Source: Pseudokineococcus lusitanus | Lineage (GTDB): Bacteria > Actinomycetota > Actinomycetes > Actinomycetales > Quadrisphaeraceae | Assembly (NCBI RefSeq): GCF_003751265.1 | Contig: NZ_RJKN01000001.1 | Coordinates: forward strand, 620,001 to 684,000 | Length of the DNA stretch: 64,000 bases | Direction: 5' to 3' | Shown: piece by piece, positions 1 through 64,000 of the stretch | How positions within the stretch are numbered: the stretch's first letter is position 1 | How the letters are laid out: each line of letters starts with the position of its first letter | Made by a program: the position numbers and the translations under genes | The notes under the pieces: model-generated | Database searches by the model: none | What the model was told of the DNA's origin: nothing | What the model saw: only the letters and a program-made list of their open reading frames with translations

Positions 1-1
1 C

Positions 2-226
2 GGCGCCCGCGTGACCCTCGGCCTGGCTCGTGGCGTCGACGACGTCGTCGAGCGGCTCCGCTCCGTGGAGTGGGCCTGGGCGCCCGGCGCCGCGCTGACC
101 CTCACCCCGCAGATCGGTGAGCGGCCGCCCGACCTCGAGGACCGCTTCGTCTCGTCCATCCGGCACGTCGCGCGCGTCGTCGGAGCCGTCGCCGCCGCCG
201 TCCGCCAGCAGCAGAGCAGGAGGTAG
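2..226 (+). CDS. C-terminal end of a phage tail-region protein (5' partial)
   Basis: The open frame runs into the left edge of the window, so only about 74 C-terminal residues are visible; an internal GTG at base 11 is not evidence of the real start. The fragment is helical and Arg/Ala-rich at its end. It stops 2 nt before the next gene, and the AGGAGG that serves that gene overlaps its last codons, so the two are translationally close. By position it belongs to the tail or tail-tip operon. No family can be assigned from the fragment; a Gp37-like siphovirus tail protein is one possibility. Confidence 0.6.
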   Translation, partial: GARVTLGLARGVDDVVERLRSVEWAWAPGAALTLTPQIGERPPDLEDRFVSSIRHVARVVGAVAAAVRQQQSRR

Positions 227-228
227 TC

Positions 229-1287
229 GTGGCCATCACGAGCACCGGGTACAACGGCGAGGTCGACTACGTCGCCTTCTCGCAGTGGCAGCTGGCGCTG
301 GGCGACGAGCACGGCGTCGAGGGCAGCACCGACCTGCGCGTCACGCCCGTGGCGGGCAAGGAGCGCACCGTGGCCGTCGCGCCGGGCGCCGCGTACGGCT
401 GGGGCGTCCGCGACGTCTCCGACGCCGTCGTCGAGCTGCAGGCACCCGCACCGTCGGGCACCGCGCTCGTCTGGCACACCGTCGCCGTCCGCCGTGACTA
501 CGCCGCCCAGAGCACGAGCCTCGTGCTCGTGCAGTCCGCCGCCGGCGACGGGCAGGCACTCGCCGCCGCGCTCGACGCCCAGAGCGTCCCGGGCGTCGTC
601 ACGCTGCAGGGGCTGGCGACCTTCTCGGTCCGTGGCGGCGTCACCGCGGTGCAGGCCGTCGTCGACCACCGCCGCCGCACCACGAAGGTGCGCACCTCCC
701 CGACGCTGTCCGGCCTCGGCCGCCCCGGGCCCGGCCTGGTCGGCATGCTCGACGGCGAGGCCTGGCTGTGGCGCGCCGAGCTCGTCGCCGGCAGCTGGAC
801 CTGGCAGCGCCAGCGCGACCCCGTGCAGGGCTCCTTCGGCCCGACGTACGTCGGCGGCGTGCTCGAGTCGCTGCCCGCCTCCCGCACCCACCGGGTCGGC
901 AGCGCCGGGCACCCGTCGTGGCGCTCGTGGCCCTTCCCGACGCAGTTCCTCGGCTACGTCGACGTCCCCAACCAGAACCGGCCCTACCGCCTCGTCCTGG
1001 ACTTCAACTTCGTCGCCGGCACCGGCGGCACCGGCTCGCGCTTCGCCTACTTCGCCCGCGCCGGCTCGGCCGACGCGCCGAACCTCGGCGAGTCGATCAT
1101 CGGCGGCGACGCCGGCCCCGAGGCCGACGTCCCCCAGACCCGCCGCCTGGTCGTGGCCACGCCCACGGCGCAGGTCTTCACCGGCGCGACCCGCGTCTAC
1201 CTCGTCGCGGAGCGCTCCGGCGACACCCAGGGCGAGGTCGCCATCGTCCAGGACCTCCTGCGCGCCACCCCGGTCTACGCGGACTGA
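229..1287 (+). CDS. Phage minor tail / baseplate-type structural protein
   Basis: A 352-residue protein with a GTG start 6 nt after an AGGAGG. It is rich in Gly, Ala, Thr and Val with alternating short beta-strand-like stretches, has no signal peptide and no membrane segment. The N-terminal part (about residues 1-170) looks like the small all-beta domains found at the start of actinophage tail-tip proteins. The C-terminal part (about 200-352) has aromatic strand motifs such as FLGYVDVPNQNRPYRLVLDF. It opens a run of beta-rich adhesin-like genes, so a tail-tip role is likely. The exact family is not recognised. Confidence 0.65.
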   Translation: MAITSTGYNGEVDYVAFSQWQLALGDEHGVEGSTDLRVTPVAGKERTVAVAPGAAYGWGVRDVSDAVVELQAPAPSGTALVWHTVAVRRDYAAQSTSLVLVQSAAGDGQALAAALDAQSVPGVVTLQGLATFSVRGGVTAVQAVVDHRRRTTKVRTSPTLSGLGRPGPGLVGMLDGEAWLWRAELVAGSWTWQRQRDPVQGSFGPTYVGGVLESLPASRTHRVGSAGHPSWRSWPFPTQFLGYVDVPNQNRPYRLVLDFNFVAGTGGTGSRFAYFARAGSADAPNLGESIIGGDAGPEADVPQTRRLVVATPTAQVFTGATRVYLVAERSGDTQGEVAIVQDLLRATPVYAD

Positions 1288-1356
1288 CCACCGCCCCACC
1301 CCAGCGCGCCCGCGACCGCGGCCCGCGCCCCTCCGTCATGCCCAGAGGAGACCCGC

Positions 1357-3192
1357 GTGGCCGCGACGACCTTCGCCCCCGACGGCACCCCGCTCTACAC
1401 CTACGGCGGCGGCGTCGCGCTCGCCGTCGGCGAGGACACCCTCGCCCGCGGCGCCACGTGCGTGCTGCGGGAGAGCCCCGCTGGCGCCGTCGTGCCGATG
1501 TACGACCTGCGACTGCAGCGGATCGACAGCGTGCGCACCGGCGAGGTCACCGGCGCCTTCCCCGGCTTCTACGCCGCCCGCCCCACCGGCGTCCTCGACG
1601 CCGGCTCGGTCCAGCTGCCGATCTCCTCGACCGAGGCCATCGAGGCAGGGCTCAGCGCCGAGGCCCGCGCGGCCTCGCTCGAGCAGGTCTTCGAGCGGCT
1701 GCTCGCCTCTCTCGGCGGCTACGTCACCGACGCCGAGCTCGAGCAGCGCCTGTCCGGGCTGAGCACGGGCGGCGGCACGACGACGGTCGACACCCTCGGC
1801 GGCGCCAGCGACCTCGCCAAGCTGCTGCTGCGCGACACCACCCGCGAGGAGATGCGCTCGCGGCTGGCAGCGGGCACCTCCTCGCTCGCCCTCGGCACCT
1901 CGTCGACGACGGCGAAGCGCGGCGACTACAAGCCCGCGCTCGAGGACCTCGACGGCTCGGGGACGGCCGGCCGCCAGCTGCTGGCCAGCGGCACCGTCGA
2001 GGACGCGCTGCGGGTTCTGGGCGTCACCGCCGGCAGCGGCGGGGGCACGGGCGGAGCCAGCGTCGCGGCGGTGCTCGCCGCCGTGGGCGAGGTCTCCTTC
2101 GACGAGCTCGGCGGCGACGACAACGCCCGCGTGACGGCGATGAACGCCTACCACCGGTCGCACGGCGGGCGGCCGTCGAAGACGGTGCGGCTGCCGGCCC
2201 GGCAGATCGACACCAACGTGCCGATCCTGCTCTACAGCGGCCTGTCGATGGCCGGCCGCGAGGGCCCCGCGCGGGAGTTCCAGCGCGGGACCATCTGGAA
2301 CTGGCAGGGACCCGCCGGCTCGTCCTGCCTGGCCTTCCCCTCCGACGCGCAGACCAACCAGAGCTACCCGTCCGACGGCTCCCCGCGCGACATCACCATG
2401 CGCGGCATCCAGTTCCAGGGCGGCGCCTCCACGCACTGGATGCCGAAGAACAGCATGACCGGGCAGGACATCGCCGGGAAGACGCTCTGGTACTGCGAGT
2501 TCAAGGACTGCGGCTGGAAGAACTTCTCCACCGTCTGGTGGGGCTACGTCACCGGCTGTTCCTTCGCCACCGGCGTCTCGCACTTCCAGGCCATCGGCGA
2601 CACGGCCATCTTCCTCGGCGGCTCCGAGACGACGGTCTTCGGCAACGACGGCTACTCCTTCGCCGCGAGCTCGACGTCGACGCAGACGGCCACGCCCTTC
2701 ATGCGCTCGATGCTGTCGAAGTCGACCGTCGGCCGGTGCATGATCACCGCCCGCGGCGCCGGGTGGGGCCTGACCATCGAGGGCGGCTACAACTCCACCT
2801 TCGACCAGCTCGCCATCGACGCGCAGAACTCCTCGCGCATCAACGGCAAGGCGCTGCTGGTCACCGGCGGCGCCGGCCACGTCATCTCGTCGCTGTCGGT
2901 CAAGGGCGCCATGGCCGCGCCCTCGTCGACCGCGTCGGCGCTCGACCGGGCCTTCGTCGTCGTGACGGGCGGCTCCCAGCTGCTCCTCGAGCGGCACAAG
3001 CTCACCCGCCGCGAGACGTCCTACGCCGCCGACCAGCCCGTCGTGCACGTGGCCTCGTCGCTGGCCGACCGCGCCCTCGTCATCGGCGCCGGGACGTACG
3101 ACGGCTTCATCGACCCGGCCGCCGTGCGGGTCGCCCGTGCCGACCAGGTCCTGACGACCGACCCGCGCGTGCGCTTCCTCGTCGCCGCCTGA
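1357..3192 (+). CDS. Phage tail spike/fibre protein with right-handed beta-helix domain
   Basis: A 611-residue protein with a GTG start 6 nt after AGAGGAG. Residues 1 to about 230 form a mixed N-terminal region with an acidic, partly helical segment and a Gly-rich linker near residue 225. From about residue 290 there are short Gly/Asn/Ser-rich strands (for example MRGIQFQGGAS, YCEFKDCGWKNF) typical of pectate-lyase-like parallel beta helices, the fold used by phage tailspikes for binding or cutting surface glycans. No catalytic residues can be named. It lies in the same transcription unit as the neighbouring tail genes. Confidence 0.72.
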   Translation: MAATTFAPDGTPLYTYGGGVALAVGEDTLARGATCVLRESPAGAVVPMYDLRLQRIDSVRTGEVTGAFPGFYAARPTGVLDAGSVQLPISSTEAIEAGLSAEARAASLEQVFERLLASLGGYVTDAELEQRLSGLSTGGGTTTVDTLGGASDLAKLLLRDTTREEMRSRLAAGTSSLALGTSSTTAKRGDYKPALEDLDGSGTAGRQLLASGTVEDALRVLGVTAGSGGGTGGASVAAVLAAVGEVSFDELGGDDNARVTAMNAYHRSHGGRPSKTVRLPARQIDTNVPILLYSGLSMAGREGPAREFQRGTIWNWQGPAGSSCLAFPSDAQTNQSYPSDGSPRDITMRGIQFQGGASTHWMPKNSMTGQDIAGKTLWYCEFKDCGWKNFSTVWWGYVTGCSFATGVSHFQAIGDTAIFLGGSETTVFGNDGYSFAASSTSTQTATPFMRSMLSKSTVGRCMITARGAGWGLTIEGGYNSTFDQLAIDAQNSSRINGKALLVTGGAGHVISSLSVKGAMAAPSSTASALDRAFVVVTGGSQLLLERHKLTRRETSYAADQPVVHVASSLADRALVIGAGTYDGFIDPAAVRVARADQVLTTDPRVRFLVAA

Positions 3193-3220
3193 CCCGCCCG
3201 ACGAGCAGGAGGAGGACCAC

Positions 3221-4321
3221 ATGGCAGGCGCTCTGCTCACCGGCTCCGGAGACACCTCGAGCGCGACGGCGGCCTCGGGCACGTCGATCACGGTGCCCCG
3301 CCCGACCTCGACGGTGGCCGGGGACCGCCTCGTCGCGGTCGTGCACGGCCGCAACAACTCCGGGCCCTACACGGCCCCGCCGTCTGGGTGGGTGCTGCTG
3401 GGCCACCCCGCCGAGACGACCGTCGGCTGGGTCGGCGTCTACGTCCACGAGGTGCCCTCCGGCGGCCCCGCAGCGTCCTGGGTCTGGGCAGGCGGCTCGG
3501 GCCGCCACACGGCCGTCGTGGCGCGCTCGCAGGACCTCGCGCCGATCAGCTCGCTGGTCGACGTCGTCGGCGCGTACACGACGCTGATCCAGGCCAGCAC
3601 CGACCCGCGGGTCGTGCTGTCGGAGGTCGTGACGTCGGAGTCGCACACGCTGCTGCTGGCCGTCGCCAGCATCAACACCACCGACGCCTCCCCGACCCGG
3701 CTCGTGCCGCCGGCGGAGATGACGACGGTGGGCTCGGTCAACACGGCCACCGGCGCCTCGGACACCGGCCTGACCGTCGCGCAGGCGCTGCAGGTGCCTT
3801 CCGGGGCCACCGGCACCCGCACGTTGCGCCCGCCGGCGAACACGCCCGCCGGGAGCGTCGGCTCCGGCATGGGCTGGCTGCTCGCGCTGAAGACGGTCAA
3901 CAAGCCGTCCATCGCCGACACGACGGCGCCGACCATCAGCATCGCCGAGCCGGCCAGCGGCCAGGTCGTCGCCGGGACGGTCACCATCTCCGGGCTCGTG
4001 GCCGACGACGTCGGCGTGGACTACGTCGACGTCACCGTCGGCGGCGTCGCGCTCGGCCGGGCCACCATCGCCGGGAGCACCTGGACCCGGTCGTGGGACA
4101 CCACCGCCCGCGGCAACGGCTCGGTGACCATCTCGGCGACCGCCCGGGACACCGCGGGCAACACCGCCTCGGCGACCCGCTCGACGACCGTCGCCAACGG
4201 CTCCGCCGGCGGCTCCCTCACCCCGCTGGCGCTGGCACCTCGGGACCGGCCGCGCGACATCGCGCAGATGGACGCCGACCTCGACGTGGTGCTGGCCTGG
4301 CTCGACGCGAACGGGCTCTGA
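3221..4321 (+). CDS. Phage tail protein with bacterial Ig-like domain
   Basis: A 366-residue protein; ATG start after AGGAGGAGG. Residues 1 to about 230 are beta-rich with repeated Thr/Ser/Gly. About 234-328 form an Ig-like domain that starts DTTAPTISI, contains VTISGLVADDVGV and ends DTAGNTASATRSTTV, the pattern of bacterial Ig-like domains seen in adhesins and phage tail proteins. The last 35 residues are a short helical tail. A very similar domain recurs in the protein at 5384-8317. The next gene begins one base after this stop codon, so the pair is probably co-translated. A receptor-binding accessory role is inferred. Confidence 0.7.
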   Translation: MAGALLTGSGDTSSATAASGTSITVPRPTSTVAGDRLVAVVHGRNNSGPYTAPPSGWVLLGHPAETTVGWVGVYVHEVPSGGPAASWVWAGGSGRHTAVVARSQDLAPISSLVDVVGAYTTLIQASTDPRVVLSEVVTSESHTLLLAVASINTTDASPTRLVPPAEMTTVGSVNTATGASDTGLTVAQALQVPSGATGTRTLRPPANTPAGSVGSGMGWLLALKTVNKPSIADTTAPTISIAEPASGQVVAGTVTISGLVADDVGVDYVDVTVGGVALGRATIAGSTWTRSWDTTARGNGSVTISATARDTAGNTASATRSTTVANGSAGGSLTPLALAPRDRPRDIAQMDADLDVVLAWLDANGL

Positions 4322-4322
4322 C

Positions 4323-5372
4323 GTGCGCGACCTCCGCCAGCTCGACCGGCTCCTGACCGGCGCGATCGGCCGCCTGACCGTCGCCTCCGGCGGCGGCCGC
4401 GCCGCCCGCCTCGCCATGGTCTACGGCGTCGACAAGCCCCACGACGGCCTCGCGGGCATCCCCGCCGGCACGGCGATGGTCGACCACCCGAACGTCACGA
4501 CCCTCTTCATCGACGAGGTGCCCGCGCGGCCCTTCGTCGGGGTCCGCTTCAACGTCCGCGTCGTCGTCCGCTGCGACGTCTCCTCGTTGGGGCAGCCGCT
4601 GTTCCAGGCCTGCGAGCTGCGCGGCTCCGCGACGGCGCCGACGTCGGACCAGGCGCTGCTCGACTGCACCCACGCGCTGTGCAAGGGCGTCGAGGTCGAG
4701 GACAGCCTCTTCCGCCCGCAGACGCCGACGATGTTCACCTCGGGCGTCCTCGGCCACGACTTCGTGATCCGCCGGTCGGTCTTCGAGCACTGCGTCGACG
4801 GCTTCAGCTCCTACAACACCAACGCCGGCACCACCGACTACGACGTCCGCGTCCAGGTGCTCGGGTGCATCGCCCGGCTCGCCGCGATGTGGAAGGTCCC
4901 CACCACCCGGCACGCCGACGGCGTCTCCCACAACGACGTCCTGGGCCAGCTGCAGGGCGGCAAGGGCGCGGTCGTCCGCGGCTGCCTCGTCGACGGCACC
5001 CCCTCGTCCACGGTCGGCGACCAGGACGCCGTCACCCCCGGCGCCGGCCGCCGGTGCCTGTCCGCGGTCCTCATCTCCTCGCTGCACCCCGCCGACGGCG
5101 CGGTCATCGACCGCAATTGGCTGTCCAACACAAAGTTCGGCGTCGAGGCCGACGGCGCGGCCGACCTCACCGGCACCGGCACGGTCACCGGCAACCGGCT
5201 GACCAACCACGTCGTCCCGATCAACCTCGACGCCACCCAGCGAGCCGGCTTCACCGTCTCGGCCAACGTCGACGGCGCCACCGGCGCAGCGATCGGCGCG
5301 ACGTACCAGGGCGGCGGCACGAGCACCACCAACGGCACCTACGGCGCCACCTACGGCACCCTCACCTACTAG
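4323..5372 (+). CDS. Phage protein with parallel beta-helix fold
   Basis: A 349-residue protein starting at a GTG placed immediately after the previous stop codon. After a short helical N-terminus (about residues 1-30), the rest consists of repeating strand turns of the kind VRGCLVDGT, FVIRRSVFEHCVDG and VIDRNWLSNTKFG, which point to a right-handed parallel beta-helix like those of tailspikes and polysaccharide lyases. The end is Gly/Thr/Tyr-rich. It lacks an obvious binding or anchoring N-domain, so it may assemble with a neighbouring tail protein. The enzyme activity, if any, is unknown. Confidence 0.68.
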   Translation: MRDLRQLDRLLTGAIGRLTVASGGGRAARLAMVYGVDKPHDGLAGIPAGTAMVDHPNVTTLFIDEVPARPFVGVRFNVRVVVRCDVSSLGQPLFQACELRGSATAPTSDQALLDCTHALCKGVEVEDSLFRPQTPTMFTSGVLGHDFVIRRSVFEHCVDGFSSYNTNAGTTDYDVRVQVLGCIARLAAMWKVPTTRHADGVSHNDVLGQLQGGKGAVVRGCLVDGTPSSTVGDQDAVTPGAGRRCLSAVLISSLHPADGAVIDRNWLSNTKFGVEADGAADLTGTGTVTGNRLTNHVVPINLDATQRAGFTVSANVDGATGAAIGATYQGGGTSTTNGTYGATYGTLTY

Positions 5373-5383
5373 GAGACGACGAC

Positions 5384-8317
5384 GTGGCGCTCATCGACCG
5401 CTTCCCGCTGCTCAAGGCCTTCCGCGACGCCGTCCCCACCCAGCGGCCCGCCGACACCGCCCCCGCCGGCGACGACCTCTTCCGCGCCCAGCGCGCCACC
5501 GACACCCTCATCACCGTCGCCGACGCGCTCGAGCTCGCTGACGTCGTCACCCTCGCCCGCACCGCCGACCTCGAGGCCTCCGTCGCCGCGCTGCGCCAGC
5601 AGGTCGCCGCCCTGCAGAACGGCACCGGCGACCGCACCTCGCCGGTCGTGGCCATCACCGCCCCCACCTCCGGTGCGACCGTGCAGGAGGTCGTCACCGT
5701 CCGCGGCACGGTCAGCGACGACGTCGCCGTCCGCGACGTCCGCGTCTTCGCCGGGTCGACCAACCTCGGCACCGCCGCCATCGACGCGGCCGCCGGCACC
5801 TGGGAGCTGCGCTGGCCCACCGCCGCCGGCGCCAACGGCGCCGTGACGCTGCTGGCCGTCGCCACCGACACCTCCGGCAACGAGTCCCGCGCCAGCATCA
5901 CCACGACCGTCGACAACTCCGTCCAGGTCGGCCAGTTCTCCGCCGCCCCCTCGTGGGTCAACACCACCGCGCTCGCCGGCCCGATGGACGTCCCCGACTG
6001 GACGCCCACCCGCTCCTACACGCTGCCGAACCTGCCCGCCTCCGGCCGCGACATCACCTCGGCGTGGAACGCCGCCTTCGGCTCCTCCGGGTCCGTCCAG
6101 CACGGCGACGAGGTCCTCATCCCCGCCGGCACCTGGCTGCGGTCCAACCTCGACATCCGCAAGGAGGTCGTCGACGCCTCCGGCGCCGTCGGGCGCTACC
6201 GCATCAAGTTCGGCACCGCCTCGACGAGCGCGCCCGCCACCTTCGAGTCCTACTCCGACACCGAGCACAGCCTGCGCGTCTACTCCAAGAGCAACGTGCA
6301 CGCCGTCTCGGCGGTCAAGGGCAAGAAGCTCGGCGTCTTCCGCGCCCTCGGCGTCGCCGGCCGCGGCGACAAGAACGAGGGCGGCATGGCCACCCTCGCG
6401 CTGCTCGGCGCGGCCGGCTTCCGCGGCCAGGACCTGCTCTTCGAGGGCGCCCGCGCGGCGGGCTTCTTCGCCTACGTCAAGGCCGTCAACTACCTGCTCA
6501 ACCGGGTGCGGTTCGCCGGGTCCAAGGCCGACGCCATCCACAACGCCGGCGGGTCCTCCTACGGCGCCTTCGTCGACTGCGAGTCCGACGACCACGGCGA
6601 CGACGGCGTGGCGATCGTCCACTACGACAAGCGCGACTCCATCGACGCCCAGCCCCACCACATCGAGGTGCACCGCCACCGCGTGGGCCCCAACGCCCAC
6701 GGCCGCGGCCTGGCCGTCATCGCCGGCCGCGACGTCTTCGTCCGGGGCCTCGACGTCACCGCCTCGGCGGCCGCCGGCATCATCGTCGACCCCGAGGTGC
6801 CCGGCGGGTCCAACGCCCGCGTCGTCTCCCAGAACGTCCTCATCCAGGACGTCCGGCTCTCGGGCTGCAACTGGCACCCCAAGGTCGACCACGGCTCGGT
6901 GTTCTGCCGGAACCCCACCACCGAGACGGCCGTGACCAACGTGGTCATGGAGTCGGTCACCATCCGCGACGCGCACCCCCTGCGCAGCGCCATCCGCGTG
7001 CTCGGCCCGGGCACCTTCTCGCTGGTCATGCGGGACTTCACCTTCCTCGGGGGGAAGAGCTCGAGCCCCACCGTCGGCGGCAACAACGTCGGCTCGAACG
7101 TCACGACGTCGGGCTTCAACGAGACGGGCGCGTCGACCTCGGCCGTCTCGATCACCCCGCCGTCGCTGGTCTTCGAGACCCCGGGCGAGCGGGCCACCAT
7201 CTCCGGCACCCTCGCCGGCGGCCCGAAGAACGCCGACGGGTCCGCCGCGGCGACCGACGCCACCTACCTGATGACCAACAAGGAGATTCAGGGCAAGGCC
7301 GGCGACACCCGCGGCCTGGCCCGGGTCGTCGTCACGCTGCGCCGCGCCGACGGCTCCGGCGCCACCACGACGCTGCTGGACAAGACCTCCGGCTTCGACG
7401 ACAACGGCGCCTTCTCGGTGCCGTCCTTCGCCTCGACGTCGGTGGCCGACGGCGAGTACGTCATCACCGGCACGGCCTACGGCACCTCCGGCCTGTCGAC
7501 GACCAAGAGCGTGCGCGTCGCGGTGCTCAACACGGTCGCCACGGCGCCCACCCCGACGCCGACCGGCGGCCGACCCTCGGTCACCGCGGCGCCGTTCTTC
7601 GACAACGACGCGGTCGCCTCCGGCACCGTGGGCGCCTCCGCCGCCGGGCTGTACGACTCCACGGGCAACGGCCGGCACTTCGTCCAGCCGTCGACCGCGC
7701 TGCAGCCGCTCGTCGTCGCCGGGCCCCGCAGCGGCCAGAAGGCCGTGCAGCTCGAGGGCGCGTACCTGCGCCTCGCAGCGTCGGGCATCGCGGCCGGCCA
7801 GCAGCGGGTCACCGTGGCCATGGTCGTCCGCTTCGACGGCCAGACCGGCCTCAACCGCCCTGGCGTCATCTCGGCCGCGGCGGCCGGCGCCGACGACTGG
7901 AACCAGACCACCGGCGCGTGGAACAGCAGCGCCCCGCGGCTGTCCACCGACACGGCGCTGACCTCCGGCACCGTCGGCGGCTCGGTCGTGGCGACCAACG
8001 ACTCCGCCTACACCCCCGCCTCGCCCGTGCCCTTCGGCCGGTGGGTGCTCATGGAGTGGGAGGTCGGCACCGACGGCTCCCCGGCGCTCGTGCGCGTCGA
8101 CGGCGTCCAGGTCGGCTCGCTCTCCGGCCGGACGCTGTCCGCCGGCCTCGCGCTCGCCTCGTGGTCGCTGGCCAGCCGCACCTACGCCAACGGCTTCCTG
8201 GACCGCTCGCGCATCAGCGTGACCCGGCTCATGGCCTGGCCCGGTGGCCGGTCGACGACCGAGCGGTCGGCGGTCCTCGAGTGGGCCCGCACCACCTACG
8301 GCGTCGCCAGCACCTGA
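5384..8317 (+). CDS. Large tail spike-like protein: coiled coil, Ig-like, beta-helix, concanavalin-like
   Basis: The 977-residue protein starts at a GTG 6 nt after AGGAGA and 11 nt after the previous stop; the frame stays open much further upstream, but that part overlaps the preceding gene. Order of parts: a helical start with a heptad-like stretch (about 60-90, LEASVAALRQQVAAL), an Ig-like domain (about 92-180), a long beta-helix (about 215-570) opening with ITSAWNAAF and GDEVLIPAGTWL as in pectin-lyase-like phage proteins, a second beta domain (about 590-720), and a C-terminal LamG/concanavalin-like sandwich (about 735-970). Probable receptor-binding or glycan-degrading tailspike. Confidence 0.75.
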   Translation: MALIDRFPLLKAFRDAVPTQRPADTAPAGDDLFRAQRATDTLITVADALELADVVTLARTADLEASVAALRQQVAALQNGTGDRTSPVVAITAPTSGATVQEVVTVRGTVSDDVAVRDVRVFAGSTNLGTAAIDAAAGTWELRWPTAAGANGAVTLLAVATDTSGNESRASITTTVDNSVQVGQFSAAPSWVNTTALAGPMDVPDWTPTRSYTLPNLPASGRDITSAWNAAFGSSGSVQHGDEVLIPAGTWLRSNLDIRKEVVDASGAVGRYRIKFGTASTSAPATFESYSDTEHSLRVYSKSNVHAVSAVKGKKLGVFRALGVAGRGDKNEGGMATLALLGAAGFRGQDLLFEGARAAGFFAYVKAVNYLLNRVRFAGSKADAIHNAGGSSYGAFVDCESDDHGDDGVAIVHYDKRDSIDAQPHHIEVHRHRVGPNAHGRGLAVIAGRDVFVRGLDVTASAAAGIIVDPEVPGGSNARVVSQNVLIQDVRLSGCNWHPKVDHGSVFCRNPTTETAVTNVVMESVTIRDAHPLRSAIRVLGPGTFSLVMRDFTFLGGKSSSPTVGGNNVGSNVTTSGFNETGASTSAVSITPPSLVFETPGERATISGTLAGGPKNADGSAAATDATYLMTNKEIQGKAGDTRGLARVVVTLRRADGSGATTTLLDKTSGFDDNGAFSVPSFASTSVADGEYVITGTAYGTSGLSTTKSVRVAVLNTVATAPTPTPTGGRPSVTAAPFFDNDAVASGTVGASAAGLYDSTGNGRHFVQPSTALQPLVVAGPRSGQKAVQLEGAYLRLAASGIAAGQQRVTVAMVVRFDGQTGLNRPGVISAAAAGADDWNQTTGAWNSSAPRLSTDTALTSGTVGGSVVATNDSAYTPASPVPFGRWVLMEWEVGTDGSPALVRVDGVQVGSLSGRTLSAGLALASWSLASRTYANGFLDRSRISVTRLMAWPGGRSTTERSAVLEWARTTYGVAST

Positions 8318-8323
8318 CGCCCA

Positions 8324-8353
8324 GCGCGGGGGCCGCCTCCACGGCCCCCGCGC
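8324..8353 (+). terminator. GC-rich hairpin inside the tail operon
   Basis: A 12-bp perfect stem with a 6-nt loop lies between the large tailspike gene and the next small gene. It has no clear U-tract. It may terminate part of the transcripts and so lower expression of the downstream genes, or protect the 3' end of the upstream message. Confidence 0.5.
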
Positions 8354-8392
8354 CTCCCCTCCCACCAAACGCTCGCCGACAGGAGCACGCGC

Positions 8393-8821
8393 ATGACCGC
8401 ACCCACGTCCGTCCTCAACAACCTCGCCGACCGCTGGGCCTCGCTCGGCGCGTGGGCGTCGGCGCACACCGCGGCGCCCGGCTCGACCGGCGCCGCCGAG
8501 GTCACCGGCGGCACCTACGAGCGGCTGCAGTCGACGGTCGCGGCCGCCGTCGCCGGCACCGCCCAGGGCACCGTCGTCCGGCTGCCGATCCCCGCCGGCA
8601 CGACCGTGACGCACACCGCCACCCGCACGACCAAGACGGCCACCGGCGAGGGCTCGGTCACCGACGTGCAGCTGCTCGTCAAGCGCGACGACCAGGGCCG
8701 CCTGCTCGCCGCCGACGGCACCCTGCTGCCCGCCGGCGGCACGCCCGTCCCGGCGCCCGAGGTCTTCAACTCGGCGGGCTTCCTCGACGTCACGGTGGCC
8801 TTCACCGTCACCACGAGCTGA
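8393..8821 (+). CDS. Small phage structural protein of unknown family
   Basis: A 142-residue protein with an ATG start 8 nt after an ACAGGAG sequence. The first 30 residues are helical; the remainder is Thr/Val/Gly-rich and predicted beta (VVRLPIPAGTTVTHTATRTT). There is no signal peptide or membrane segment. It ends 3 nt before the next gene. The composition matches small tail-associated or decoration proteins, but no specific family is recognised. Confidence 0.55.
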   Translation: MTAPTSVLNNLADRWASLGAWASAHTAAPGSTGAAEVTGGTYERLQSTVAAAVAGTAQGTVVRLPIPAGTTVTHTATRTTKTATGEGSVTDVQLLVKRDDQGRLLAADGTLLPAGGTPVPAPEVFNSAGFLDVTVAFTVTTS

Positions 8822-8824
8822 CCC

Positions 8825-10375
8825 GTGCCGGTCCGGACCCCGGCCGACCTCGGGGCGCGGCTGTGGTGGCGCTCCACCGAGGGCCTGGTCGCGGAGATGG
8901 GCGCGGTCGCCGGGTGGGCCGACCGCATCACCGGCGCCGTCCTGAGCCAGCCGGACGGCCTGGTCCGCCCGCAGGTGCTGGCCGCCAGCGACGCTGCGGC
9001 GGGCGGCTACCCCGCGCTGAACTTCCTCGGCAACGGCATGACGTGGCTGTCGATGGCAGCCGCCTCGATGCCGGTGCTCACCCAGCCGTACACGATCGCC
9101 GCCGTCGTCATGGTCCGCGAGGGCGGGCGGCTGCAGACCCTCACCAAGACGCTCGGCTCGGGCGGCGGGTCCGCCGGCGAGCTGGGCGTCGCCCAGGAGG
9201 CAGCGCCGGCCCGCTGGCGCCTGTTCGCCGGCGGCACCTACAACGGGGCCGAGAACCGCGCCGTGCTCGGCAACCGCACCGCCGTCCTCGGCCGCTTCGA
9301 CGGCGCCGCGTCCCAGCTGATCAGCAACGGCCGACGGATGACCGCGGGCGCCGCAGGCACCCGCCGTGCCGACGGCATCCTGCACGTCGGGTGGGACCCC
9401 GCCACGGCCAGCAACGGCAACCGGGCATGGAACGGTCTGCTGTGGGACCTCGCCTTCTTCGGCAGCTTCACCGACGCCGACGTCGCGGCCTACGACACCT
9501 ACGCCCAGGACCGCTACGCCGTGCAGGTCGCCGACTACAGCCGGCCCGTGCGCGGCGCCGGCACCGCCACGACCGTCGCACCGTGGCGGTCGGTGCCTCT
9601 GCGCCGCGCGGCCGCGCTGTCCCGGGCGGTCGCCGCCAGCACGGCGACGGCCCGGCCCCGCCGCCGCCAGCCCACCGCGGCGCCGGCCACGGCCACCTCG
9701 AGGACCCGGCAGGCACCCACCCGCCGGGCCCCCGCGGTGGCCACCGCCCGGGCTCTCACCCAGCACCGGGCGCTGCCGGTCCGGCGCGGCCGCGGCGCGC
9801 CGGCCGCGACCGCGACGACGTCGGCCCGTCACCGCGCCGCCCGCGCCCTGCGCACGGCCGCCGCGGCCGCCGCGACCAGCACGGGCCGGGCGCTGTCCCG
9901 CCGGACCCCGCGCTCGCGGGCGACGACGGCCACCGCCTCGACGGCACGGCACGGCCACACGGCACGGGCGCTGGCGGCCGCCGCCGCGGCGGCGACCTCG
10001 CCCGCCAGGGCCCGGCGGACCACCCGGGCGCTCGCGGCGGCCGCGGCGCTGCTCCGCCCGGCGGCCGCGGCGACCCGCGTGACCGGCTGGCCGAGCACGT
10101 CGACGTCGTCCGCGACCTCGTCGTCGAGGTCGACGCCGGCGCGCACGGTCGAGCACCTCGCGGCGGCGCTGGCCACCGCGGTGGCGCTCGTGCGCACGGC
10201 GGTGCGCTTCCCGCCGCCGACGACGACCGACGGCGACCTCGTCGCCACCATCGGTCCGCCCGAGCCCGGCTGGGCGCTCGCCGCGCCCCGCCCCACCTGG
10301 CACCTGCAGGAGCCCGAGACCGGCTGGCTCCTCGGCCCACCCTCACACCAGCCCGGAGGAGACCGATGGAGCTGA
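8825..10375 (+). CDS. Phage tail protein: concanavalin-like head and Arg/Ala/Thr-rich repeat region
   Basis: A 516-residue protein; GTG start 3 nt after the previous stop. Residues 1 to about 235 resemble a concanavalin/LamG-like sandwich (WWRSTEGLV, FFGSFTDADVAAYDTYAQDR near its end). Residues about 245-430 are almost entirely Ala, Arg, Thr, Pro and Ser, with recurring RAL/TARAL units spaced roughly 15-35 residues apart, making this part strongly basic. The last 70 residues regain normal composition with a Trp/Pro-rich tail (GWALAAPRPTWHLQ). The 3' end overlaps the next gene by 10 nt. I infer a tail-tip protein; the basic region's role is unknown. Confidence 0.6.
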   Translation: MPVRTPADLGARLWWRSTEGLVAEMGAVAGWADRITGAVLSQPDGLVRPQVLAASDAAAGGYPALNFLGNGMTWLSMAAASMPVLTQPYTIAAVVMVREGGRLQTLTKTLGSGGGSAGELGVAQEAAPARWRLFAGGTYNGAENRAVLGNRTAVLGRFDGAASQLISNGRRMTAGAAGTRRADGILHVGWDPATASNGNRAWNGLLWDLAFFGSFTDADVAAYDTYAQDRYAVQVADYSRPVRGAGTATTVAPWRSVPLRRAAALSRAVAASTATARPRRRQPTAAPATATSRTRQAPTRRAPAVATARALTQHRALPVRRGRGAPAATATTSARHRAARALRTAAAAAATSTGRALSRRTPRSRATTATASTARHGHTARALAAAAAAATSPARARRTTRALAAAAALLRPAAAATRVTGWPSTSTSSATSSSRSTPARTVEHLAAALATAVALVRTAVRFPPPTTTDGDLVATIGPPEPGWALAAPRPTWHLQEPETGWLLGPPSHQPGGDRWS

Positions 10376-10677
10376 CAGCCGGCTCACGCGCGTGGGCGCA
10401 CCACGAGCTCACGCCCACCCGCGGCAAGGCCGTGCCGCTCGCCGAGGTCAAGGCCAAGGGCGCCGTGGCCTTGCGCGGCACCGCGCCCCCGGCCGAGGCG
10501 TGGGCCGACGCCGTCGTCGACGTCAGCCCGCTCGGCGGCTTCGACGTCGCCGTGTGGTGCGACCTCAGCGACGCCCGCCCGGGCGAGGTCTACGACGTCT
10601 ACGTCCTCCTTGAGCCGGGCGACGAGTACCTGCCGAAGCGGACGGGCCGCATCGACGTCACCGCGGCCACGGCCTAA
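10366..10677 (+). CDS. Small phage protein, unknown function
   Basis: A 103-residue protein starting at an ATG preceded by GGAGGA; the start lies within the last codons of the preceding gene (10-nt overlap). It is beta-rich, with regular strands such as DAVVDVSPLGGFDVAVWCDL and DVYVLLEPGDEYLPKRT, no signal peptide and no membrane span. Its position between tail and lysis genes suggests a tail accessory role, but nothing in the sequence shows this directly. Confidence 0.6.
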   Translation: MELTAGSRAWAHHELTPTRGKAVPLAEVKAKGAVALRGTAPPAEAWADAVVDVSPLGGFDVAVWCDLSDARPGEVYDVYVLLEPGDEYLPKRTGRIDVTAATA

Positions 10678-10687
10678 GGGGGGCGGC

Positions 10688-11122
10688 GTGGAAGACGTCA
10701 TCCCCTGGCCGGCGGTCTTCGACGGGCTCGGTACCGCCGGGATGGTCGCCGTGCTGTTCGTGCTCCTGGCCACCGGCCGGCTGTTCACGAAGAGCTCGGT
10801 CGACCGCCTCGAGGCGGCCTGGACGGCACGGCAGGCGTCGGTCGAGCAGGCGGCGGCAGAGGCCGTCGCTGCGGCCCAGGCCGACCGCGACCTGCGGGTC
10901 GAGGCCATCCGCGAGGACCGGGACGCCCAGCTCACCCGAGCTGATGCGACGAGCACGGAGTGGCGCGAGGCCTGGGAGGCCAGCGAGCGTGGACGAGTCG
11001 AGGCAGTCAGCCAGTTCCTCGAGGTCGCGCGCGGGGCCACCGCGGCTGTGGCGGCCATCCCTGACGCCACCTCCGGCCGGCGACCGCCGCCGCCACCCGA
11101 GGCGGTCTCCGATGGATCGTGA
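10688..11122 (+). CDS. Membrane-anchored coiled-coil phage protein (lysis region)
   Basis: A 144-residue protein using a GTG 10 nt after the previous stop, with GGGGGGC just upstream. Residues about 13-32 (TAGMVAVLFVLLATGRLF) form one membrane span; residues about 38-105 are charged, Ala-rich and helical, as expected for a coiled coil. The tail is Pro-rich. Proteins of this build next to a phage endolysin are often annotated as holin-like or spanin-like, but the sequence shows only one span plus a cytoplasmic or periplasmic helix. Its end overlaps the next gene by 11 nt. Confidence 0.6.
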   Translation: MEDVIPWPAVFDGLGTAGMVAVLFVLLATGRLFTKSSVDRLEAAWTARQASVEQAAAEAVAAAQADRDLRVEAIREDRDAQLTRADATSTEWREAWEASERGRVEAVSQFLEVARGATAAVAAIPDATSGRRPPPPPEAVSDGS

Positions 11123-11306
11123 CGCCGAGCTCGCGGCCGCCCGCGTCGCCCGAGCCCGCACCCAGCGCGCTGTCGAAGAGCAGCGCGGCGGGCCGCTGGC
11201 CCGCATGGCCGCCTGGATGGCCGACGTCCGCGAGGTCAACCACCTCGCCGCCAGCATCCGCATGACCTTCAACGACCCGCCGCGTCGGGAGGACCGCACC
11301 CCGTGA
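11112..11306 (+). CDS. Small basic phage protein
   Basis: A 64-residue, Ala/Arg-rich helical protein starting at an ATG inside the end of the previous gene, and overlapping the next gene's start by 4 nt. Such tight overlaps on both sides support its being translated. It has no membrane segment and no recognisable domain. Function unknown. Confidence 0.5.
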   Translation: MDRDAELAAARVARARTQRAVEEQRGGPLARMAAWMADVREVNHLAASIRMTFNDPPRREDRTP

Positions 11307-11641
11307 GCCAGCTGCTCGACCTCGCAGACCGATCCTTCCCCGAGCTGCTCTACCTCGGCGCCGTCCTCCTGGTCCTGGCGCTCGCGGCCTACCTCGTCGC
11401 AGCGCGGCCGCTGCGCTCCGGCGCCGGACGGCTGCTCATCCTCCTCGGCGGCGGGTGGGCGCTGACGCTGCTGCTCGTCGCCTCCACCCAGCTGCTCGGG
11501 CCCTACCCGGCCCGCCCCCTGGTGCGCATCGCCGTCTACGGCTTGGCCGTCCTCGCCGGCGGCGCCTTCCTCACCGAGATCTGCAAGCAGGTCCGCGCCC
11601 GCAGCCGCCGCCGCACCACGCAGCCGCGCACCCGCGGCTGA
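11303..11641 (+). CDS. Small membrane protein with three spans, holin candidate
   Basis: A 112-residue protein; GTG start overlapping the previous stop as GTGA. Three hydrophobic segments are visible (about residues 14-33, 42-61 and 73-92), followed by a basic Arg-rich tail, the layout of many class I holins. It sits directly before the endolysin gene. The role would be to form membrane lesions that release or activate the endolysin. Several other membrane proteins of this cassette could fill the same role, so the assignment as the holin is tentative. Confidence 0.6.
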   Translation: MSQLLDLADRSFPELLYLGAVLLVLALAAYLVAARPLRSGAGRLLILLGGGWALTLLLVASTQLLGPYPARPLVRIAVYGLAVLAGGAFLTEICKQVRARSRRRTTQPRTRG

Positions 11642-11710
11642 CCCGCCCCACGCCAGCAGCCGACGCCCGCCCCGGGCGCCGGCCCCCACCCATGCCCGAG
11701 GAGGGCCCGC

Positions 11711-12889
11711 ATGGCCACCGCCTACCTGCGGCAGCACGAGCCACGCCGCCGCCAGTACCGCTCCCCGCGCCGCCTCGACCGGTCTCCGGTCCGCGGCAAG
11801 GTTGCTCCCGTCACGGTCGTGCACACCGCCGAGTCGGTCATGGACGCCGTCGGCGACGACACCGGCGCCGAGAACGTCGCCCGCTTCATGGTCGGCCGCA
11901 CCGACCCCGGCAGCTACCACGACCTGGTCGACAGCGACTCCCGCGTGCAGCTGGTCTACTACGGCGACGAGGCCTACCAGGACGGCACCGGCTCGAACCC
12001 GTGGTCGCTGTCCATCTCCTTCGCCTGCCGCACCACCGACTGGTCGAAGATGAGCCAGGGCCGCCGCCGCGCCTTCCTGCACCAGGGCGCGCTCGCCTTT
12101 AAGGCGCAGCAGGACTGGCGCCGGTCGAAGGGCTACCCCCTCGTCGCGCTGCGCCGCATCAGCAAGGCCGAGAGCGACCGCGGCGTCTCCGGCTTCGTCT
12201 ACCACGGCGACCGCGACCCCGGCCGCCGCACCGACCCGGGCACGAGCTCGCGGGCGGCCTTCCCGCTCGCCGAGTTCTTCGCCGAGATCGTCCGCGTCGA
12301 GGCCGGCCGCGCGCCGGCGCCCGAGATCACCCCGGTCAAGGTCGGCACCCGCGAGCTGCGGCAGACCTCGCCGACGATGAAGGGCACCGACGTCCTGGCC
12401 GTCCAGCGGTGGGCCGGCGTCGCCGAGGACGGCTCCTACGGGCCCGCGACCGTCGCCGGCGTGCGCCGGGTGCAGGAGACCGTCGGCGTGCCCGTCACGG
12501 GCGTCGTCGACGCCGTGACGTGGCAGCACTACGGCCGCTGGGTGAAGTGGCGCGCCGACAAGGCCGCTGCCGACTCCGCGCCGAAGCCGGCCCCCGCCCC
12601 GGCGCCGCGCCCGCCGGTCACCGCCAAGCCCGCTCTGCCGCGCCTGGGCGCCTTCACCGCCGACCGCGGCCTCAGCCGCGCCCGGAACTCCAGCACCTAC
12701 CACGCGGGCGTCGAGAAGTGGCAGCGCGCGCTCGCCGCGCAGGGCCTGTACCGCATCGGCTCGGACGAGCCGGGTCGCTTCGGCGACGACACCGAGGCCG
12801 CGACGAAGACGCTGCAGCGTCAGCGCGGCCTCGTCCCCGACGGGGTCGTCGGCCCCGCCACCTGGCCCCACGGAGAGAAGTGGTCATGA
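11711..12889 (+). CDS. Endolysin: N-acetylmuramoyl-L-alanine amidase with two peptidoglycan-binding domains
   Basis: A 392-residue protein; ATG start 6 nt after GAGGAGGG. Residues about 28-190 match a PGRP/amidase-2 domain that cuts between N-acetylmuramic acid and L-alanine: His38 in VVHTAES, His70 in SYHDLVD, and the His165...Asp pair in YHGDRDPGRRTDPG are the expected zinc ligands and active-site area. Two PG_binding_1-like domains follow (about 220-275 and 330-388; each ends in a VVDAVTW/VVGPATW-type motif), joined by an Ala/Pro linker. There is no signal peptide, so export depends on a holin. The stop overlaps the next gene as ATGA. Confidence 0.88.
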   Translation: MATAYLRQHEPRRRQYRSPRRLDRSPVRGKVAPVTVVHTAESVMDAVGDDTGAENVARFMVGRTDPGSYHDLVDSDSRVQLVYYGDEAYQDGTGSNPWSLSISFACRTTDWSKMSQGRRRAFLHQGALAFKAQQDWRRSKGYPLVALRRISKAESDRGVSGFVYHGDRDPGRRTDPGTSSRAAFPLAEFFAEIVRVEAGRAPAPEITPVKVGTRELRQTSPTMKGTDVLAVQRWAGVAEDGSYGPATVAGVRRVQETVGVPVTGVVDAVTWQHYGRWVKWRADKAAADSAPKPAPAPAPRPPVTAKPALPRLGAFTADRGLSRARNSSTYHAGVEKWQRALAAQGLYRIGSDEPGRFGDDTEAATKTLQRQRGLVPDGVVGPATWPHGEKWS

Positions 12890-13473
12890 CCCCTGCCCGT
12901 CACGCCGCACCCGGGGCCCGCGGCCCCGCCGTCCTGCAGCTCGAGGTCTACGCCAAGGCGGCGCTCTACATCGCCGCGGCCGCCATGGCGGCGATCGTCG
13001 CGGCGCTCACCGACGACGTCGTCACGCCCGCCGAGCTCGTGCTCGTCGGCCTGGCCGTCATCGGCGCCGCCGGCGTCTACCTCGTGCCGAACCTGCCCGA
13101 GGGCGCTCGCCGCTACGCCAAGGGCGGCGTGGCCGTCCTGGTGGCCGCCGGCGACGCGCTCGTCGTGCTCGTCTCCGACGGCGTGACGCTGTCGGAGTGG
13201 CTGCTCGTCGTGCTCGCCGGGCTCGCGGCCGTCGGCGTCGTCGTCGTGCCGAACGCCTCCCCGGCCGACCTCACGCTCGCGCAGCGCGCCGGGCCGATCA
13301 CCGTGCTGCCGGTCGTCACCACGACGACGGGCCTGAGCTCCGGCGACGTGCAGCAGCGCGTGACGGAGCGCTTCGACCCCGCGTCGCTGGGCTCGGTCAC
13401 CACGGCGGCGGCGGCCGACCTGCGCTTCGACGACGACGGCGTGCTGCAGAGCGTCGCCCCGCCCGGCGCCTGA
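12886..13473 (+). CDS. Holin-like membrane protein with an internal duplication
   Basis: A 195-residue protein whose ATG overlaps the endolysin stop. Two copies of one module are visible: about residues 36-70 (ALTDDVVTPAELVLVG ... GVYLVPN) and about 88-121 (LVSDGVTLSEWLLVVL ... VVVVPN), each with a membrane span pair. Single-module relatives with the VPN ending are common beside actinophage endolysins and are usually called holins. The last 70 residues are soluble and Asp/Ala-rich. Together with the endolysin it would complete the lysis cassette. Confidence 0.68.
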   Translation: MTPARHAAPGARGPAVLQLEVYAKAALYIAAAAMAAIVAALTDDVVTPAELVLVGLAVIGAAGVYLVPNLPEGARRYAKGGVAVLVAAGDALVVLVSDGVTLSEWLLVVLAGLAAVGVVVVPNASPADLTLAQRAGPITVLPVVTTTTGLSSGDVQQRVTERFDPASLGSVTTAAAADLRFDDDGVLQSVAPPGA

Positions 13474-13490
13474 CCAGCGCGCGCCCTCGC

Positions 13491-13520
13491 CCCCCGCCCC
13501 GGCTCACGCCGGGGCGGGGG
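13491..13520 (+). terminator. Terminator of the phage late operon
   Basis: A 13-bp perfect G+C stem with a TCAC loop follows the last lysis gene by about 18 nt and is followed by a short T-containing run (CTTCGTCG). It separates the late operon from the AAA+ ATPase gene. Confidence 0.75.
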
Positions 13521-13568
13521 CGCTTCGTCGCGTCCATGCTGACTGCGGTGCGACACCGCCATCGCCCG

Positions 13569-13588
13569 AACTTAGCGAGTGCTAGGTT
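13569..13588. promoter_or_regulatory. Imperfect palindrome, candidate operator/promoter of the ATPase gene
   Basis: AACTTAGC and GCTAGGTT form an inverted repeat (7 of 8 positions paired) around a GAGT spacer, 44 nt before the ATPase start codon. The stretch is AT-rich compared with the prophage and contains TAGGTT, a plausible -10 element. It could be the binding site of a small repressor; no binding protein is identified. Confidence 0.4.
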
Positions 13589-13631
13589 GTAGTGAGCAGG
13601 ATGACCAACTAGTGAACGAGGTGGCCGCGGC

Positions 13632-14861
13632 ATGGACAGCCAGTGGAATGAGATCCCGGCGGACGTGCGGGACATGCGACGGAGGACTCTCTTTTCCGTC
13701 TTCAGCCCCTCCGCACCGGTCGATCGGCGTGAGGTCTTCGCCGGACGCCTCGAGCAGCTGGCGACCTTGCGTGAGGTCGTCTTCCAGCGGGGTCAGCATG
13801 CGGTCATCTACGGGGAGCGAGGCGTAGGGAAGACGTCGCTTGCACGGGTGTCCCGAGACGTCGCCACGGCTGAGCAGATGTTCACGGCGCATGTGACCTG
13901 CGACGGCGGCGACAGCTACGCGAGCATGTGGACGAAGGTACTCTCGGAAATCCATTTCACCATCGAGGGCACCGAGGGAGGCGAGGAGGGCAGCTCGACC
14001 GCGCTGGCGTACGCATCGGAGATGAGCGGGGCCATCGACTCGAACACCCTCCGCATGGTCTTCACGGCGCTGGGACGCGTGGCGCCGACCGTCGTCTTCA
14101 TCGACGAGTTTGACGTAATCACTAGCGCAGAAGTGCGTCAGCGAACCGCCGAGACGATCAAGATGCTTTCCGATCAGGGCGTCAACGTTACCGTCGTGCT
14201 CGTCGGCGTTGCCGAGGACGTCACGGGTCTCATCTCCGCTCACGAGTCCATTAATCGGAACATTGTGCAAGTGCCGATGCCCCGCATGATCGTGTCCGAG
14301 CGCCTGGACATCATTCGTACTGGCCTCAGCACGGCTGAGATGTCGATCGACGACTCTGCCGCACAGCGCATCGCGCTCCTGTCCCAAGGGCTGCCGCACT
14401 TCGTGCACTCCCTAGCACAGAAGGCGGCGCTAGCTGCCTTGAACGCCGGGCGGGACCGCGTGGAGGACGGCGACGTGTCTGTCGCCATTTCGCAGGCGCT
14501 CGACGCCTCTCTCGTAACCGTGTCGTCCGCCTATTACCACGCGGTGACATCAAATCGTGAGACGACGTTGTACCCGTCGGTGCTACTGGCCTGTGCCTTG
14601 GCGACTCCAGATGACCGAGGCTTCTTCACGGCCAAGGCGCTGGTCGCTCCCCTCACAACGATTCTGGGGAGAGAGGTCGGCATCCCCGCCTTCGGGCCGC
14701 ACCTCAACAAGTTGGCCAACGAGAGAGGGCCGGTTCTCATCAAAGAAGGTGAGCCGCGCCGCTACCGATACCGCTTCCGCAACCCGCTGTTGCAGCCGTA
14801 CGTGCTCATGCGAGGCATCTCGGATGGGCTGATCAGCTTCTCTGCCATTGAAGGGCCTTAA
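13632..14861 (+). CDS. AAA+ / ORC-like P-loop ATPase, prophage accessory gene
   Basis: A 409-residue protein starting at an ATG. Walker A is GERGVGKTS (residues 61-69) and Walker B VVFIDEFD (154-161); GLPHFVHS (253-260) resembles the sensor-2/lid motif of ORC1/Cdc6- and TniB-like AAA+ proteins. Residues about 300-395 probably form a winged-helix domain. There is no nuclease, transposase or membrane domain in the protein itself. The gene's G+C content (about 55-63% in lines counted) is far below the flanking phage genes, and it has its own candidate operator and a strong terminator, so it looks like a later insertion (moron). A defence or exclusion role is possible but unproven. Confidence 0.75.
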   Translation: MDSQWNEIPADVRDMRRRTLFSVFSPSAPVDRREVFAGRLEQLATLREVVFQRGQHAVIYGERGVGKTSLARVSRDVATAEQMFTAHVTCDGGDSYASMWTKVLSEIHFTIEGTEGGEEGSSTALAYASEMSGAIDSNTLRMVFTALGRVAPTVVFIDEFDVITSAEVRQRTAETIKMLSDQGVNVTVVLVGVAEDVTGLISAHESINRNIVQVPMPRMIVSERLDIIRTGLSTAEMSIDDSAAQRIALLSQGLPHFVHSLAQKAALAALNAGRDRVEDGDVSVAISQALDASLVTVSSAYYHAVTSNRETTLYPSVLLACALATPDDRGFFTAKALVAPLTTILGREVGIPAFGPHLNKLANERGPVLIKEGEPRRYRYRFRNPLLQPYVLMRGISDGLISFSAIEGP

Positions 14862-14901
14862 GCAGAAGCGCCCCCGGCCACGGGCCCGGGGGCGCTTCTG
14901 C
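14862..14901. terminator. Strong bidirectional terminator
   Basis: A 16-bp perfect stem (GCAGAAGCGCCCCCGG and its complement) with an 8-nt loop starts one base after the ATPase stop codon and lies just before the end of the convergent HTH gene, so it can serve both. Confidence 0.9.
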
Positions 14902-14909
14902 GTGCTGGG

Positions 14910-15371
14910 TCAGCGGTCGGCGAGCTGGCGGCGCGGGGCGGTGGTCTCCACGGCGACGGCGCTGATGGCGTAGGTGCTGCCGACGCGGGTGGCGGCGAGG
15001 GTGCCGGCCTTGATGCGCTCGAGGACGGACTGGCGGGTCATACCGAGGCGCTCGGCGGCCTCGGTGACCGAGAGCAGCTCGGGCAGGAGCGGGAGGGCGA
15101 CGCGGCGGTCGAACTCCTTCGTCGTCATCGCCTCGACGGCCGCGACGTCGGGCCGCCCGAACTGCGTGAGCAGCGCGAGGGCGGTGGTGACGGCCTGGCC
15201 GACGCTGTCGGCGGGCAGGCTGACGATGACCTCGAGCCGGCCGACGTCGGTGACGCTGACGGCGGGCGAGTAGAGGGCGAGGAAGTCGAGCAGGCGCTCG
15301 TGGTCGTCGGGGACCTCGCGGTGGGCGCCGGCGGGCCCGAGCTCGAGCCGGATGGTGTGGGACGTGGCCAC
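14910..15371 (-). CDS. HTH DNA-binding protein (excisionase/MerR-like C-terminal domain)
   Basis: A 153-residue protein. The GTG at 15371 is chosen because CAGGAGG lies 6 nt upstream; the frame is open further but without a ribosome site. Residues about 100-150 (LLSVTEAAERLGMTRQSVLE, then RIKAGTLAATRVGSTYAISA) are a typical excisionase-type winged helix-turn-helix, as in small phage regulators. The N-terminal 90 residues form a domain common to actinobacterial proteins of this kind but of unknown function. It may repress or activate phage genes, or act in excision. Confidence 0.7.
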   Translation of the reverse strand: MATSHTIRLELGPAGAHREVPDDHERLLDFLALYSPAVSVTDVGRLEVIVSLPADSVGQAVTTALALLTQFGRPDVAAVEAMTTKEFDRRVALPLLPELLSVTEAAERLGMTRQSVLERIKAGTLAATRVGSTYAISAVAVETTAPRRQLADR

Positions 15372-15430
15372 GGTGTGCCTCCTGGGTGGTGGTGGGGCTG
15401 CCGGGGGTGGGGTGATGATGGCCGGACCTC

Positions 15431-15469
15431 CCAGGGACCGGAGGCACTTGCTCTGCCTCCGGCCCCTGG
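15431..15469 (-). terminator. Hairpin between the HicA-like and HTH genes
   Basis: A 9-bp core stem (CCGGAGGCA with a 7-nt loop) extended by a 6-bp outer stem after one mismatch lies 4 nt beyond the stop codon of the HicA-like gene. It would limit read-through into the HTH gene. Confidence 0.65.
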
Positions 15470-15472
15470 GGG

Positions 15473-15712
15473 CTACCGCTCGCCGTCGCGTCTCCGCTTC
15501 GGCGGCTTGGGCGGCCACTGGAACCCGCGGCGCTTGAGCGGCGCCAGCGCGTTCAGCGTCGACCGCCTGTCGCTCGCGGTCCCCGCGAAGGTCGTCACCT
15601 TGCGCCCGTCGGCGTCGCGCACCTCCACGTGCCCGCTCTTCAGCGTCTCCGTGGTGTAGCCCGCCGCCTCGATGGCCTCGACGATCTTCTTGAGGTCCTT
15701 GTCCATCATCAT
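15473..15712 (-). CDS. HicA-like small protein (dsRBD-type fold)
   Basis: About 79 residues. Three consecutive ATG codons (15712, 15709, 15706) are all possible starts behind GAGAGGGGG. The sequence (DLKKIVEAIEAAGYTTETLK, then a KSGHVEV motif, TFAGTASDRRSTLNAL and a basic end) follows the pattern of HicA-type mRNA interferases, in which a histidine after the Gly turn (here in SGHVEV) is catalytic. Many actinophages carry such a gene without a HicB partner, and no HicB-like gene lies beside it here. It may be an RNA-binding regulator rather than a toxin. Confidence 0.65.
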   Translation of the reverse strand: MMMDKDLKKIVEAIEAAGYTTETLKSGHVEVRDADGRKVTTFAGTASDRRSTLNALAPLKRRGFQWPPKPPKRRRDGER

Positions 15713-15730
15713 CACCCCCTCTCGCTTGCT

Positions 15731-15769
15731 GACAGGACGAGCATACCAGCCTTCCTGTCGTTTGACAGG
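15731..15769 (-). promoter_or_regulatory. Promoter with three GACAGG/CCTGTC half-sites, candidate repressor operator
   Basis: GACAGG occurs at 15731 and 15764 and its complement CCTGTC at 15754. The last two form a palindrome with a 4-nt centre. On the minus strand CTGTCA (15768-15763) and TATGCT (15745-15740) are spaced 17 nt, giving a fair -35/-10 pair for the HicA-like gene, so the palindrome covers the -35 element. This is the layout of an operator; the protein that binds is not known. Confidence 0.5.
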
Positions 15770-15838
15770 ACGACGGGCGGACGGGTGACGTGATGTCGAG
15801 CGCACCCGGGCGCGCTCGCGTGACGTGACGATGGCGCC

Positions 15839-16021
15839 ATGCCCCGCACGCGTGTCAGCGCCCGCCGCCGCACGGCGCAGCTCCTCGTCGGCTACGGCCT
15901 GCCGTTCGCGGGCGCTGGCGCCGCGTACCTCTTCGGCGTCCGGGACTGGCTCGGCGCCCGCACGGCGGCCGCCGAGTGGTGGGCCGGGCAGATCGCCGCG
16001 GCCGCCCCCGGCGTCGCCTGA
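15839..16021 (+). CDS. Small membrane protein (hypothetical)
   Basis: A 60-residue frame with an ATG start, a basic N-terminus (residues 1-12), one probable span (about 14-32, QLLVGYGLPFAGAGAAYLFG) and an amphipathic Ala/Trp-rich end. It lies 18 nt before the next HTH gene. The length and setting fit a small phage membrane protein, but only the open frame and composition support it. Confidence 0.4.
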   Translation: MPRTRVSARRRTAQLLVGYGLPFAGAGAAYLFGVRDWLGARTAAAEWWAGQIAAAAPGVA

Positions 16022-16038
16022 GAGTCGGCCCTCCGCTC

Positions 16039-16287
16039 GTGCCCTACCCCGGCCGGCCGGTTCTTCGGCCCCTCCCCCGCTTCGCCGGCACGGGCGGCGA
16101 CGGCGGCCGCCGCGCCGACCCGGACCTCGTCGAGTTCGTCCTCGCCGAGTACGCCGCCGGGCGCTCACTGCGCGAGATCGCCGAGCTGACCGACCGGTCC
16201 CACGGCGCCATCCGCTACCTGCTGCAGCGCCGCGGCGTCCTGCGCCGTGACCGCGGCGCGCCACCTGCTGCCGCGCCGCCGCCATAG
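16039..16287 (+). CDS. Small helix-turn-helix protein
   Basis: About 82 residues from a GTG at 16039; the frame is open from 15976, so the start is uncertain. The middle part (DLVEFVLAEYAAGRSLREIA and then ELTDRSHGAIRYLLQRRGV) is a clear Hin/sigma-4-like helix-turn-helix found in small actinobacterial and phage regulators. The end is Pro/Ala-rich. It may bind one of the candidate operators in this segment. Confidence 0.6.
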   Translation: MPYPGRPVLRPLPRFAGTGGDGGRRADPDLVEFVLAEYAAGRSLREIAELTDRSHGAIRYLLQRRGVLRRDRGAPPAAAPPP

Positions 16288-16328
16288 CTCGCCCGCACGA
16301 CGCTCGAGCACGGCATACGGTCACCGAC

Positions 16329-16997
16329 GTGACGGGGGACGCGCTCGAGAAGCAGCTGCAGGTGTGGTGCCCCACCTGCCAAGAGCTGAAGTTCTGGCAC
16401 GCGCACGTGCCTACGTGGTGCGCCAACTGCGAGCAGCTCTTCCCTACCCGCATCCTGCTGCGCCGCGGAGTCCGCGACATCAAGATCCACGACTCACAGG
16501 CGCAGTGCCCCGACTGCGACCTGTACTCGCCGATCATCGACGGCATCTACGAGTTCACCAGCACGGCCCTCAACCTGCTGTCGCGCCCCGAGTACGACCT
16601 CGAGCGGCTCGCAAACGTCGCGCTCGCCCTCAACGCCGCTCGTCAGCAGCGGTCCCCGCAGGCGGCCATCCGGACCGTGACGAAGACCGACGAAGAGCTG
16701 GGGCAGCACCTCAAGCGCTTCTTCGAGTGGAAGGGCGCCCCCGCTGTCATCGCGGCGCTGACGCTCCTTGTGAGCGTGGTCGTGCCCTTGGTCACCGCCT
16801 ACGTGGGCCGCACGGGGGTCGACGAAGATCGCGTGCACGAGATCGTCGAGGAGGCCGTCCAAGAGTCTCGGCGGCAGAGCAACGAGCCGGACGCCGTCAC
16901 CGAAGCGGTCGTCGAGGCTGTCCGTCAGGCCTTCGCAGAGGAGCGGGCGAGGTCACAGCCACCCCGACCAGACACACCACCGCCAGTAGCGCCATGA
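16329..16997 (+). CDS. Zinc-ribbon membrane protein of unknown function
   Basis: A 222-residue protein starting at a GTG. Three CxxC pairs (WCPTC near residue 14, WCANC near 31, QCPDC near 59) suggest one or two zinc ribbons in the first 65 residues. A helical segment (about 75-135) leads to a single membrane span (about 138-160, VIAALTLLVSVVVPLVTAYV), followed by a charged, acidic helix and a Pro-rich end. No known family is recognised. It lies in the accessory part of the prophage between regulators and the integrase, where lysogenic conversion or exclusion genes are often found. Confidence 0.6.
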   Translation: MTGDALEKQLQVWCPTCQELKFWHAHVPTWCANCEQLFPTRILLRRGVRDIKIHDSQAQCPDCDLYSPIIDGIYEFTSTALNLLSRPEYDLERLANVALALNAARQQRSPQAAIRTVTKTDEELGQHLKRFFEWKGAPAVIAALTLLVSVVVPLVTAYVGRTGVDEDRVHEIVEEAVQESRRQSNEPDAVTEAVVEAVRQAFAEERARSQPPRPDTPPPVAP

Positions 16998-17148
16998 GGG
17001 CGTAGCCGACCGGGGTGCCGGCTTCGACGGCCAGCAGTGCCGTGACGACGGCTGCCACCACCCACTAGCGGTGCACAGCACCAGTGTCCTCTTAGCCCGA
17101 CCGATCTTCGGGACCTGCTGACAGAGGTCGCCTCTACCTTCCCAGCGC

Positions 17149-17487
17149 ATGGCGGGCGGGATGCATCCGAAGCGCGGCCGCGGCGTACCGCTCGGCGAGC
17201 GACCCGTCGCCGGCCGCGACGAGCCTCCGGCGCCCGTGGCGACGAGCCCGGCCTACCGTCGGCTCATGGGACTGCCGGAGCCGCCGCGGCCGCCGCTGTC
17301 GCTGGACCGCCAGCACGTGCTCGTCGAGACGGACGAGGGCCCGGCCGCCGGCCTGCTCGTCGAGCTGGCCGGGGACCGGGCCCGGGTCATGTACGCGTGC
17401 GACGAGGAGGATGCCTCGCAGAGCCTCCTCGAGACGTGGGTGCACGTCGACGACGTCGTCGAGGTGGACGCGCCCCCACCCGTCTGA
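17149..17487 (+). CDS. Small hypothetical protein
   Basis: A 112-residue frame from the ATG at 17149. An alternative ATG at 17266 would give 73 residues, and both are preceded by a TANNNT hexamer (TACCTT and TACCGT) 6-8 nt upstream, so either could be leaderless. The residues shared by both (LDRQHVLVETDEGPAAGLLV and onward) are regular and acidic, ending VHVDDVVEVD, like a small beta-barrel. No family recognised. Confidence 0.45.
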   Translation: MAGGMHPKRGRGVPLGERPVAGRDEPPAPVATSPAYRRLMGLPEPPRPPLSLDRQHVLVETDEGPAAGLLVELAGDRARVMYACDEEDASQSLLETWVHVDDVVEVDAPPPV

Positions 17488-17505
17488 GCAGCTGTCAGGG
17501 CGTGG

Positions 17506-18264
17506 CTACGCGGGGGTCCAGTCGTTGCAGCCGCGGCTCTGCCAGATGTCCCCGTCCTCGAGCTCGACACGCAGCGGACCGTCGGACAGCTCGTTGCTGA
17601 TGATGTCGGCGTCCGCCCCGAGTCCGTCGAGGAAGGCGTAGTAGCAGCCGAAGGCTCCGCCGTCCGTCCGGTAGGAGCCGGCAGCGACGTCCTCGCCCAC
17701 GACGAAGACGCCGTCTCCCGGGATGGTCGACGCTTCGACGGCCTCCTCCGTCGCGGTGACGGCCGCCTCGCGCTCGGCGACGGCCGTCTCCCTGTCGGTC
17801 AGCTGCTGCTCGGCCTCATCGAGCAGCGTCTGCGCCTCGGCAAGACCTGCCTCGACCTCGGTGACCCGATCCTCGGCCGCGTCGCGGGCGGTGTTGGCGC
17901 CCTCGAGGTTGCGCTGCAGCTGCTCCACCGACGACTGCAGCTCGTCGCGGTCGGCGGTCATGGCGGCCATCTGGTCGTCGTCTCCCCCGGCGGCGCTGCA
18001 GCCGATGAGGAGCCCGAGGAGCCCGGCGCCGACGGCTGCGGCGATGAGGCCGCGGCGGCCGCCCGGGCGCGCCAGTCGCTCGGCCTTCGCCTGCTGCTCT
18101 TCCACGACCGGGCCCTCGTCGGCTGCTGCACGGTCGTCGTCGACGTAGAGCTGCCAGCCCTCGGGCGCCGGCCCCCATGCCGGGTCGGGCTGCCAGTCCG
18201 CCGGCGGCTGCCACCCCTCGGGAGGCGCGGGCCAGTTCGGCGGTGGGTTGAAGCGTCGTGCCAT
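17506..18264 (-). CDS. Membrane-anchored coiled-coil protein with exported C-terminal domain
   Basis: A 252-residue protein. The N-terminal 40 residues are Pro/Trp-rich repeats (NWPAPPEGW, DWQPDP, APEGWQ). A single span (about 69-90, RRGLIAAAVGAGLLGLLIGC) ends in a lipobox-like Cys. Residues about 95-180 form a long coiled coil, and about 185-252 (GVFVVGEDVAAGSYRTDG, GCYYAFL) match a domain seen at the end of many actinobacterial exported proteins. In a prophage this build suggests a surface protein made by the lysogen, perhaps for superinfection exclusion. That role is inference from position only. Confidence 0.65.
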   Translation of the reverse strand: MARRFNPPPNWPAPPEGWQPPADWQPDPAWGPAPEGWQLYVDDDRAAADEGPVVEEQQAKAERLARPGGRRGLIAAAVGAGLLGLLIGCSAAGGDDDQMAAMTADRDELQSSVEQLQRNLEGANTARDAAEDRVTEVEAGLAEAQTLLDEAEQQLTDRETAVAEREAAVTATEEAVEASTIPGDGVFVVGEDVAAGSYRTDGGAFGCYYAFLDGLGADADIISNELSDGPLRVELEDGDIWQSRGCNDWTPA

Positions 18265-18373
18265 GTCGGTGGGTCCTCCCCGTATCGATCCTCGCGGCGT
18301 GCATGCACGCGCCCGCCAGCCTGCGCCAGGAGGCGCCGAGCCCGCGGCGATGTGTCCGTCCTGTGACCTGCGG

Positions 18374-19240
18374 TCAGGCGGCTGGCCGGAGCCCGCCGCG
18401 TCGACGGTCCGCCTCGAGCAGCGCGCCCGCCGCGGCGCGACGGCGGGCGTCGTCCGGGACCAGCGTGTAGATCTGCGTCGTCGTCACCTGGGAGTGACCG
18501 AGCAGTTCCTGGACGGCGCGCAGGTCCCGCTCGACGGAGTAGGCGAGCGTGGCGTAGCGGTGCCGCAGCGTGTGGGCGGTCCAGCCGGGCCCGAGCGCCG
18601 CGGACATCAGCTTGGAGACCGTGTGCGCGGTCAGCGGCTGCCCCGGCCTGGTGCCGGAGGGGAAGATCCAGCCGGGCGGGAGCCGGCGCAGGATGCGCGC
18701 GAGCTCGTCGTCGAGGGGGACCAGGCGCTCGCGGGCGCCCTTCCCCCGCACGTGCAGCGACGACCCGACGACGTCGCGCACGAGGTCTTCGCGGCGGACC
18801 CGGGCGACCTCGCCGGCGCGCAGGCCGGTGCGCTGGGCGATCACGAGCATGAGCCGCTCGCGCAGCGGCGCCCGCTCGAGCGCCTCGAGCAGCACCTCGT
18901 CGGGCGTGGGCCGCGGCGTCCGCCGCGGCGCGCGGATCAACGGCAGCGCCAGCGTCGGGTCACGCAGCAGCCGCCCAGCGGCAACGGCCCACCCGTAGAA
19001 GCCCCGCAGCGACGCCCGCACCGACCGGCGCGTGTCCGCGCCCCACTCCATCCCCGCCGTCCACGAGACCAGGTCGTCGGTCGTCAGGTCGTAGGGCCCG
19101 CGCTCGCGGTGGGCGGTGGCCAGCCGGCGCAGGTGGTACCGGCGCAGCTCCCTCGTCGTGCTCGGGCGCCCGGCCGCGGTCAGCCACCGGTCCCACCCGT
19201 CGATCTCCGTCTGCCACGTCGTCGTGACGATCAGCCCCAT
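18374..19240 (-). CDS. Tyrosine-type site-specific integrase
   Basis: A 288-residue protein from the ATG at 19240; the longer upstream open frame is low-complexity. An N-terminal SAM-like core-binding domain (about 1-95) precedes the catalytic domain. The catalytic set is visible: Arg141 in TGLRAGE, Lys167 in RGKGARE, His223 and Arg226 in HTLRHR, His249 in LGHS and Tyr258 in QIYT. It would recombine attP with the tRNA attB. It reads into the prophage, about 520 bp from the tRNA 3' fragment, which fits integration into that tRNA. Confidence 0.92.
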   Translation of the reverse strand: MGLIVTTTWQTEIDGWDRWLTAAGRPSTTRELRRYHLRRLATAHRERGPYDLTTDDLVSWTAGMEWGADTRRSVRASLRGFYGWAVAAGRLLRDPTLALPLIRAPRRTPRPTPDEVLLEALERAPLRERLMLVIAQRTGLRAGEVARVRREDLVRDVVGSSLHVRGKGARERLVPLDDELARILRRLPPGWIFPSGTRPGQPLTAHTVSKLMSAALGPGWTAHTLRHRYATLAYSVERDLRAVQELLGHSQVTTTQIYTLVPDDARRRAAAGALLEADRRRGGLRPAA

Positions 19241-19428
19241 GCCTCGCACTCGAACACCCGTGCGATACACACCGCCAGCGGCTTCGGCGGCATTCACCCG
19301 ATCCGGGCGTGTCGCCTTCACTCGTGCGGGTGGCGTCGTGCCGCCGGGTGAACGCTCGGCCGCCGACGGACGTACTCCCCCAGACGTCTCGACGGGGAGG
19401 TGGTCGACGAGGACCAGCGGAGGGCGGC

Positions 19429-19653
19429 TCACGGCCGGTACGCCCGTAGCTCGCGCTCGAGCACGCGCAACGGGCGCCCGGCGCCGCGGTCGAGGCGCAC
19501 GAGCACGTCGCCGTCGGCCAGGTCGCCCAGCGTCGAGACGCGGGCGACCTCGTGGAAGTCGAAGCCCAGGTCGACGAGCTGCTCGGCGCGGGCGTCGCTC
19601 ATGCCGTCGCCGTCCAGCGTGGCCATGTCACCGACGCGCAGCGGCGCGCTCAC
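19429..19653 (-). CDS. Small hypothetical protein between integrase and attachment site
   Basis: A 74-residue protein from a GTG at 19653. The sequence is charged and regular (LDGDGMSDARAEQLVDLGFD) without a membrane segment. It lies upstream of the integrase in the same direction and inside the prophage boundary, where recombination directionality factors are sometimes encoded. It has no recognisable HTH, so no function is claimed. Confidence 0.45.
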   Translation of the reverse strand: MSAPLRVGDMATLDGDGMSDARAEQLVDLGFDFHEVARVSTLGDLADGDVLVRLDRGAGRPLRVLERELRAYRP

Positions 19654-19759
19654 GCCGCCACCGCCGCCGGCGCGAGCTCGCGGCGGCCGGGCGCACGCCG
19701 CTCGCTGCCGCGACGCAGCGGAGCCAGCGGCACGACGACATCCGCGCGGCCCCACCCAG

Positions 19760-19799
19760 AATCAGTGGGTTCCCGGTTCGAGTCCGGGGCGGCGCACCA
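19760..19799 (+). other. Prophage attachment site: displaced 3' part of a tRNA gene (probably tRNA-Lys)
   Basis: The sequence from 19760 reads as the end of an anticodon loop and stem (AATCAGT), a variable region, a T arm (CCCGG, TTCGAGT, CCGGG at 19772-19788), an acceptor strand GCGGCGC and an encoded CCA ending at 19799. No matching 5' half (GCGCCGC and D arm) lies upstream, so this is not a working tRNA. AATCAGTGGGTT after the anticodon is the usual tRNA-Lys pattern. In phage integration into a tRNA the host 3' end is displaced in just this way, and the tRNA is restored at the other prophage end, outside the window. Confidence 0.8.
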
Positions 19800-19804
19800 G
19801 CACG

Positions 19805-19838
19805 AGGCCCTCGTCCGACACCGTCGGGCGGGGGCCTT
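19805..19838 (+). terminator. Likely original terminator of the tRNA gene
   Basis: A 15-16 bp stem with several G-U pairs and a 3-nt loop, followed by TTCGTCGTCC, lies 5 nt after the tRNA fragment. It is probably the host tRNA terminator left behind next to the displaced 3' end. Confidence 0.6.
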
Positions 19839-20003
19839 CGTCGTCCTCCCTCGCGGGAGCGGCTGCGCCGCAGCGCCGGCCGACGCCACGACGGCGGTCC
19901 CCGAGGAGCCCCGCGCCGCCGGGCGGGGCGCACGTTTACGCCGTAGCGTCGCGCGCACCCGCCGCCGCCCCGGTGCGCGGGTCCCCGCCCCCGAGGAGCC
20001 CCT

Positions 20004-20666
20004 GTGACCCCCCGCAGCCGCGCCGCCGCCGTCTCCCTCGCCGTCGTCCTCGCGGGCGGCCTGCTCGCCGGGTGCGGCGCCGGCCGGGACCTGTCCGACC
20101 GCAGCGGCGGCGGCCTGTCGATGGAGCCGTGGCGCGACCGCGTCGACGCGCGGGACCGCGGGGACGACCGCGCCGGGGCCGCCGAGGACGCCGCGCGCTC
20201 GCTCGAGGACTGCGCCGACCCGGACGACGCCGCGGAGCTCGAGGGCGACCAGGGCGACGTCTCCGTCACCGTCCACGTCCCGGCGGACTCCTCCGACGAC
20301 CACGTCGAGGACCTCGAGGACTTCCGCGAGGACACGGACGCCGGCCCGGTCTGCTGGGTCGTCGTCGAGGTGGACAACCGGGACGGCACCGAGGTCGTCG
20401 ACCTGCCCGAGGTCGACGTCGTGGCTGCCGACGGCAGCCGCGTGACCCTGCAGCGTGCCTCGGACGTGCTGAGCACGTGGGCCGAGCGGTCGGACGACGA
20501 CGACGCCGTGGCCCGCGCCGTCGAGCTCATCACGCAGACCGGCGGCACGGTCTCCCCCGGCCAGGAGGGCTACCTCGTGCTGCTGGCCGCCGAGGACCTC
20601 GACGACCCGCGGGCCGCGCACGTCCGGCTCACCGACGGCGGGGACGTCCTCACGCTGGAGCGCTGA
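20004..20666 (+). CDS. Lipoprotein of unknown function
   Basis: A 220-residue protein; GTG start behind GAGGAG. Residues 1-23 are a lipoprotein signal ending in LLAGC, so Cys24 would be lipid-modified and the protein held on the outer face of the membrane. The following 60 residues are very acidic and disordered. The folded part (about 85-220, WVVVEVDNRDGTEVVDLPEV) resembles DUF4352-like immunoglobulin folds of actinobacterial lipoproteins. The last 17 bp overlap the end of the convergent P450 gene. It is the first chromosomal gene after the prophage. Confidence 0.7.
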   Translation: MTPRSRAAAVSLAVVLAGGLLAGCGAGRDLSDRSGGGLSMEPWRDRVDARDRGDDRAGAAEDAARSLEDCADPDDAAELEGDQGDVSVTVHVPADSSDDHVEDLEDFREDTDAGPVCWVVVEVDNRDGTEVVDLPEVDVVAADGSRVTLQRASDVLSTWAERSDDDDAVARAVELITQTGGTVSPGQEGYLVLLAAEDLDDPRAAHVRLTDGGDVLTLER

Positions 20667-22080
20667 CCCCCGCGCCCGCGCGGCGGCGGGGCGCGAGCCG
20701 CAGCCGCAGCCCGTCGCGCGGGCGCATCGTCACGAGCGCGTCCACGCGCACCCGCTCCCCCGGCACGGGGTGCACGGAGGCGCCGCGGAGGAGCTCGGCG
20801 AGGACGAGCGTCGTCTCGACGAGCGCGAAGTCCCGGCCGATGCAGAGCCGGGGCCCGGCGCCGAACGGCGTGTACGCCCCGCGGGCCTCCCGGCCGAGCC
20901 CCTCGCCCTCGAACCGCTCGGGCCGGAAGACCTCCGGGTCGGGGAAGAGCTCGGGGCGCCGGTGCAGCAGCCAGGGGCTGATGATCACCGTCGTGCCCGC
21001 CGGCAGGGCGACGCCGTCGACGACGTCGTCGACGAGCGCCCGCCGGCTCACGACCCACGCCGGCGGGAAGAGCCGCAGCGACTCCTCCACCGCCGCGCGG
21101 GTCCGCACGAGCGACCGCAGGTCCGCCCACGCGGGCGCGCGGCCGCCGTCCTCGTCGGCGCCGCCGAGCACGGCGTCGAGCTCCTCGGCCACGCGGGCCT
21201 GGGCGCCCTGCTCCTCGGCCAGGAGGTGCAGCGTCCAGGTGAGGGCGGACGCGACCGTCTCGTGCCCGGCGATGACCGTCGTCACGAGCTCGTCGCGCAG
21301 CCCCTCGGGCGCCAGGTCCCCCGCGTCGACGGCGCGCAGCAGGAGGGCGAGGAGGTCGCCGTCGTCCTCGTGCAGCCCGCGGGCCCGCCGGCGGGCGACG
21401 ACGTCGGCCGCCGCGACGTCCAGCGTCGCGACCGCGCGGCGCAGCCGTCGCCGCGCCGGGGTCGGCAGCCACGCGGGGAGCGGCGTCCGGACCCGGCCGA
21501 CGACGACCTCGAGGGCCTCGAGGACCGCGGCCACGAGCCGCTCGCCGTCGTCGGTGACCTCGCCGCCGAAGAGGGTGCGCCCCACCACCTCGAGCGTCGC
21601 CTGCAGCGCACCGGCGTCGACGTCGACGACGCCGCCCGCGGCGGGCCACGTGGCGCGGAGCCGGCCGGCGGCCGCCACGGACTGCTCCGCGACGACCCCG
21701 AGGCCGCGCGGGTGGAAAGCCGGCTGGGCCGTCCGGCGCCGCTCGCGCCACACCTCGCCGTCGCTCGTGAGGAGGCCCGTCCCCGTGACGGCCGACAGGG
21801 CGCCGTACTGCGCCGTCCGCTTGCCCCACGCGCGGTGGTTCTCGACGAGGACGCGCCGCGCCGCCGCCGGCGACGACAGCAGGACGACAGGGTCCCGCGG
21901 CATAGGGAACGCGACGACGTCGCCGTAGCGGCCGCGGAGGCGGGCGAGGAAGCCGAGCGGGTCCGCGCGGATGCCGGGGACCGCGGCGACCATCTGGTGC
22001 GGGAGCGGCCCGTCCGCCTCGACGGGCGTGTACCGGGCGTTGCGCCGCGGCGCCGCCCCCGTCGCGGCGCTCAGAGGTAC
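20650..22080 (-). CDS. Cytochrome P450
   Basis: A 476-residue protein from a GTG at 22080, which overlaps the GroES-like gene by 10 nt. The family landmarks are all present: AGHETV (about 271-276) in the I helix with the proton-relay Thr, the ExxR pair Glu333/Arg336 in ESLR, and the heme loop FGAGPRLCIG with axial Cys413. It would use molecular oxygen and a separate ferredoxin reductase system, as no redox domain is fused. No ferredoxin gene is adjacent, so the substrate and partner are unknown. The coupling to a GroES-like gene suggests co-translation. Confidence 0.88.
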   Translation of the reverse strand, partial: VPLSAATGAAPRRNARYTPVEADGPLPHQMVAAVPGIRADPLGFLARLRGRYGDVVAFPMPRDPVVLLSSPAAARRVLVENHRAWGKRTAQYGALSAVTGTGLLTSDGEVWRERRRTAQPAFHPRGLGVVAEQSVAAAGRLRATWPAAGGVVDVDAGALQATLEVVGRTLFGGEVTDDGERLVAAVLEALEVVVGRVRTPLPAWLPTPARRRLRRAVATLDVAAADVVARRRARGLHEDDGDLLALLLRAVDAGDLAPEGLRDELVTTVIAGHETVASALTWTLHLLAEEQGAQARVAEELDAVLGGADEDGGRAPAWADLRSLVRTRAAVEESLRLFPPAWVVSRRALVDDVVDGVALPAGTTVIISPWLLHRRPELFPDPEVFRPERFEGEGLGREARGAYTPFGAGPRLCIGRDFALVETTLVLAELLRGASVHPVPGERVRVDALVTMRPRDGLRLRLAPRRRAGAGVSAPA

Positions 22081-22457
22081 AGCCCGGTGCGGCCCTGGCG
22101 GTCGTCCGCCTCGGCGACGGCGTGGAGGTCCCGCTCGCGCAGCAGCACGTACTCGTGCCCCGCGATCTCGACCTCGCCGCGGTCCTCCGGGTCGAAGAGC
22201 ACCCGGTCGCCGAGGGCCACCTGGCGCACGTGCTGCCCGACCGCCATGACCACGGCCCACACGAGGCGCTTGCCGACGGCCGCGGTGGCCGGGATGACGA
22301 TGCCGGACGACGAGCGCCGCTCGCCGCCCGCGGCCTCGGTGGAGACGAGCACCCGGTCGTGGAGCATCCGGACGCCGAGCGTGCCGGGCCGCGGCCGCGC
22401 GCCGCCGGAGGGGACGTCGGCCGGGGCCGGGTCGGGGCGGTCGGCGCTGTCGCTCAC
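22071..22457 (-). CDS. GroES-like (Cpn10-fold) protein
   Basis: A 128-residue protein from a GTG at 22457 preceded by TAGCGT 7 nt upstream. Residues about 30-128 (MLHDRVLVS, SSSGIVIPA, VGKRLVWAVVMAVGQHVRQV, LGDRVLFD, EYVLLRERDLHAV) follow the GroES chaperonin-10 pattern, with the first 28 residues disordered. Actinobacteria carry such divergent, solitary GroES-family proteins besides the true groES. No GroEL is nearby. Whether it caps GroEL or does something else is unknown. Confidence 0.8.
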   Translation of the reverse strand: MSDSADRPDPAPADVPSGGARPRPGTLGVRMLHDRVLVSTEAAGGERRSSSGIVIPATAAVGKRLVWAVVMAVGQHVRQVALGDRVLFDPEDRGEVEIAGHEYVLLRERDLHAVAEADDRQGRTGLYL

Positions 22458-22464
22458 AGCCGCG

Positions 22465-22470
22465 ACGCTA
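22465..22470 (-). promoter_or_regulatory. -10 element of the GroES-like/P450 operon
   Basis: TAGCGT on the minus strand ends 7 nt before the GTG start with no ribosome-binding site between, which fits a leaderless transcript. Confidence 0.5.
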
Positions 22471-22563
22471 CCCGCCGGTCGACGCCGTCCCGGCGGCCGC
22501 CCGGGCGCGGGACGGCCGCGCCGGGGGCCGGCGTCGGCGACGGGCGGAGGGGTCGGACGCGCG

Positions 22564-22914
22564 TCAGCCCAGGCGCTTCTGCGCCTTGGCGGCGGCCTTC
22601 TCGACCTTGCGGCGGCCACGGCGGCGGTGGCGGCGGACGGCGCTCACGAGGGCGAGCACGGCGACGCCGGCCGCCCCGGCGCCCGCGGCCGCCACGCGCT
22701 CGACGCGCAGCTCGCCCGACGACGTGTAGACCGCGTCGTGGCTCTTCTGCCGCAGGTCGGCCTTGGTGCGCGCGACGACGTTCTTCGGCGAGACCTTGTC
22801 GACGAGCGCGTCCACGCTCTCGGCGAGCTGGGCCTGCTGGCCCTTGATGAGCTGCTCGAGCGCGGCCGGGTCCGAGGGCAGCGGTGCGCCGGTGGACGGA
22901 CGGGCGGTGCTCAT
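22564..22914 (-). CDS. DUF3618-type membrane-anchored protein
   Basis: A 116-residue protein; ATG start after GGAGG. Residues 1-65 are an amphipathic helix region (EQLIKGQQAQLAESVDALVD, VVARTKADLRQ) characteristic of DUF3618 proteins, followed by a short span (about 72-92) and a very basic tail. The family is common in actinobacteria and often lies beside phage-holin-type and general membrane-stress genes; the function is not known. It is divergent from the peroxiredoxin gene. Confidence 0.75.
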   Translation of the reverse strand: MSTARPSTGAPLPSDPAALEQLIKGQQAQLAESVDALVDKVSPKNVVARTKADLRQKSHDAVYTSSGELRVERVAAAGAGAAGVAVLALVSAVRRHRRRGRRKVEKAAAKAQKRLG

Positions 22915-23081
22915 GGGGCCTCCAGTGCTGGTCGCAGGCCCGGGGGCCGCCGACGGTGGTGCGCGGATGATCAGCGACGACGCTATCGCGCAGGGGGTGC
23001 GGCGGCAGGTCCGGAGCGAGGGCCGGGGCCGCCACGGCCGAGCGGGCCCGACGTCGGGCGGGCGCCGTCGCCCCGGCTGGC

Positions 23082-23087
23082 TAGCCT
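23082..23087 (+). promoter_or_regulatory. -10 element of the peroxiredoxin gene
   Basis: TAGCCT ends 7 nt before the ATG and no ribosome-binding site intervenes, so the transcript is probably leaderless. Confidence 0.5.
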
Positions 23088-23094
23088 CCGGCGC

Positions 23095-23613
23095 ATGACC
23101 GATGCCGGGACGCCCGCCCCCACCGCCTCCTCCACGACCCGCCGCCTCGAGGTCGGGGACGAGGCCCCCCTCTTCACCCTGCCCACCGCCGACGGCGGCG
23201 AGGTCAGCCTCGAGGCCCTCCGCGGCCGCTCCGTGGTCGTCTACTTCTACCCGGCGGCCATGACGCCGGGCTGCACGACGCAGGCGACCGACTTCCGCGA
23301 CAACCTCACGCCGCTGCGCGAGGCCGGCTTCGAGGTCGTCGGCGTCTCCCCCGACCCGGTGACCAAGCTCGATGGCTTCGCCGAGCAGGAGGGGCTGACC
23401 TTCCCCCTGGCCTCCGATACCGACCACGCGGTCCTCGAGGCGTACGGCGCGTGGGGCGAGAAGTCGACGTACGGGCGCCTGTCGGTCGGCGTCATCCGCT
23501 CGACCGTCGTCGTCGGCCCCGACGGGAAAGTCGTCCACGCCGCCTACGGCGTGAAGGCCAAGGACCACGTGGCCCGCCTCCTCCGCACGCTGGGCGTCAC
23601 CGCGGGGGCCTGA
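23095..23613 (+). CDS. bcp: Bcp-type thioredoxin-dependent peroxiredoxin
   Basis: A 172-residue protein of the AhpC/TSA peroxiredoxin family, which reduces hydrogen peroxide and organic peroxides using thioredoxin. The ATG is fixed by the upstream -10 element. The peroxidatic cysteine is Cys60 in TPGCTT, with the family's preceding Pro/Thr. Bcp proteins usually carry a resolving Cys five residues later (C-TTQA-C); here that place is Thr65, and no other Cys is present, so this is a 1-Cys form. It is cytosolic and monocistronic, ahead of tRNA-Leu. Confidence 0.85.
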   Translation: MTDAGTPAPTASSTTRRLEVGDEAPLFTLPTADGGEVSLEALRGRSVVVYFYPAAMTPGCTTQATDFRDNLTPLREAGFEVVGVSPDPVTKLDGFAEQEGLTFPLASDTDHAVLEAYGAWGEKSTYGRLSVGVIRSTVVVGPDGKVVHAAYGVKAKDHVARLLRTLGVTAGA

Positions 23614-23656
23614 CGGCGGCGGGACGGCGCCCGGCCCGGCGGCCGGGCGCCGTCCC

Positions 23657-23662
23657 TAGGCT
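23657..23662 (+). promoter_or_regulatory. -10 element of tRNA-Leu
   Basis: TAGGCT lies 21 nt before the mature 5' end of the tRNA, a normal distance for a short precursor leader. Confidence 0.45.
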
Positions 23663-23683
23663 GACGACGACGACGTCGTCACC

Positions 23684-23767
23684 GCGGACGTGGTGGAACT
23701 GGCAGACACGCGAGGTTTAGGTCCTCGTGCCCGAGAGGGTGTGCGGGTTCGAGCCCCGCCGTCCGCA
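23684..23767 (+). tRNA. tRNA-Leu (anticodon UAG)
   Basis: Acceptor arms GCGGACG (23684-23690) and CGTCCGC (23760-23766) pair fully with discriminator A at 23767. The anticodon stem CGAGG/CCTCG encloses TTTAGGT, giving anticodon TAG (23718-23720), which reads CUA. A long variable arm (TGCCCGAGAGGGTG) shows the class II form, as expected for leucine. GGTTCGAGCC forms the T arm. CCA is not encoded. Confidence 0.97.
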
Positions 23768-23774
23768 CGCACGG

Positions 23775-23812
23775 CGACGGCCCCGCCCCCCGCGAGGGGG
23801 ACGGGGCCGTCG
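23775..23812. terminator. Terminator shared by tRNA-Leu and the FAS1 gene
   Basis: An 11-bp perfect stem (CGACGGCCCCG and its complement) with an additional 5-bp inner C/G stem lies 7 nt after the tRNA and 28 nt beyond the convergent FAS1 stop codon. Confidence 0.85.
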
Positions 23813-23840
23813 GTGGTGCCGGTGGTGCGGGGCGCGAGGG

Positions 23841-24566
23841 TCAGGCCGCCGGCGGCATGAGGACGCCGTCGATGAGGTAGACCGTCGCGTTGGCCGTCTG
23901 GACGCCGCCGCAGATGACGTTCGCCGGCGTCTCGGCGCCGCTCTCGACGGTGATCGAGTCGCCGCTGCCCGAGACCGTGAGGTCCTGGCCCTCGAGCGTC
24001 GTGTAGGTGCCGTCGGGGGCCGAGGGGTCGACCGTCTCGCCGACCACGTGGAAGGTGAGGACCGAGGCCAGCGTGTCCGCGCCCTCCGGCGTCTGCAGGA
24101 GCTCGAGCGTGGCCGGGTCGAGCGCCGCGAAGGCGTCGTCGACGGGCGCGAAGACGGTGATGCCCGAGGCGGCGTCGAGGTCGCCCGTCAGGTCGACGTC
24201 CGGGTTGAGCTGGCCGGAGACGGCCGCCGTCAGCTGGGTGAGCAGCGGGTTGTTGCTCGCCGCCACCGTGACCGTGTCCTGCGCCATCCCGGAGACCGAG
24301 CCGGCGCCGTCCGGCACCGCGGCGGCGTAGTCCTCGCAGCCCGGGCCGACGAGGTTCGCCGCCGGGTCCATGTCGCCGCCCATGGCGTCGTCGGAGGGGC
24401 TCTCCGAGGGCGTCTCCATGGGCATCTCCTCGGTGGGGGCCGAGGCCGAGCCGTCGGGGGTGGCGTCCGGCGTGCCGCCGGTCGGCTGCTCGCCGCCGCA
24501 GGCCGCGAGGGTCAGGACGAGGGCCGAGGTGGCGCCGAGGGTGACGAGGGTGCGCGAGCGCTTCAT
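23841..24566 (-). CDS. FAS1 (fasciclin) domain lipoprotein, MPT83/MPB70-like
   Basis: A 241-residue protein from the ATG at 24566 (behind GGAGG). Residues 1-23 are a lipoprotein signal ending LTLAAC; Cys23 is the lipidation site. Residues about 25-75 are a Thr/Ser/Pro/Glu linker. The FAS1 domain (about 95-240) shows the H1 motif [11 protein letters not shown], the H box TFHVVGE and the end motif [11 protein letters not shown]. Relatives of MPT83 and MPB70 are cell-surface proteins regulated by SigK in mycobacteria. It lies near a sulfite-oxidase-like gene in the same direction. Confidence 0.88.
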
Positions 24567-24696
24567 GGTGGGTCCTCCGCTGTCTGGGGATCGTGCCCTG
24601 CCGGGCTGGTGCACGGGGTTCGGGTCCCGGCCGTCGGTGGATTGCCCTGCGGCAGTTCGTCACTCGACCGTGACCTGAGGTGGTGGTGACAGCACG

Positions 24697-24732
24697 GTGC
24701 CCCGGCGCGCGCTGCTGCGCACGCCGGGGCAC
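24697..24732 (-). terminator. Terminator beyond the molybdopterin oxidoreductase gene
   Basis: GTGCCCCGGCG and its complement form an 11-bp stem around a 14-nt loop that can pair further. It lies between the oxidoreductase stop and the FAS1 start, so the two same-direction genes are probably separate transcription units. The rest of the 265-nt gap shows no gene. Confidence 0.65.
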
Positions 24733-24831
24733 GGGTGGTGGTCGTCACAGCGCCCGGACGGCCCCTCTCGGGCGGTCCGCCGCCGGCCCGCGGCCCACCT
24801 CACCGGTGGTGGCCTCGAGCATCGTTGTGCC

Positions 24832-26439
24832 TCAGGTCGTCCCGGTGACGGTGATGCTGTGCCACCCGCTGGCGCCGTCGGGGATCGGGTCCGCCCGCTC
24901 CTCCGTCTGCACGACGCCGTCGCCGTCCGTCGCCCGGACGGTGAGGGTGTGGCGGCCCTCGGTCAGCTCGTAGGGGAAGCGCCACTGCACCCAGGTGTCG
25001 TCGTCGTAGCGCTCGCCCAGCTCGGCCTCGGCCCAGTCCCCGTCGTCGACGCGGACCTCGACCTTGGCGACGCCCCGGCCCTGCGCCCAGGCGGTGCCGC
25101 CGGCGACCGCGGCGCCCACCGCGGCCCGGGACAGCGGCGTGGGCACCTCGATCCGGCTCGCCGTCTTGATGACGCCGGTCTCGGACCAGCCGCGGTCGGT
25201 CCAGTAGGCGGTGCGGTCGGCGTACCGCGTCACCTCGAGGTCGACGACCCACTTGGTCGCCGAGACGAAGCCGTAGAGACCGGGGACGACCATCCGCACG
25301 GGGAAGCCGTGCTCGGTCGGCAGCGGCTGCCCGTCCATGCCGAAGGCCAGCAGCGCGCCCACCCCGGCGTCCGTGAGGGCGCCGAGCGGCGTGGACGCCG
25401 TCCACCCGTCGCTGCTCGTGGAGAGCACCATGTCGGCCCCGTCGACGGGCCGGGCGCGCTCGAGCAGGAGGTGCAGGGGCAGGCCGAGCCAGCGGGCGTT
25501 GCCGGCGAGCCGGCCCCCGACCTCGTTGGAGACGCAGGTGAGGGTCGTCCACTGCTCGACGAGGTCGCCGAGCTCGCCGCCGACGAGCTCGTCGTAGGTG
25601 ATCTCCACCTCCTCCTCGACCATGCCGTGGATCCGGAGGGTCCACGTGGCCGGGTCCACCTGCGGGACGCTGAGGGCCGTGTCGATCCGGTAGAAGTCCG
25701 CGACCGGCGTGCTCCAGGGGCCGACGCCCTCGACGCCGACGTCGACGCCCGCCGGCACCGGTGCCGCCGCGACGGCGGGGGCCGGCAGACGCAGGGCGGA
25801 CCGGGCGGCGGCGACGCCGCGGCTTGCGACGCCGAGGGCCCGGCCGCCCGCGAAGGCGACGCCGGCGATGGCCCCGGTGGCGCCGACCGCGGCGAGGAAG
25901 GCGCGGCGTCCGGCCCCGTCCGGGTCCTGGCCGCGCCGACCCGCCTCCTCGACGCGGCCGAGGCGCGCGACGAGGGCCCGCAGCGCAAGGACCCCGGCCA
26001 GCGCGCCGGCGGCGCTGGGGAGGACCGACAGCGGCGCGGCGTCGGGCCGGCTCAGGGCGGCGGCCACGCCGGCCGCGCCGAGGACGAGGACGACGAGGTC
26101 CCCGAGCACCTGGCGGCGTCGGGCGAGGAGCCCCGCCGCGGCGGCGAGGGCGCCGAGGACGAGGCCGATGCCCACGAAGAGCGCGACCTTGTCGTTCGTG
26201 CCGAAGAGGCTGATCGCGCCCTCCTTGAGCCACGCCGGCGTGACGTCGACGAAGGCGGCGCCGACGGCGAGCACGGGCGCGGCGGTGGGGGCGACGAGCC
26301 CGGCCACCACCTCGGCGACGCCGAGCGTGAGCGCCGCGGACGCGAGTCCGGCCAGCGCGGCGAGCAGGCCCGCGCCCGGCCCGCGGCGGCGCCCGGGGGC
26401 GGCCTCGGGGCGGGTGGTCCTCGGTGCGACGGTGCTCAT
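24832..26439 (-). CDS. Membrane-bound sulfite-oxidase-like molybdopterin oxidoreductase
   Basis: A 535-residue protein; ATG start after GGAGG. The first 160 residues hold four or five spans. RRAFLAAVG (about 179-187) followed by a hydrophobic run is a Tat-like motif that would place the catalytic part outside the membrane. The molybdopterin domain (about 230-425) contains the molybdenum-ligand Cys302 in TLTCVSNEVGG and the substrate region FPVRMVVPGLYGFVSATKWV. A C-terminal Ig-like dimerisation domain (about 430-535) completes the YedY/SUOX layout. No heme domain is seen. The true substrate, perhaps methionine sulfoxide or sulfite, is unknown. Confidence 0.87.
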   Translation of the reverse strand: MSTVAPRTTRPEAAPGRRRGPGAGLLAALAGLASAALTLGVAEVVAGLVAPTAAPVLAVGAAFVDVTPAWLKEGAISLFGTNDKVALFVGIGLVLGALAAAAGLLARRRQVLGDLVVLVLGAAGVAAALSRPDAAPLSVLPSAAGALAGVLALRALVARLGRVEEAGRRGQDPDGAGRRAFLAAVGATGAIAGVAFAGGRALGVASRGVAAARSALRLPAPAVAAAPVPAGVDVGVEGVGPWSTPVADFYRIDTALSVPQVDPATWTLRIHGMVEEEVEITYDELVGGELGDLVEQWTTLTCVSNEVGGRLAGNARWLGLPLHLLLERARPVDGADMVLSTSSDGWTASTPLGALTDAGVGALLAFGMDGQPLPTEHGFPVRMVVPGLYGFVSATKWVVDLEVTRYADRTAYWTDRGWSETGVIKTASRIEVPTPLSRAAVGAAVAGGTAWAQGRGVAKVEVRVDDGDWAEAELGERYDDDTWVQWRFPYELTEGRHTLTVRATDGDGVVQTEERADPIPDGASGWHSITVTGTT

Positions 26440-26473
26440 GCCCCTCCTTCGTCCCCGGGCCCGCGACGGATGG

Positions 26474-27121
26474 TCACGGGGCGGCCGGACCGCCCGTCCG
26501 GGCGCCGGGCCCGGTGCCCGCGAGGTGCCCCGGCAGGACGGCCGCGAGCGCGCCGAAGGCCAGGGCGCGGTGCGACACCCGGTTCTTCTCCGCGGCGTCG
26601 AGCTCGGCCACCGTGCGCCCGTCGGGCAGCCGCAGCACCGGGTCGTAGCCGAAGCCGCCCGTGCCCCGGGGCTCGCGGGCGAGCACCCCCTCCAGCCGCC
26701 CGTGGTGCACGTCCTCGAGGCCGCCGGGAAGGACGAGCGCGGCCGCGCAGACGAAGGCGGCGCCGCGGGCCTCGTCCGGCACGTCGGCCAGCTGGGCGAG
26801 GAGCAGCGCGGTGTTCGCGTCGTCGTCGCCGTGCCGCCCGGACCATCGGGCGCTGAAGATGCCCGGTGCGCCGCCGAGGACGTCGACGGCCAGGCCCGAG
26901 TCGTCGGCGAGCGCGGGCAGGCCGGTGGCCGCGCAGGCGGCGCGGGCCTTGAGCAGCGCGTTGGCCGCGAAGGTGGTCCCGCTCTCGACGACGTCCGGGG
27001 TCGCGGGCAGGCGCGGGTGGTCCAGCGGCAGCAGCTCGAGGTCCGGCAGCGCCGCCCGCAGGAGGGCCTCGAGCTCGCGGGTCTTGCCGGCGTTGCGGGT
27101 GGCGAGGACCGCCGTCGTCAC
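26474..27121 (-). CDS. rdgB: RdgB/HAM1 non-canonical purine NTP pyrophosphatase
   Basis: A 215-residue protein that hydrolyses XTP, ITP and dITP to the monophosphates, keeping the nucleotide pool clean. The GTG at 27121 overlaps the rph stop as GTGA. The family signatures are present: [11 protein letters not shown] at the start (phosphate-binding lysine), [20 protein letters not shown] at about residues 71-90 with the metal-binding Asp pair, [10 protein letters not shown] (about 153-162) and [10 protein letters not shown] (about 179-188) for base recognition. The rph-rdgB order is typical of actinobacteria. Length is near the usual 195-210. Confidence 0.93.
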
Positions 27122-27912
27122 GCGGCACCCCCGGCGTCGGGCGCCAGGTCGGCCGTCGTCACCGTCGTCCCGCGCGGGGCCGCGAGGGCCGCGGCCTGCA
27201 GGCGGGTGAGGTCGGCGCAGCCGCCGAGCGCGAGGTCGAGGAGGGCGTCCAGCTCGGCGCGGTCGAAGGGCGTGCCCTCGGCGGTGCCCTGGACCTCGAC
27301 GAGCCGGCCGTCGCCCGTGGCGACGACGTTCATGTCCGTCCCGGCGGCGACGTCCTCGACGTAGTCGAGGTCGAGGACCGGCCGGCCGTCGACGATGCCG
27401 ACGCTCACTGCGGACACGTTGCCGCGCAGCGGGTCCCGCTTGACGATGCCCTGCTCGCGGGCCCACCCGACGGCCTCGGCCAGCGCCGTCCACGCGCCCG
27501 TGACGGCAGCGGTGCGGGTGCCGCCGTCGGCCTGGAGGACGTCGCAGTCGAGCACCACGGTGCTCTCCCCCAGCGCCCGGGTGTCGACGACGGCCCGCAG
27601 CGACCGCCCGACGAGGCGGGAGATCTCGTGCGTGCGCCCGCCGACCTTGCCGCGCACCGACTCCCGGTCGCTCCGGGTGCTCGTCGAGCGCGGGAGCATC
27701 GCGTACTCCGCGGTCACCCAGCCCTCGCCGGAGCCCTTGCGCCAGCGCGGCACGCCCTCGGTGAGGGAGGCCGTGCAGAGGACGCGGGTGTCGCCGAACT
27801 CGACGAGGACGCTGCCCTCCCCCGCGCGCTGCCAGCCGCGGGTCAGGCGCAGCGGGCGCATCCGGTCGGGGGCACGTCCGTCGTGGCGGGCCGGGGCCGT
27901 GGGGCTGCTCAT
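27118..27912 (-). CDS. rph: Ribonuclease PH
   Basis: A 264-residue phosphorolytic 3'-5' exoribonuclease that trims tRNA 3' tails. The N-terminus after a short extension reads [17 protein letters not shown], the classical start of the family. The phosphate-binding arginine region [20 protein letters not shown] and the catalytic stretch [20 protein letters not shown] are intact. The ATG is 6 nt behind TAGTCT, so the message seems leaderless. It is translationally linked to rdgB. Usual length is about 240 residues; the extra residues are at the ends. Confidence 0.94.
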
Positions 27913-27918
27913 GCCGCG

Positions 27919-27924
27919 AGACTA
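27919..27924 (-). promoter_or_regulatory. -10 element of the rph-rdgB operon
   Basis: TAGTCT on the minus strand ends 6 nt before the rph ATG, without a ribosome-binding site between them. Confidence 0.55.
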
Positions 27925-27964
27925 CGGCGCCCTCCCGCGCCCCTCCCGGGCCTCCGACGGCGGC

Positions 27965-28756
27965 TCAGACCTCGACGACCTGGCCCGGACGCACCACCTC
28001 GGCGGGCGGCGCGCCGCCCACGGCGACGGCCTCCGCGAGCGCGACGGCGGGGTCGTTCCACGGCGGCAGGTGGGTCAGCAGGAGACGGGCGGCCCCGGCG
28101 TCGCGCGCGACCTCGGCCGCGCGTCGTCCGGTGAGGTGGACGCCGCGCAGGTCGTCGCGTCCCTCGACGAAGGCGGCCTCGGCGAGCAGGACGTCCGCGC
28201 CGCGGGCCAGCTCGACGACGGCGTCGCACGCGTCCGTGTCCCCCGTGTAGACGAGCACCCGGCCCGTCGCGACCTCGGTGAGGCGGATGCCGTACGCCTC
28301 CACCGGGTGCAGCGCGGGCCCCACCTCGACCCGCCACGGCCCGAGCGCCACCGGCTCGTCCACGCGCCAGGGCCGGACGTCGAGCCGCCCGCCCAGCCCC
28401 TCGCCGACCTCGGCGCCGTAGGCCGCCGCGAGGTGCTCGGCCGTCCCGGCCGGACCGTGCACGGGCAGCCGGCCCGCCCCCGGCGGCCGGCGCGGGTCGT
28501 AGGCGCGGGCGACGTAGAGCCCGCAGAGGTCGAGGCAGTGGTCGGCGTGCAGGTGGGAGAGGAGGACGGCGTCGAGGGCGTGCAGGTCGGCGTGGCGCTG
28601 CAGCGGCCCCAGGGCCCCGCTGCCGAGGTCGAGCAGCACCCGCCACGGCCGCGTGCCGCCGCTCCCGTCCGGGCCGTCGGCCTCCACGAGGTAGCACGAC
28701 GCCGCCGAGCCCGGGCCGGGCACGGACCCCGAGCACCCGACGACCGTCAGCCGCAC
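27965..28756 (-). CDS. Metallo-beta-lactamase-fold phosphodiesterase (Rv1339-like)
   Basis: A 263-residue protein. The metal-binding motif HLHADH is at residues 68-73, and further ligands are in YTGDTDAC and THLPPW. The N-terminus MRLTVVGCSGSVPGPGSAAS is the hallmark of the actinobacterial group that includes Rv1339, reported to be an atypical cyclic-AMP phosphodiesterase; the fold is also shared with RNase Z. It lies between murI and rph, the conserved actinobacterial gene order. Substrate here is inferred from that family, not shown by the sequence. Confidence 0.82.
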   Translation of the reverse strand: MRLTVVGCSGSVPGPGSAASCYLVEADGPDGSGGTRPWRVLLDLGSGALGPLQRHADLHALDAVLLSHLHADHCLDLCGLYVARAYDPRRPPGAGRLPVHGPAGTAEHLAAAYGAEVGEGLGGRLDVRPWRVDEPVALGPWRVEVGPALHPVEAYGIRLTEVATGRVLVYTGDTDACDAVVELARGADVLLAEAAFVEGRDDLRGVHLTGRRAAEVARDAGAARLLLTHLPPWNDPAVALAEAVAVGGAPPAEVVRPGQVVEV

Positions 28757-28793
28757 GGCGTCGCCCCCGGGACCGGGCCGCCGCGGCGCGTGC

Positions 28794-29609
28794 TCACCGC
28801 GGGGCCGCCGCGAGGAGCCCCGCGCTCTCGGCGAGGGCCACCTCGGGTCCGAGGAAGCGGCGGGCCAGCGCCGTGAAGGTCTCGGGGTCCCCGGTCGTGA
28901 GGAAGCGGTGACGGGGCGGCGGGCCCCCGGCTGGCCGCTCGAGCCCCCGCTCGACGAGCGTGCGGTAGACCTCCTGCGCCGTCTCCTCGGCGCTGCTGAC
29001 GAGCACCACCTGCGGGCCCATGACGAGGGAGAGCACGCCCGTGAGCAGCGGGTAGTGCGTGCAGCCGAGCACGAGGACGTCGACCTCGGCCTCCTGCAGG
29101 GGCGCCAGCGCGCGGCGGGCCTCGGCCAGCAGGTCCGGCCCCGTCGTGACGCCCGCCTCGACGAACTCGACGAAGCGCGGCACGGCCTGCGTGCTGACCC
29201 GCAGCAGCGGCGCGGCGGCGAAGGCGTCCTCGTAGGCCCGCGAGGTGGCGGTGGCCTGCGTGCAGATGACGCCGACGCGGCCGGAGCGCGTCGTCGCCGA
29301 GGCGCGGCGGACGGCGGGCCGGATGACCTCGACCACCGGGACGTCGTAGCGCTCGCGCGCGTCGTGGAGGACGGCGGCGCTGGCGGAGTTGCAGGCGATG
29401 ACGAGCATCTTCACGCCGCGGTCGACCATCTCGTCGAGGCACTCGAGGGCGTACCGGCGCACCTCGGCGATGGGCCGCGGGCCGTACGGCTGGCGCGCCG
29501 TGTCGCCGACGTAGAGGACCGCCTCGTCGGGGAGCTGGTCGAGCACGGCGCGGGCCACGGTGAGGCCGCCGAAGCCGGAGTCGAAGATGCCGATCGGGTC
29601 GTCCGCCAC
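28794..29609 (-). CDS. murI: Glutamate racemase
   Basis: A 271-residue enzyme that makes D-glutamate for peptidoglycan. The N-terminal [16 protein letters not shown] is diagnostic. The two catalytic cysteines are Cys73 in IACNSASA and Cys183 in LGCTHYPL, with His185 beside the second, so both acid/base residues are present. The GTG start is 7 nt behind TACGCT, suggesting a leaderless message. The end of the protein (about 255-271) is a short extension. Confidence 0.95.
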
Positions 29610-29616
29610 GCGGGGC

Positions 29617-29622
29617 AGCGTA
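29617..29622 (-). promoter_or_regulatory. -10 element of murI
   Basis: TACGCT on the minus strand ends 7 nt before the murI GTG, with no ribosome-binding site between. Confidence 0.55.
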
Positions 29623-29700
29623 GGCGCGGGCGACGACGACGCCCCCGCCCGGCACGCCCCGGGAGGGGCCCGCGGACGTGCCGTTCGTCACGTCGTCCGG

Positions 29701-30330
29701 TCAGCCGCGTCCGGTCCCCCGCCCCCGCCGGCCCTCCGCGGGGAGGGCGTCGAGCAGGACGTCGGTGAGGCCCTCCTGCATCCACGTGAGGAAGTCGTAG
29801 ACGCCGGCCGTCCAGGCCACGGGGTCGTCCGCGTCGGCCTCCTCGGCGCGCAGCGCCACGAGCGCCGCGTCGTCGTCGGTCTCGAGGCCCAGACGGGCCG
29901 CGAGGACGAGCCGCACGTCCGTGAGCGCCCGCACCCAGGCCTGCGCCTCGTGGTCGTCGAGCAGGAGGGGGGCCGGGCGCCGCAGGGTGGCCGCGGCCCG
30001 GCGCAGCCCCTGCTGCTTGCGGGCCGCGAGACCCTCCTGCGTGAAGCGGCGGAAGTCGGACGCCGCCTCGTCGTCGTCCGTGCTGGCCGGCGGCAGGAGC
30101 CGGGCGACGGCCGGGTCCTGCGGCGGCCCGGGCGGCTCGGCGGTCAGCTGGCGCTCGAGGGCGGCGAGCGGGTCGGCGGGGACGGCGCCGTCGGCCGCGT
30201 CCGGTCCGGCGCCGGCCGCCTCGTCGAGCATCCCGGCCACGTCCTCGAAGAGGCCCACGAGGAGCTCGACCTCGCCGGGCTCGAGGCCGGCGGTCACGCC
30301 GCGGCGGGTTCGGCGGAAGCGTCGGGCCAT
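29701..30330 (-). CDS. DUF2017 protein
   Basis: A 209-residue protein that starts MARRFRRTRRG, the basic opening of this actinobacterial family, and continues with LEPGEVELLVGLFEDVAGML. The middle is acidic and variable; residues about 130-200 (ARKQQGLRRAAATLRR to VYDFLTWMQEGLTDVLLDAL) are the conserved helices. The gene next to clpS is the standard arrangement, and the family has been associated with ClpS-dependent proteolysis by position only. Function unknown. Confidence 0.88.
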   Translation of the reverse strand: MARRFRRTRRGVTAGLEPGEVELLVGLFEDVAGMLDEAAGAGPDAADGAVPADPLAALERQLTAEPPGPPQDPAVARLLPPASTDDDEAASDFRRFTQEGLAARKQQGLRRAAATLRRPAPLLLDDHEAQAWVRALTDVRLVLAARLGLETDDDAALVALRAEEADADDPVAWTAGVYDFLTWMQEGLTDVLLDALPAEGRRGRGTGRG

Positions 30331-30390
30331 GGCGGCATCCTCCCCCGCGCGGGCGGGCGGCGTCGCCCCGCCCGCGGCGGGGGCGACCCC

Positions 30391-30729
30391 TCAGGAGTCG
30401 TGGGAGAAGGTCGCCCAGAGGCCGAACCCGTGCAGCGCCTCGACGTCGCGCTCCATCTCCTCCAGCGAGCCGCTGGAGACGACGGCCCGGCCCTTGGTGT
30501 GCACGTCCTGCATGAGCTCCTCGGCCCTGGCCCGCGGGTAGCCGAAGTAGCTCTGGAAGACGTAGGTGACGTACGACATGAGGTTGACCGGGTCGTTCCA
30601 CACGATGGTCACCCAGGGCTGCTCGGTGGCCGGCGCCTCGGCGGACGCGGGCCGCTCGGCCTCGACGGGCGCGGTGGTGACGACCCAGCCGGCGGTCGCC
30701 GCGGCCGCCCCGGCCCCTCGCGTGGTCAC
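30391..30729 (-). CDS. clpS: ATP-dependent Clp protease adaptor ClpS
   Basis: A 112-residue adaptor that binds N-degron substrates and delivers them to ClpC/ClpP. The GTG start is fixed by TACAGT 6 nt upstream. About 35 residues of flexible N-terminus are followed by the fold [20 protein letters not shown], where the NDPVN segment forms the binding pocket for the N-terminal residue, and by the HTKGRAVV turn and the closing [13 protein letters not shown]. The downstream gene is DUF2017. The length is that of actinobacterial ClpS. Confidence 0.93.
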
Positions 30730-30735
30730 GCCGTC

Positions 30736-30741
30736 ACTGTA
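30736..30741 (-). promoter_or_regulatory. -10 element of clpS
   Basis: TACAGT on the minus strand ends 6 nt before the GTG, the clearest leaderless promoter in this cluster. Confidence 0.6.
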
Positions 30742-30840
30742 GGCGCGGCGCGGGACGACGCCCCCGCGCCGGGAGCCCGTCGCGGCGCCCGCCCGCGGTC
30801 GCGGCCGCCGGCGTCGCGGGCCGCTGCGGCGGGGCGGCCG

Positions 30841-30846
30841 TATGGT
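30841..30846 (+). promoter_or_regulatory. -10 element of pncB
   Basis: TATGGT ends 7 nt before the GTG at 30854. The ATG inside this hexamer (30842) is in frame with pncB but is more likely part of the promoter than the start codon. Confidence 0.55.
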
Positions 30847-30853
30847 CGCCGCC

Positions 30854-32182
30854 GTGGGCTCCGCCGCGCTGTACACCGACCGCTACGAGCTGACGATGCT
30901 GACGGCCGCGCTGGCCGACGGCACCGCGGACCGGCGGTGCGTCTTCGAGGTCTTCGCCCGCCGTCTGCCCGACGGCCGGCGCTACGGGGTCGTCGCCGGC
31001 ACCGGGCGGCTGCTCGAGCAGCTCGCCGACCTCCGCTTCGACGAGGACGACGTCGCCTGGCTGCAGGCCGAGGGGGTCGTCGACGCGCGGACGGCGGACC
31101 ACCTGCGCGGCTGGCGCTTCCGCGGGTCCGTGGAGGGCTACCCGGAGGGCGAGGTGTACGTCCCCGGCTCGCCGCTGCTCACGGTGCGCGGCACCTTCGC
31201 CGAGGCGGTGCTCCTCGAGACCCTCGTGCTGTCCGTCCTCAACCACGACAGCGCCGTGGCCGCGGCGGCCTCGCGCATGACGAGCGCCGCCGACGGCCGG
31301 CCCTGCCTGGAGATGGGGTCCCGCCGCACCCACGAGGAGGCGGCCGTCGCCGCGGCGCGGGCCGCGGCGGTCGCGGGCTTCTCGGCGACGTCGAACCTCG
31401 CGGCGGGCCGCCGCTACGGCATCCCGACCGTCGGCACGGCGGCGCACGCCTTCACCCTCCTCCACGACGACGAGGACGCCGCCTTCCGCTCGCAGCTCGC
31501 GGCGCAGGGGGCCGGGACGACGTTGCTCGTCGACACCTACGACGTCGAGGCGGCCGTCGCCCGGGCCGTGGCGCTGGCGGGGCCGGACCTCGGGGCCGTG
31601 CGGCTGGACTCCGGCGACCTCGGGGAGCTCGCCACCCAGGTGAGGGCGCAGCTCGACGCGCTCGGTGCCTCCCGGACGCGTGTCGTCGTCACGAGCGACC
31701 TCGACGAGTTCGCCGTCGCCGCCCTCGCCGCGGCGCCGGTCGACGGCTACGGCGTGGGCACGAGCCTCGTCACCGGCAGCGGCGCGCCGACGGCCGGGCT
31801 CGTCTACAAGCTCGTCGCCCGCGAGGACGCCTCGGGCGCGATGCGCGGCGTCGCCAAGGCCAGCCCCGGCAAGTCGACCGTCGCGGGCGCCAAACGCGCC
31901 TGGCGCGAGATGGACGGCGACGCGGCGGTCGCCGAGGTCCTCGTCGTCGAGGGGTCCGCGGCCGACGACGGCGCGCCCGTGCCCGGCGCCCGGCCGCTCC
32001 AGGTGCCGCTCGTCAGCGACGGCGTCGTCGTCGCCGGCGGCACCACGGGCGCCGACGGCGTGCGCCGCGCCGCGGCCCGCCACGAGGCCTCGCGCGCCGA
32101 GCTCCCCGCCCAGGCCCGCCGTCTCGGGCGCGGCGAGCCCTGCCTGCCGACCGAGGTGCGCAGCGCCGCGCCGTCCCGCTGA
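30854..32182 (+). CDS. pncB: Nicotinate phosphoribosyltransferase
   Basis: A 442-residue enzyme joining nicotinate to phosphoribosyl pyrophosphate, the entry step of the Preiss-Handler route to NAD. The GTG at 30854 gives the expected start [15 protein letters not shown]. Conserved parts are [19 protein letters not shown] with the active-site histidine region, [12 protein letters not shown] and the phosphate-binding [13 protein letters not shown] and [11 protein letters not shown]. It is followed after 32 nt by pncA, so nicotinamide deamidation and nicotinate capture are encoded together. It is divergent from clpS. Confidence 0.94.
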
Positions 32183-32214
32183 CCCCGCCCCGTCCGCGCG
32201 CCCGAGGAGGACCC

Positions 32215-32817
32215 GTGACCACCACCGCCGAGACCGACGCCGCCGTCCCGCCTGCCCGGGCGCGCGCGCTCGTCGTCGTCGACGTCCAGGTCGACTTCTG
32301 CGAGGGCGGCTCGCTGGCCGTCGAGGGCGGTGCGGGCGTCGCCGCCGCCGTCACCCGCCACGCCCGCGAGCGCGCGGACGACTACGCCGCCGTGGTCGCC
32401 ACGCAGGACTGGCACGTGGACCCGGGGGACCACTTCAGCGACACCCCCGACTACGTCCGCAGCTGGCCGGTGCACTGCGTCGCCGGCACCGCGGGGGCGC
32501 AGGCGCACCCGGCGTTCGACCTCGGCGTCGCGCAGGAGGTGTTCCGCAAGGGCGCCTTCGAGGCCGCCTACTCCGGCTTCGAGGGCGCCGCCGAGGACGG
32601 CACGTCGCTCGCGGACTGGTTGCGGGAGAAGGCGGTCGGCGAGGTCGACGTGGTCGGCATCGCCACCGACCACTGCGTCCGGGCGACGGCGCTCGACGCG
32701 GCGGCCGCCGGCTTCGGGGTGCGCGTGCTCCTGCCGCTCGTCGCCGGGGTCTCCCCCGCGACGACGGAGGCCGCCCTGGCGGAGCTGCGGGCGGCCGGCG
32801 TCGAGCTCGTCGGCTGA
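32215..32817 (+). CDS. pncA: Nicotinamidase (isochorismatase family)
   Basis: A 200-residue enzyme converting nicotinamide to nicotinate and ammonia. The GTG lies 5 nt after GAGGAGG. The catalytic triad is Asp23 (VVDVQVDF), Lys112 (FRKGAF) and Cys154 (TDHCVRAT). The metal ligands Asp65, His67 and His73 are in TQDWHVDPGDHF. In tuberculosis bacteria this enzyme activates pyrazinamide. The gene works with upstream pncB. It stops 4 nt from the end of the convergent frameshifted gene. Confidence 0.94.
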   Translation: MTTTAETDAAVPPARARALVVVDVQVDFCEGGSLAVEGGAGVAAAVTRHARERADDYAAVVATQDWHVDPGDHFSDTPDYVRSWPVHCVAGTAGAQAHPAFDLGVAQEVFRKGAFEAAYSGFEGAAEDGTSLADWLREKAVGEVDVVGIATDHCVRATALDAAAAGFGVRVLLPLVAGVSPATTEAALAELRAAGVELVG

Positions 32818-32821
32818 CGCC

Positions 32822-33204
32822 TCAGGCCCCCACCTGCCGGCGCACCGCCTCGACGTCCACGAGGGACCGGACGTCGGCCACGCGCCCACCGGCGTACCGG
32901 TAGAAGACGTGCTCGCCGAAGACCACCCGGCGGCCGTCGACGGCGACGCCGAAGAGCTCCCCCACCGGTGGCAGTCGAAGGCCAGCCGCACGGCCACGAC
33001 GTCGCCGGACGCGACGACGTCCTCGGCCACGAACCGCAGGTCCGGGATCGCCGCGACGTCGCGCTCGAGCATGCGCCGGTAGCCCGCCAGGCCCAGCGGC
33101 CGGTCGTCGTGCCGCACGTCGTCCGCGACGTGGTGCCCGAGCTCGTCCCACCGGCGCGCGTTCAGGCAGTCGAGGTAGGCGGCGTACGCCGACGTCAGGT
33201 CCAC
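32822..33204 (-). pseudogene. SnoaL/NTF2-like (ester cyclase) protein, frameshifted
   Basis: Residues 1 to about 78 read in one frame from the ATG at 33204 (LTSAYAAYLDCLNARRWDEL, GLAGYRRMLERDVAAIPDLR, DVVAVRLAFDCH). The natural continuation (VGELFGVAVDGRRVVFGEHV and the end VEAVRRQVGA) is in the next frame, ending at 32822. Adding one C within the CCACCGG run at about 32963-32970 would restore a 127-residue NTF2-fold protein. Either the gene is recently inactivated or the base is a sequencing error. Proteins of this fold include polyketide cyclases and small-molecule isomerases; no substrate can be named. Confidence 0.8.
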
Positions 33205-33243
33205 GGCCCCTCCTGAGGTCCCGGGCCCGGCGCGGTGCCGGGT

Positions 33244-33289
33244 CCGACGGACGGCATGGTCCCCGGCCCGGGACCATGCCGTCCGTCGG
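33244..33289. terminator. Strong terminator downstream of helR
   Basis: A 20-bp perfect stem with a 6-nt loop lies 20 nt beyond the helR stop codon and before the start of the leftward frameshifted gene. It would stop helR transcription. Confidence 0.85.
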
Positions 33290-33309
33290 GCTCGACGGCC
33301 AGGCGTCGT

Positions 33310-35652
33310 TCAGCCGCCGACGAGCGCCCGGGCGAGCGCCGGGTCGAGGTCCGGGGAGGCCAGGACGTGGAGCCGCTGGGTCGGGCGGGTCATGGCGACG
33401 TAGAGGTCGTGGGCCCCTGCCCGCGGGTCCTCGCCCTCCGGGCCGTCGAGCAGCTCGGCGGGCTCGACGAGCACCACGCTGTCGAACTCCAGGCCCTTGG
33501 AGTCGGCGACCGCCATGACGACGACCGGGTCCTCCAGCGCCGTCGCGCCGGTCGACACCGTCAGCGGGGCGCCGTCGGGGCCGGTCACCCGGCCGACGAG
33601 CGCGGCCGCCACCTCCTGCACCCGGGCGGGCGGCACGAGGACGGCGAGCCGCCCGCCGCGCGCACGGGCGGCCTCGTCGACGACGACGTCGCGCAGCAGC
33701 GCCTCGCGCGCCGCGCCGGGGGCGGGCAGCTCGGTGAGCACGGGCGGCCCCTCCCCCTCGCGCACGGAGTCCGGCGTCCGCCCGGGCGCGCCCGTCACGG
33801 CGAGGACGGCCGCCGCCGCGTCCATGACCTGGCGCGGCGTCCGGTAGTTGACCGTCAGCTCCTCGAGCCGCCACCGGCCCTCGGCGAAGGGGTCCAGCGC
33901 CTCGCCCCAGGCGGAGGCCCCTGCGGCGGAACGCGTCTGGGCGAGGTCGCCGACGACCGTCATCGATCGGCTCGGGCACCGGCGGACGAGCAGCCGCCAC
34001 ATGAGCGGCGAGAGCTCCTGCGCCTCGTCGACGACGACGTGGCCGAAGACCCACGTCCGGTCTCCCGCCGCCCGCTCGGCGACCGTGAGCGACGGGCCGC
34101 CGCCGTCGACGTTGCGCTCGGCCAGGTCCTCCGCGCTCGCGACGTAGCCCTCGACCGCCGTCGTGCCGGCGCCCGACTCGATGACGTCCTGCGCGTAGGC
34201 GAGGGCCTCCTCGCGGGCCTTCTCGGACGCCCGGGCCGAGCGGGCCGCGTCGCCGTGCGCGTCGTCGCCGAGCAGCTCGGCGGCCTCGTCGAGCAGGGGG
34301 ACGTCGTCGACGGTCCAGGGCGCGTCCACGGACCGCGCGAGCAGCGCCCGCTCGGCGTCGGTGAAGATCCCCTCCGACGCCTCGAGCAGCCGGTGCGGCC
34401 GCGTCAGCAGGTCCCCCAGCAGCTTCTGCGGCGACATCGGCATCCACGCGAGGTTGAGCGTCACCCGGACGTCGCGCGAGGCCCGCAGGTCCGCGACGAC
34501 GGCCGGCCGGTCCTCGGCCTCCAGCTTGTTGCCCTGCGCCCGCCCCACCGCGTCCGCGAGGTGCAGGAGCAGCTCCTTGACGAAGCCCGCGCGCGCGTCG
34601 TTGTGCGGCTCGCCCCCGGCGCGGGCGCGGTCGCGGGCCCGCGCGACGACGCGCGGCTGCAGGGTGACGGTCGTGCCCTCGACGTCGAGGCGCTGCGGGC
34701 CCGCGGGCACGCGCTGCCGGGCCGCGACGGCGCGGGGCAGGACCGCGAGCCAGCGCTCGTCGCCCTTGAGGCGCGCCACGGCGGGACGGTCGGTCGCGCG
34801 CGCGTCGACGCCCGGGAAGAGCCGTCCCGCCGTAGAGGTGAGGACGCCGTTCTCGCCCAGCGACGGCAGCACCTGCTCGATGTAACGGAGGAAGACCGGG
34901 CTGGGCCCCACGACGAGGACGCCGCTGCGCGCCAGGCGGTCCCGGTGGGCGTAGAGCAGGTAGGCGGCGCGGTGCAGCGCCACGGCCGTCTTGCCCGTGC
35001 CGGGACCGCCCTGGACGACGAGGACGCCCTTGGCGTCGGCGCGGATGACGGCGTCCTGCTCCGCCTGGATCGTCGCGACGATGTCGCCCATCCGCCCGGT
35101 GCGCTGCGCGCCGAGGGCCGCCATGAGCGCCCCCTCGCCGCCGAGCGCGGTGAGGCCGCGGGCCTCCACGCCCTCGGCGTCGAGGACGTCGTCCTCGAGC
35201 GTCGCCACGTCCCGGCCCCGCAGGGACAGGTGCCGCCGGCGCGCGACGCCGGCCGGGCGCGCGGCCGTCGCCTGGTAGAAGGGCTCGGACGCCGGCGCGC
35301 GCCAGTCCACGAGCAGCCGGTCCTGCGCCTCGTCGGCGAGGCCGAGGCGGCCGACGTAGCGCGTCTCGCCGTCGCCCATGTCGAGACGGCCGAACACGAG
35401 GCGGTCCTCGACGGCCTGCAGCTGGGCCAGCCGCGCCTCGTGCAGCGCGGCGAAGGCGTCGCGCTCGGACCGGTTCTGGTGGGTGCCCGTCGACTCGGAC
35501 CGGTGGACGGCCGCGAGCTCGTCCGCCGTGCGGCGGCGCAGGTCGTCGAGGCGCGCGTAGCGCGCGGCCACCGCCGTCTGCTCGGCGGCGGTCTCCCGCT
35601 CCCGGTCCGCCTCGGCGGGGGCAGCGGTGCTGGGCGTCGCGTCGGTCGTCAT
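33310..35652 (-). CDS. helR: RNA polymerase recycling motor ATPase, HelR/HelD type
   Basis: A 780-residue UvrD/Rep-like superfamily 1 protein from the ATG at 35652 (behind AGGAG). The N-terminal coiled coil (about 1-85) is the arm that enters the RNA polymerase channel in HelD proteins. Walker A is GGPGTGKT (215-222) after the Q-like motif QAEQDAVIR; VVVDEAQEL is motif II; VVGDLAQTR, VNYRTPRQVMDA and VMAVADSKGLEFDSV are further helicase motifs. Actinobacterial HelR releases stalled or rifampicin-blocked polymerase. It is not a DNA helicase of the repair type. Confidence 0.87.
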   Translation of the reverse strand: MTTDATPSTAAPAEADRERETAAEQTAVAARYARLDDLRRRTADELAAVHRSESTGTHQNRSERDAFAALHEARLAQLQAVEDRLVFGRLDMGDGETRYVGRLGLADEAQDRLLVDWRAPASEPFYQATAARPAGVARRRHLSLRGRDVATLEDDVLDAEGVEARGLTALGGEGALMAALGAQRTGRMGDIVATIQAEQDAVIRADAKGVLVVQGGPGTGKTAVALHRAAYLLYAHRDRLARSGVLVVGPSPVFLRYIEQVLPSLGENGVLTSTAGRLFPGVDARATDRPAVARLKGDERWLAVLPRAVAARQRVPAGPQRLDVEGTTVTLQPRVVARARDRARAGGEPHNDARAGFVKELLLHLADAVGRAQGNKLEAEDRPAVVADLRASRDVRVTLNLAWMPMSPQKLLGDLLTRPHRLLEASEGIFTDAERALLARSVDAPWTVDDVPLLDEAAELLGDDAHGDAARSARASEKAREEALAYAQDVIESGAGTTAVEGYVASAEDLAERNVDGGGPSLTVAERAAGDRTWVFGHVVVDEAQELSPLMWRLLVRRCPSRSMTVVGDLAQTRSAAGASAWGEALDPFAEGRWRLEELTVNYRTPRQVMDAAAAVLAVTGAPGRTPDSVREGEGPPVLTELPAPGAAREALLRDVVVDEAARARGGRLAVLVPPARVQEVAAALVGRVTGPDGAPLTVSTGATALEDPVVVMAVADSKGLEFDSVVLVEPAELLDGPEGEDPRAGAHDLYVAMTRPTQRLHVLASPDLDPALARALVGG

Positions 35653-35720
35653 GGCTCCTGGCCGGTGCGTCGGGCGGGCGGGCGGTGGTGCGGGCGGGGC
35701 CTGGGGGCGCTCGTGATCGG

Positions 35721-37151
35721 TCAGCCGACGTCGAGCGCGAGCAGGTCGTCCTCGGTCTCGCGGCGCACGAGGACCCGCGAGGTGCCGTCGGCCACGGCGA
35801 CGACCGGCGGCCGCGGCACGTGGTTGTACTGGCTGGCGAGGCTGCGGCAGTACGCGCCCGTCCCCGGGACGGCGACGAGGTCCCCGTGCCCGAGGTCGGC
35901 CGGGAGGAACTCGTCCATGACGACGACGTCGCCGCTCTCGCAGTGCTTCCCGACGACGCGGGACAGGACCGGCGGGGCGTCGGAGCGGCGGGACGCGAGC
36001 GTCGCGGAGTAGTCGGCCGCGTAGAGGGCGGTGCGGACGTTGTCGCTCATGCCGCCGTCGACGGCCACGTAGCGGCGGGTGCCGCCGTCGTCGAGGGCGA
36101 CGTCCTTCGTCGTGCCGGCCGTGTAGAGCGTGAAGGTGCTGGGGCCGACCACGGCCCGGCCGGGCTCGACGCTGATGCGCGGCACCTCGACGCCCTCGCC
36201 CGCGCACGCGGCCCGGACCACGCGGGCCATGCCGGCGGCGAGGTCGGCGGGCCCCATCGGGCGGTGCTGCGTCGTGTACGCCATGCCGAAGCCGCCGCCG
36301 AGGTCCATCTCCGGCAGCCGCACGCCGTGCTCGCGCTGCACCGTGGCGTGCAGGCGGACGAGACGCCGGGCGGCCACCTCGAAGCCCTCGACGTCGAAGA
36401 TCTGCGAGCCGATGTGGCTGTGCAGCCCCCGCAGGTCCAGCTCGGGGCGGGCGAGGACGGCGGCGACGGCGCGGGCCGCCTCCCCCGTCGCCAGCGAGAC
36501 GCCGAACTTCTGGTCCTCGTGCGCCGTCGCGATGTAGGAGTGCGTGTGGGCCTCGACGCCGACGGTCACGCGGACCATGACGGGGGCGCGCACCCCGAGC
36601 CGGGCCGCGACGTCGGCCACCCGGTCGACCTCGGGCAGCGAGTCGACGACGACCCGGCCGACGCCCGCCGCGAGCGCCCGCTCCACCTCGGCGTCGGACT
36701 TGTTGTTGCCGTGCAGCGCCATCCGCGCGGGGTCGACGCCGGCGCGCAGGCCGACGGCGAGCTCGCCGCCCGTGCAGGTCTCGAGGAGCATCCCCTCCTC
36801 GGCCACCCAGCGGGCCACGGCCGTGCAGAGGAACGCCTTGCCGGCGTAGTAGACGTCCGCGCCGCCGCAGAGGTCGGCGAAGGCGTCGTCGAAGGCCGTG
36901 ACGAAGCCTCGCGCGCGCGCCCGCAGGTCCGCCTCGTCGACGACGTAGGCGGGCGTCCCGTGCTCGGCGGCCAGCCGCACGACGTCGACGCCGCCCACCT
37001 CGAGGGCGCCGTCGGCGCCCCGGCGGACGGTGCGCGCCCACAGCGGCTCGACGAGCGTGTTGACGTCCGCGGGCACCGCGAGCCAGCCCGGGCCGCCGTA
37101 GCCGTCGGCGTGGAGCGCGCCGGCCTCGTGCGCGCGCAGGGCGGGGCTCAC
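35721..37151 (-). CDS. lysA: Diaminopimelate decarboxylase
   Basis: A 476-residue PLP enzyme making L-lysine from meso-diaminopimelate, the last step of the pathway. The GTG at 37151 overlaps the argS stop as GTGA. Lys105 in YYAGKAFLC binds [42 protein letters not shown] and GKHCESGD are family blocks, the last holding the active-site Cys from the partner subunit. The argS-lysA pairing is typical of actinobacteria. Usual length is about 450-470. Confidence 0.95.
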
Positions 37152-38830
37152 ATGCGCTCCGGCGCGCTCACGCCCACGAGGGCCAGCCCGGAGGCCAGCA
37201 CCGTCCGGACCGCCTCGGCCAGCCACAGGCGCGTGCGGTGCTCGTCGCCCACCGGCTCGTCGCCCAGCGGCGTGACCCGGCGCTCGTCGTACCACTTGTG
37301 GAAGGTGCCGGCGAGGACCTCGAGGTGGCGGGTGACGCGGTGGGGCTCGCGCAGCTCGGCGGCCTGCTCGACGACCCGCGGGTGCTCGGCGAGCGCCGCG
37401 AGGACAGCCTGCTCCGTGGGGTGGTCGAGCAGCGACGGGTCGAAGCCGTCCTCCCGGCGCACCCCGGCCGCCTCGGCGTTACGGGCGACGCCGCAGGTGC
37501 GGGCGTGCGCGTACTGCACGTAGAAGACGGGGTTCTCGGCCGTGCGGCGGGTGAGGACGTCGAGGTCGACGTCGATCGACGAGTCGGTCGAGCTGCGGGT
37601 CAGCGCGTACCGCGCGGCGTCGACGCCGACGGCCTCGACGAGGTCCTGCATCGTCACGACGGTGCCGTTGCGCTTGCTCATGCGCAGCGGCTGCCCGTCG
37701 CGGACGAGGTTGACCATCTGGCCGATGAGGACCTCCACGACGGCGGGGTCGTCGCCGAAGGCCGCCGCCGCGGCCTTGAGGCGGCTGACGTACCCGTGGT
37801 GGTCGGCGCCGAGCATGTAGATGCAGAGGTCCGCGCCGCGGGAGCGCTTGTCCCGCAGGTAGGCCAGGTCGCCGGCGACGTAGGCGGGCTTCCCGTCGGA
37901 CTTGATGACGACGCGGTCCTTGTCGTCGCCGTGGTCGGTCGAGCGCAGCCACCACGCGCCGTCGGCCTCGTACAGGGCCCCGCTGCCGCGCAGCTCGGCC
38001 AGCGCCTTCTCGACGGCGCCGGAGGCGTGGAGCGAGTCCTCGTGGAACCAGACGTCGAAGTCGACGCCGAAGTCGTGCAGGTCCCGCTTGATCTCGTCGA
38101 ACATCAGCGCGACGCCGTCCGCGCGGAAGACCTCCTGCGCCTCGGCGTCGGGGAGGGCGAGGACGTCGACGCCCCGCTCCCGCGCGTCCGCGAGCACGCG
38201 GTCGGCGATGTCGCCGACGTACGCGCCGCCGTAGCCGTCCTCGGGGGCGGCCTCGCCGCGGGCCCGGGCGAGGAGCGAGCGGGCGAAGCGGTCGATCTGC
38301 GCGCCGTGGTCGTTGAAGTAGTACTCGCGGACCACCTCGGCGCCCGTGGCCGCGAGGACGCGCGCGAGGGCGTCCCCGACGGCGGCCCACCGGGTCCCGC
38401 CGAGGTGGATGGGCCCCGTGGGGTTGGCCGAGACGAACTCGAGGTTGACGTGGAGGCCGGCACGGCGGTCGCTCGTCCCGTAGGCCGCACCCGCCTCGAC
38501 GACGGTGCGCGCGAGGGCCCCGGCCGCGGAGGCGTCGACGACGACGTTGAGGAAGCCGGGCCCGGCGACGTCGACGCCTGCGACGCCGTCCACGGCGGCG
38601 AGCCGCCCGGCGAGCGCGGTGGCGAGCCCCCGGGGCGGCGCCCCGGCCTTCTTGGCCAGCTGGAGGGCGACGTTGGTGGCCCAGTCCCCGTGCTCCCGGC
38701 TGCGCGGCCGCTCGACGCGGACATCGTCGGGCAGGTCCGCGACGGCGAGGGACCCGACGGCGGGGTCGCCGGCCTCGACGGCCTCGACGAGGCAGCGGCG
38801 GATCGCGGCGGAGAGCTCGGCGGGAGTCAC
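37148..38830 (-). CDS. argS: Arginyl-tRNA synthetase
   Basis: A 560-residue class I synthetase. The GTG start lies 8 nt behind TAGACT. The N-terminal tRNA-binding Add1 domain (about 1-95) precedes the HIGH-type motif [13 protein letters not shown] (here HLGG) and DYFNDHG-like YYFNDHGAQ; the KMSKS-type loop is [10 protein letters not shown]. The DALR anticodon-binding domain (about 440-560) ends the protein. It is co-translated with lysA. A tRNA-Arg gene lies about 100 nt upstream on the same strand. Confidence 0.96.
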
Positions 38831-38838
38831 GGGGGTCG

Positions 38839-38844
38839 AGTCTA
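38839..38844 (-). promoter_or_regulatory. -10 element of the argS-lysA operon
   Basis: TAGACT on the minus strand ends 8 nt before the argS GTG, with no ribosome-binding site in between. Confidence 0.5.
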
Positions 38845-38935
38845 GGAGCCGCGGGGGTGGGTCCCGGACGCGGTCCGGGTGCCGGGCAGGACCCTCGCCG
38901 GACGTCCTCGTCCGTGCGGCCGGCCCTGCTGGTGG

Positions 38936-39007
38936 TGCCCCCGGCAGGATTCGAACCTGCGCCCCCGCCTCCGGAGGGCGGTGCTCTATCCCCTGAGCTA
39001 CGGGGGC
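38936..39007 (-). tRNA. tRNA-Arg (anticodon CCG)
   Basis: Read on the minus strand: acceptor GCCCCCG pairs with CGGGGGC, discriminator A at 38936; D arm GCTC/GAGC; anticodon stem CCGCC/GGCGG around loop CTCCGGA gives anticodon CCG, reading CGG; T arm GCAGG, TTCGAAT, CCTGC. The 72-nt length is normal and CCA is not encoded. Confidence 0.96.
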
Positions 39008-39129
39008 CGTCGGTCCGGGCTCGTGCCCGACGGACCGGGAGGAACGCTACCGCACGGCGGGAGGAGGTCGTCCCGCGCCCGACGGCGGCGGGAGGTCGGC
39101 GGCGGGTCGGGCGGCCGACGGGCCCCCGG

Positions 39130-40098
39130 TCAGGCCGCCGGGACGCCCGTCTGCGCGGCGACGCCCTCGACGTGCTCCCAGTGCCACGGCTCCGTGGGGC
39201 CCGAGCCGCCCGGCTGCGCCCACGTCGGGTTCTCCCAGCCGAAGGACGGGGCGTGCTCGCGCATCCAGGCGTACCGCTCCCCCGACCCCGTGCTGACGCC
39301 GCTGCCGAGGTCGACGGCGAGGCCCCAGCCGTGGTCGCTCGTGCCCGGCTCGGCGGCGAAGCCGGGCCGCTCCGCGGCGACGGCGTGCTGCTCGGCGAGC
39401 GAGCGGTAGCCGTCGGTGAGGGCGAGCCGCTCGCCGAAGCGCTCCTCGAAGGCCGCCGACAGCTCGACGAAGGACAGCGCGACGTCGGCGCGCAAGCCCT
39501 CGTCGTCCCAGAGCGCGCAGACGGCGTCGGCGGGCAGCTGCCCGTTGGGCGCCGAGGTCGTGCCGTCGGGGAGGACGCCGCTGCAGCCCGGGAGCGCGGA
39601 GCGCTCCTCGCTCCGGCTCACGCGGTCGGCCATGGCGCCCGCCGCGGCCACGCGGGACGCCAGCTCGGCCTCCGCCGCCTCGCGGGCGGCGGTGTCGGCC
39701 GCGCGCTGCTCGCGGGACGCCGCGGCCTCGTCGGCGAGCCGCCGGACCTCCGCGGCCCGCGCCGCCCGGCCCTCCTCCTCCTGCGCGACGACGAGCGCGG
39801 TGGCGGCGACGTCGGCCCGCTCGCGGTCCGCGGCGGCGACCGCCTGCAGCGCCGGCACGGTGATCGGCAGCACGAGCACCGCGACGCCGAGGGCGCCGGC
39901 CGCCGCCACCGGGGCGCGCCGCGGGCGACGCGCGGCGCGCAGCCGGGCCGCCTCGGCCTCGCGACGGGCCCGGCGCGAGCCCGGCGCCGCCGGGGCCGGG
40001 GCGGTCACCGGTCCGCGGCCGGCGGCGCGGTGGGCACCGCCGCGCACGCGGGTCGCGGGGCGGTCGGCGGGCTCGGGCAGGCTCGCGGGAGCGGTCAC
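39130..40098 (-). CDS. Membrane-anchored D-alanyl-D-alanine carboxypeptidase, M15 family
   Basis: A 322-residue protein from a GTG at 40098, 6 nt after GGAGGA. About 60 basic residues are followed by a single span (about 64-88), then a long Ala/Arg/Glu coiled coil (about 90-160). The C-terminal VanY-like domain (about 180-322) carries the zinc site: His and Asp of SDHGWGLAVDLG and the His pair in EPWHWEHVEG. It would trim peptidoglycan peptides outside the membrane. Three GTNAC repeats about 160 nt upstream suggest control by MtrA. Confidence 0.85.
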   Translation of the reverse strand: MTAPASLPEPADRPATRVRGGAHRAAGRGPVTAPAPAAPGSRRARREAEAARLRAARRPRRAPVAAAGALGVAVLVLPITVPALQAVAAADRERADVAATALVVAQEEEGRAARAAEVRRLADEAAASREQRAADTAAREAAEAELASRVAAAGAMADRVSRSEERSALPGCSGVLPDGTTSAPNGQLPADAVCALWDDEGLRADVALSFVELSAAFEERFGERLALTDGYRSLAEQHAVAAERPGFAAEPGTSDHGWGLAVDLGSGVSTGSGERYAWMREHAPSFGWENPTWAQPGGSGPTEPWHWEHVEGVAAQTGVPAA

Positions 40099-40255
40099 GG
40101 GCGTCCTCCGGGCGGTGCCGTCGGACGACGGCGCACGCGGGCAGGCCGACGTCGTCGGCCGGTCGTGGCGGGACCCTCCGGCGCCCCGCGCAGCGGCGGG
40201 GGGCCTTCCCGGCACGGGCCGGAGGGCGGCCCGGCGTCACGACGACGGGCTCGAG

Positions 40256-40282
40256 GTCACGAGACCGTAACGCCGCGGTGAC
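40256..40282. promoter_or_regulatory. Triple GTNAC direct repeat, candidate MtrA binding site
   Basis: GTCAC (40256), GTAAC (40267) and GTGAC (40278) are spaced exactly 11 bp apart, one helical turn, like the direct repeats bound by the actinobacterial response regulator MtrA in front of cell-wall peptidase genes. They lie upstream of the leftward M15 peptidase. The rest of the 384-nt gap (40099-40482) shows no gene. I looked for a cyclic-di-AMP riboswitch there and saw none. Confidence 0.5.
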
Positions 40283-40482
40283 CGGTACACCAAATCCGCA
40301 CCCTGCGCATCCCGGGACGGTGACAGCGCGTCAGCCCGCCGGCCCGGCAGGGGCGGCGCCGGTCGGCCGGAGGAGACGTCCCGTGCGACGCCGTCACCGA
40401 CCGTCGTCCCGGGCGGGGCCGACCTCACCGCGGGGGCACCGCGCACGGCGACGTCGAGACGTCGAGCGGTCCGGGCCCGCCG

Positions 40483-47932
<7,450 letters not shown>

Positions 47933-47938
47933 GCCGCC

Positions 47939-47944
47939 ACGGTA
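47939..47944 (-). promoter_or_regulatory. -10 element of the MDR dehydrogenase gene
   Basis: TACCGT on the minus strand ends 6 nt before the GTG start. Confidence 0.5.
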
Positions 47945-48024
47945 GGCCGACGGGGACGGACGGGCACGGACGGGAACGACCCGTGACATCCCCTACTTCC
48001 GTTCCCATCGCCGCAGAAGTCACC

Positions 48025-48030
48025 TACTGT
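48025..48030 (+). promoter_or_regulatory. Candidate promoter of the large secreted protein
   Basis: TACTGT with TTCCCA 17 nt upstream (48002-48007) gives a fair -10/-35 pair. An 11-nt direct repeat (GCCGCGGCACC at 48037 and 48051) follows in the leader and may be a control site. The AAGGAGA at about 48092 is the ribosome-binding site. Confidence 0.4.
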
Positions 48031-48101
48031 TCGACTGCCGCGGCACCGCTGCCGCGGCACCCGGGCGCAGCGCTGCGACCCGGTGGAGCAGAAGGAGAGC
48101 T

Positions 48102-51100
48102 GTGCACCCACACCAGCGAGCAGGCGCCAGGAGGGGGCTCGTCGCCCTCACCGGGATCGCCCTCCTCGGCGGCACCCTGACCGCCGTCCCGGCGGCCTTC
48201 GCGGCGCCGGTCGACCCGTCCCAGCTGCCTCCCCAGGAGCCGGGCGTCACGCTGCGCACCTACCAGCTCGGGTCCGGCATCGCGCAGCTGTGCACGCTGC
48301 GCGACGGCCAGACGCCGAACGTCGACAAGCTCGTCCCGACGATCGACCTCACGAGCGACGAGGACTTCGGCGCCGCCGACAACTTCGTCTCCCACGCGCT
48401 CGCCAACCTCACGGTGCCGACGAGCGGCGACTACACCTTCCGGCTCACGAGCGACGACGGCTCGCGCCTGACCATCGGCGGCGAGCTCGTCGTCGACAAC
48501 GACGGCCTGCACGGCGAGGAGGCCGTCGAGGGCACCGTCACCCTCGAGGCCGGCGTGCACGAGCTCGAGGCCGAGATGTTCGAGGCCGGCAACGGCCAGC
48601 GGCTCCTCCTCGAGTGGCGCGCCCCGGGCGCGACGTCCTTCTCCGTCGTCCCCAGCAGCGCCCTGTCCACCGAGGCCGGCGTCGTCCGCGTCACGGCCCC
48701 CGGCTTCAAGTACTGCGAGACCGGCCGCGACACGGCCGGCGACGGCCTGCGGCTGGACGCGGTCAACCCCGGCTACGACCTCGTGGACCTGCGCCCCGAG
48801 GGCTTCGAGCCGATGGTCTCGGCCATGACCTTCCTCGGCGACGACCTCGTCGTCGTCACGTCCGGCGCGGTGAGCCCGGCCGGCCCGCCGCAGAACCCCA
48901 CACCGGGCGAGGTCTTCCTCCTCGAGGGCGTCACGGAGGCCGACGGTCCCGAGGACGTCACCGTGACGAAGATCGCCACGGACCTGCTCAACCCCATGGG
49001 CGTCGACGTCGTCGACGGCACCCTCTGGGTGTCCGAGCGCGACGGCCTCACCGAGCTGACCCCCGACGCCGACGGCGACGGGATGCTCGAGAACCGCCGG
49101 CACGCGGACTGGCCCTACGGCGGCAACTTCCACGAGTTCGCCTTCGGCCTCCTCCACGACGAGGAGAACTTCTACGTCAGCCTCTCCGTCGCCATCGACA
49201 ACGGCGGCGCGACGACGAACCCGCAGCCGGCCGCCGGCCGCGGCACCACCTACGCGGTCGACCGCGAGACGGGCGAGATCTCGGCCGTCGCGGGCGGCCT
49301 GCGCACGCCCAACGGCATGGGCTGGGGCCCGGACGACGAGCTCTTCGTCATGGACAACCAGGGCGCCTGGCTGCCGGCGTCGAAGATGGTGCAGGTCGAG
49401 CAGGACCGCTTCTTCAACCACTACACCAACCCGGCGGGCGCCTTCGAGGCCCAGCCGGTGACCCCGCCGGTGCTGTGGCTCCCGCAGAACGAGATCGCCA
49501 ACTCGCCGAGCAACCCCGTGCTGCTCGAGGAGGGGACCTTCGCCGACCAGATGCTCTTCGGCGACGTGACCTACGGCGGCCTCCAGCGCGCCTACCTGGA
49601 CGAGGTCGAGGGCCAGAAGCAGGGCGTGGCCTTCCGCCACACCGCGGGCCTCGAGGCGGGCGTCAACCGCACGCTCGTCGGCCCCGACGGCTCCCTCTAC
49701 GTCGGCGGGATCGGCGAGGCCGGCAACTGGAGCGAGTCGGGCAAGCTCCGCTACGGCCTGCAGAAGCTCGTCCCGAACGGCGAGAGCGTCTTCGACATGA
49801 CCTCGGTGGAGATCACCGAGGCCGGCTTCGACGTCACCTACACCGAGCCGCTGTCCGACGAGACGGTCGCCGGCATCGCCGGGGCGTACGAGCTGCAGCA
49901 GTGGCGCTACGTGCCGACGCAGCAGTACGGCGGCCCGAAGGTCGACGAGGAGTCCCTCCTCGTCACCGGGGCCACCGTCTCCGAGGACCGCCGCACCGTG
50001 TCGCTGACGGTCGACGGCCGCGAGCCCGGGCACGTCGTCCACCTCCGCTCCCCGCGCTCGTTCACGTCGGCCGACGGCGAGGAGCTGTGGAGCACCGAGG
50101 CCTGGTACACGGCCAACGTCGTGCCGGGCTACGTGGCCCCGCCGGACCTCGGCTGGTACGAGGCCGAGGAGGCCGTCCTGCGGGGCGGCGCGGTCGTCGA
50201 CAGCGAGCACAACGGGTACTCCGGCACCGGCTTCGCCGGCGGCTTCTGGAACGTCGGCGCCTCGGTGACCTTCACCGCGACGGTCGACGAGGCGGGCGTC
50301 CAGCCCGTCCACCTGCGCTACGCCAACGGCCCCAACCCGGCGCCCGGCACCAAGGAGGTCTCGGTCCTCGTCAACGGCACCGAGGTCGACCCGTGGGCCC
50401 TGCCGAGCACGGGACCGTGGAACCGCTGGGCCTTCGCGACCCGGGACCTCGACCTCCGCGAGGGCGAGAACACCATCACCATCCGCTACGACGCGGACGA
50501 CGACGGCAACGTCAACCTCGACCTGCTGTCGGTCGGCGAGCAGGACGTCTGCGCGCCGGTCGCCGAGGACGGCTGGAAGGGCCTCTTCGACGGGACGCTC
50601 GCCAGCTTCTCCGAGTGGAACATGGCCGGCCCGGGCTCCTTCGGCCGCCAGGCCGACTGCTCGATCCGCGGCAGCGGCGGCCTCGGCCTCCTCTGGCACC
50701 CCGAGCAGCAGGAGAACTACGCCCTGCACCTCGACTGGAAGCTCACCAAGGACGACAACGGCGGTGTCTTCGTCGGCTTCCCCGACCCGGGCACCGACCC
50801 GTGGGTGGCCGTCAACCGCGGCTACGAGATCCAGATCGACGCCACGGACGCCGACGACCGCACGACGGGCGCCATCTACACCTTCCAGGGCGCCGACCTG
50901 GCGAAGGTGGCGGAGTCGCTCAACCCCGTCGGGCAGTGGAACTCCTACGAGATCCAGGTGTCCGGGGACACCATCCGCGTCTACCTCAACGACGTGCTCG
51001 TCAACGACTTCACGAGCACCGACCCGGCGCGCGACATCGAGCGCGGCTTCCTCGGCGTCCAGAACCACGGCGCCGGCGAGTTCGTCTACTACCGCGACAT

Positions 51101-51701
51101 CCGCGTCAAGCAGCTGGAGGAGACGGGGCCCACGGCCCCCGCCGCCCCGGCGGGCGTGACGGCCACCGGCGCCGACAGCGCGCTGCGGGTCTCGTGGGAC
51201 GCCGTCGAGGGGGCCACCGGCTACACCGCCACGGCCTCCCCGGGCGGGCGCACCTGCACGACGACGGACGCCACCACCTGCCGCATCGGCAAGCTCTCCG
51301 CGGGCACGCCGTACACGGTGACGGTCGTGGCGCACGGGCCCGGCGGCTCCTCGACGGCCTCGGCCCCGTCGGCGTCGGTCACGCCGTCCGCCGTCCCCGG
51401 GACCCCGGGCGTCACCTCGCTCGCGGTCTCGGCGGAGACGCGGTGCTCCGCGGGCGGCAAGGCCGTCCTCGTGGTCCGCGCCCGCAACAAGGAGGCCGTC
51501 CCGGCCGACGTGCTCATCACCACGTCGCTCGGCGAGGTCAAGGTGACCGCGCTCGCCCCCGGCGCTACCCACACGGCCCGCTTCACGGGCCGCACGGCGG
51601 AGCTGGCGGCCGGCGAGGCCACCGTGGCGGGCTACACCGTCCGCGACGGCGCGGGCGCCCGCACCGTCTACCGGGCGGCCCACCCGGGGTCGCCCTGCTG
51701 A
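48102..51701 (+). CDS. Secreted multidomain carbohydrate-related protein (PA14, beta-propeller, CBM6, DUF1080, FN3)
   Basis: A 1,199-residue protein with GTG start after AAGGAGA. Residues 1-34 are a signal peptide (cut after AFA). Order: a PA14 domain (about 48-190, YTFRLTSDDGSRLTIGGELV), a glucose/sorbosone-dehydrogenase-like propeller (about 200-600, NGMGWGPDDELFVMDNQGAW), a CBM6-like domain (about 685-815, WYEAEEAVLRGG), a DUF1080/3-keto-disaccharide-hydrolase-like domain (about 825-1008, GWKGLFDG to DIRVKQLEE), an FN3 domain (about 1012-1105) and a C-terminal beta domain. It probably binds and alters sugars outside the cell. No LPXTG anchor is seen. Confidence 0.85.
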   Translation: MHPHQRAGARRGLVALTGIALLGGTLTAVPAAFAAPVDPSQLPPQEPGVTLRTYQLGSGIAQLCTLRDGQTPNVDKLVPTIDLTSDEDFGAADNFVSHALANLTVPTSGDYTFRLTSDDGSRLTIGGELVVDNDGLHGEEAVEGTVTLEAGVHELEAEMFEAGNGQRLLLEWRAPGATSFSVVPSSALSTEAGVVRVTAPGFKYCETGRDTAGDGLRLDAVNPGYDLVDLRPEGFEPMVSAMTFLGDDLVVVTSGAVSPAGPPQNPTPGEVFLLEGVTEADGPEDVTVTKIATDLLNPMGVDVVDGTLWVSERDGLTELTPDADGDGMLENRRHADWPYGGNFHEFAFGLLHDEENFYVSLSVAIDNGGATTNPQPAAGRGTTYAVDRETGEISAVAGGLRTPNGMGWGPDDELFVMDNQGAWLPASKMVQVEQDRFFNHYTNPAGAFEAQPVTPPVLWLPQNEIANSPSNPVLLEEGTFADQMLFGDVTYGGLQRAYLDEVEGQKQGVAFRHTAGLEAGVNRTLVGPDGSLYVGGIGEAGNWSESGKLRYGLQKLVPNGESVFDMTSVEITEAGFDVTYTEPLSDETVAGIAGAYELQQWRYVPTQQYGGPKVDEESLLVTGATVSEDRRTVSLTVDGREPGHVVHLRSPRSFTSADGEELWSTEAWYTANVVPGYVAPPDLGWYEAEEAVLRGGAVVDSEHNGYSGTGFAGGFWNVGASVTFTATVDEAGVQPVHLRYANGPNPAPGTKEVSVLVNGTEVDPWALPSTGPWNRWAFATRDLDLREGENTITIRYDADDDGNVNLDLLSVGEQDVCAPVAEDGWKGLFDGTLASFSEWNMAGPGSFGRQADCSIRGSGGLGLLWHPEQQENYALHLDWKLTKDDNGGVFVGFPDPGTDPWVAVNRGYEIQIDATDADDRTTGAIYTFQGADLAKVAESLNPVGQWNSYEIQVSGDTIRVYLNDVLVNDFTSTDPARDIERGFLGVQNHGAGEFVYYRDIRVKQLEETGPTAPAAPAGVTATGADSALRVSWDAVEGATGYTATASPGGRTCTTTDATTCRIGKLSAGTPYTVTVVAHGPGGSSTASAPSASVTPSAVPGTPGVTSLAVSAETRCSAGGKAVLVVRARNKEAVPADVLITTSLGEVKVTALAPGATHTARFTGRTAELAAGEATVAGYTVRDGAGARTVYRAAHPGSPC

Positions 51702-51731
51702 CCCCGCGCCCCTAGGGGCACCCGTACGGCG

Positions 51732-51767
51732 CGAGCCCGGGACGGCCGACCGGCCGTCCCGGGCTCG
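51732..51767. terminator. Terminator of the secreted-protein gene
   Basis: A 16-bp perfect stem with a 4-nt loop followed by TCCG lies 30 nt after the stop codon and 27 nt beyond the convergent hypothetical gene's stop. Confidence 0.85.
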
Positions 51768-51794
51768 TCCGCGTCCGGGGCGGGGCGCCCGGTG

Positions 51795-52181
51795 TCAGAC
51801 GTCCTCGCCGCGGGCGGCGGCGAGGTCGAGCGCCGCGACGTCGAGCCCGGCCTCGGCGTCCCGCCACGCGCGGACGGCGTCGTCCCAGGCGTCGGAGCGG
51901 ACGGCGGACCGCTCGGCCGAGGAGACCGCGCCGGCGAGCGCCGCCGTGTCCGGGGCCGGCGGACGGCGGGCGCGCGAGCGGAGCGCCCGCCCCAGCGCGG
52001 TCGCCTCGTCGACGACCGCGTCGGCCCGCGGGTCGCCCCCGGCGGCGCGGCCCTCGCGCCGCGCGGTGTCGGCGAGCGCCGCGACGGCGTCGGCGAGGGC
52101 GGCTCGGGCGGTGGCGAGGGCCGCCTCCTGGGCGGAGACGTCCTCGCGGTCGGGGCGCTCGACGGGGCTCACCCGCCGCAT
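51795..52181 (-). CDS. Small Ala-rich helical protein, unknown function
   Basis: A 128-residue frame from an ATG at 52181 (a GTG at 52172 is also possible). Almost the entire sequence is amphipathic, Ala/Asp/Arg-rich helix (AQEAALATARAALADAVAAL and onward), without a span or signal. The codon use is like the neighbouring genes and the frame is not mirrored by a better one, so it is probably real, but there is no family match. Confidence 0.5.
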   Translation of the reverse strand: MRRVSPVERPDREDVSAQEAALATARAALADAVAALADTARREGRAAGGDPRADAVVDEATALGRALRSRARRPPAPDTAALAGAVSSAERSAVRSDAWDDAVRAWRDAEAGLDVAALDLAAARGEDV

Positions 52182-52400
52182 CCTGCCGCGAGACCGGGGA
52201 CGCCTCGACCGGGCCCTCGCGTGGCGCCGCCGTGACCCGCCCGTGGCCCGCCGGTGAACATCCTGCGAGATGTGCGCGTCCGGGCCCGTCCTGCGTGCCG
52301 GGCGGCCGGCGCCGTCCTACCGTCCTCCGTGAACGCCCGACCGGCCGCGGTGACGAGGTGCCGCCGCGGCCCGGGACGCCGACCGAGGGACCGACCCCGC

Positions 52401-53354
52401 ATGACGACCACGACCGGACCGACGCCGGGCGCGACGGGGGCCGGCGACGACCTCCCCGGGTCCCCTCCGCGCCCGCGCGCGCCCCTCACCACCGCCGCCG
52501 CCCCGGCCGCCGTCGTCCCCGCGCGGGTCCCCGGCCACGTCACCGGCCGTCCCCTCGTGCACCGCGCCGTGGGCGCCCCGCCGGCCGTCGTCGCCCACCG
52601 CGGCAGCTCCCTCGCGCACCCCGAGAACACGCTGCCCGCGCTCGAGGCCGCCCGCCGCGACGGCGCCTCGTGGGTCGAGGTCGACCTGCGCCGCACCGCG
52701 GACGGCGTCGTCCTCCTCCTCCACGACCCCGCGCTCGACCGCACGACCGACGGCCGCGGCGACGTCGCCGGCACCCGGTGGCGCGACGTGCGGCACCTCG
52801 ACGCCGGGACGTGGCACTCGGACGACCACTCGGGGGTGCGGGTCCCGTCCTTCCCCCAGCTCCTCCGCTGGGCCGTCGGCGCCCCCGGCACCCACCTCCT
52901 GCTCGAGATGAAGGGCGTCTGGGACACCGCGTCCGCGGCCGACGCGGTCGCCGTCGTCCGGCGCTACGGGCTCGCGTCCCGGACCGTCCTGCAGTCCTTC
53001 CAGCCGGCCACCGTGGCCGCGGTCGCCGCCGCGGCGCCGGAGATGGCCCGCGGGCTGCTCGTCAGCGCCGAGGGCGTCGGCGAGCTCGGCCCCGCCTCGG
53101 AGCCGGGCCACGCCGAGGCCGTGGCGGACCTCGTGCGCCGCCACGGGCTCTCGCTCGTCAACCCCGGCGACCGCCTCCTGGCCGCCGACCCGGACCTCGT
53201 CGCCCGCCTGCAGGCGCTCGGCGTCGCCGTGTGGCCCTGGACGGTGGACGCGCCGGCCCGCTGGGACGCGCTCGTGCGGGCCGGGGTCGACGGCCTCATC
53301 ACCAATCGCCCCGGCGCCCTCCTGCAGCACCTCGCGGCGGGGCGCGCCGCCTAG
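52401..53354 (+). CDS. Glycerophosphodiester phosphodiesterase
   Basis: A 317-residue GDPD-family protein from the ATG at 52401, behind CGAGGGA. The catalytic start VVAHRGSSLAHPENTLPALE holds His and the Arg-Gly pair; WVEVDLRRTADGVVLLLHDP carries the metal-binding Glu/Asp and second His. It hydrolyses glycerophosphodiesters to glycerol-3-phosphate. The first 70 residues are a disordered Pro/Ala/Thr region without a signal. The stop overlaps the convergent YihY-type stop in a shared CTAG. Confidence 0.9.
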   Translation: MTTTTGPTPGATGAGDDLPGSPPRPRAPLTTAAAPAAVVPARVPGHVTGRPLVHRAVGAPPAVVAHRGSSLAHPENTLPALEAARRDGASWVEVDLRRTADGVVLLLHDPALDRTTDGRGDVAGTRWRDVRHLDAGTWHSDDHSGVRVPSFPQLLRWAVGAPGTHLLLEMKGVWDTASAADAVAVVRRYGLASRTVLQSFQPATVAAVAAAAPEMARGLLVSAEGVGELGPASEPGHAEAVADLVRRHGLSLVNPGDRLLAADPDLVARLQALGVAVWPWTVDAPARWDALVRAGVDGLITNRPGALLQHLAAGRAA

Positions 53355-54400
53355 ACCGGGCGTGCCCCCGCGTCGGTGCCGCCCCGCGGCCCCCGGCGCA
53401 GGCCGACGGCGGTGAGGGTGGCGGCCAGCCCCACGAGCACGACGACGTGGAGCAGCCAGCACCACAGCAGGGCGGCCACGACCCCGCCCACCGCGGCCGA
53501 GCCGCCGAACGGCGCCCCGATGTCCACGGGCAGGGCCACGAAGAGGACGATCCCCTGGATGAAGCCGGCCACGAAGGCGCCGGTGCAGAAGCCGCCCACG
53601 AGCGACGCCCGCCACGACAGCTCCTGCGGGGCGCTCGTCCGGAACGTCCAGGACAGCGGCAGCGAGACGACGACCCAGACGACGTTGAGCGCCAGGTAGA
53701 CGCCGAGGGCCGTGCCGCCGACGCCGCGGGCGAAGAGGTCCGCCAGCAGGGGCGTCACGCCGAGGACGACGAGCAGGAGCAGGGGCGCGACGGCCAGGAC
53801 CGGCAGCAGCGTCGCCCGGGCGCGCCAGCCCGGGCCGAGCCGGGCCAGCAGGCCGCGCCGCCGGGTCGCCCCGTCGTCCGCCGCGGGCAGCGGCGCGGAC
53901 GTCCCGTGGGCGGGCCGGGCCCCCGTGGCCTCGCCCGCGCCGTCGCCGAGGGCCGCGTACGCGCGCCGGAGGCCCTCGCCGTAGAGGCTCGCGGGCAGCA
54001 GGCTGAAGAGGACGACCGGCCAGGACACGGAGAGCCCGTAGGCCACGACCCGCTCCGCCAGGACGTCCGCCCCCATCGCCGAGGGCAGGGCGGCCCGCAT
54101 GCTCTCGCCGAGCGCGAGGACCCGGTCCTCGCCGACGGTCCAGCCGAGCACGCGGAGGGCGATGAGCACCGACGGGACGGCGGCGAGCGCCAGGTAGAAG
54201 GTGAGGCCCGCGGCGGTCAGGGGCAGCTCCCGGCGGGCCAGGAGCCGACGGGTAGCCGCCGGGAGGCGCCGGGCGACGTCGCCCCGGGACGGGGACGCGT
54301 CCTGCCCCGCCGCGGCGGGCGGACGGGACGAGGGGGTGCTCCCGCCGGCGGGCGGTCGGGACGGCACGGGCACCGCGGGGGCTGGTCCGGGCGGGTGCAC
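53351..54400 (-). CDS. YihY/BrkB-family inner membrane protein
   Basis: A 349-residue protein; the start codon is a GTG. After a Pro-rich N-terminus (about 1-40) six membrane segments follow (about 58-80, 110-140, 190-215, 222-245, 265-290 and 300-335), the usual YihY number. LPLTAAGLTFYLALAAVPSV is the typical opening helix. Once confused with ribonuclease BN, the family's function is unknown; a transport or permeability role is often suggested. An extra loop of about 35 residues (about 148-184) is rich in Gly, Ala and Arg. Confidence 0.85.
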   Translation of the reverse strand: MHPPGPAPAVPVPSRPPAGGSTPSSRPPAAAGQDASPSRGDVARRLPAATRRLLARRELPLTAAGLTFYLALAAVPSVLIALRVLGWTVGEDRVLALGESMRAALPSAMGADVLAERVVAYGLSVSWPVVLFSLLPASLYGEGLRRAYAALGDGAGEATGARPAHGTSAPLPAADDGATRRRGLLARLGPGWRARATLLPVLAVAPLLLLVVLGVTPLLADLFARGVGGTALGVYLALNVVWVVVSLPLSWTFRTSAPQELSWRASLVGGFCTGAFVAGFIQGIVLFVALPVDIGAPFGGSAAVGGVVAALLWCWLLHVVVLVGLAATLTAVGLRRGPRGGTDAGARPV

Positions 54401-54459
54401 CGCGGCAGCGTCGCACGCCCCCGGCGCGGCGTCCCGCCGGACGGGGACGGGCGGGTGCC

Positions 54460-55605
54460 TCAGGCCACGAGGCCGAGCCGGCGCAGCTCGACCGTGAGGT
54501 CGTGGGGCCGCGACGCCGCACCCGTGGCGCCCTCGAGGTCGACGACGCCCTCGCGGAACAGCTGCACGAGGTGCTGGTCGAACGTCTGCATGCCGTAGAA
54601 GCCGCCCTCGGCGACGATCTGCTCGATCGACGCGGTCTTGTCGGGGTCAGCGACCGCCTCGGCGATGCGGCCGGTCCCGACGCAGACCTCGACGGCGACC
54701 GCCCGCCCCCTGCCGTCCGCCCGGGGCACGAGCCGCTGGCAGACCACGCCCCGCAGCGACGCGGCGAGCGACAGGCGCACCTGGCGCTGCTCGTCGGCGG
54801 GGAAGAAGTCGATGATGCGGCCGACCGTCTCGGTGGCGTCGGTCGTGTGCAGCGTGCTCATGACGAGGTGGCCGGTCTCGGCGGCGGCGAGCGCCGCGCG
54901 CACCGTCTCGGCGTCGCGCATCTCGCCGACGAGGACGACGTCCGGGTCCTGGCGCATCGCGGCCCGCATGGCCGCGGCGAAGTCGGCGGTGTCGAGGCCG
55001 AGCTCGCGCTGGTTGACCATGGCGAGCTTGTCCTGGTGGAGGACCTCGATGGGGTCCTCGATCGTCAGCAGGTGCACCTCGCGGTGGGTGTTGACGTGGT
55101 CGACCATCCCGGCGAGCGTCGTCGTCTTGCCCGACCCGGTGGGGCCCGTGACGAGGACGAGCCCGCGCTTCTCCAGCGCGAGGGTGCCGAGCACGGCCGG
55201 GACGCCGAGGTCGGCCAGCGGGACGGCGCCGACCGCCACCCGGCGGACGACGAGCCCCACCGAGCCGCGCGCGCGGAAGGCGTTGACGCGGAAGCGCCCG
55301 AGGCCCGGCACGGAGTGGGCGAAGTCGGCCTCGTTGGTGCGGTCGAAGACGGCACGGGCGTCGTCGCGCATGACCTGGCGCAGCAGCGCCTCCATGTCCG
55401 CCGGCGAGAGCGGGCGGTGCTGGAGGCGGCGCAGCCGGCCGTCGATCCGGACGCGCGGGGGCGAGCCCACCTTGCAGTGCAGGTCCGAGCCCTCCAGCTC
55501 GCAGAGCGCCCGGAGGAAGGGGTCGATGTGCAGCTCCGCCGACGCCTCGTCCGCGGCGGGCGGGGCGGCGGACGGCGGGGCGTCCGGGACGGCGGTCTGG
55601 CTCAC
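54460..55605 (-). CDS. pilT: PilT-type twitching motility ATPase
   Basis: A 381-residue secretion-type ATPase from a GTG at 55605 (a GTG at 55647 would overlap the biotin-carrier gene). Walker A is GPTGSGKTTT, the Asp box TIEDPIEVLH, Walker B VVLVGEMRDAETV and the His box HLVMSTLHTTDA, and AIRNLIRE-like features are not clear. It would drive type IV pilus retraction. No pilin, PilC or PilB gene is in the window, so the rest of the system, if any, lies elsewhere. Genes of this type are found in some actinobacteria. Confidence 0.9.
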   Translation of the reverse strand: MSQTAVPDAPPSAAPPAADEASAELHIDPFLRALCELEGSDLHCKVGSPPRVRIDGRLRRLQHRPLSPADMEALLRQVMRDDARAVFDRTNEADFAHSVPGLGRFRVNAFRARGSVGLVVRRVAVGAVPLADLGVPAVLGTLALEKRGLVLVTGPTGSGKTTTLAGMVDHVNTHREVHLLTIEDPIEVLHQDKLAMVNQRELGLDTADFAAAMRAAMRQDPDVVLVGEMRDAETVRAALAAAETGHLVMSTLHTTDATETVGRIIDFFPADEQRQVRLSLAASLRGVVCQRLVPRADGRGRAVAVEVCVGTGRIAEAVADPDKTASIEQIVAEGGFYGMQTFDQHLVQLFREGVVDLEGATGAASRPHDLTVELRRLGLVA

Positions 55606-55612
55606 GCCCCCG

Positions 55613-55867
55613 TCATCGGCGGGCGGCGCCCGGCGCTTGAGCCGCACCGCCGGCGGCCTCGAGCACGACGAGGAGGTCGCCCTCCTGCACGACGTCCCCC
55701 GGCCCCACGGCCACGCGCACCACCCGGCCCGGTCCCTCGGGGACCACGGGGATCTCCATCTTCATCGACTCGAGGAGCAGGAGGGTCTGCCCGGCGGCGA
55801 CGACGTCGCCCTCCGCCACCTCGACGCCGAGCACGCCCGCCACCATCTCCGCCCGGACGCTCTCCAC
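55613..55867 (-). CDS. Biotin/lipoyl-attachment carrier protein
   Basis: An 84-residue protein from a GTG at 55867; the longer frame upstream is not protein-like. The start VESVRAEMVAGVLGVEVAEG is typical of this small actinobacterial carrier family. The swinging domain holds the ESMKMEIP motif, whose Lys (in MKM) would carry biotin. It resembles the carrier part of acyl-CoA carboxylases such as the mycobacterial Rv3221A-like proteins. It stands just upstream of pilT in the same direction, with no carboxylase beside it. Confidence 0.85.
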   Translation of the reverse strand: MESVRAEMVAGVLGVEVAEGDVVAAGQTLLLLESMKMEIPVVPEGPGRVVRVAVGPGDVVQEGDLLVVLEAAGGAAQAPGAARR

Positions 55868-55995
55868 GCGCGCAGCCAACCACGGCGACCCGGACCGCGG
55901 CAGGCCGTGGCGGGCCGCCGGGGCGACCGGCCGCCGCGGCCGGGTGTGGGACGATCGGGGCGACCGCAGGACCGAGACCCGGAGGGAGGAGCCGC

Positions 55996-56070
55996 ATGAG
56001 CAAGCGAGCCCGCAAGCGCCGCTCCCGCAAGAAGAACGGCGCCAACCACGGCAAGAAGCCCAACAGCTGA
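55996..56070 (+). CDS. Ribosomal protein bL37 (AURKAIP1/COX24-type)
   Basis: A 24-residue, highly basic peptide: MSKRARKRRSRKK at the start and the ending NHGKKPNS. This is the 50S subunit protein found only in actinobacterial-type ribosomes (first seen in mycobacteria). The ATG lies 5 nt behind GGAGGGAGGA, a very strong ribosome-binding site, as expected for a ribosomal protein. It is too short for normal gene callers, but the match over its whole length makes it convincing. A 30-bp terminator follows. Confidence 0.9.
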   Translation: MSKRARKRRSRKKNGANHGKKPNS

Positions 56071-56090
56071 CCTGCCGGCGGACCCCGCGT

Positions 56091-56155
56091 CCGCACCGCA
56101 CGACGACGAAGGCCACCCCGCGCGGCGGGGTGGCCTTCGTCGTCGTGCGGTGCGG
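56091..56155. terminator. Very long bidirectional terminator
   Basis: A perfect 30-bp inverted repeat (arms 56091-56120 and 56126-56155) with a 5-nt loop separates bL37 from the convergent rsrA end 7 nt further on. The stem contains a GACGACGAAGG / CCTTCGTCGTC segment that provides a U-containing end in both directions. Confidence 0.9.
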
Positions 56156-56162
56156 CGGGGCG

Positions 56163-56459
56163 TCAGCCGCGGGTCGTCGTGATCGAGGTCATGATCCGCA
56201 CGCGCAGCGACTGCGGCGCGTGGTCGCCGGCGCAGGCCCGTCGGACGACCTCCCGGACGACGACCTCGACGTCGCGCTCGCGCAGGCACGGGGCGCACTC
56301 GGCGAGGTGCCGCTGGATGCGCGGCACGTCCACCTCGTCCTCGGCCGACAGCTCCTCGTCGAGGAAGGCGTAGAGGCGGTCGATGACCTCCTCGCAGTCC
56401 GTCTCGCCGGAGCGCGCACGCCCCTCGGGAGCCGCGTCCCCGCAGCGGCCGCCGCTCAC
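56163..56459 (-). CDS. rsrA: Mycothiol-system zinc anti-sigma factor RsrA
   Basis: A 98-residue protein from a GTG at 56459 overlapping the sigR stop as GTGA. It carries the ZAS motif HLAECAPC (His-x3-Cys-x2-Cys) with a Cys upstream ([20 protein letters not shown]), which together hold zinc. Under disulfide stress the cysteines oxidise, zinc is lost and SigR is released. The overlap with sigR gives equal production, which is the known arrangement in Streptomyces and mycobacteria. Confidence 0.92.
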
Positions 56460-57172
56460 GCGTCGGCCCCCCGGCCCGCGCCGACGACGCCGCGGTCGCG
56501 CGCGTAGTCCGCGAGCTGCTCGCGCAGCTGGCGCCGGCCGCGGTGCAGCCGGGACATCACGGTGCCGATGGGGGTCCCCATGATCTCCGCGATCTCCTTG
56601 TAGGCGAAGCCCTCGACGTCGGCGAGGTAGACCGCGATGCGGAAGTCCTCCGGGATGTTCTGGAGGGCCTCCTTGACGTCGGAGTCGGGGAGGTGGTCGA
56701 GCGCGTCCGTCTCCGCCGACCGCAGCCCCGTCGACGTGTGCGACTCCGCCCGCGCGAGCTGCCAGTCCTCGACGTCCTCGGAGTGGGACTGCTGGGGCTG
56801 CCGCTGCTTCTTGCGGTAGGTGTTGATGTAGGTGTTCGTGAGGATGCGGTACAGCCAGGCCTTGAGGTTCGTGCCCGGGCGGTACTGGTGGAAGGACGCG
56901 AAGGCCTTGGTGAAGGCCTCCTGCACGAGGTCCTCCGCGTCGGCCGGGTTCCGCGTCATGCGCATGGCGGCCGAGTACAGCTGGTCCAGGTGCTGCAGGG
57001 CCTCCGCCTCGAAGCGGGCCACCCGCTGCGCCGCGGACTCCGCCTCCGGGGCCCGCGAGCCGTCCTCGCCGCTGCCCTCGCCCACCTCGACCTCGGGCGC
57101 CTCGGCCGTGACGTCGGTCCCCGCCGGGGCGTCCGCCGCGGGGGTGGGGCTGTCGGTGCGCTCGTCTGCCAT
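56456..57172 (-). CDS. sigR: ECF sigma factor SigR (thiol-oxidative stress)
   Basis: A 238-residue sigma factor from the ATG at 57172. Region 2 (about 65-130, [40 protein letters not shown]) and region 4 (about 165-225, [39 protein letters not shown]) are intact. It controls thioredoxin, mycothiol and proteolysis genes with partner RsrA, which overlaps its end. A second in-frame ATG at 57268, behind AGGAGGG, would add 32 residues ([16 protein letters not shown]...), recalling the longer SigR' isoform of Streptomyces. Confidence 0.93.
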
Positions 57173-57180
57173 CACGGCCG

Positions 57181-57186
57181 AGCGTA
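57181..57186 (-). promoter_or_regulatory. -10 element for the short sigR message
   Basis: TACGCT on the minus strand ends 8 nt before the ATG at 57172 and fits a leaderless transcript, while the upstream ATG at 57268 has its own ribosome-binding site. The interval 57173-57492 holds no other gene. Confidence 0.45.
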
Positions 57187-57492
57187 GTCCGGCGGGCCGG
57201 GCGGTGCCCACCGCCGGGCACCGCAGCGGCGTCTCCGCGCGGTGGTTGTCCTCGAGGACGACCAGCATCGTGCCCTCCTGCTCTGGTCTGCGTCGGTACC
57301 GGCACCTCGCGGCCGGGGGCGTCGTGCCTCCCGGCGGTCCGGTGCGTGTCCCCCGCGTCAACCGCCGTCGCGCGGCGGCTGTTCCTCGCCCGCCACCGGC
57401 CCCGCCGGCGCCCCGTCGACGGGCCCGGCGGGACACCCCGCGCCGGTCGTCCTGCGTGGTGGGTGGGCCACCGATGCGGTAGACCAGCAGGC

Positions 57493-58053
57493 ATGTCCCT
57501 CATGCGACGCCTCGCCCGCCCGCTGATCGCCGCCGCCTTCGTGGACCAGGGCGTCCAGCTCGCCCGCCGCGCGCCCGCCCACGCCGACGCGTGGTCGCCG
57601 CTCGTCGAGCGCGTCCGCTCCCCGCTGGGCCTCGGCGACACGCCCACGGCCACCGTCGTGCGCGCCGACGGCGCCGCCATGGCCGTCTCGGCCCTCCTCT
57701 TCGGCCTCGGCCGCCTCCCCCGCCTCTCGGCCGCGGTCATGGCGGCGAGCCTCGCGCCGGCCGCCCTCTCCGAGCACGCCTTCTGGAAGGCCGACGGGGT
57801 CGACGAGCGCAAGCGCCAGCGGACGCTGCTCCTCAAGGACCTCGGCCTCGTGGGCGCCGCCCTCGTGTCGGCGGTGGACACCGACGGCAAGCCCGGTCTG
57901 TCGTGGCGCTCGCGCCGCGCGGCCAAGGACGCGGGCCGCGCCGGCCGCGCCGCCGGCAAGCTGGCCCGCCGCGAGGCCCGGCACGCGGCCCGGACCGCCG
58001 ACCGCTCCGTGCGCCTCGCCGGGCACCGCGTGGGCGACAAGATCGGCGTCTGA
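57493..58053 (+). CDS. DoxX-family membrane protein
   Basis: A 186-residue protein from the ATG at 57493. The opening [20 protein letters not shown] is usual for the family; spans lie at about 8-25, 62-80, 82-100 and 118-137 and the motif [20 protein letters not shown] with the His is conserved. The last 50 residues are a very basic, Ala/Arg-rich cytoplasmic tail ([20 protein letters not shown]). DoxX proteins are linked to redox homeostasis in mycobacteria, in keeping with neighbouring sigR-rsrA. Exact role unknown. Confidence 0.8.
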
Positions 58054-58090
58054 GCACGCACCACCCGCCCGGCACGCCCGGGCGGTCGTC

Positions 58091-58124
58091 GGAGGGCGGT
58101 CGGGGAGCACCCCGGCCGCCCTCC
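58091..58124 (+). terminator. Terminator after the DoxX-type gene
   Basis: A 15-bp stem with one G-T pair and a 4-nt loop lies 38 nt after the stop codon, followed by CGTCGTCC. Confidence 0.75.
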
Positions 58125-58193
58125 GTCGTCCCGCGGCGGGGGCGGTGACGGGCCCCGCCCGCCCGGTCGCGCGAGGTCGGCCGGCCACCTCCC

Positions 58194-58199
58194 TACGCT
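58194..58199 (+). promoter_or_regulatory. -10 element of the aroA-rsgA operon
   Basis: TACGCT ends 6 nt before the aroA ATG and no ribosome-binding site lies between. Confidence 0.55.
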
Positions 58200-58205
58200 G
58201 GCGCC

Positions 58206-59528
58206 ATGGAGCTCTCCCGGTGGCCGGCCCCGCACGCCGACCGGCCCGTCGACGCCGTCGTCGCCCTCCCCGGGTCGAAGTCGCTGACCAACCGCTACCT
58301 CGTCCTCGCCGCGCTCGCCGACGGGCCGTCCCTCGTCCGCGCGCCCCTGCGCTCGCGGGACACCCTCCTCATGGCGCGCGGGCTCGAGGCCCTCGGCGCC
58401 CGCGTCGAGGAGGTCCCCGGCGCAGCCGGCGGCACGGACTGGCGGGTGACGCCGGCCGCCGCCCTCACCGGCGGCTCCGTCGACGTCGGCCTCGCGGGGA
58501 CCGTCATGCGCTTCGTCCCGCCCGTCGCCGCGCTGGCGACCGGTGACGTCCGCCTCGACGGCGACCCCCGGGCCCGCGAGCGGCCCCTGGCCCCGGTGGT
58601 CGGGGCCCTCCGCGACCTCGGGGTCGAGGTCGACGACGCCGGGCGGGGCGCCCTCCCCCTCGTCGTGCACGGCCGCGGCGCGGTCCCCGGGGGCGAGGTC
58701 AGCCTCGACGCCGCCGCCTCGAGCCAGTTCGTCTCCGGGCTGCTGCTCGCCGCGGCCCGCTACGAGCGGGGTCTCGTCGTCCGCCACGTCGGCCCGCCGC
58801 TGCCCAGCCAGCCGCACGTCGCCATGACCGTCGAGGTCCTCCGGGACGCCGGCGCGGTCGTCGAGGAGCGCGGCGAGGACGTGTGGGCCGTGGCCCCCGG
58901 CCCGCTGCAGCCGCTCGACGTCGACGTCGAGCCGGACCTGTCCAACGCCGCCCCCTTCCTCGCCGCGGCGGCCGTCACGGGCGGACGGGTGCGGGTCGTC
59001 GGCTGGCCGCAGCGCACGACCCAGGCCGGCGACCTCCTGCGCGACCTGCTCGACGAGATGGGCGCGGAGGTCTCGCTCGACCGGGACGGCCTCGTCGTCC
59101 GCGGCGGCGACCTCTACGGCGTCGACGTCGACCTGCGGGAGGCGGGCGAGCTGGTCCCCGTCGTCGCCGCGCTGGCCGCCCTGGCGTCCTCCCCCACCCG
59201 CCTGCGCGGCGTGGCCCACCTGCGCGGGCACGAGACCGACCGCCTCGCGGCGGTGGTCGCCGAGATCACCCGGCTCGGCGGCTCGGCCGAGGAGACGGCG
59301 GACGGCCTCGTCGTCCGGCCGGCCCCGCTGCACGGCGGGCTCGTGCGCACGTACGCCGACCACCGCATGGCGCAGATGGGCGCCGTGCTGGGACTCGCGG
59401 TGCCGGACGTCGTCGTCGAGGACGTCGAGACGACGCGCAAGACCCTGCCGGACTTCCCCGGCCTCTGGGCGGCGATGCTCGCCGGGGAGCAGGCCGGCGC
59501 CCCGGCGGCGGGGGCCCCCGGACGGTGA
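58206..59528 (+). CDS. aroA: 3-phosphoshikimate 1-carboxyvinyltransferase (EPSP synthase)
   Basis: A 440-residue enzyme joining phosphoenolpyruvate to shikimate-3-phosphate in aromatic amino acid synthesis. [20 protein letters not shown] is the first substrate-binding block; the second, [11 protein letters not shown], has the actinobacterial variant in place of the NAGTA(M)R form; [13 protein letters not shown] and the catalytic TYADHRMAQ and [10 protein letters not shown] near the end are intact. It is the target of glyphosate. Its stop overlaps the rsgA GTG. Confidence 0.95.
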
Positions 59529-60691
59529 GCCGGCGAGCGCCCGACGAGGACGACGTCCGCAGCCGCCCGAACCCCCGGGGGTCGCGGCCGCGGACCAAGC
59601 AGCGCCCCCGGCACGAGGACGCCGTGCCGGGGCTCGTCCTCACCGTCGACCGCGGCCGCTCCACCGTCCTCGTCGACGGCGCCGAGGTGACCGCGGTGCG
59701 CTCGCGCGAGCTGGGGCGCACGGGCGTCGTCGTCGGGGACGCGGTCCACCTCGTCGGCGACACGAGCGGGGACCCCGGCACCATCGCCCGCGTCGTCCGG
59801 GTCGACGAGCGCCGCACCGTGCTGCGCCGGTCCGCGGACGACGACGACCCCGTCGAGCGGGTCCTCGTCGCCAACGCCGACCAGCTGGCGGTCGTCGTCG
59901 CGGCCGCCGACCCGGAGCCGCGGACGGGCCTCGTCGACCGCTGCCTCGTCGCCGCCCTCGACGCGGGCATGGACGTCCTCCTCGTCGTGACGAAGGGCGA
60001 CCTGGCCGACCCCGCGGCCTTCGTCGCCGGGTACGCGGCGCTCGACCTGCCGTCGGTCGTCCTGCGCCGCGCCGCCCGCCCCGACGGCACACCGGTGGTC
60101 GACGACGAGGGACGCCCGCGGCACGACCCCGCCGGGCTCGCGGTGCTGCGCGAGCGGCTCGCCGGCCGCACGACCGTCCTCGTCGGCCACTCCGGCGTCG
60201 GCAAGTCGACGCTCGTCAACGCCCTCGTGCCGGACGCCGCCCGCGCCACCGGGCGGGTCAACGACGTCACCGGCCGCGGCCGCCACACCTCCTCCTCGGC
60301 CCTGGCGCTGCGCCTGCCCGCGACCGCCCCGGGCGACGGCGGCAGGGACGGCGGCAGGGACGACGCCAGGGACGGCGGCACCGACGACGGGCCCGCGGGG
60401 TGGGTCGTCGACACGCCCGGCGTCCGCAGCTTCGGCCTCGCGCACGTGCGGCCGTCCTCCCTGCTCGCCGCCTTCCCCGACCTCGAGCCGGGCGAGGAGG
60501 GCTGCCCGCGCGGCTGCTCCCACGACGAGCCGGAGTGCGGCCTCGACGCCTGGGTCGCCTCGGGCGCGGCGGGGCCCGCCGGCCCGGCCCGGCTCGAGTC
60601 GCTGCGGCGCCTCCTGCGCAGCCGCGCGGGCGGCGAGGAGGCCGGCGGCGCGCCCGTGCGGCCCGACGTGCCCGCCGCGGGCAGCCGGTAG
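59525..60691 (+). CDS. rsgA: Small ribosomal subunit biogenesis GTPase RsgA
   Basis: A 388-residue circularly permuted GTPase that tests maturing 30S subunits. After a basic, disordered 35-residue start come an OB-fold domain (about 36-110), G4 as TKGDL, G1 as GHSGVGKST (about 221-229), G3 as DTPG (about 297-300) and a zinc domain [12 protein letters not shown]. Between the T-containing switch ([13 protein letters not shown]) and G3, 16 residues made of four DGGR-type units are inserted (about 271-286), absent from common RsgA sequences. It is co-translated with aroA through the GTGA overlap. Confidence 0.93.
60335..60382 (+). repeat. Four 12-bp tandem repeats in rsgA
   Basis: GACGGCGGCAGG is repeated at 60335 and 60347 with variants at 60359 (GACGACGCCAGG) and 60371 (GACGGCGGCACC). 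They code for DGGR-like units and could vary in number without shifting the frame. Confidence 0.85.
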
Positions 60692-60716
60692 CGACGGCCG
60701 GCGACGGGACGGGCGG

Positions 60717-60722
60717 TAGCGT
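60717..60722 (+). promoter_or_regulatory. -10 element of hisN
   Basis: TAGCGT ends 7 nt before the hisN GTG, consistent with a leaderless transcript. Confidence 0.5.
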
Positions 60723-60729
60723 CCGCCCG

Positions 60730-61557
60730 GTGAGCCCGACCTCCGCCGACAGCCTCCGCCGGGCCCGCGGCGTCGACGACGACCTCCGCCTCGCGCACGT
60801 CGTCGCGGACGCCGTCGACGGCCTGACGACGTCCCGCGCCGGCGCCCTCGACCTGCAGGTCGACACCAAGCCCGACCTCACGCCCGTCACCGACGCCGAC
60901 CGCGCCGCCGAGGAGCTCGTGCGCTCGCAGCTGGCGCGGGTCCGTCCCCGCGACGCGGTCCTCGGCGAGGAGGGCGGCCTCACGGGCGGCGGCTCCCGGC
61001 AGTGGGTCGTCGACCCCATCGACGGCACGAAGAACTTCGTCCGCGGCGTGCCGGTGTGGGCGACGCTCCTGGCGCTGCTCGTCGACGGCGAGCCCGTGCT
61101 CGGCGTCGTCTCCGCGCCCGCGCTCGGCCGCCGCTGGTGGGCCGCCACGGGCACCGGCGCGTGGACGGGCCGCTCGTTGGCGTCGGCGCGGCAGATCCAC
61201 GTCTCGGAGGTCGACGAGCTCGCCGACGCCTCGCTGTCCTTCTCCAGCCTGACCGGGTGGGAGGAGGCCGGCCGCCTCGACGGCTTCCTCGACCTCACCC
61301 GGCAGGTGTGGCGCACCCGCGCCTACGGCGACTTCTGGTCGCACGTCCTCGTCGCCGAGGGCGCCGTCGACGTGGCCTGCGAGCCGGAGCTGGCCCTGCA
61401 CGACATGGCCGCGCTCGTCCCCGTCGTCACCGAGGCCGGCGGTCGCCTCACCTCCCTCGCCGGCGTGGACGGGCCGCACGGCGGCAGCGCCGTCGTCACC
61501 AACGGCCGGCTGCACGAGCGGGTGCTCGAGGCGCTCGCCGCGCGCGGGGACGCCTGA
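60730..61557 (+). CDS. hisN: Histidinol-phosphatase of the inositol monophosphatase family
   Basis: A 275-residue metal-dependent phosphatase. Metal-binding motifs GEEGG (about residues 79-83) and [12 protein letters not shown] (about 94-105, with both Asp) and the closing [17 protein letters not shown] are those of the HisN group that removes phosphate from histidinol phosphate in actinobacteria. The family also contains inositol and fructose phosphatases, so the substrate is inferred. The gene order aroA-rsgA-hisN is common in actinobacteria. Confidence 0.9.
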
Positions 61558-61628
61558 GCCGCAGCCCGGACCGTCCCGGACGCGGCTCTCGGCGCGCGCC
61601 CGCCGCACCCCGCGCGCAGGATGGCGGC

Positions 61629-61871
61629 ATGACCTCCCCCAGCCCCGACCCGGACCCGAGCGACACCCCCGGCCTCGAGCCGGGCGGCGGCGTCCGCCCG
61701 GGCGACACGCCGCCGTCGGAGGCGGGGACGTCCGGTCTCTCGGACAACAAGCCGACCGACCAGAAGCAGCCGTCGGGCGCGGTCAACAAGGCGGTCCCGA
61801 TCGCGATCATCGGGCTCGTCCTGCTCTTCGTCCTCTTCTTCGTCGTCCGGGCCATCTTCTTCCCCGGCTGA
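61629..61871 (+). CDS. DUF6480-type single-span small protein
   Basis: An 80-residue protein from an ATG 72 nt after hisN. The acidic, Pro/Gly-rich N-terminus contains TPGLEPGGGVRPGDTPPSEA, the family motif, followed by LSDNKPTDQ and a single membrane span (about 55-75, PIAIIGLVLLFVLFFVVRAI). The family is restricted to actinobacteria and of unknown function. Confidence 0.78.
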   Translation: MTSPSPDPDPSDTPGLEPGGGVRPGDTPPSEAGTSGLSDNKPTDQKQPSGAVNKAVPIAIIGLVLLFVLFFVVRAIFFPG

Positions 61872-61888
61872 CCACCCGCCCCGCACGC

Positions 61889-61923
61889 ACGGAGCCCCGT
61901 GGCCGTCGGCCACGGGGCTCCGT
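61889..61923. terminator. Terminator between the DUF6480 and zwf genes
   Basis: A 16-bp perfect stem with a 3-nt loop serves two convergent genes; stop codons lie 18 and 16 nt away. Confidence 0.88.
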
Positions 61924-61938
61924 CGTGCACGGGGCGGG

Positions 61939-63402
61939 TCAGCCCTCGTCGTCGTCCCGGCTGCCGCTCCCGCCGAGCAGCCAGCCGCCGGGGCCGGCGA
62001 GCTCGTCGGCCGCCGCGGGACCCCAGGAGCCCGGGGCGTACGGCTGGACGGCGGGCCGGTCCCGGAGCACGGGCTCGACCCGCGACCACGCGGCCTGCAG
62101 GCCGTCCGAGCTCGTGAAGAGCGACCGGTCGCCGTGCAGCACGTCGTGCAGCAGGGCCACGTACGGCGGCAGCGGGTCGCCGCCCGCGACGTCGCACAGC
62201 TGCAGGCGCGCGCTCGAGCTGGTGAGCACGAGGTCGGGCCCGGGCTGCTTGAGCACCATGCCGATGTCCAGCGCTCCCGAGCCGGAGATGTCGACGGTGA
62301 GGACGTTGCCCTGGACCGGCAGCGACGGCAGCGACGGCGCCTCCGGCCGCCGCAGGACGAGGCTCACCCGCTGGGCCTTCTGCGCCATCCGCTTGCCGGT
62401 GCGCAGGAGGAAGGGCACGCCGTGCCAGCGGTCGGTGTCCACCCACACCCGCGCGGCGACGAAGGTGTCCGTCGTCGAGCCGTCGGGGACGCCGTCGATG
62501 TCGGTGTACCCCTCGTACTGCCCGAGGACGACGTCCTCGGGCTGCAGCGGCCGGACGGCGGCGAGCACCGCCTCGCGGGCGGTCTGCAGGTCCTCGGCGG
62601 ACGACGACGCCGGCGCCTCCATGGCCACCTCGGCCGTCACCTGCAGGAGGTGGGTGACGAGCATGTCGAGCAGGGCGCCCGTCTCGTCGTAGAAGCCGGC
62701 CCGGTCCGCGACGTCGAGGTCCTCCGGCACGTCGACCTGCACCTGCTCGACGGAGTCGCGGCCCCAGACGTTGCCGAAGAGCGCGTTGCCGAAGCGGAGG
62801 ACGTGGAGGGCCTGCGTGCCCTCCTTGCCGAGGAAGTGGTCGATCCGGAAGACCTGCTCCTCGTCGAGGACCTCGTGCACGAGCGCGTCGAGCTCCCGGA
62901 AGGACTCGGGGGAGGTGCCGAAGGGCTTCTCGTAGACGACCGTGGCGCCGTCGGCGAGGTCGTGCTCGCCGAGCGCGCGCGTCGTCTCCTCGAAGGCCGA
63001 CGGCGGGATGGCGAGGTAGTGGACCAGCTGGGCCTGCTCCCCCAGCTCCGCCATGTCCTCCCGGGCGTGCCGCAGCACGTCGAGCAGGCTCCCCGGCGAG
63101 TCGGTCGTGAAGCCGCCGCCCGCGAAGAGCAGGCGCTGCGAGAAGTCCTCCCAGGGACCGGAGTCCGGGTGCGGGCCGAACTCCTCGAGCACCTCGCGCA
63201 CGTGGCCGCGGAAGTCCTCGTGGGCGACGTCGCCGCGCCCGTTGCCGACGAGGCGCCAGTCCTCCGGCATGAGCCCGCGGCACGCGAGGTCGTAGAACGC
63301 CGGCAGCACCATCCGCCGGGCGAGGTCGCCCGTGGCGCCGTAGAGGACGAAGACCGTGGGGGCGGGTCGGGCGGCGGGGTCGGGGCGCGCGTCGTCAGCC
63401 AT
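61939..63402 (-). CDS. zwf: Glucose-6-phosphate 1-dehydrogenase
   Basis: A 487-residue enzyme oxidising glucose-6-phosphate to 6-phosphogluconolactone at the entry to the pentose phosphate pathway, making NADPH. The Rossmann start VLYGATGDLARRMVLPAFYD fits NADP binding, RIDHFLGKEG is the substrate signature with catalytic His, and VVYEKPFGTSPESF and FLLRTGKRMA are conserved. The ATG lies 7 nt behind TAGCGT. No 6-phosphogluconate genes are next to it. Length is usual. Confidence 0.95.
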   Translation of the reverse strand: MADDARPDPAARPAPTVFVLYGATGDLARRMVLPAFYDLACRGLMPEDWRLVGNGRGDVAHEDFRGHVREVLEEFGPHPDSGPWEDFSQRLLFAGGGFTTDSPGSLLDVLRHAREDMAELGEQAQLVHYLAIPPSAFEETTRALGEHDLADGATVVYEKPFGTSPESFRELDALVHEVLDEEQVFRIDHFLGKEGTQALHVLRFGNALFGNVWGRDSVEQVQVDVPEDLDVADRAGFYDETGALLDMLVTHLLQVTAEVAMEAPASSSAEDLQTAREAVLAAVRPLQPEDVVLGQYEGYTDIDGVPDGSTTDTFVAARVWVDTDRWHGVPFLLRTGKRMAQKAQRVSLVLRRPEAPSLPSLPVQGNVLTVDISGSGALDIGMVLKQPGPDLVLTSSSARLQLCDVAGGDPLPPYVALLHDVLHGDRSLFTSSDGLQAAWSRVEPVLRDRPAVQPYAPGSWGPAAADELAGPGGWLLGGSGSRDDDEG

Positions 63403-63409
63403 GCGCTCG

Positions 63410-63415
63410 ACGCTA
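63410..63415 (-). promoter_or_regulatory. -10 element of zwf
   Basis: TAGCGT on the minus strand ends 7 nt before the zwf ATG. Confidence 0.5.
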
Positions 63416-63468
63416 GGCGCGCACGTCCCCCGGTGCGCGCCGGGGCCGGGCGGGCACGGGCCCGGCCG

Positions 63469-64000
63469 TCAGCCCCGGCCCGCCTCGGGCACCCACACGC
63501 GCATCGTGCCCGGCCCGCGCTCGGCCCAGCGGTGGTACGGCACGAGGGGGACCTCGACGCGCACGCCCTCCCCCTCCGGGGGGCGGTCGCCGTACGGCAG
63601 GTCGCCGCCGACCGCGGGCACGGCGCGCAGCCGACCCGCCGCCACGGCGCCGTCGCCCGCGCGTCGCAGCGGGACCCCGGTGTCCACCTCGAGGAGGTCG
63701 AGGTCGGCGCCGTCGGGGAGGTCGGGCTGCTCGACGCACAGCACGAGCGGGCCGGCCTCCACGGCCACGCACCCGCGCACCGCGTCGACGCGGGGGTCCG
63801 CCCGCGACCAGCGCGGCGCCACGGGCAGGCGCAGCAGGAGCCGCTCCCCCTCCACCCAGCGGCGGGTGACCACGGCCAGCCCCGGGGCGACCGCCGTCGT
63901 CGTCGGGCCGTCGACGAGCTCGGCGCCCGTGGCCCAGGCGGGGACGCGCAGCGCCAGCGCCACCGCCCGGCCCGGCTCCTCGACGACGTCGACGACGACC
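63469..64000 (-). CDS. C-terminal part of a GH127-like beta-L-arabinofuranosidase (5' end outside)
   Basis: About 177 C-terminal residues are visible; the frame is open to the right edge, so the catalytic barrel is not in the window. The block ALRVPAWATGAELVDG, the phrase LLLRLPVAPRW and the tail WAERGPGTMRVWVPE match the C-terminal beta-sandwich domains of GH127-family proteins, which remove L-arabinofuranose from plant or actinobacterial glycans. With only the C-terminal part seen, the activity is inferred. The gene reads toward zwf. Confidence 0.75.
   Translation of the reverse strand, partial: VVVDVVEEPGRAVALALRVPAWATGAELVDGPTTTAVAPGLAVVTRRWVEGERLLLRLPVAPRWSRADPRVDAVRGCVAVEAGPLVLCVEQPDLPDGADLDLLEVDTGVPLRRAGDGAVAAGRLRAVPAVGGDLPYGDRPPEGEGVRVEVPLVPYHRWAERGPGTMRVWVPEAGRG

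What the first reader, a model, noticed from the sequence alone, without database searches (positions are those of the whole stretch)
13560..14901. Low-GC AAA+ ATPase island in the prophage with its own regulation
A single ORC/TniB-like ATPase gene with far lower G+C than the phage genes on either side sits between the lysis cassette and the regulators, framed by a candidate operator and a strong terminator. This is the classic moron pattern. It has no nuclease or transposase partner in the same protein and belongs to no phage module I know. A role in host defence, superinfection control or replication interference is plausible, and this is my best candidate for an undescribed system here.
Basis: partly seen in the sequence, partly recalled or inferred. 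Interest (0 to 1): 0.62.

Follow-up and report, generated by a model that had tools for sequence, protein, structure and literature searches.

The report
Lone mobile ATPase carried by prophage
A dormant virus in this actinobacterial genome carries a foreign single-gene ATP-driven switch protein of a scattered, never-tested family that phages, plasmids and small transposons pass around; in several relatives it sits in phage genome slots that hold proven anti-virus genes, so it is a good candidate for a one-protein defence against rival phages.

Summary
Window 13632-14861(+) encodes a 409-aa AAA+ ATPase. Its 62.9% G+C is the lowest of any 1,230-bp stretch in the 64 kb (mean 76.2, sd 3.1; lowest elsewhere 69.9). 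It is a separate transcription unit between two strong hairpins, inside a prophage of about 48.7 kb bounded by a 38-bp tRNA-Lys att core. The 'operator' is not proven.

It belongs to phrog_6841 (E=1e-42, function unknown). I found over 100 full-length relatives across many phyla, rare within any group (2/297 genomes of its order). It is nearly always solitary: no conserved partner, and neighbours differ at every locus. In phages it fills exchangeable slots. Mycobacteriophage Kevin1 gp30 sits where Butters carries its tested gp30/gp31 defence; E. coli and Salmonella P2-like prophages carry it in the gpA-gpQ defence hotspot. In at least five loci an IS1-like transposon with 8-bp target duplications carries it.

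The confident model (pLDDT 94) shows an active ORC/Cdc6-STAND ATPase, lid and winged helix, without an effector domain.

Best reading: a phage-borne accessory gene, probably single-protein anti-phage defence (0.55). Defence is inferred from position and mobility; nothing tested it.

The parts
13632..14861 (+). Solitary ORC/Cdc6-STAND-type AAA+ ATPase, 409 aa (Walker A 61-69, Walker B 154-159, Arg-finger candidate R209, GxP 253-255, C-terminal winged helix)
13489..13523 (+). GC-rich hairpin ending the lysis operon, upstream edge of the island
   Evidence: -38.1 kcal/mol, z=-3.67; GGGGGCGCTTC at its 3' side
13580..13588 (+). Extended -10-like motif TGCTAGGTT, possible own promoter (read by eye, unproven)
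   Evidence: sequence; consensus scan found no sigma-70 site
13569..13588 (.).
   Evidence: z=-2.61, 1 of 200 shuffles as good
13616..13621 (+). Likely ribosome binding site ACGAGG, 10 nt before the ATG
   Evidence: sequence
14862..14901 (.). Near-perfect hairpin between convergent genes, downstream edge of the island (terminator-like)
   Evidence: -40 kcal/mol, z=-6.7; holds GGGGGCGCTTC in both orientations
11711..12889 (+). Endolysin (amidase plus peptidoglycan-binding), lysis cassette
14910..15371 (-). HTH_17 regulator/excisionase-like gene, convergent with the ATPase
18374..19348 (-). Tyrosine integrase
19760..19797 (+). attR: 38-bp core identical to the 3' part of tRNA-Lys(CTT) at C1:591071-591108 (attL)

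Best explanation
The gene is a moron: a foreign, self-contained accessory gene inserted between the lysis operon and the regulatory/integration genes of a tRNA-Lys-integrated prophage. It encodes an active AAA+ ATPase of the ORC/Cdc6-STAND clade (ATPase, lid, winged helix) with no effector domain and no partner gene. Shown: gene, composition, boundaries, family, architecture, solitary state, mobility and slot-sharing with proven defence genes in other phages. Inferred: it is expressed from the prophage and protects the lysogen from other phages, acting alone as an ATP-driven switch. The monomer would hold ATP between the Walker motifs and the lid's GxP motif. Contact of the winged-helix/lid face with a phage protein or with replicating phage DNA would open it and let protomers stack through R209 onto each other's ATP site. 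The assembly itself would then block the invader, for example by occupying replication DNA or a helicase loader, or would stall the cell. The choice between blocking and abortive infection is open.
For: Same slot as a tested defence: Kevin1 gp30 (38% identical) directly follows gp29 after the lysis genes; in Butters that position holds gp30/gp31, shown to inhibit PurpleHaze and Alma (PMC7542560); in Xeno it is empty. Distant relatives in E. coli and Salmonella P2-like prophages lie between gpA and gpQ, where old/tin and many validated systems sit (PMC9519451; PMC9122126). Others lie between Q antiterminator and holin of lambdoid prophages. Cashline has it where Angelique lacks it. Solitary: no conserved neighbour in 114 loci; same-strand neighbour within 60 bp at only 3 upstream and 8 downstream of 114 loci; among 116 flanking proteins no Pfam family recurs more than twice. 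Sparse but wide: 2/297 genomes in its order, relatives in Pseudomonadota, Actinomycetota, Acidobacteriota, Chloroflexota, Planctomycetota, Cyanobacteriota and others. The minimum number of phage/non-phage changes on the tree is 13. Active ATPase: GxRGxGKxS, DE, K177, G192, H204, S206, R209 invariant in 64/64; G253 and P255 in 63/64. Model pLDDT 94, pTM 0.90; best fold matches are Cdc6/Orc1 (1fnn, E=2e-11) and archaeal ATPase 2qen.
Against: No member has been assayed as far as I could find. Immediate neighbours are not known defence genes; PADLOC hits among 116 neighbours are mainly generic kinases at two loci. The P2 hotspot also holds non-defence genes such as partition systems (PMC9122126). 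The window copy points with the late genes rather than with integrase/regulators, so lysogenic expression is not given. No effector domain is present, so how it would stop a phage is conjecture. The window copy does not group with the Kevin1 or Cashline copies, so the slot argument is by analogy.
Confidence: 0.55

Rival explanations
1. It is a TniB/TnsC-like transposition ATPase: a target-choosing AAA+ regulator that travels with, or acts in trans on, transposases.
For: TniB model PF05621 passes its cut-off (25.0 vs 22.4). At least five relatives lie inside IS1-like transposons with 8-bp target duplications, and one lies alone between 133-bp inverted repeats.
Against: Most loci have no transposase nearby (an adjacent transposase of this type in 7 loci). 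The window copy has no transposase and no terminal repeats (its best inverted repeat equals the shuffled maximum). IS1-type elements are not known to need an AAA+ partner (own knowledge). It has a C-terminal winged helix and sits in non-transposon slots in phages.
Confidence: 0.12
2. It is a phage replication-type ATPase (ORC/Cdc6- or DnaC-like initiator or loader) that helps this phage or replaces a host function.
For: Closest folds are Cdc6/Orc1, RuvB and RFC; 57 of 64 members match the orc1/cdc6 model TIGR02928 at E<=1e-3.
Against: TIGR02928 scores 19.4 bits against a cut-off of 181. It does not lie in replication modules; related phages do without it; relatives also occur as single genes in chromosomes and plasmids.
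Confidence: 0.1
3. It is a counter-defence or replication-interference gene used by the infecting phage against host systems or competitors, expressed late with the lysis operon.
For: Same orientation as late genes; members sit just after the Q antiterminator or among tail genes in some phages.
Against: A strong hairpin separates it from the lysis operon; many copies are outside phages, where counter-defence has little use.
Confidence: 0.1
4. It is a neutral or decaying passenger without a benefit to phage or host.
For: Rare and scattered; foreign composition retained, so recently acquired.
Against: The open frame is intact and all catalytic motifs are invariant across very distant members, which needs selection.
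Confidence: 0.06

Closest known systems
Mycobacterium phage Kevin1 gp30 (cluster N), AAA-ATPase orpham (PMC6544188)
   Same: Full-length homologue (38% over 96%), solitary, in the accessory slot between lysis genes and integrase/immunity; authors suggested relevance to cluster N immunity
   Different: Opposite orientation to lysis genes, next to a HicB-like gene; in the tree it falls in another clade; function untested
Gordonia phage Cashline gp34 (hypothetical protein)
   Same: Full-length homologue (39.6%), solitary, between tail genes and integrase; missing in relative Angelique
   Different: Further from the lysis genes; neighbours a Ro-like RNA-binding protein; untested
Butters gp30/gp31 prophage-mediated defence (PMC7542560)
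   Same: Same genome slot as Kevin1 gp30; accessory gene of a temperate actinophage
   Different: Unrelated proteins (DUF4747-like cytoplasmic protein and a 4-TM protein); experimentally shown to inhibit phages
P2-like gpA-gpQ hotspot systems (old, tin, PD systems; PMC9122126, PMC9519451)
   Same: Distant members (about 25% identical) occupy this slot in E. coli and Salmonella P2-like prophages
   Different: Validated systems there are other proteins; this ATPase is not reported among them in the texts read
ORC/Cdc6-STAND AAA+ ATPases of defence systems: BrxC, BrxD, DUF499 (PMC12839542)
   Same: ORC/Cdc6-type AAA+ core with an arginine at the base of strand 5 and C-terminal helical part; BrxD is also a small ATPase without extra domains
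   Different: They work in multi-gene systems with fixed partners; here there is none
Mad8 (MADS) and IetA (IetAS)
   Same: Weak AAA-core similarity (mad8 E=4.6e-8, IetA E=1e-4)
   Different: Only a short stretch matches; system partners absent
TniB/TnsC transposition ATPases
   Same: Core pattern around Walker B to Arg finger; TniB model above cut-off
   Different: No cognate transposase at most loci; added winged helix

Membership tests
phrog_6841 | Profile match over most of the protein | tested here: met
   E=1.1e-42, 147.5 bits, two stretches, best 153-400 of 409; function unknown
ORC/Cdc6-STAND AAA+ clade | Walker A and B intact, Arg at base of strand 5, GxP or sensor-2 lid, winged helix after the lid | tested here: met
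   R209 just before strand 211-216; G253/P255 in 63 of 64; WH at about 314-397; nSTAND1 34.1 vs cut-off 27.1
Classic STAND defence (Avs/NLR-like) | N-terminal effector and C-terminal sensor repeats | tested here: not met
   409 aa; only about 35 residues before the ATPase and one WH after the lid
TniB/TnsC transposition regulator | Encoded beside a cognate DDE transposase | tested here: not met
   window: none; family: IS1-like transposase next to 7 of about 114 loci, an IS type not known to use an AAA+ partner
IetAS | IetA above cut-off plus subtilisin-like IetS | tested here: not met
   19.4 vs 510 bits; no protease neighbour found at the window locus
MADS (Mad8) | Full-length Mad8 with the mad operon | tested here: not met
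   best stretch positions 186-235 of 314 only; no operon
BREX BrxD/BrxC | Part of a brx/pgl gene cluster | tested here: not met
   no such neighbours
Phage replication ATPase or clamp loader | Confident family match and replication-module location | tested here: not met
   phrog_168 clamp loader E=0.0014 only; location between lysis and regulators
Prophage-mediated defence (moron type) | Accessory gene in an exchangeable slot of a temperate phage | tested here: met
   for this prophage (foreign, self-contained unit); exchangeability shown in relatives' phages only
Prophage-mediated defence (moron type) | Expressed in the lysogen and lowers plating of other phages | not testable with these tools
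   needs RNA-seq and plating assays

The most novel reading that the evidence does not exclude
A single, effector-less ORC/STAND ATPase is a complete anti-phage system on its own: the ATP-driven assembly is both sensor and effector. It has spread over many bacterial phyla by jumping between prophage defence slots, plasmids and dedicated small IS1-like transposons.
Probability: 0.33. Interest if true: 0.75.

Novelty: new variant of a known kind. Interest (0 to 1): 0.52.

Why it matters
Most ATPases in bacterial immunity need a nuclease, protease or membrane partner. A family that is nearly always alone, catalytically intact, and carried by phages at known defence slots as well as by transposons would be a minimal immune switch, close in fold to the replication initiator Cdc6. 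It is easy to test: Kevin1 is a cultured mycobacteriophage of a laboratory host with the family member already mapped as gp30.

Tried and rejected
Single-sequence scans of genome contigs and viral contigs found nothing; an alignment of six members was needed. Close relatives of this prophage, to test the exact slot here, were not found: the endolysin has only partial matches and the integrase resembles small Gordonia phages, so slot evidence comes from Kevin1, Cashline and P2-like phages. Rfam found no RNA in 13400-20500. A sigma-70 and terminator consensus scan gave nothing. A conserved operon partner was looked for by all-against-all comparison of neighbours and not found. A HicB-like gene beside Kevin1 gp30 looked like a partner, but Xeno has it without the ATPase. 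Membership in IetAS, MADS, BREX and TniB was considered and rejected (see membership test). Terminal repeats around the window copy were sought and not found. DefensePredictor systems DS-8 and DS-41 appeared as weak NCBIfam hits, but DS-8 is a metallophosphatase-NACHT protein (PMC13092281), so that hit is only to the shared NTPase part. The paper on E. coli prophage defences (doi 10.1016/j.chom.2025.04.021) is not held, so I cannot exclude that a homologue was tested there.

Full report
What is there. The ORF at window 13632-14861 (+) encodes 409 aa. Pfam places it among AAA ATPases, with AAA_22, AAA_16, nSTAND1 and TniB all above their curated cut-offs. PHROGs puts it in phrog_6841, function unknown, E=1.1e-42. 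Its G+C of 62.9% is below that of every other 1,230-bp stretch of the 64 kb (mean 76.2, sd 3.1; lowest elsewhere 69.9), and the step in composition coincides with two hairpins. The hairpin at 14862-14901 folds at -40 kcal/mol (z -6.7) and the one at 13489-13523 at -38 (z -3.7). The two hairpins share GGGGGCGCTTC, which occurs three times in the window, all at these edges (0.15 expected). The gene is therefore a unit of its own between the lysis operon and a convergent HTH gene.

The carrier. Portal, tape measure, endolysin and integrase genes surround it. A 38-bp core from the 3' part of tRNA-Lys(CTT) occurs exactly twice in the genome, at C1:591071-591108 and at window 19760-19797, giving a prophage of about 48.7 kb with the ATPase in its right part.

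The family. A single-sequence scan found nothing. The named phages Cashline and Kevin1 and plasmids of Clavibacter and Salinibacter gave full-length relatives at 38-44%. An alignment of six then brought 80 genome loci (of 363 found) and 36 viral contigs. Members are spread over many phyla but rare: 2 of 297 genomes of the same order, 1 of 395 of the class at a stringent cut-off, none in the three same-genus genomes searched. In a tree of 69 members the window copy is not inside the clades that hold Cashline or Kevin1; its place is unresolved, and at least 13 phage/non-phage changes are needed. Caution: genome loci may include unlabelled prophages, and viral contigs were selected for being viral.

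Solitude and mobility. All-against-all comparison of neighbours found no conserved partner. In 114 loci a same-strand neighbour within 60 bp is rare (3 upstream, 8 downstream; median gaps 326 and 186 bp; gene calls are my own heuristic). Flanking proteins are diverse, including housekeeping genes, and no Pfam family recurs more than twice in 116. PADLOC finds mainly generic kinases at two loci, so there is no defence-island signal. Five loci (L041, L057, L067, L090, L106) lie between matching terminal repeats (four of type GGTAGTGTCTCAGTTTGAA, L090 a divergent GGTACTGGTAAAGTTTGAA) and perfect 8-bp target duplications; L016 and L024 have the repeats without a perfect duplication. In L090 the adjacent gene matches the IS1 transposase model weakly (E=0.0056). 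L076 has the ATPase alone between 133-bp inverted repeats. No such ends were found around the window copy.

Slots in phages. Kevin1 gp30 follows gp29 just after the lysis genes. In Butters that place holds gp30/gp31, shown to inhibit other phages, and the Butters paper states that all characterised cluster N prophage defences map to the central variable region (PMC7542560). In Xeno the place is empty. Cashline carries the ATPase where Angelique does not. Distant members lie between gpA and gpQ of E. coli and Salmonella P2-like prophages, the hotspot with old, tin and many validated systems (PMC9519451; PMC9122126), although that hotspot also holds non-defence genes. Others lie between Q and holin in lambdoid prophages.

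Architecture. The model is confident (pLDDT 94, pTM 0.90). Best fold matches are Cdc6/Orc1 (1fnn) by E-value and, with one of the higher whole-chain TM-scores shown, the archaeal ATPase 2qen (0.52/0.60); whole-chain TM-scores near 0.5 mean the fold class is sure but domain angles differ. GxRGxGKxS, DE, K177, G192, H204, S206 and R209 are invariant in 64 of 64; G253 and P255 in 63. R209 sits directly before strand 211-216, the arginine-finger position described for ORC/Cdc6-type ATPases (PMC12839542). The lid carries GxP, as in STAND and archaeal ATPases, rather than the sensor-2 arginine of Cdc6 (own knowledge). There is no effector domain.

Reading. The evidence shows a mobile, solitary, active-looking ATPase that phages exchange in accessory slots. 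That it defends the lysogen is inferred from the slots and the mobility; that it works by ATP-controlled self-assembly is inferred from the clade and the conserved arginine. A transposition regulator, a replication factor and a counter-defence role remain possible and are less well supported. Kevin1 gp30 had already been published as an AAA-ATPase orpham of possible relevance to immunity (PMC6544188), so the family is not wholly undescribed; what is added here is its breadth, its solitary state, its slots and its transposon vehicles.

Noticed in passing
L041:2016-4583; L057:4284-7349; L067:8148-11674; L090:8479-11380; L106:4614-8053: Compact IS1-like transposons (2.6-3.5 kb, terminal repeats GGTAGTGTCTCAGTTTGAA, divergent in L090, perfect 8-bp target duplications) carry this ATPase as passenger; L067 and L106 also carry a NYN-domain gene, and L016, L024 and others a small 'GGKAR' ORF convergent with the ATPase.
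   Followed up: partly
L076:3654-5365: The ATPase is the only gene between 133-bp imperfect inverted repeats, without an 8-bp target duplication: possibly a non-autonomous unit.
   Followed up: no
window 16329-16994 (+): Second-lowest G+C stretch of the window (about 69.9% near 16381): a 222-aa protein with CxxC pairs and a likely membrane segment, no family match; possible second accessory gene of the same prophage.
   Followed up: no
window 15476-15712 (-): 79-aa protein that resembles HicA-type RNA-binding toxins by eye; phrog_2089 of unknown function (E=5e-15), no Pfam match.
   Followed up: partly
window 17509-18264 (-): 252-aa protein: proline/tryptophan-rich N-terminus, membrane segment, coiled coil and small C-terminal domain, next to the integrase; possible surface or exclusion protein.
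   Followed up: no
window 18377-19348 (-): Integrase closest to those of very small (16-17 kb) Gordonia phages although this prophage spans about 48.7 kb.
   Followed up: no
L103:10001-11152 and L038:10001-11152: In Dyella prophages a relative sits between tail genes resembling lambda K and J, another late-operon accessory slot.
   Followed up: partly
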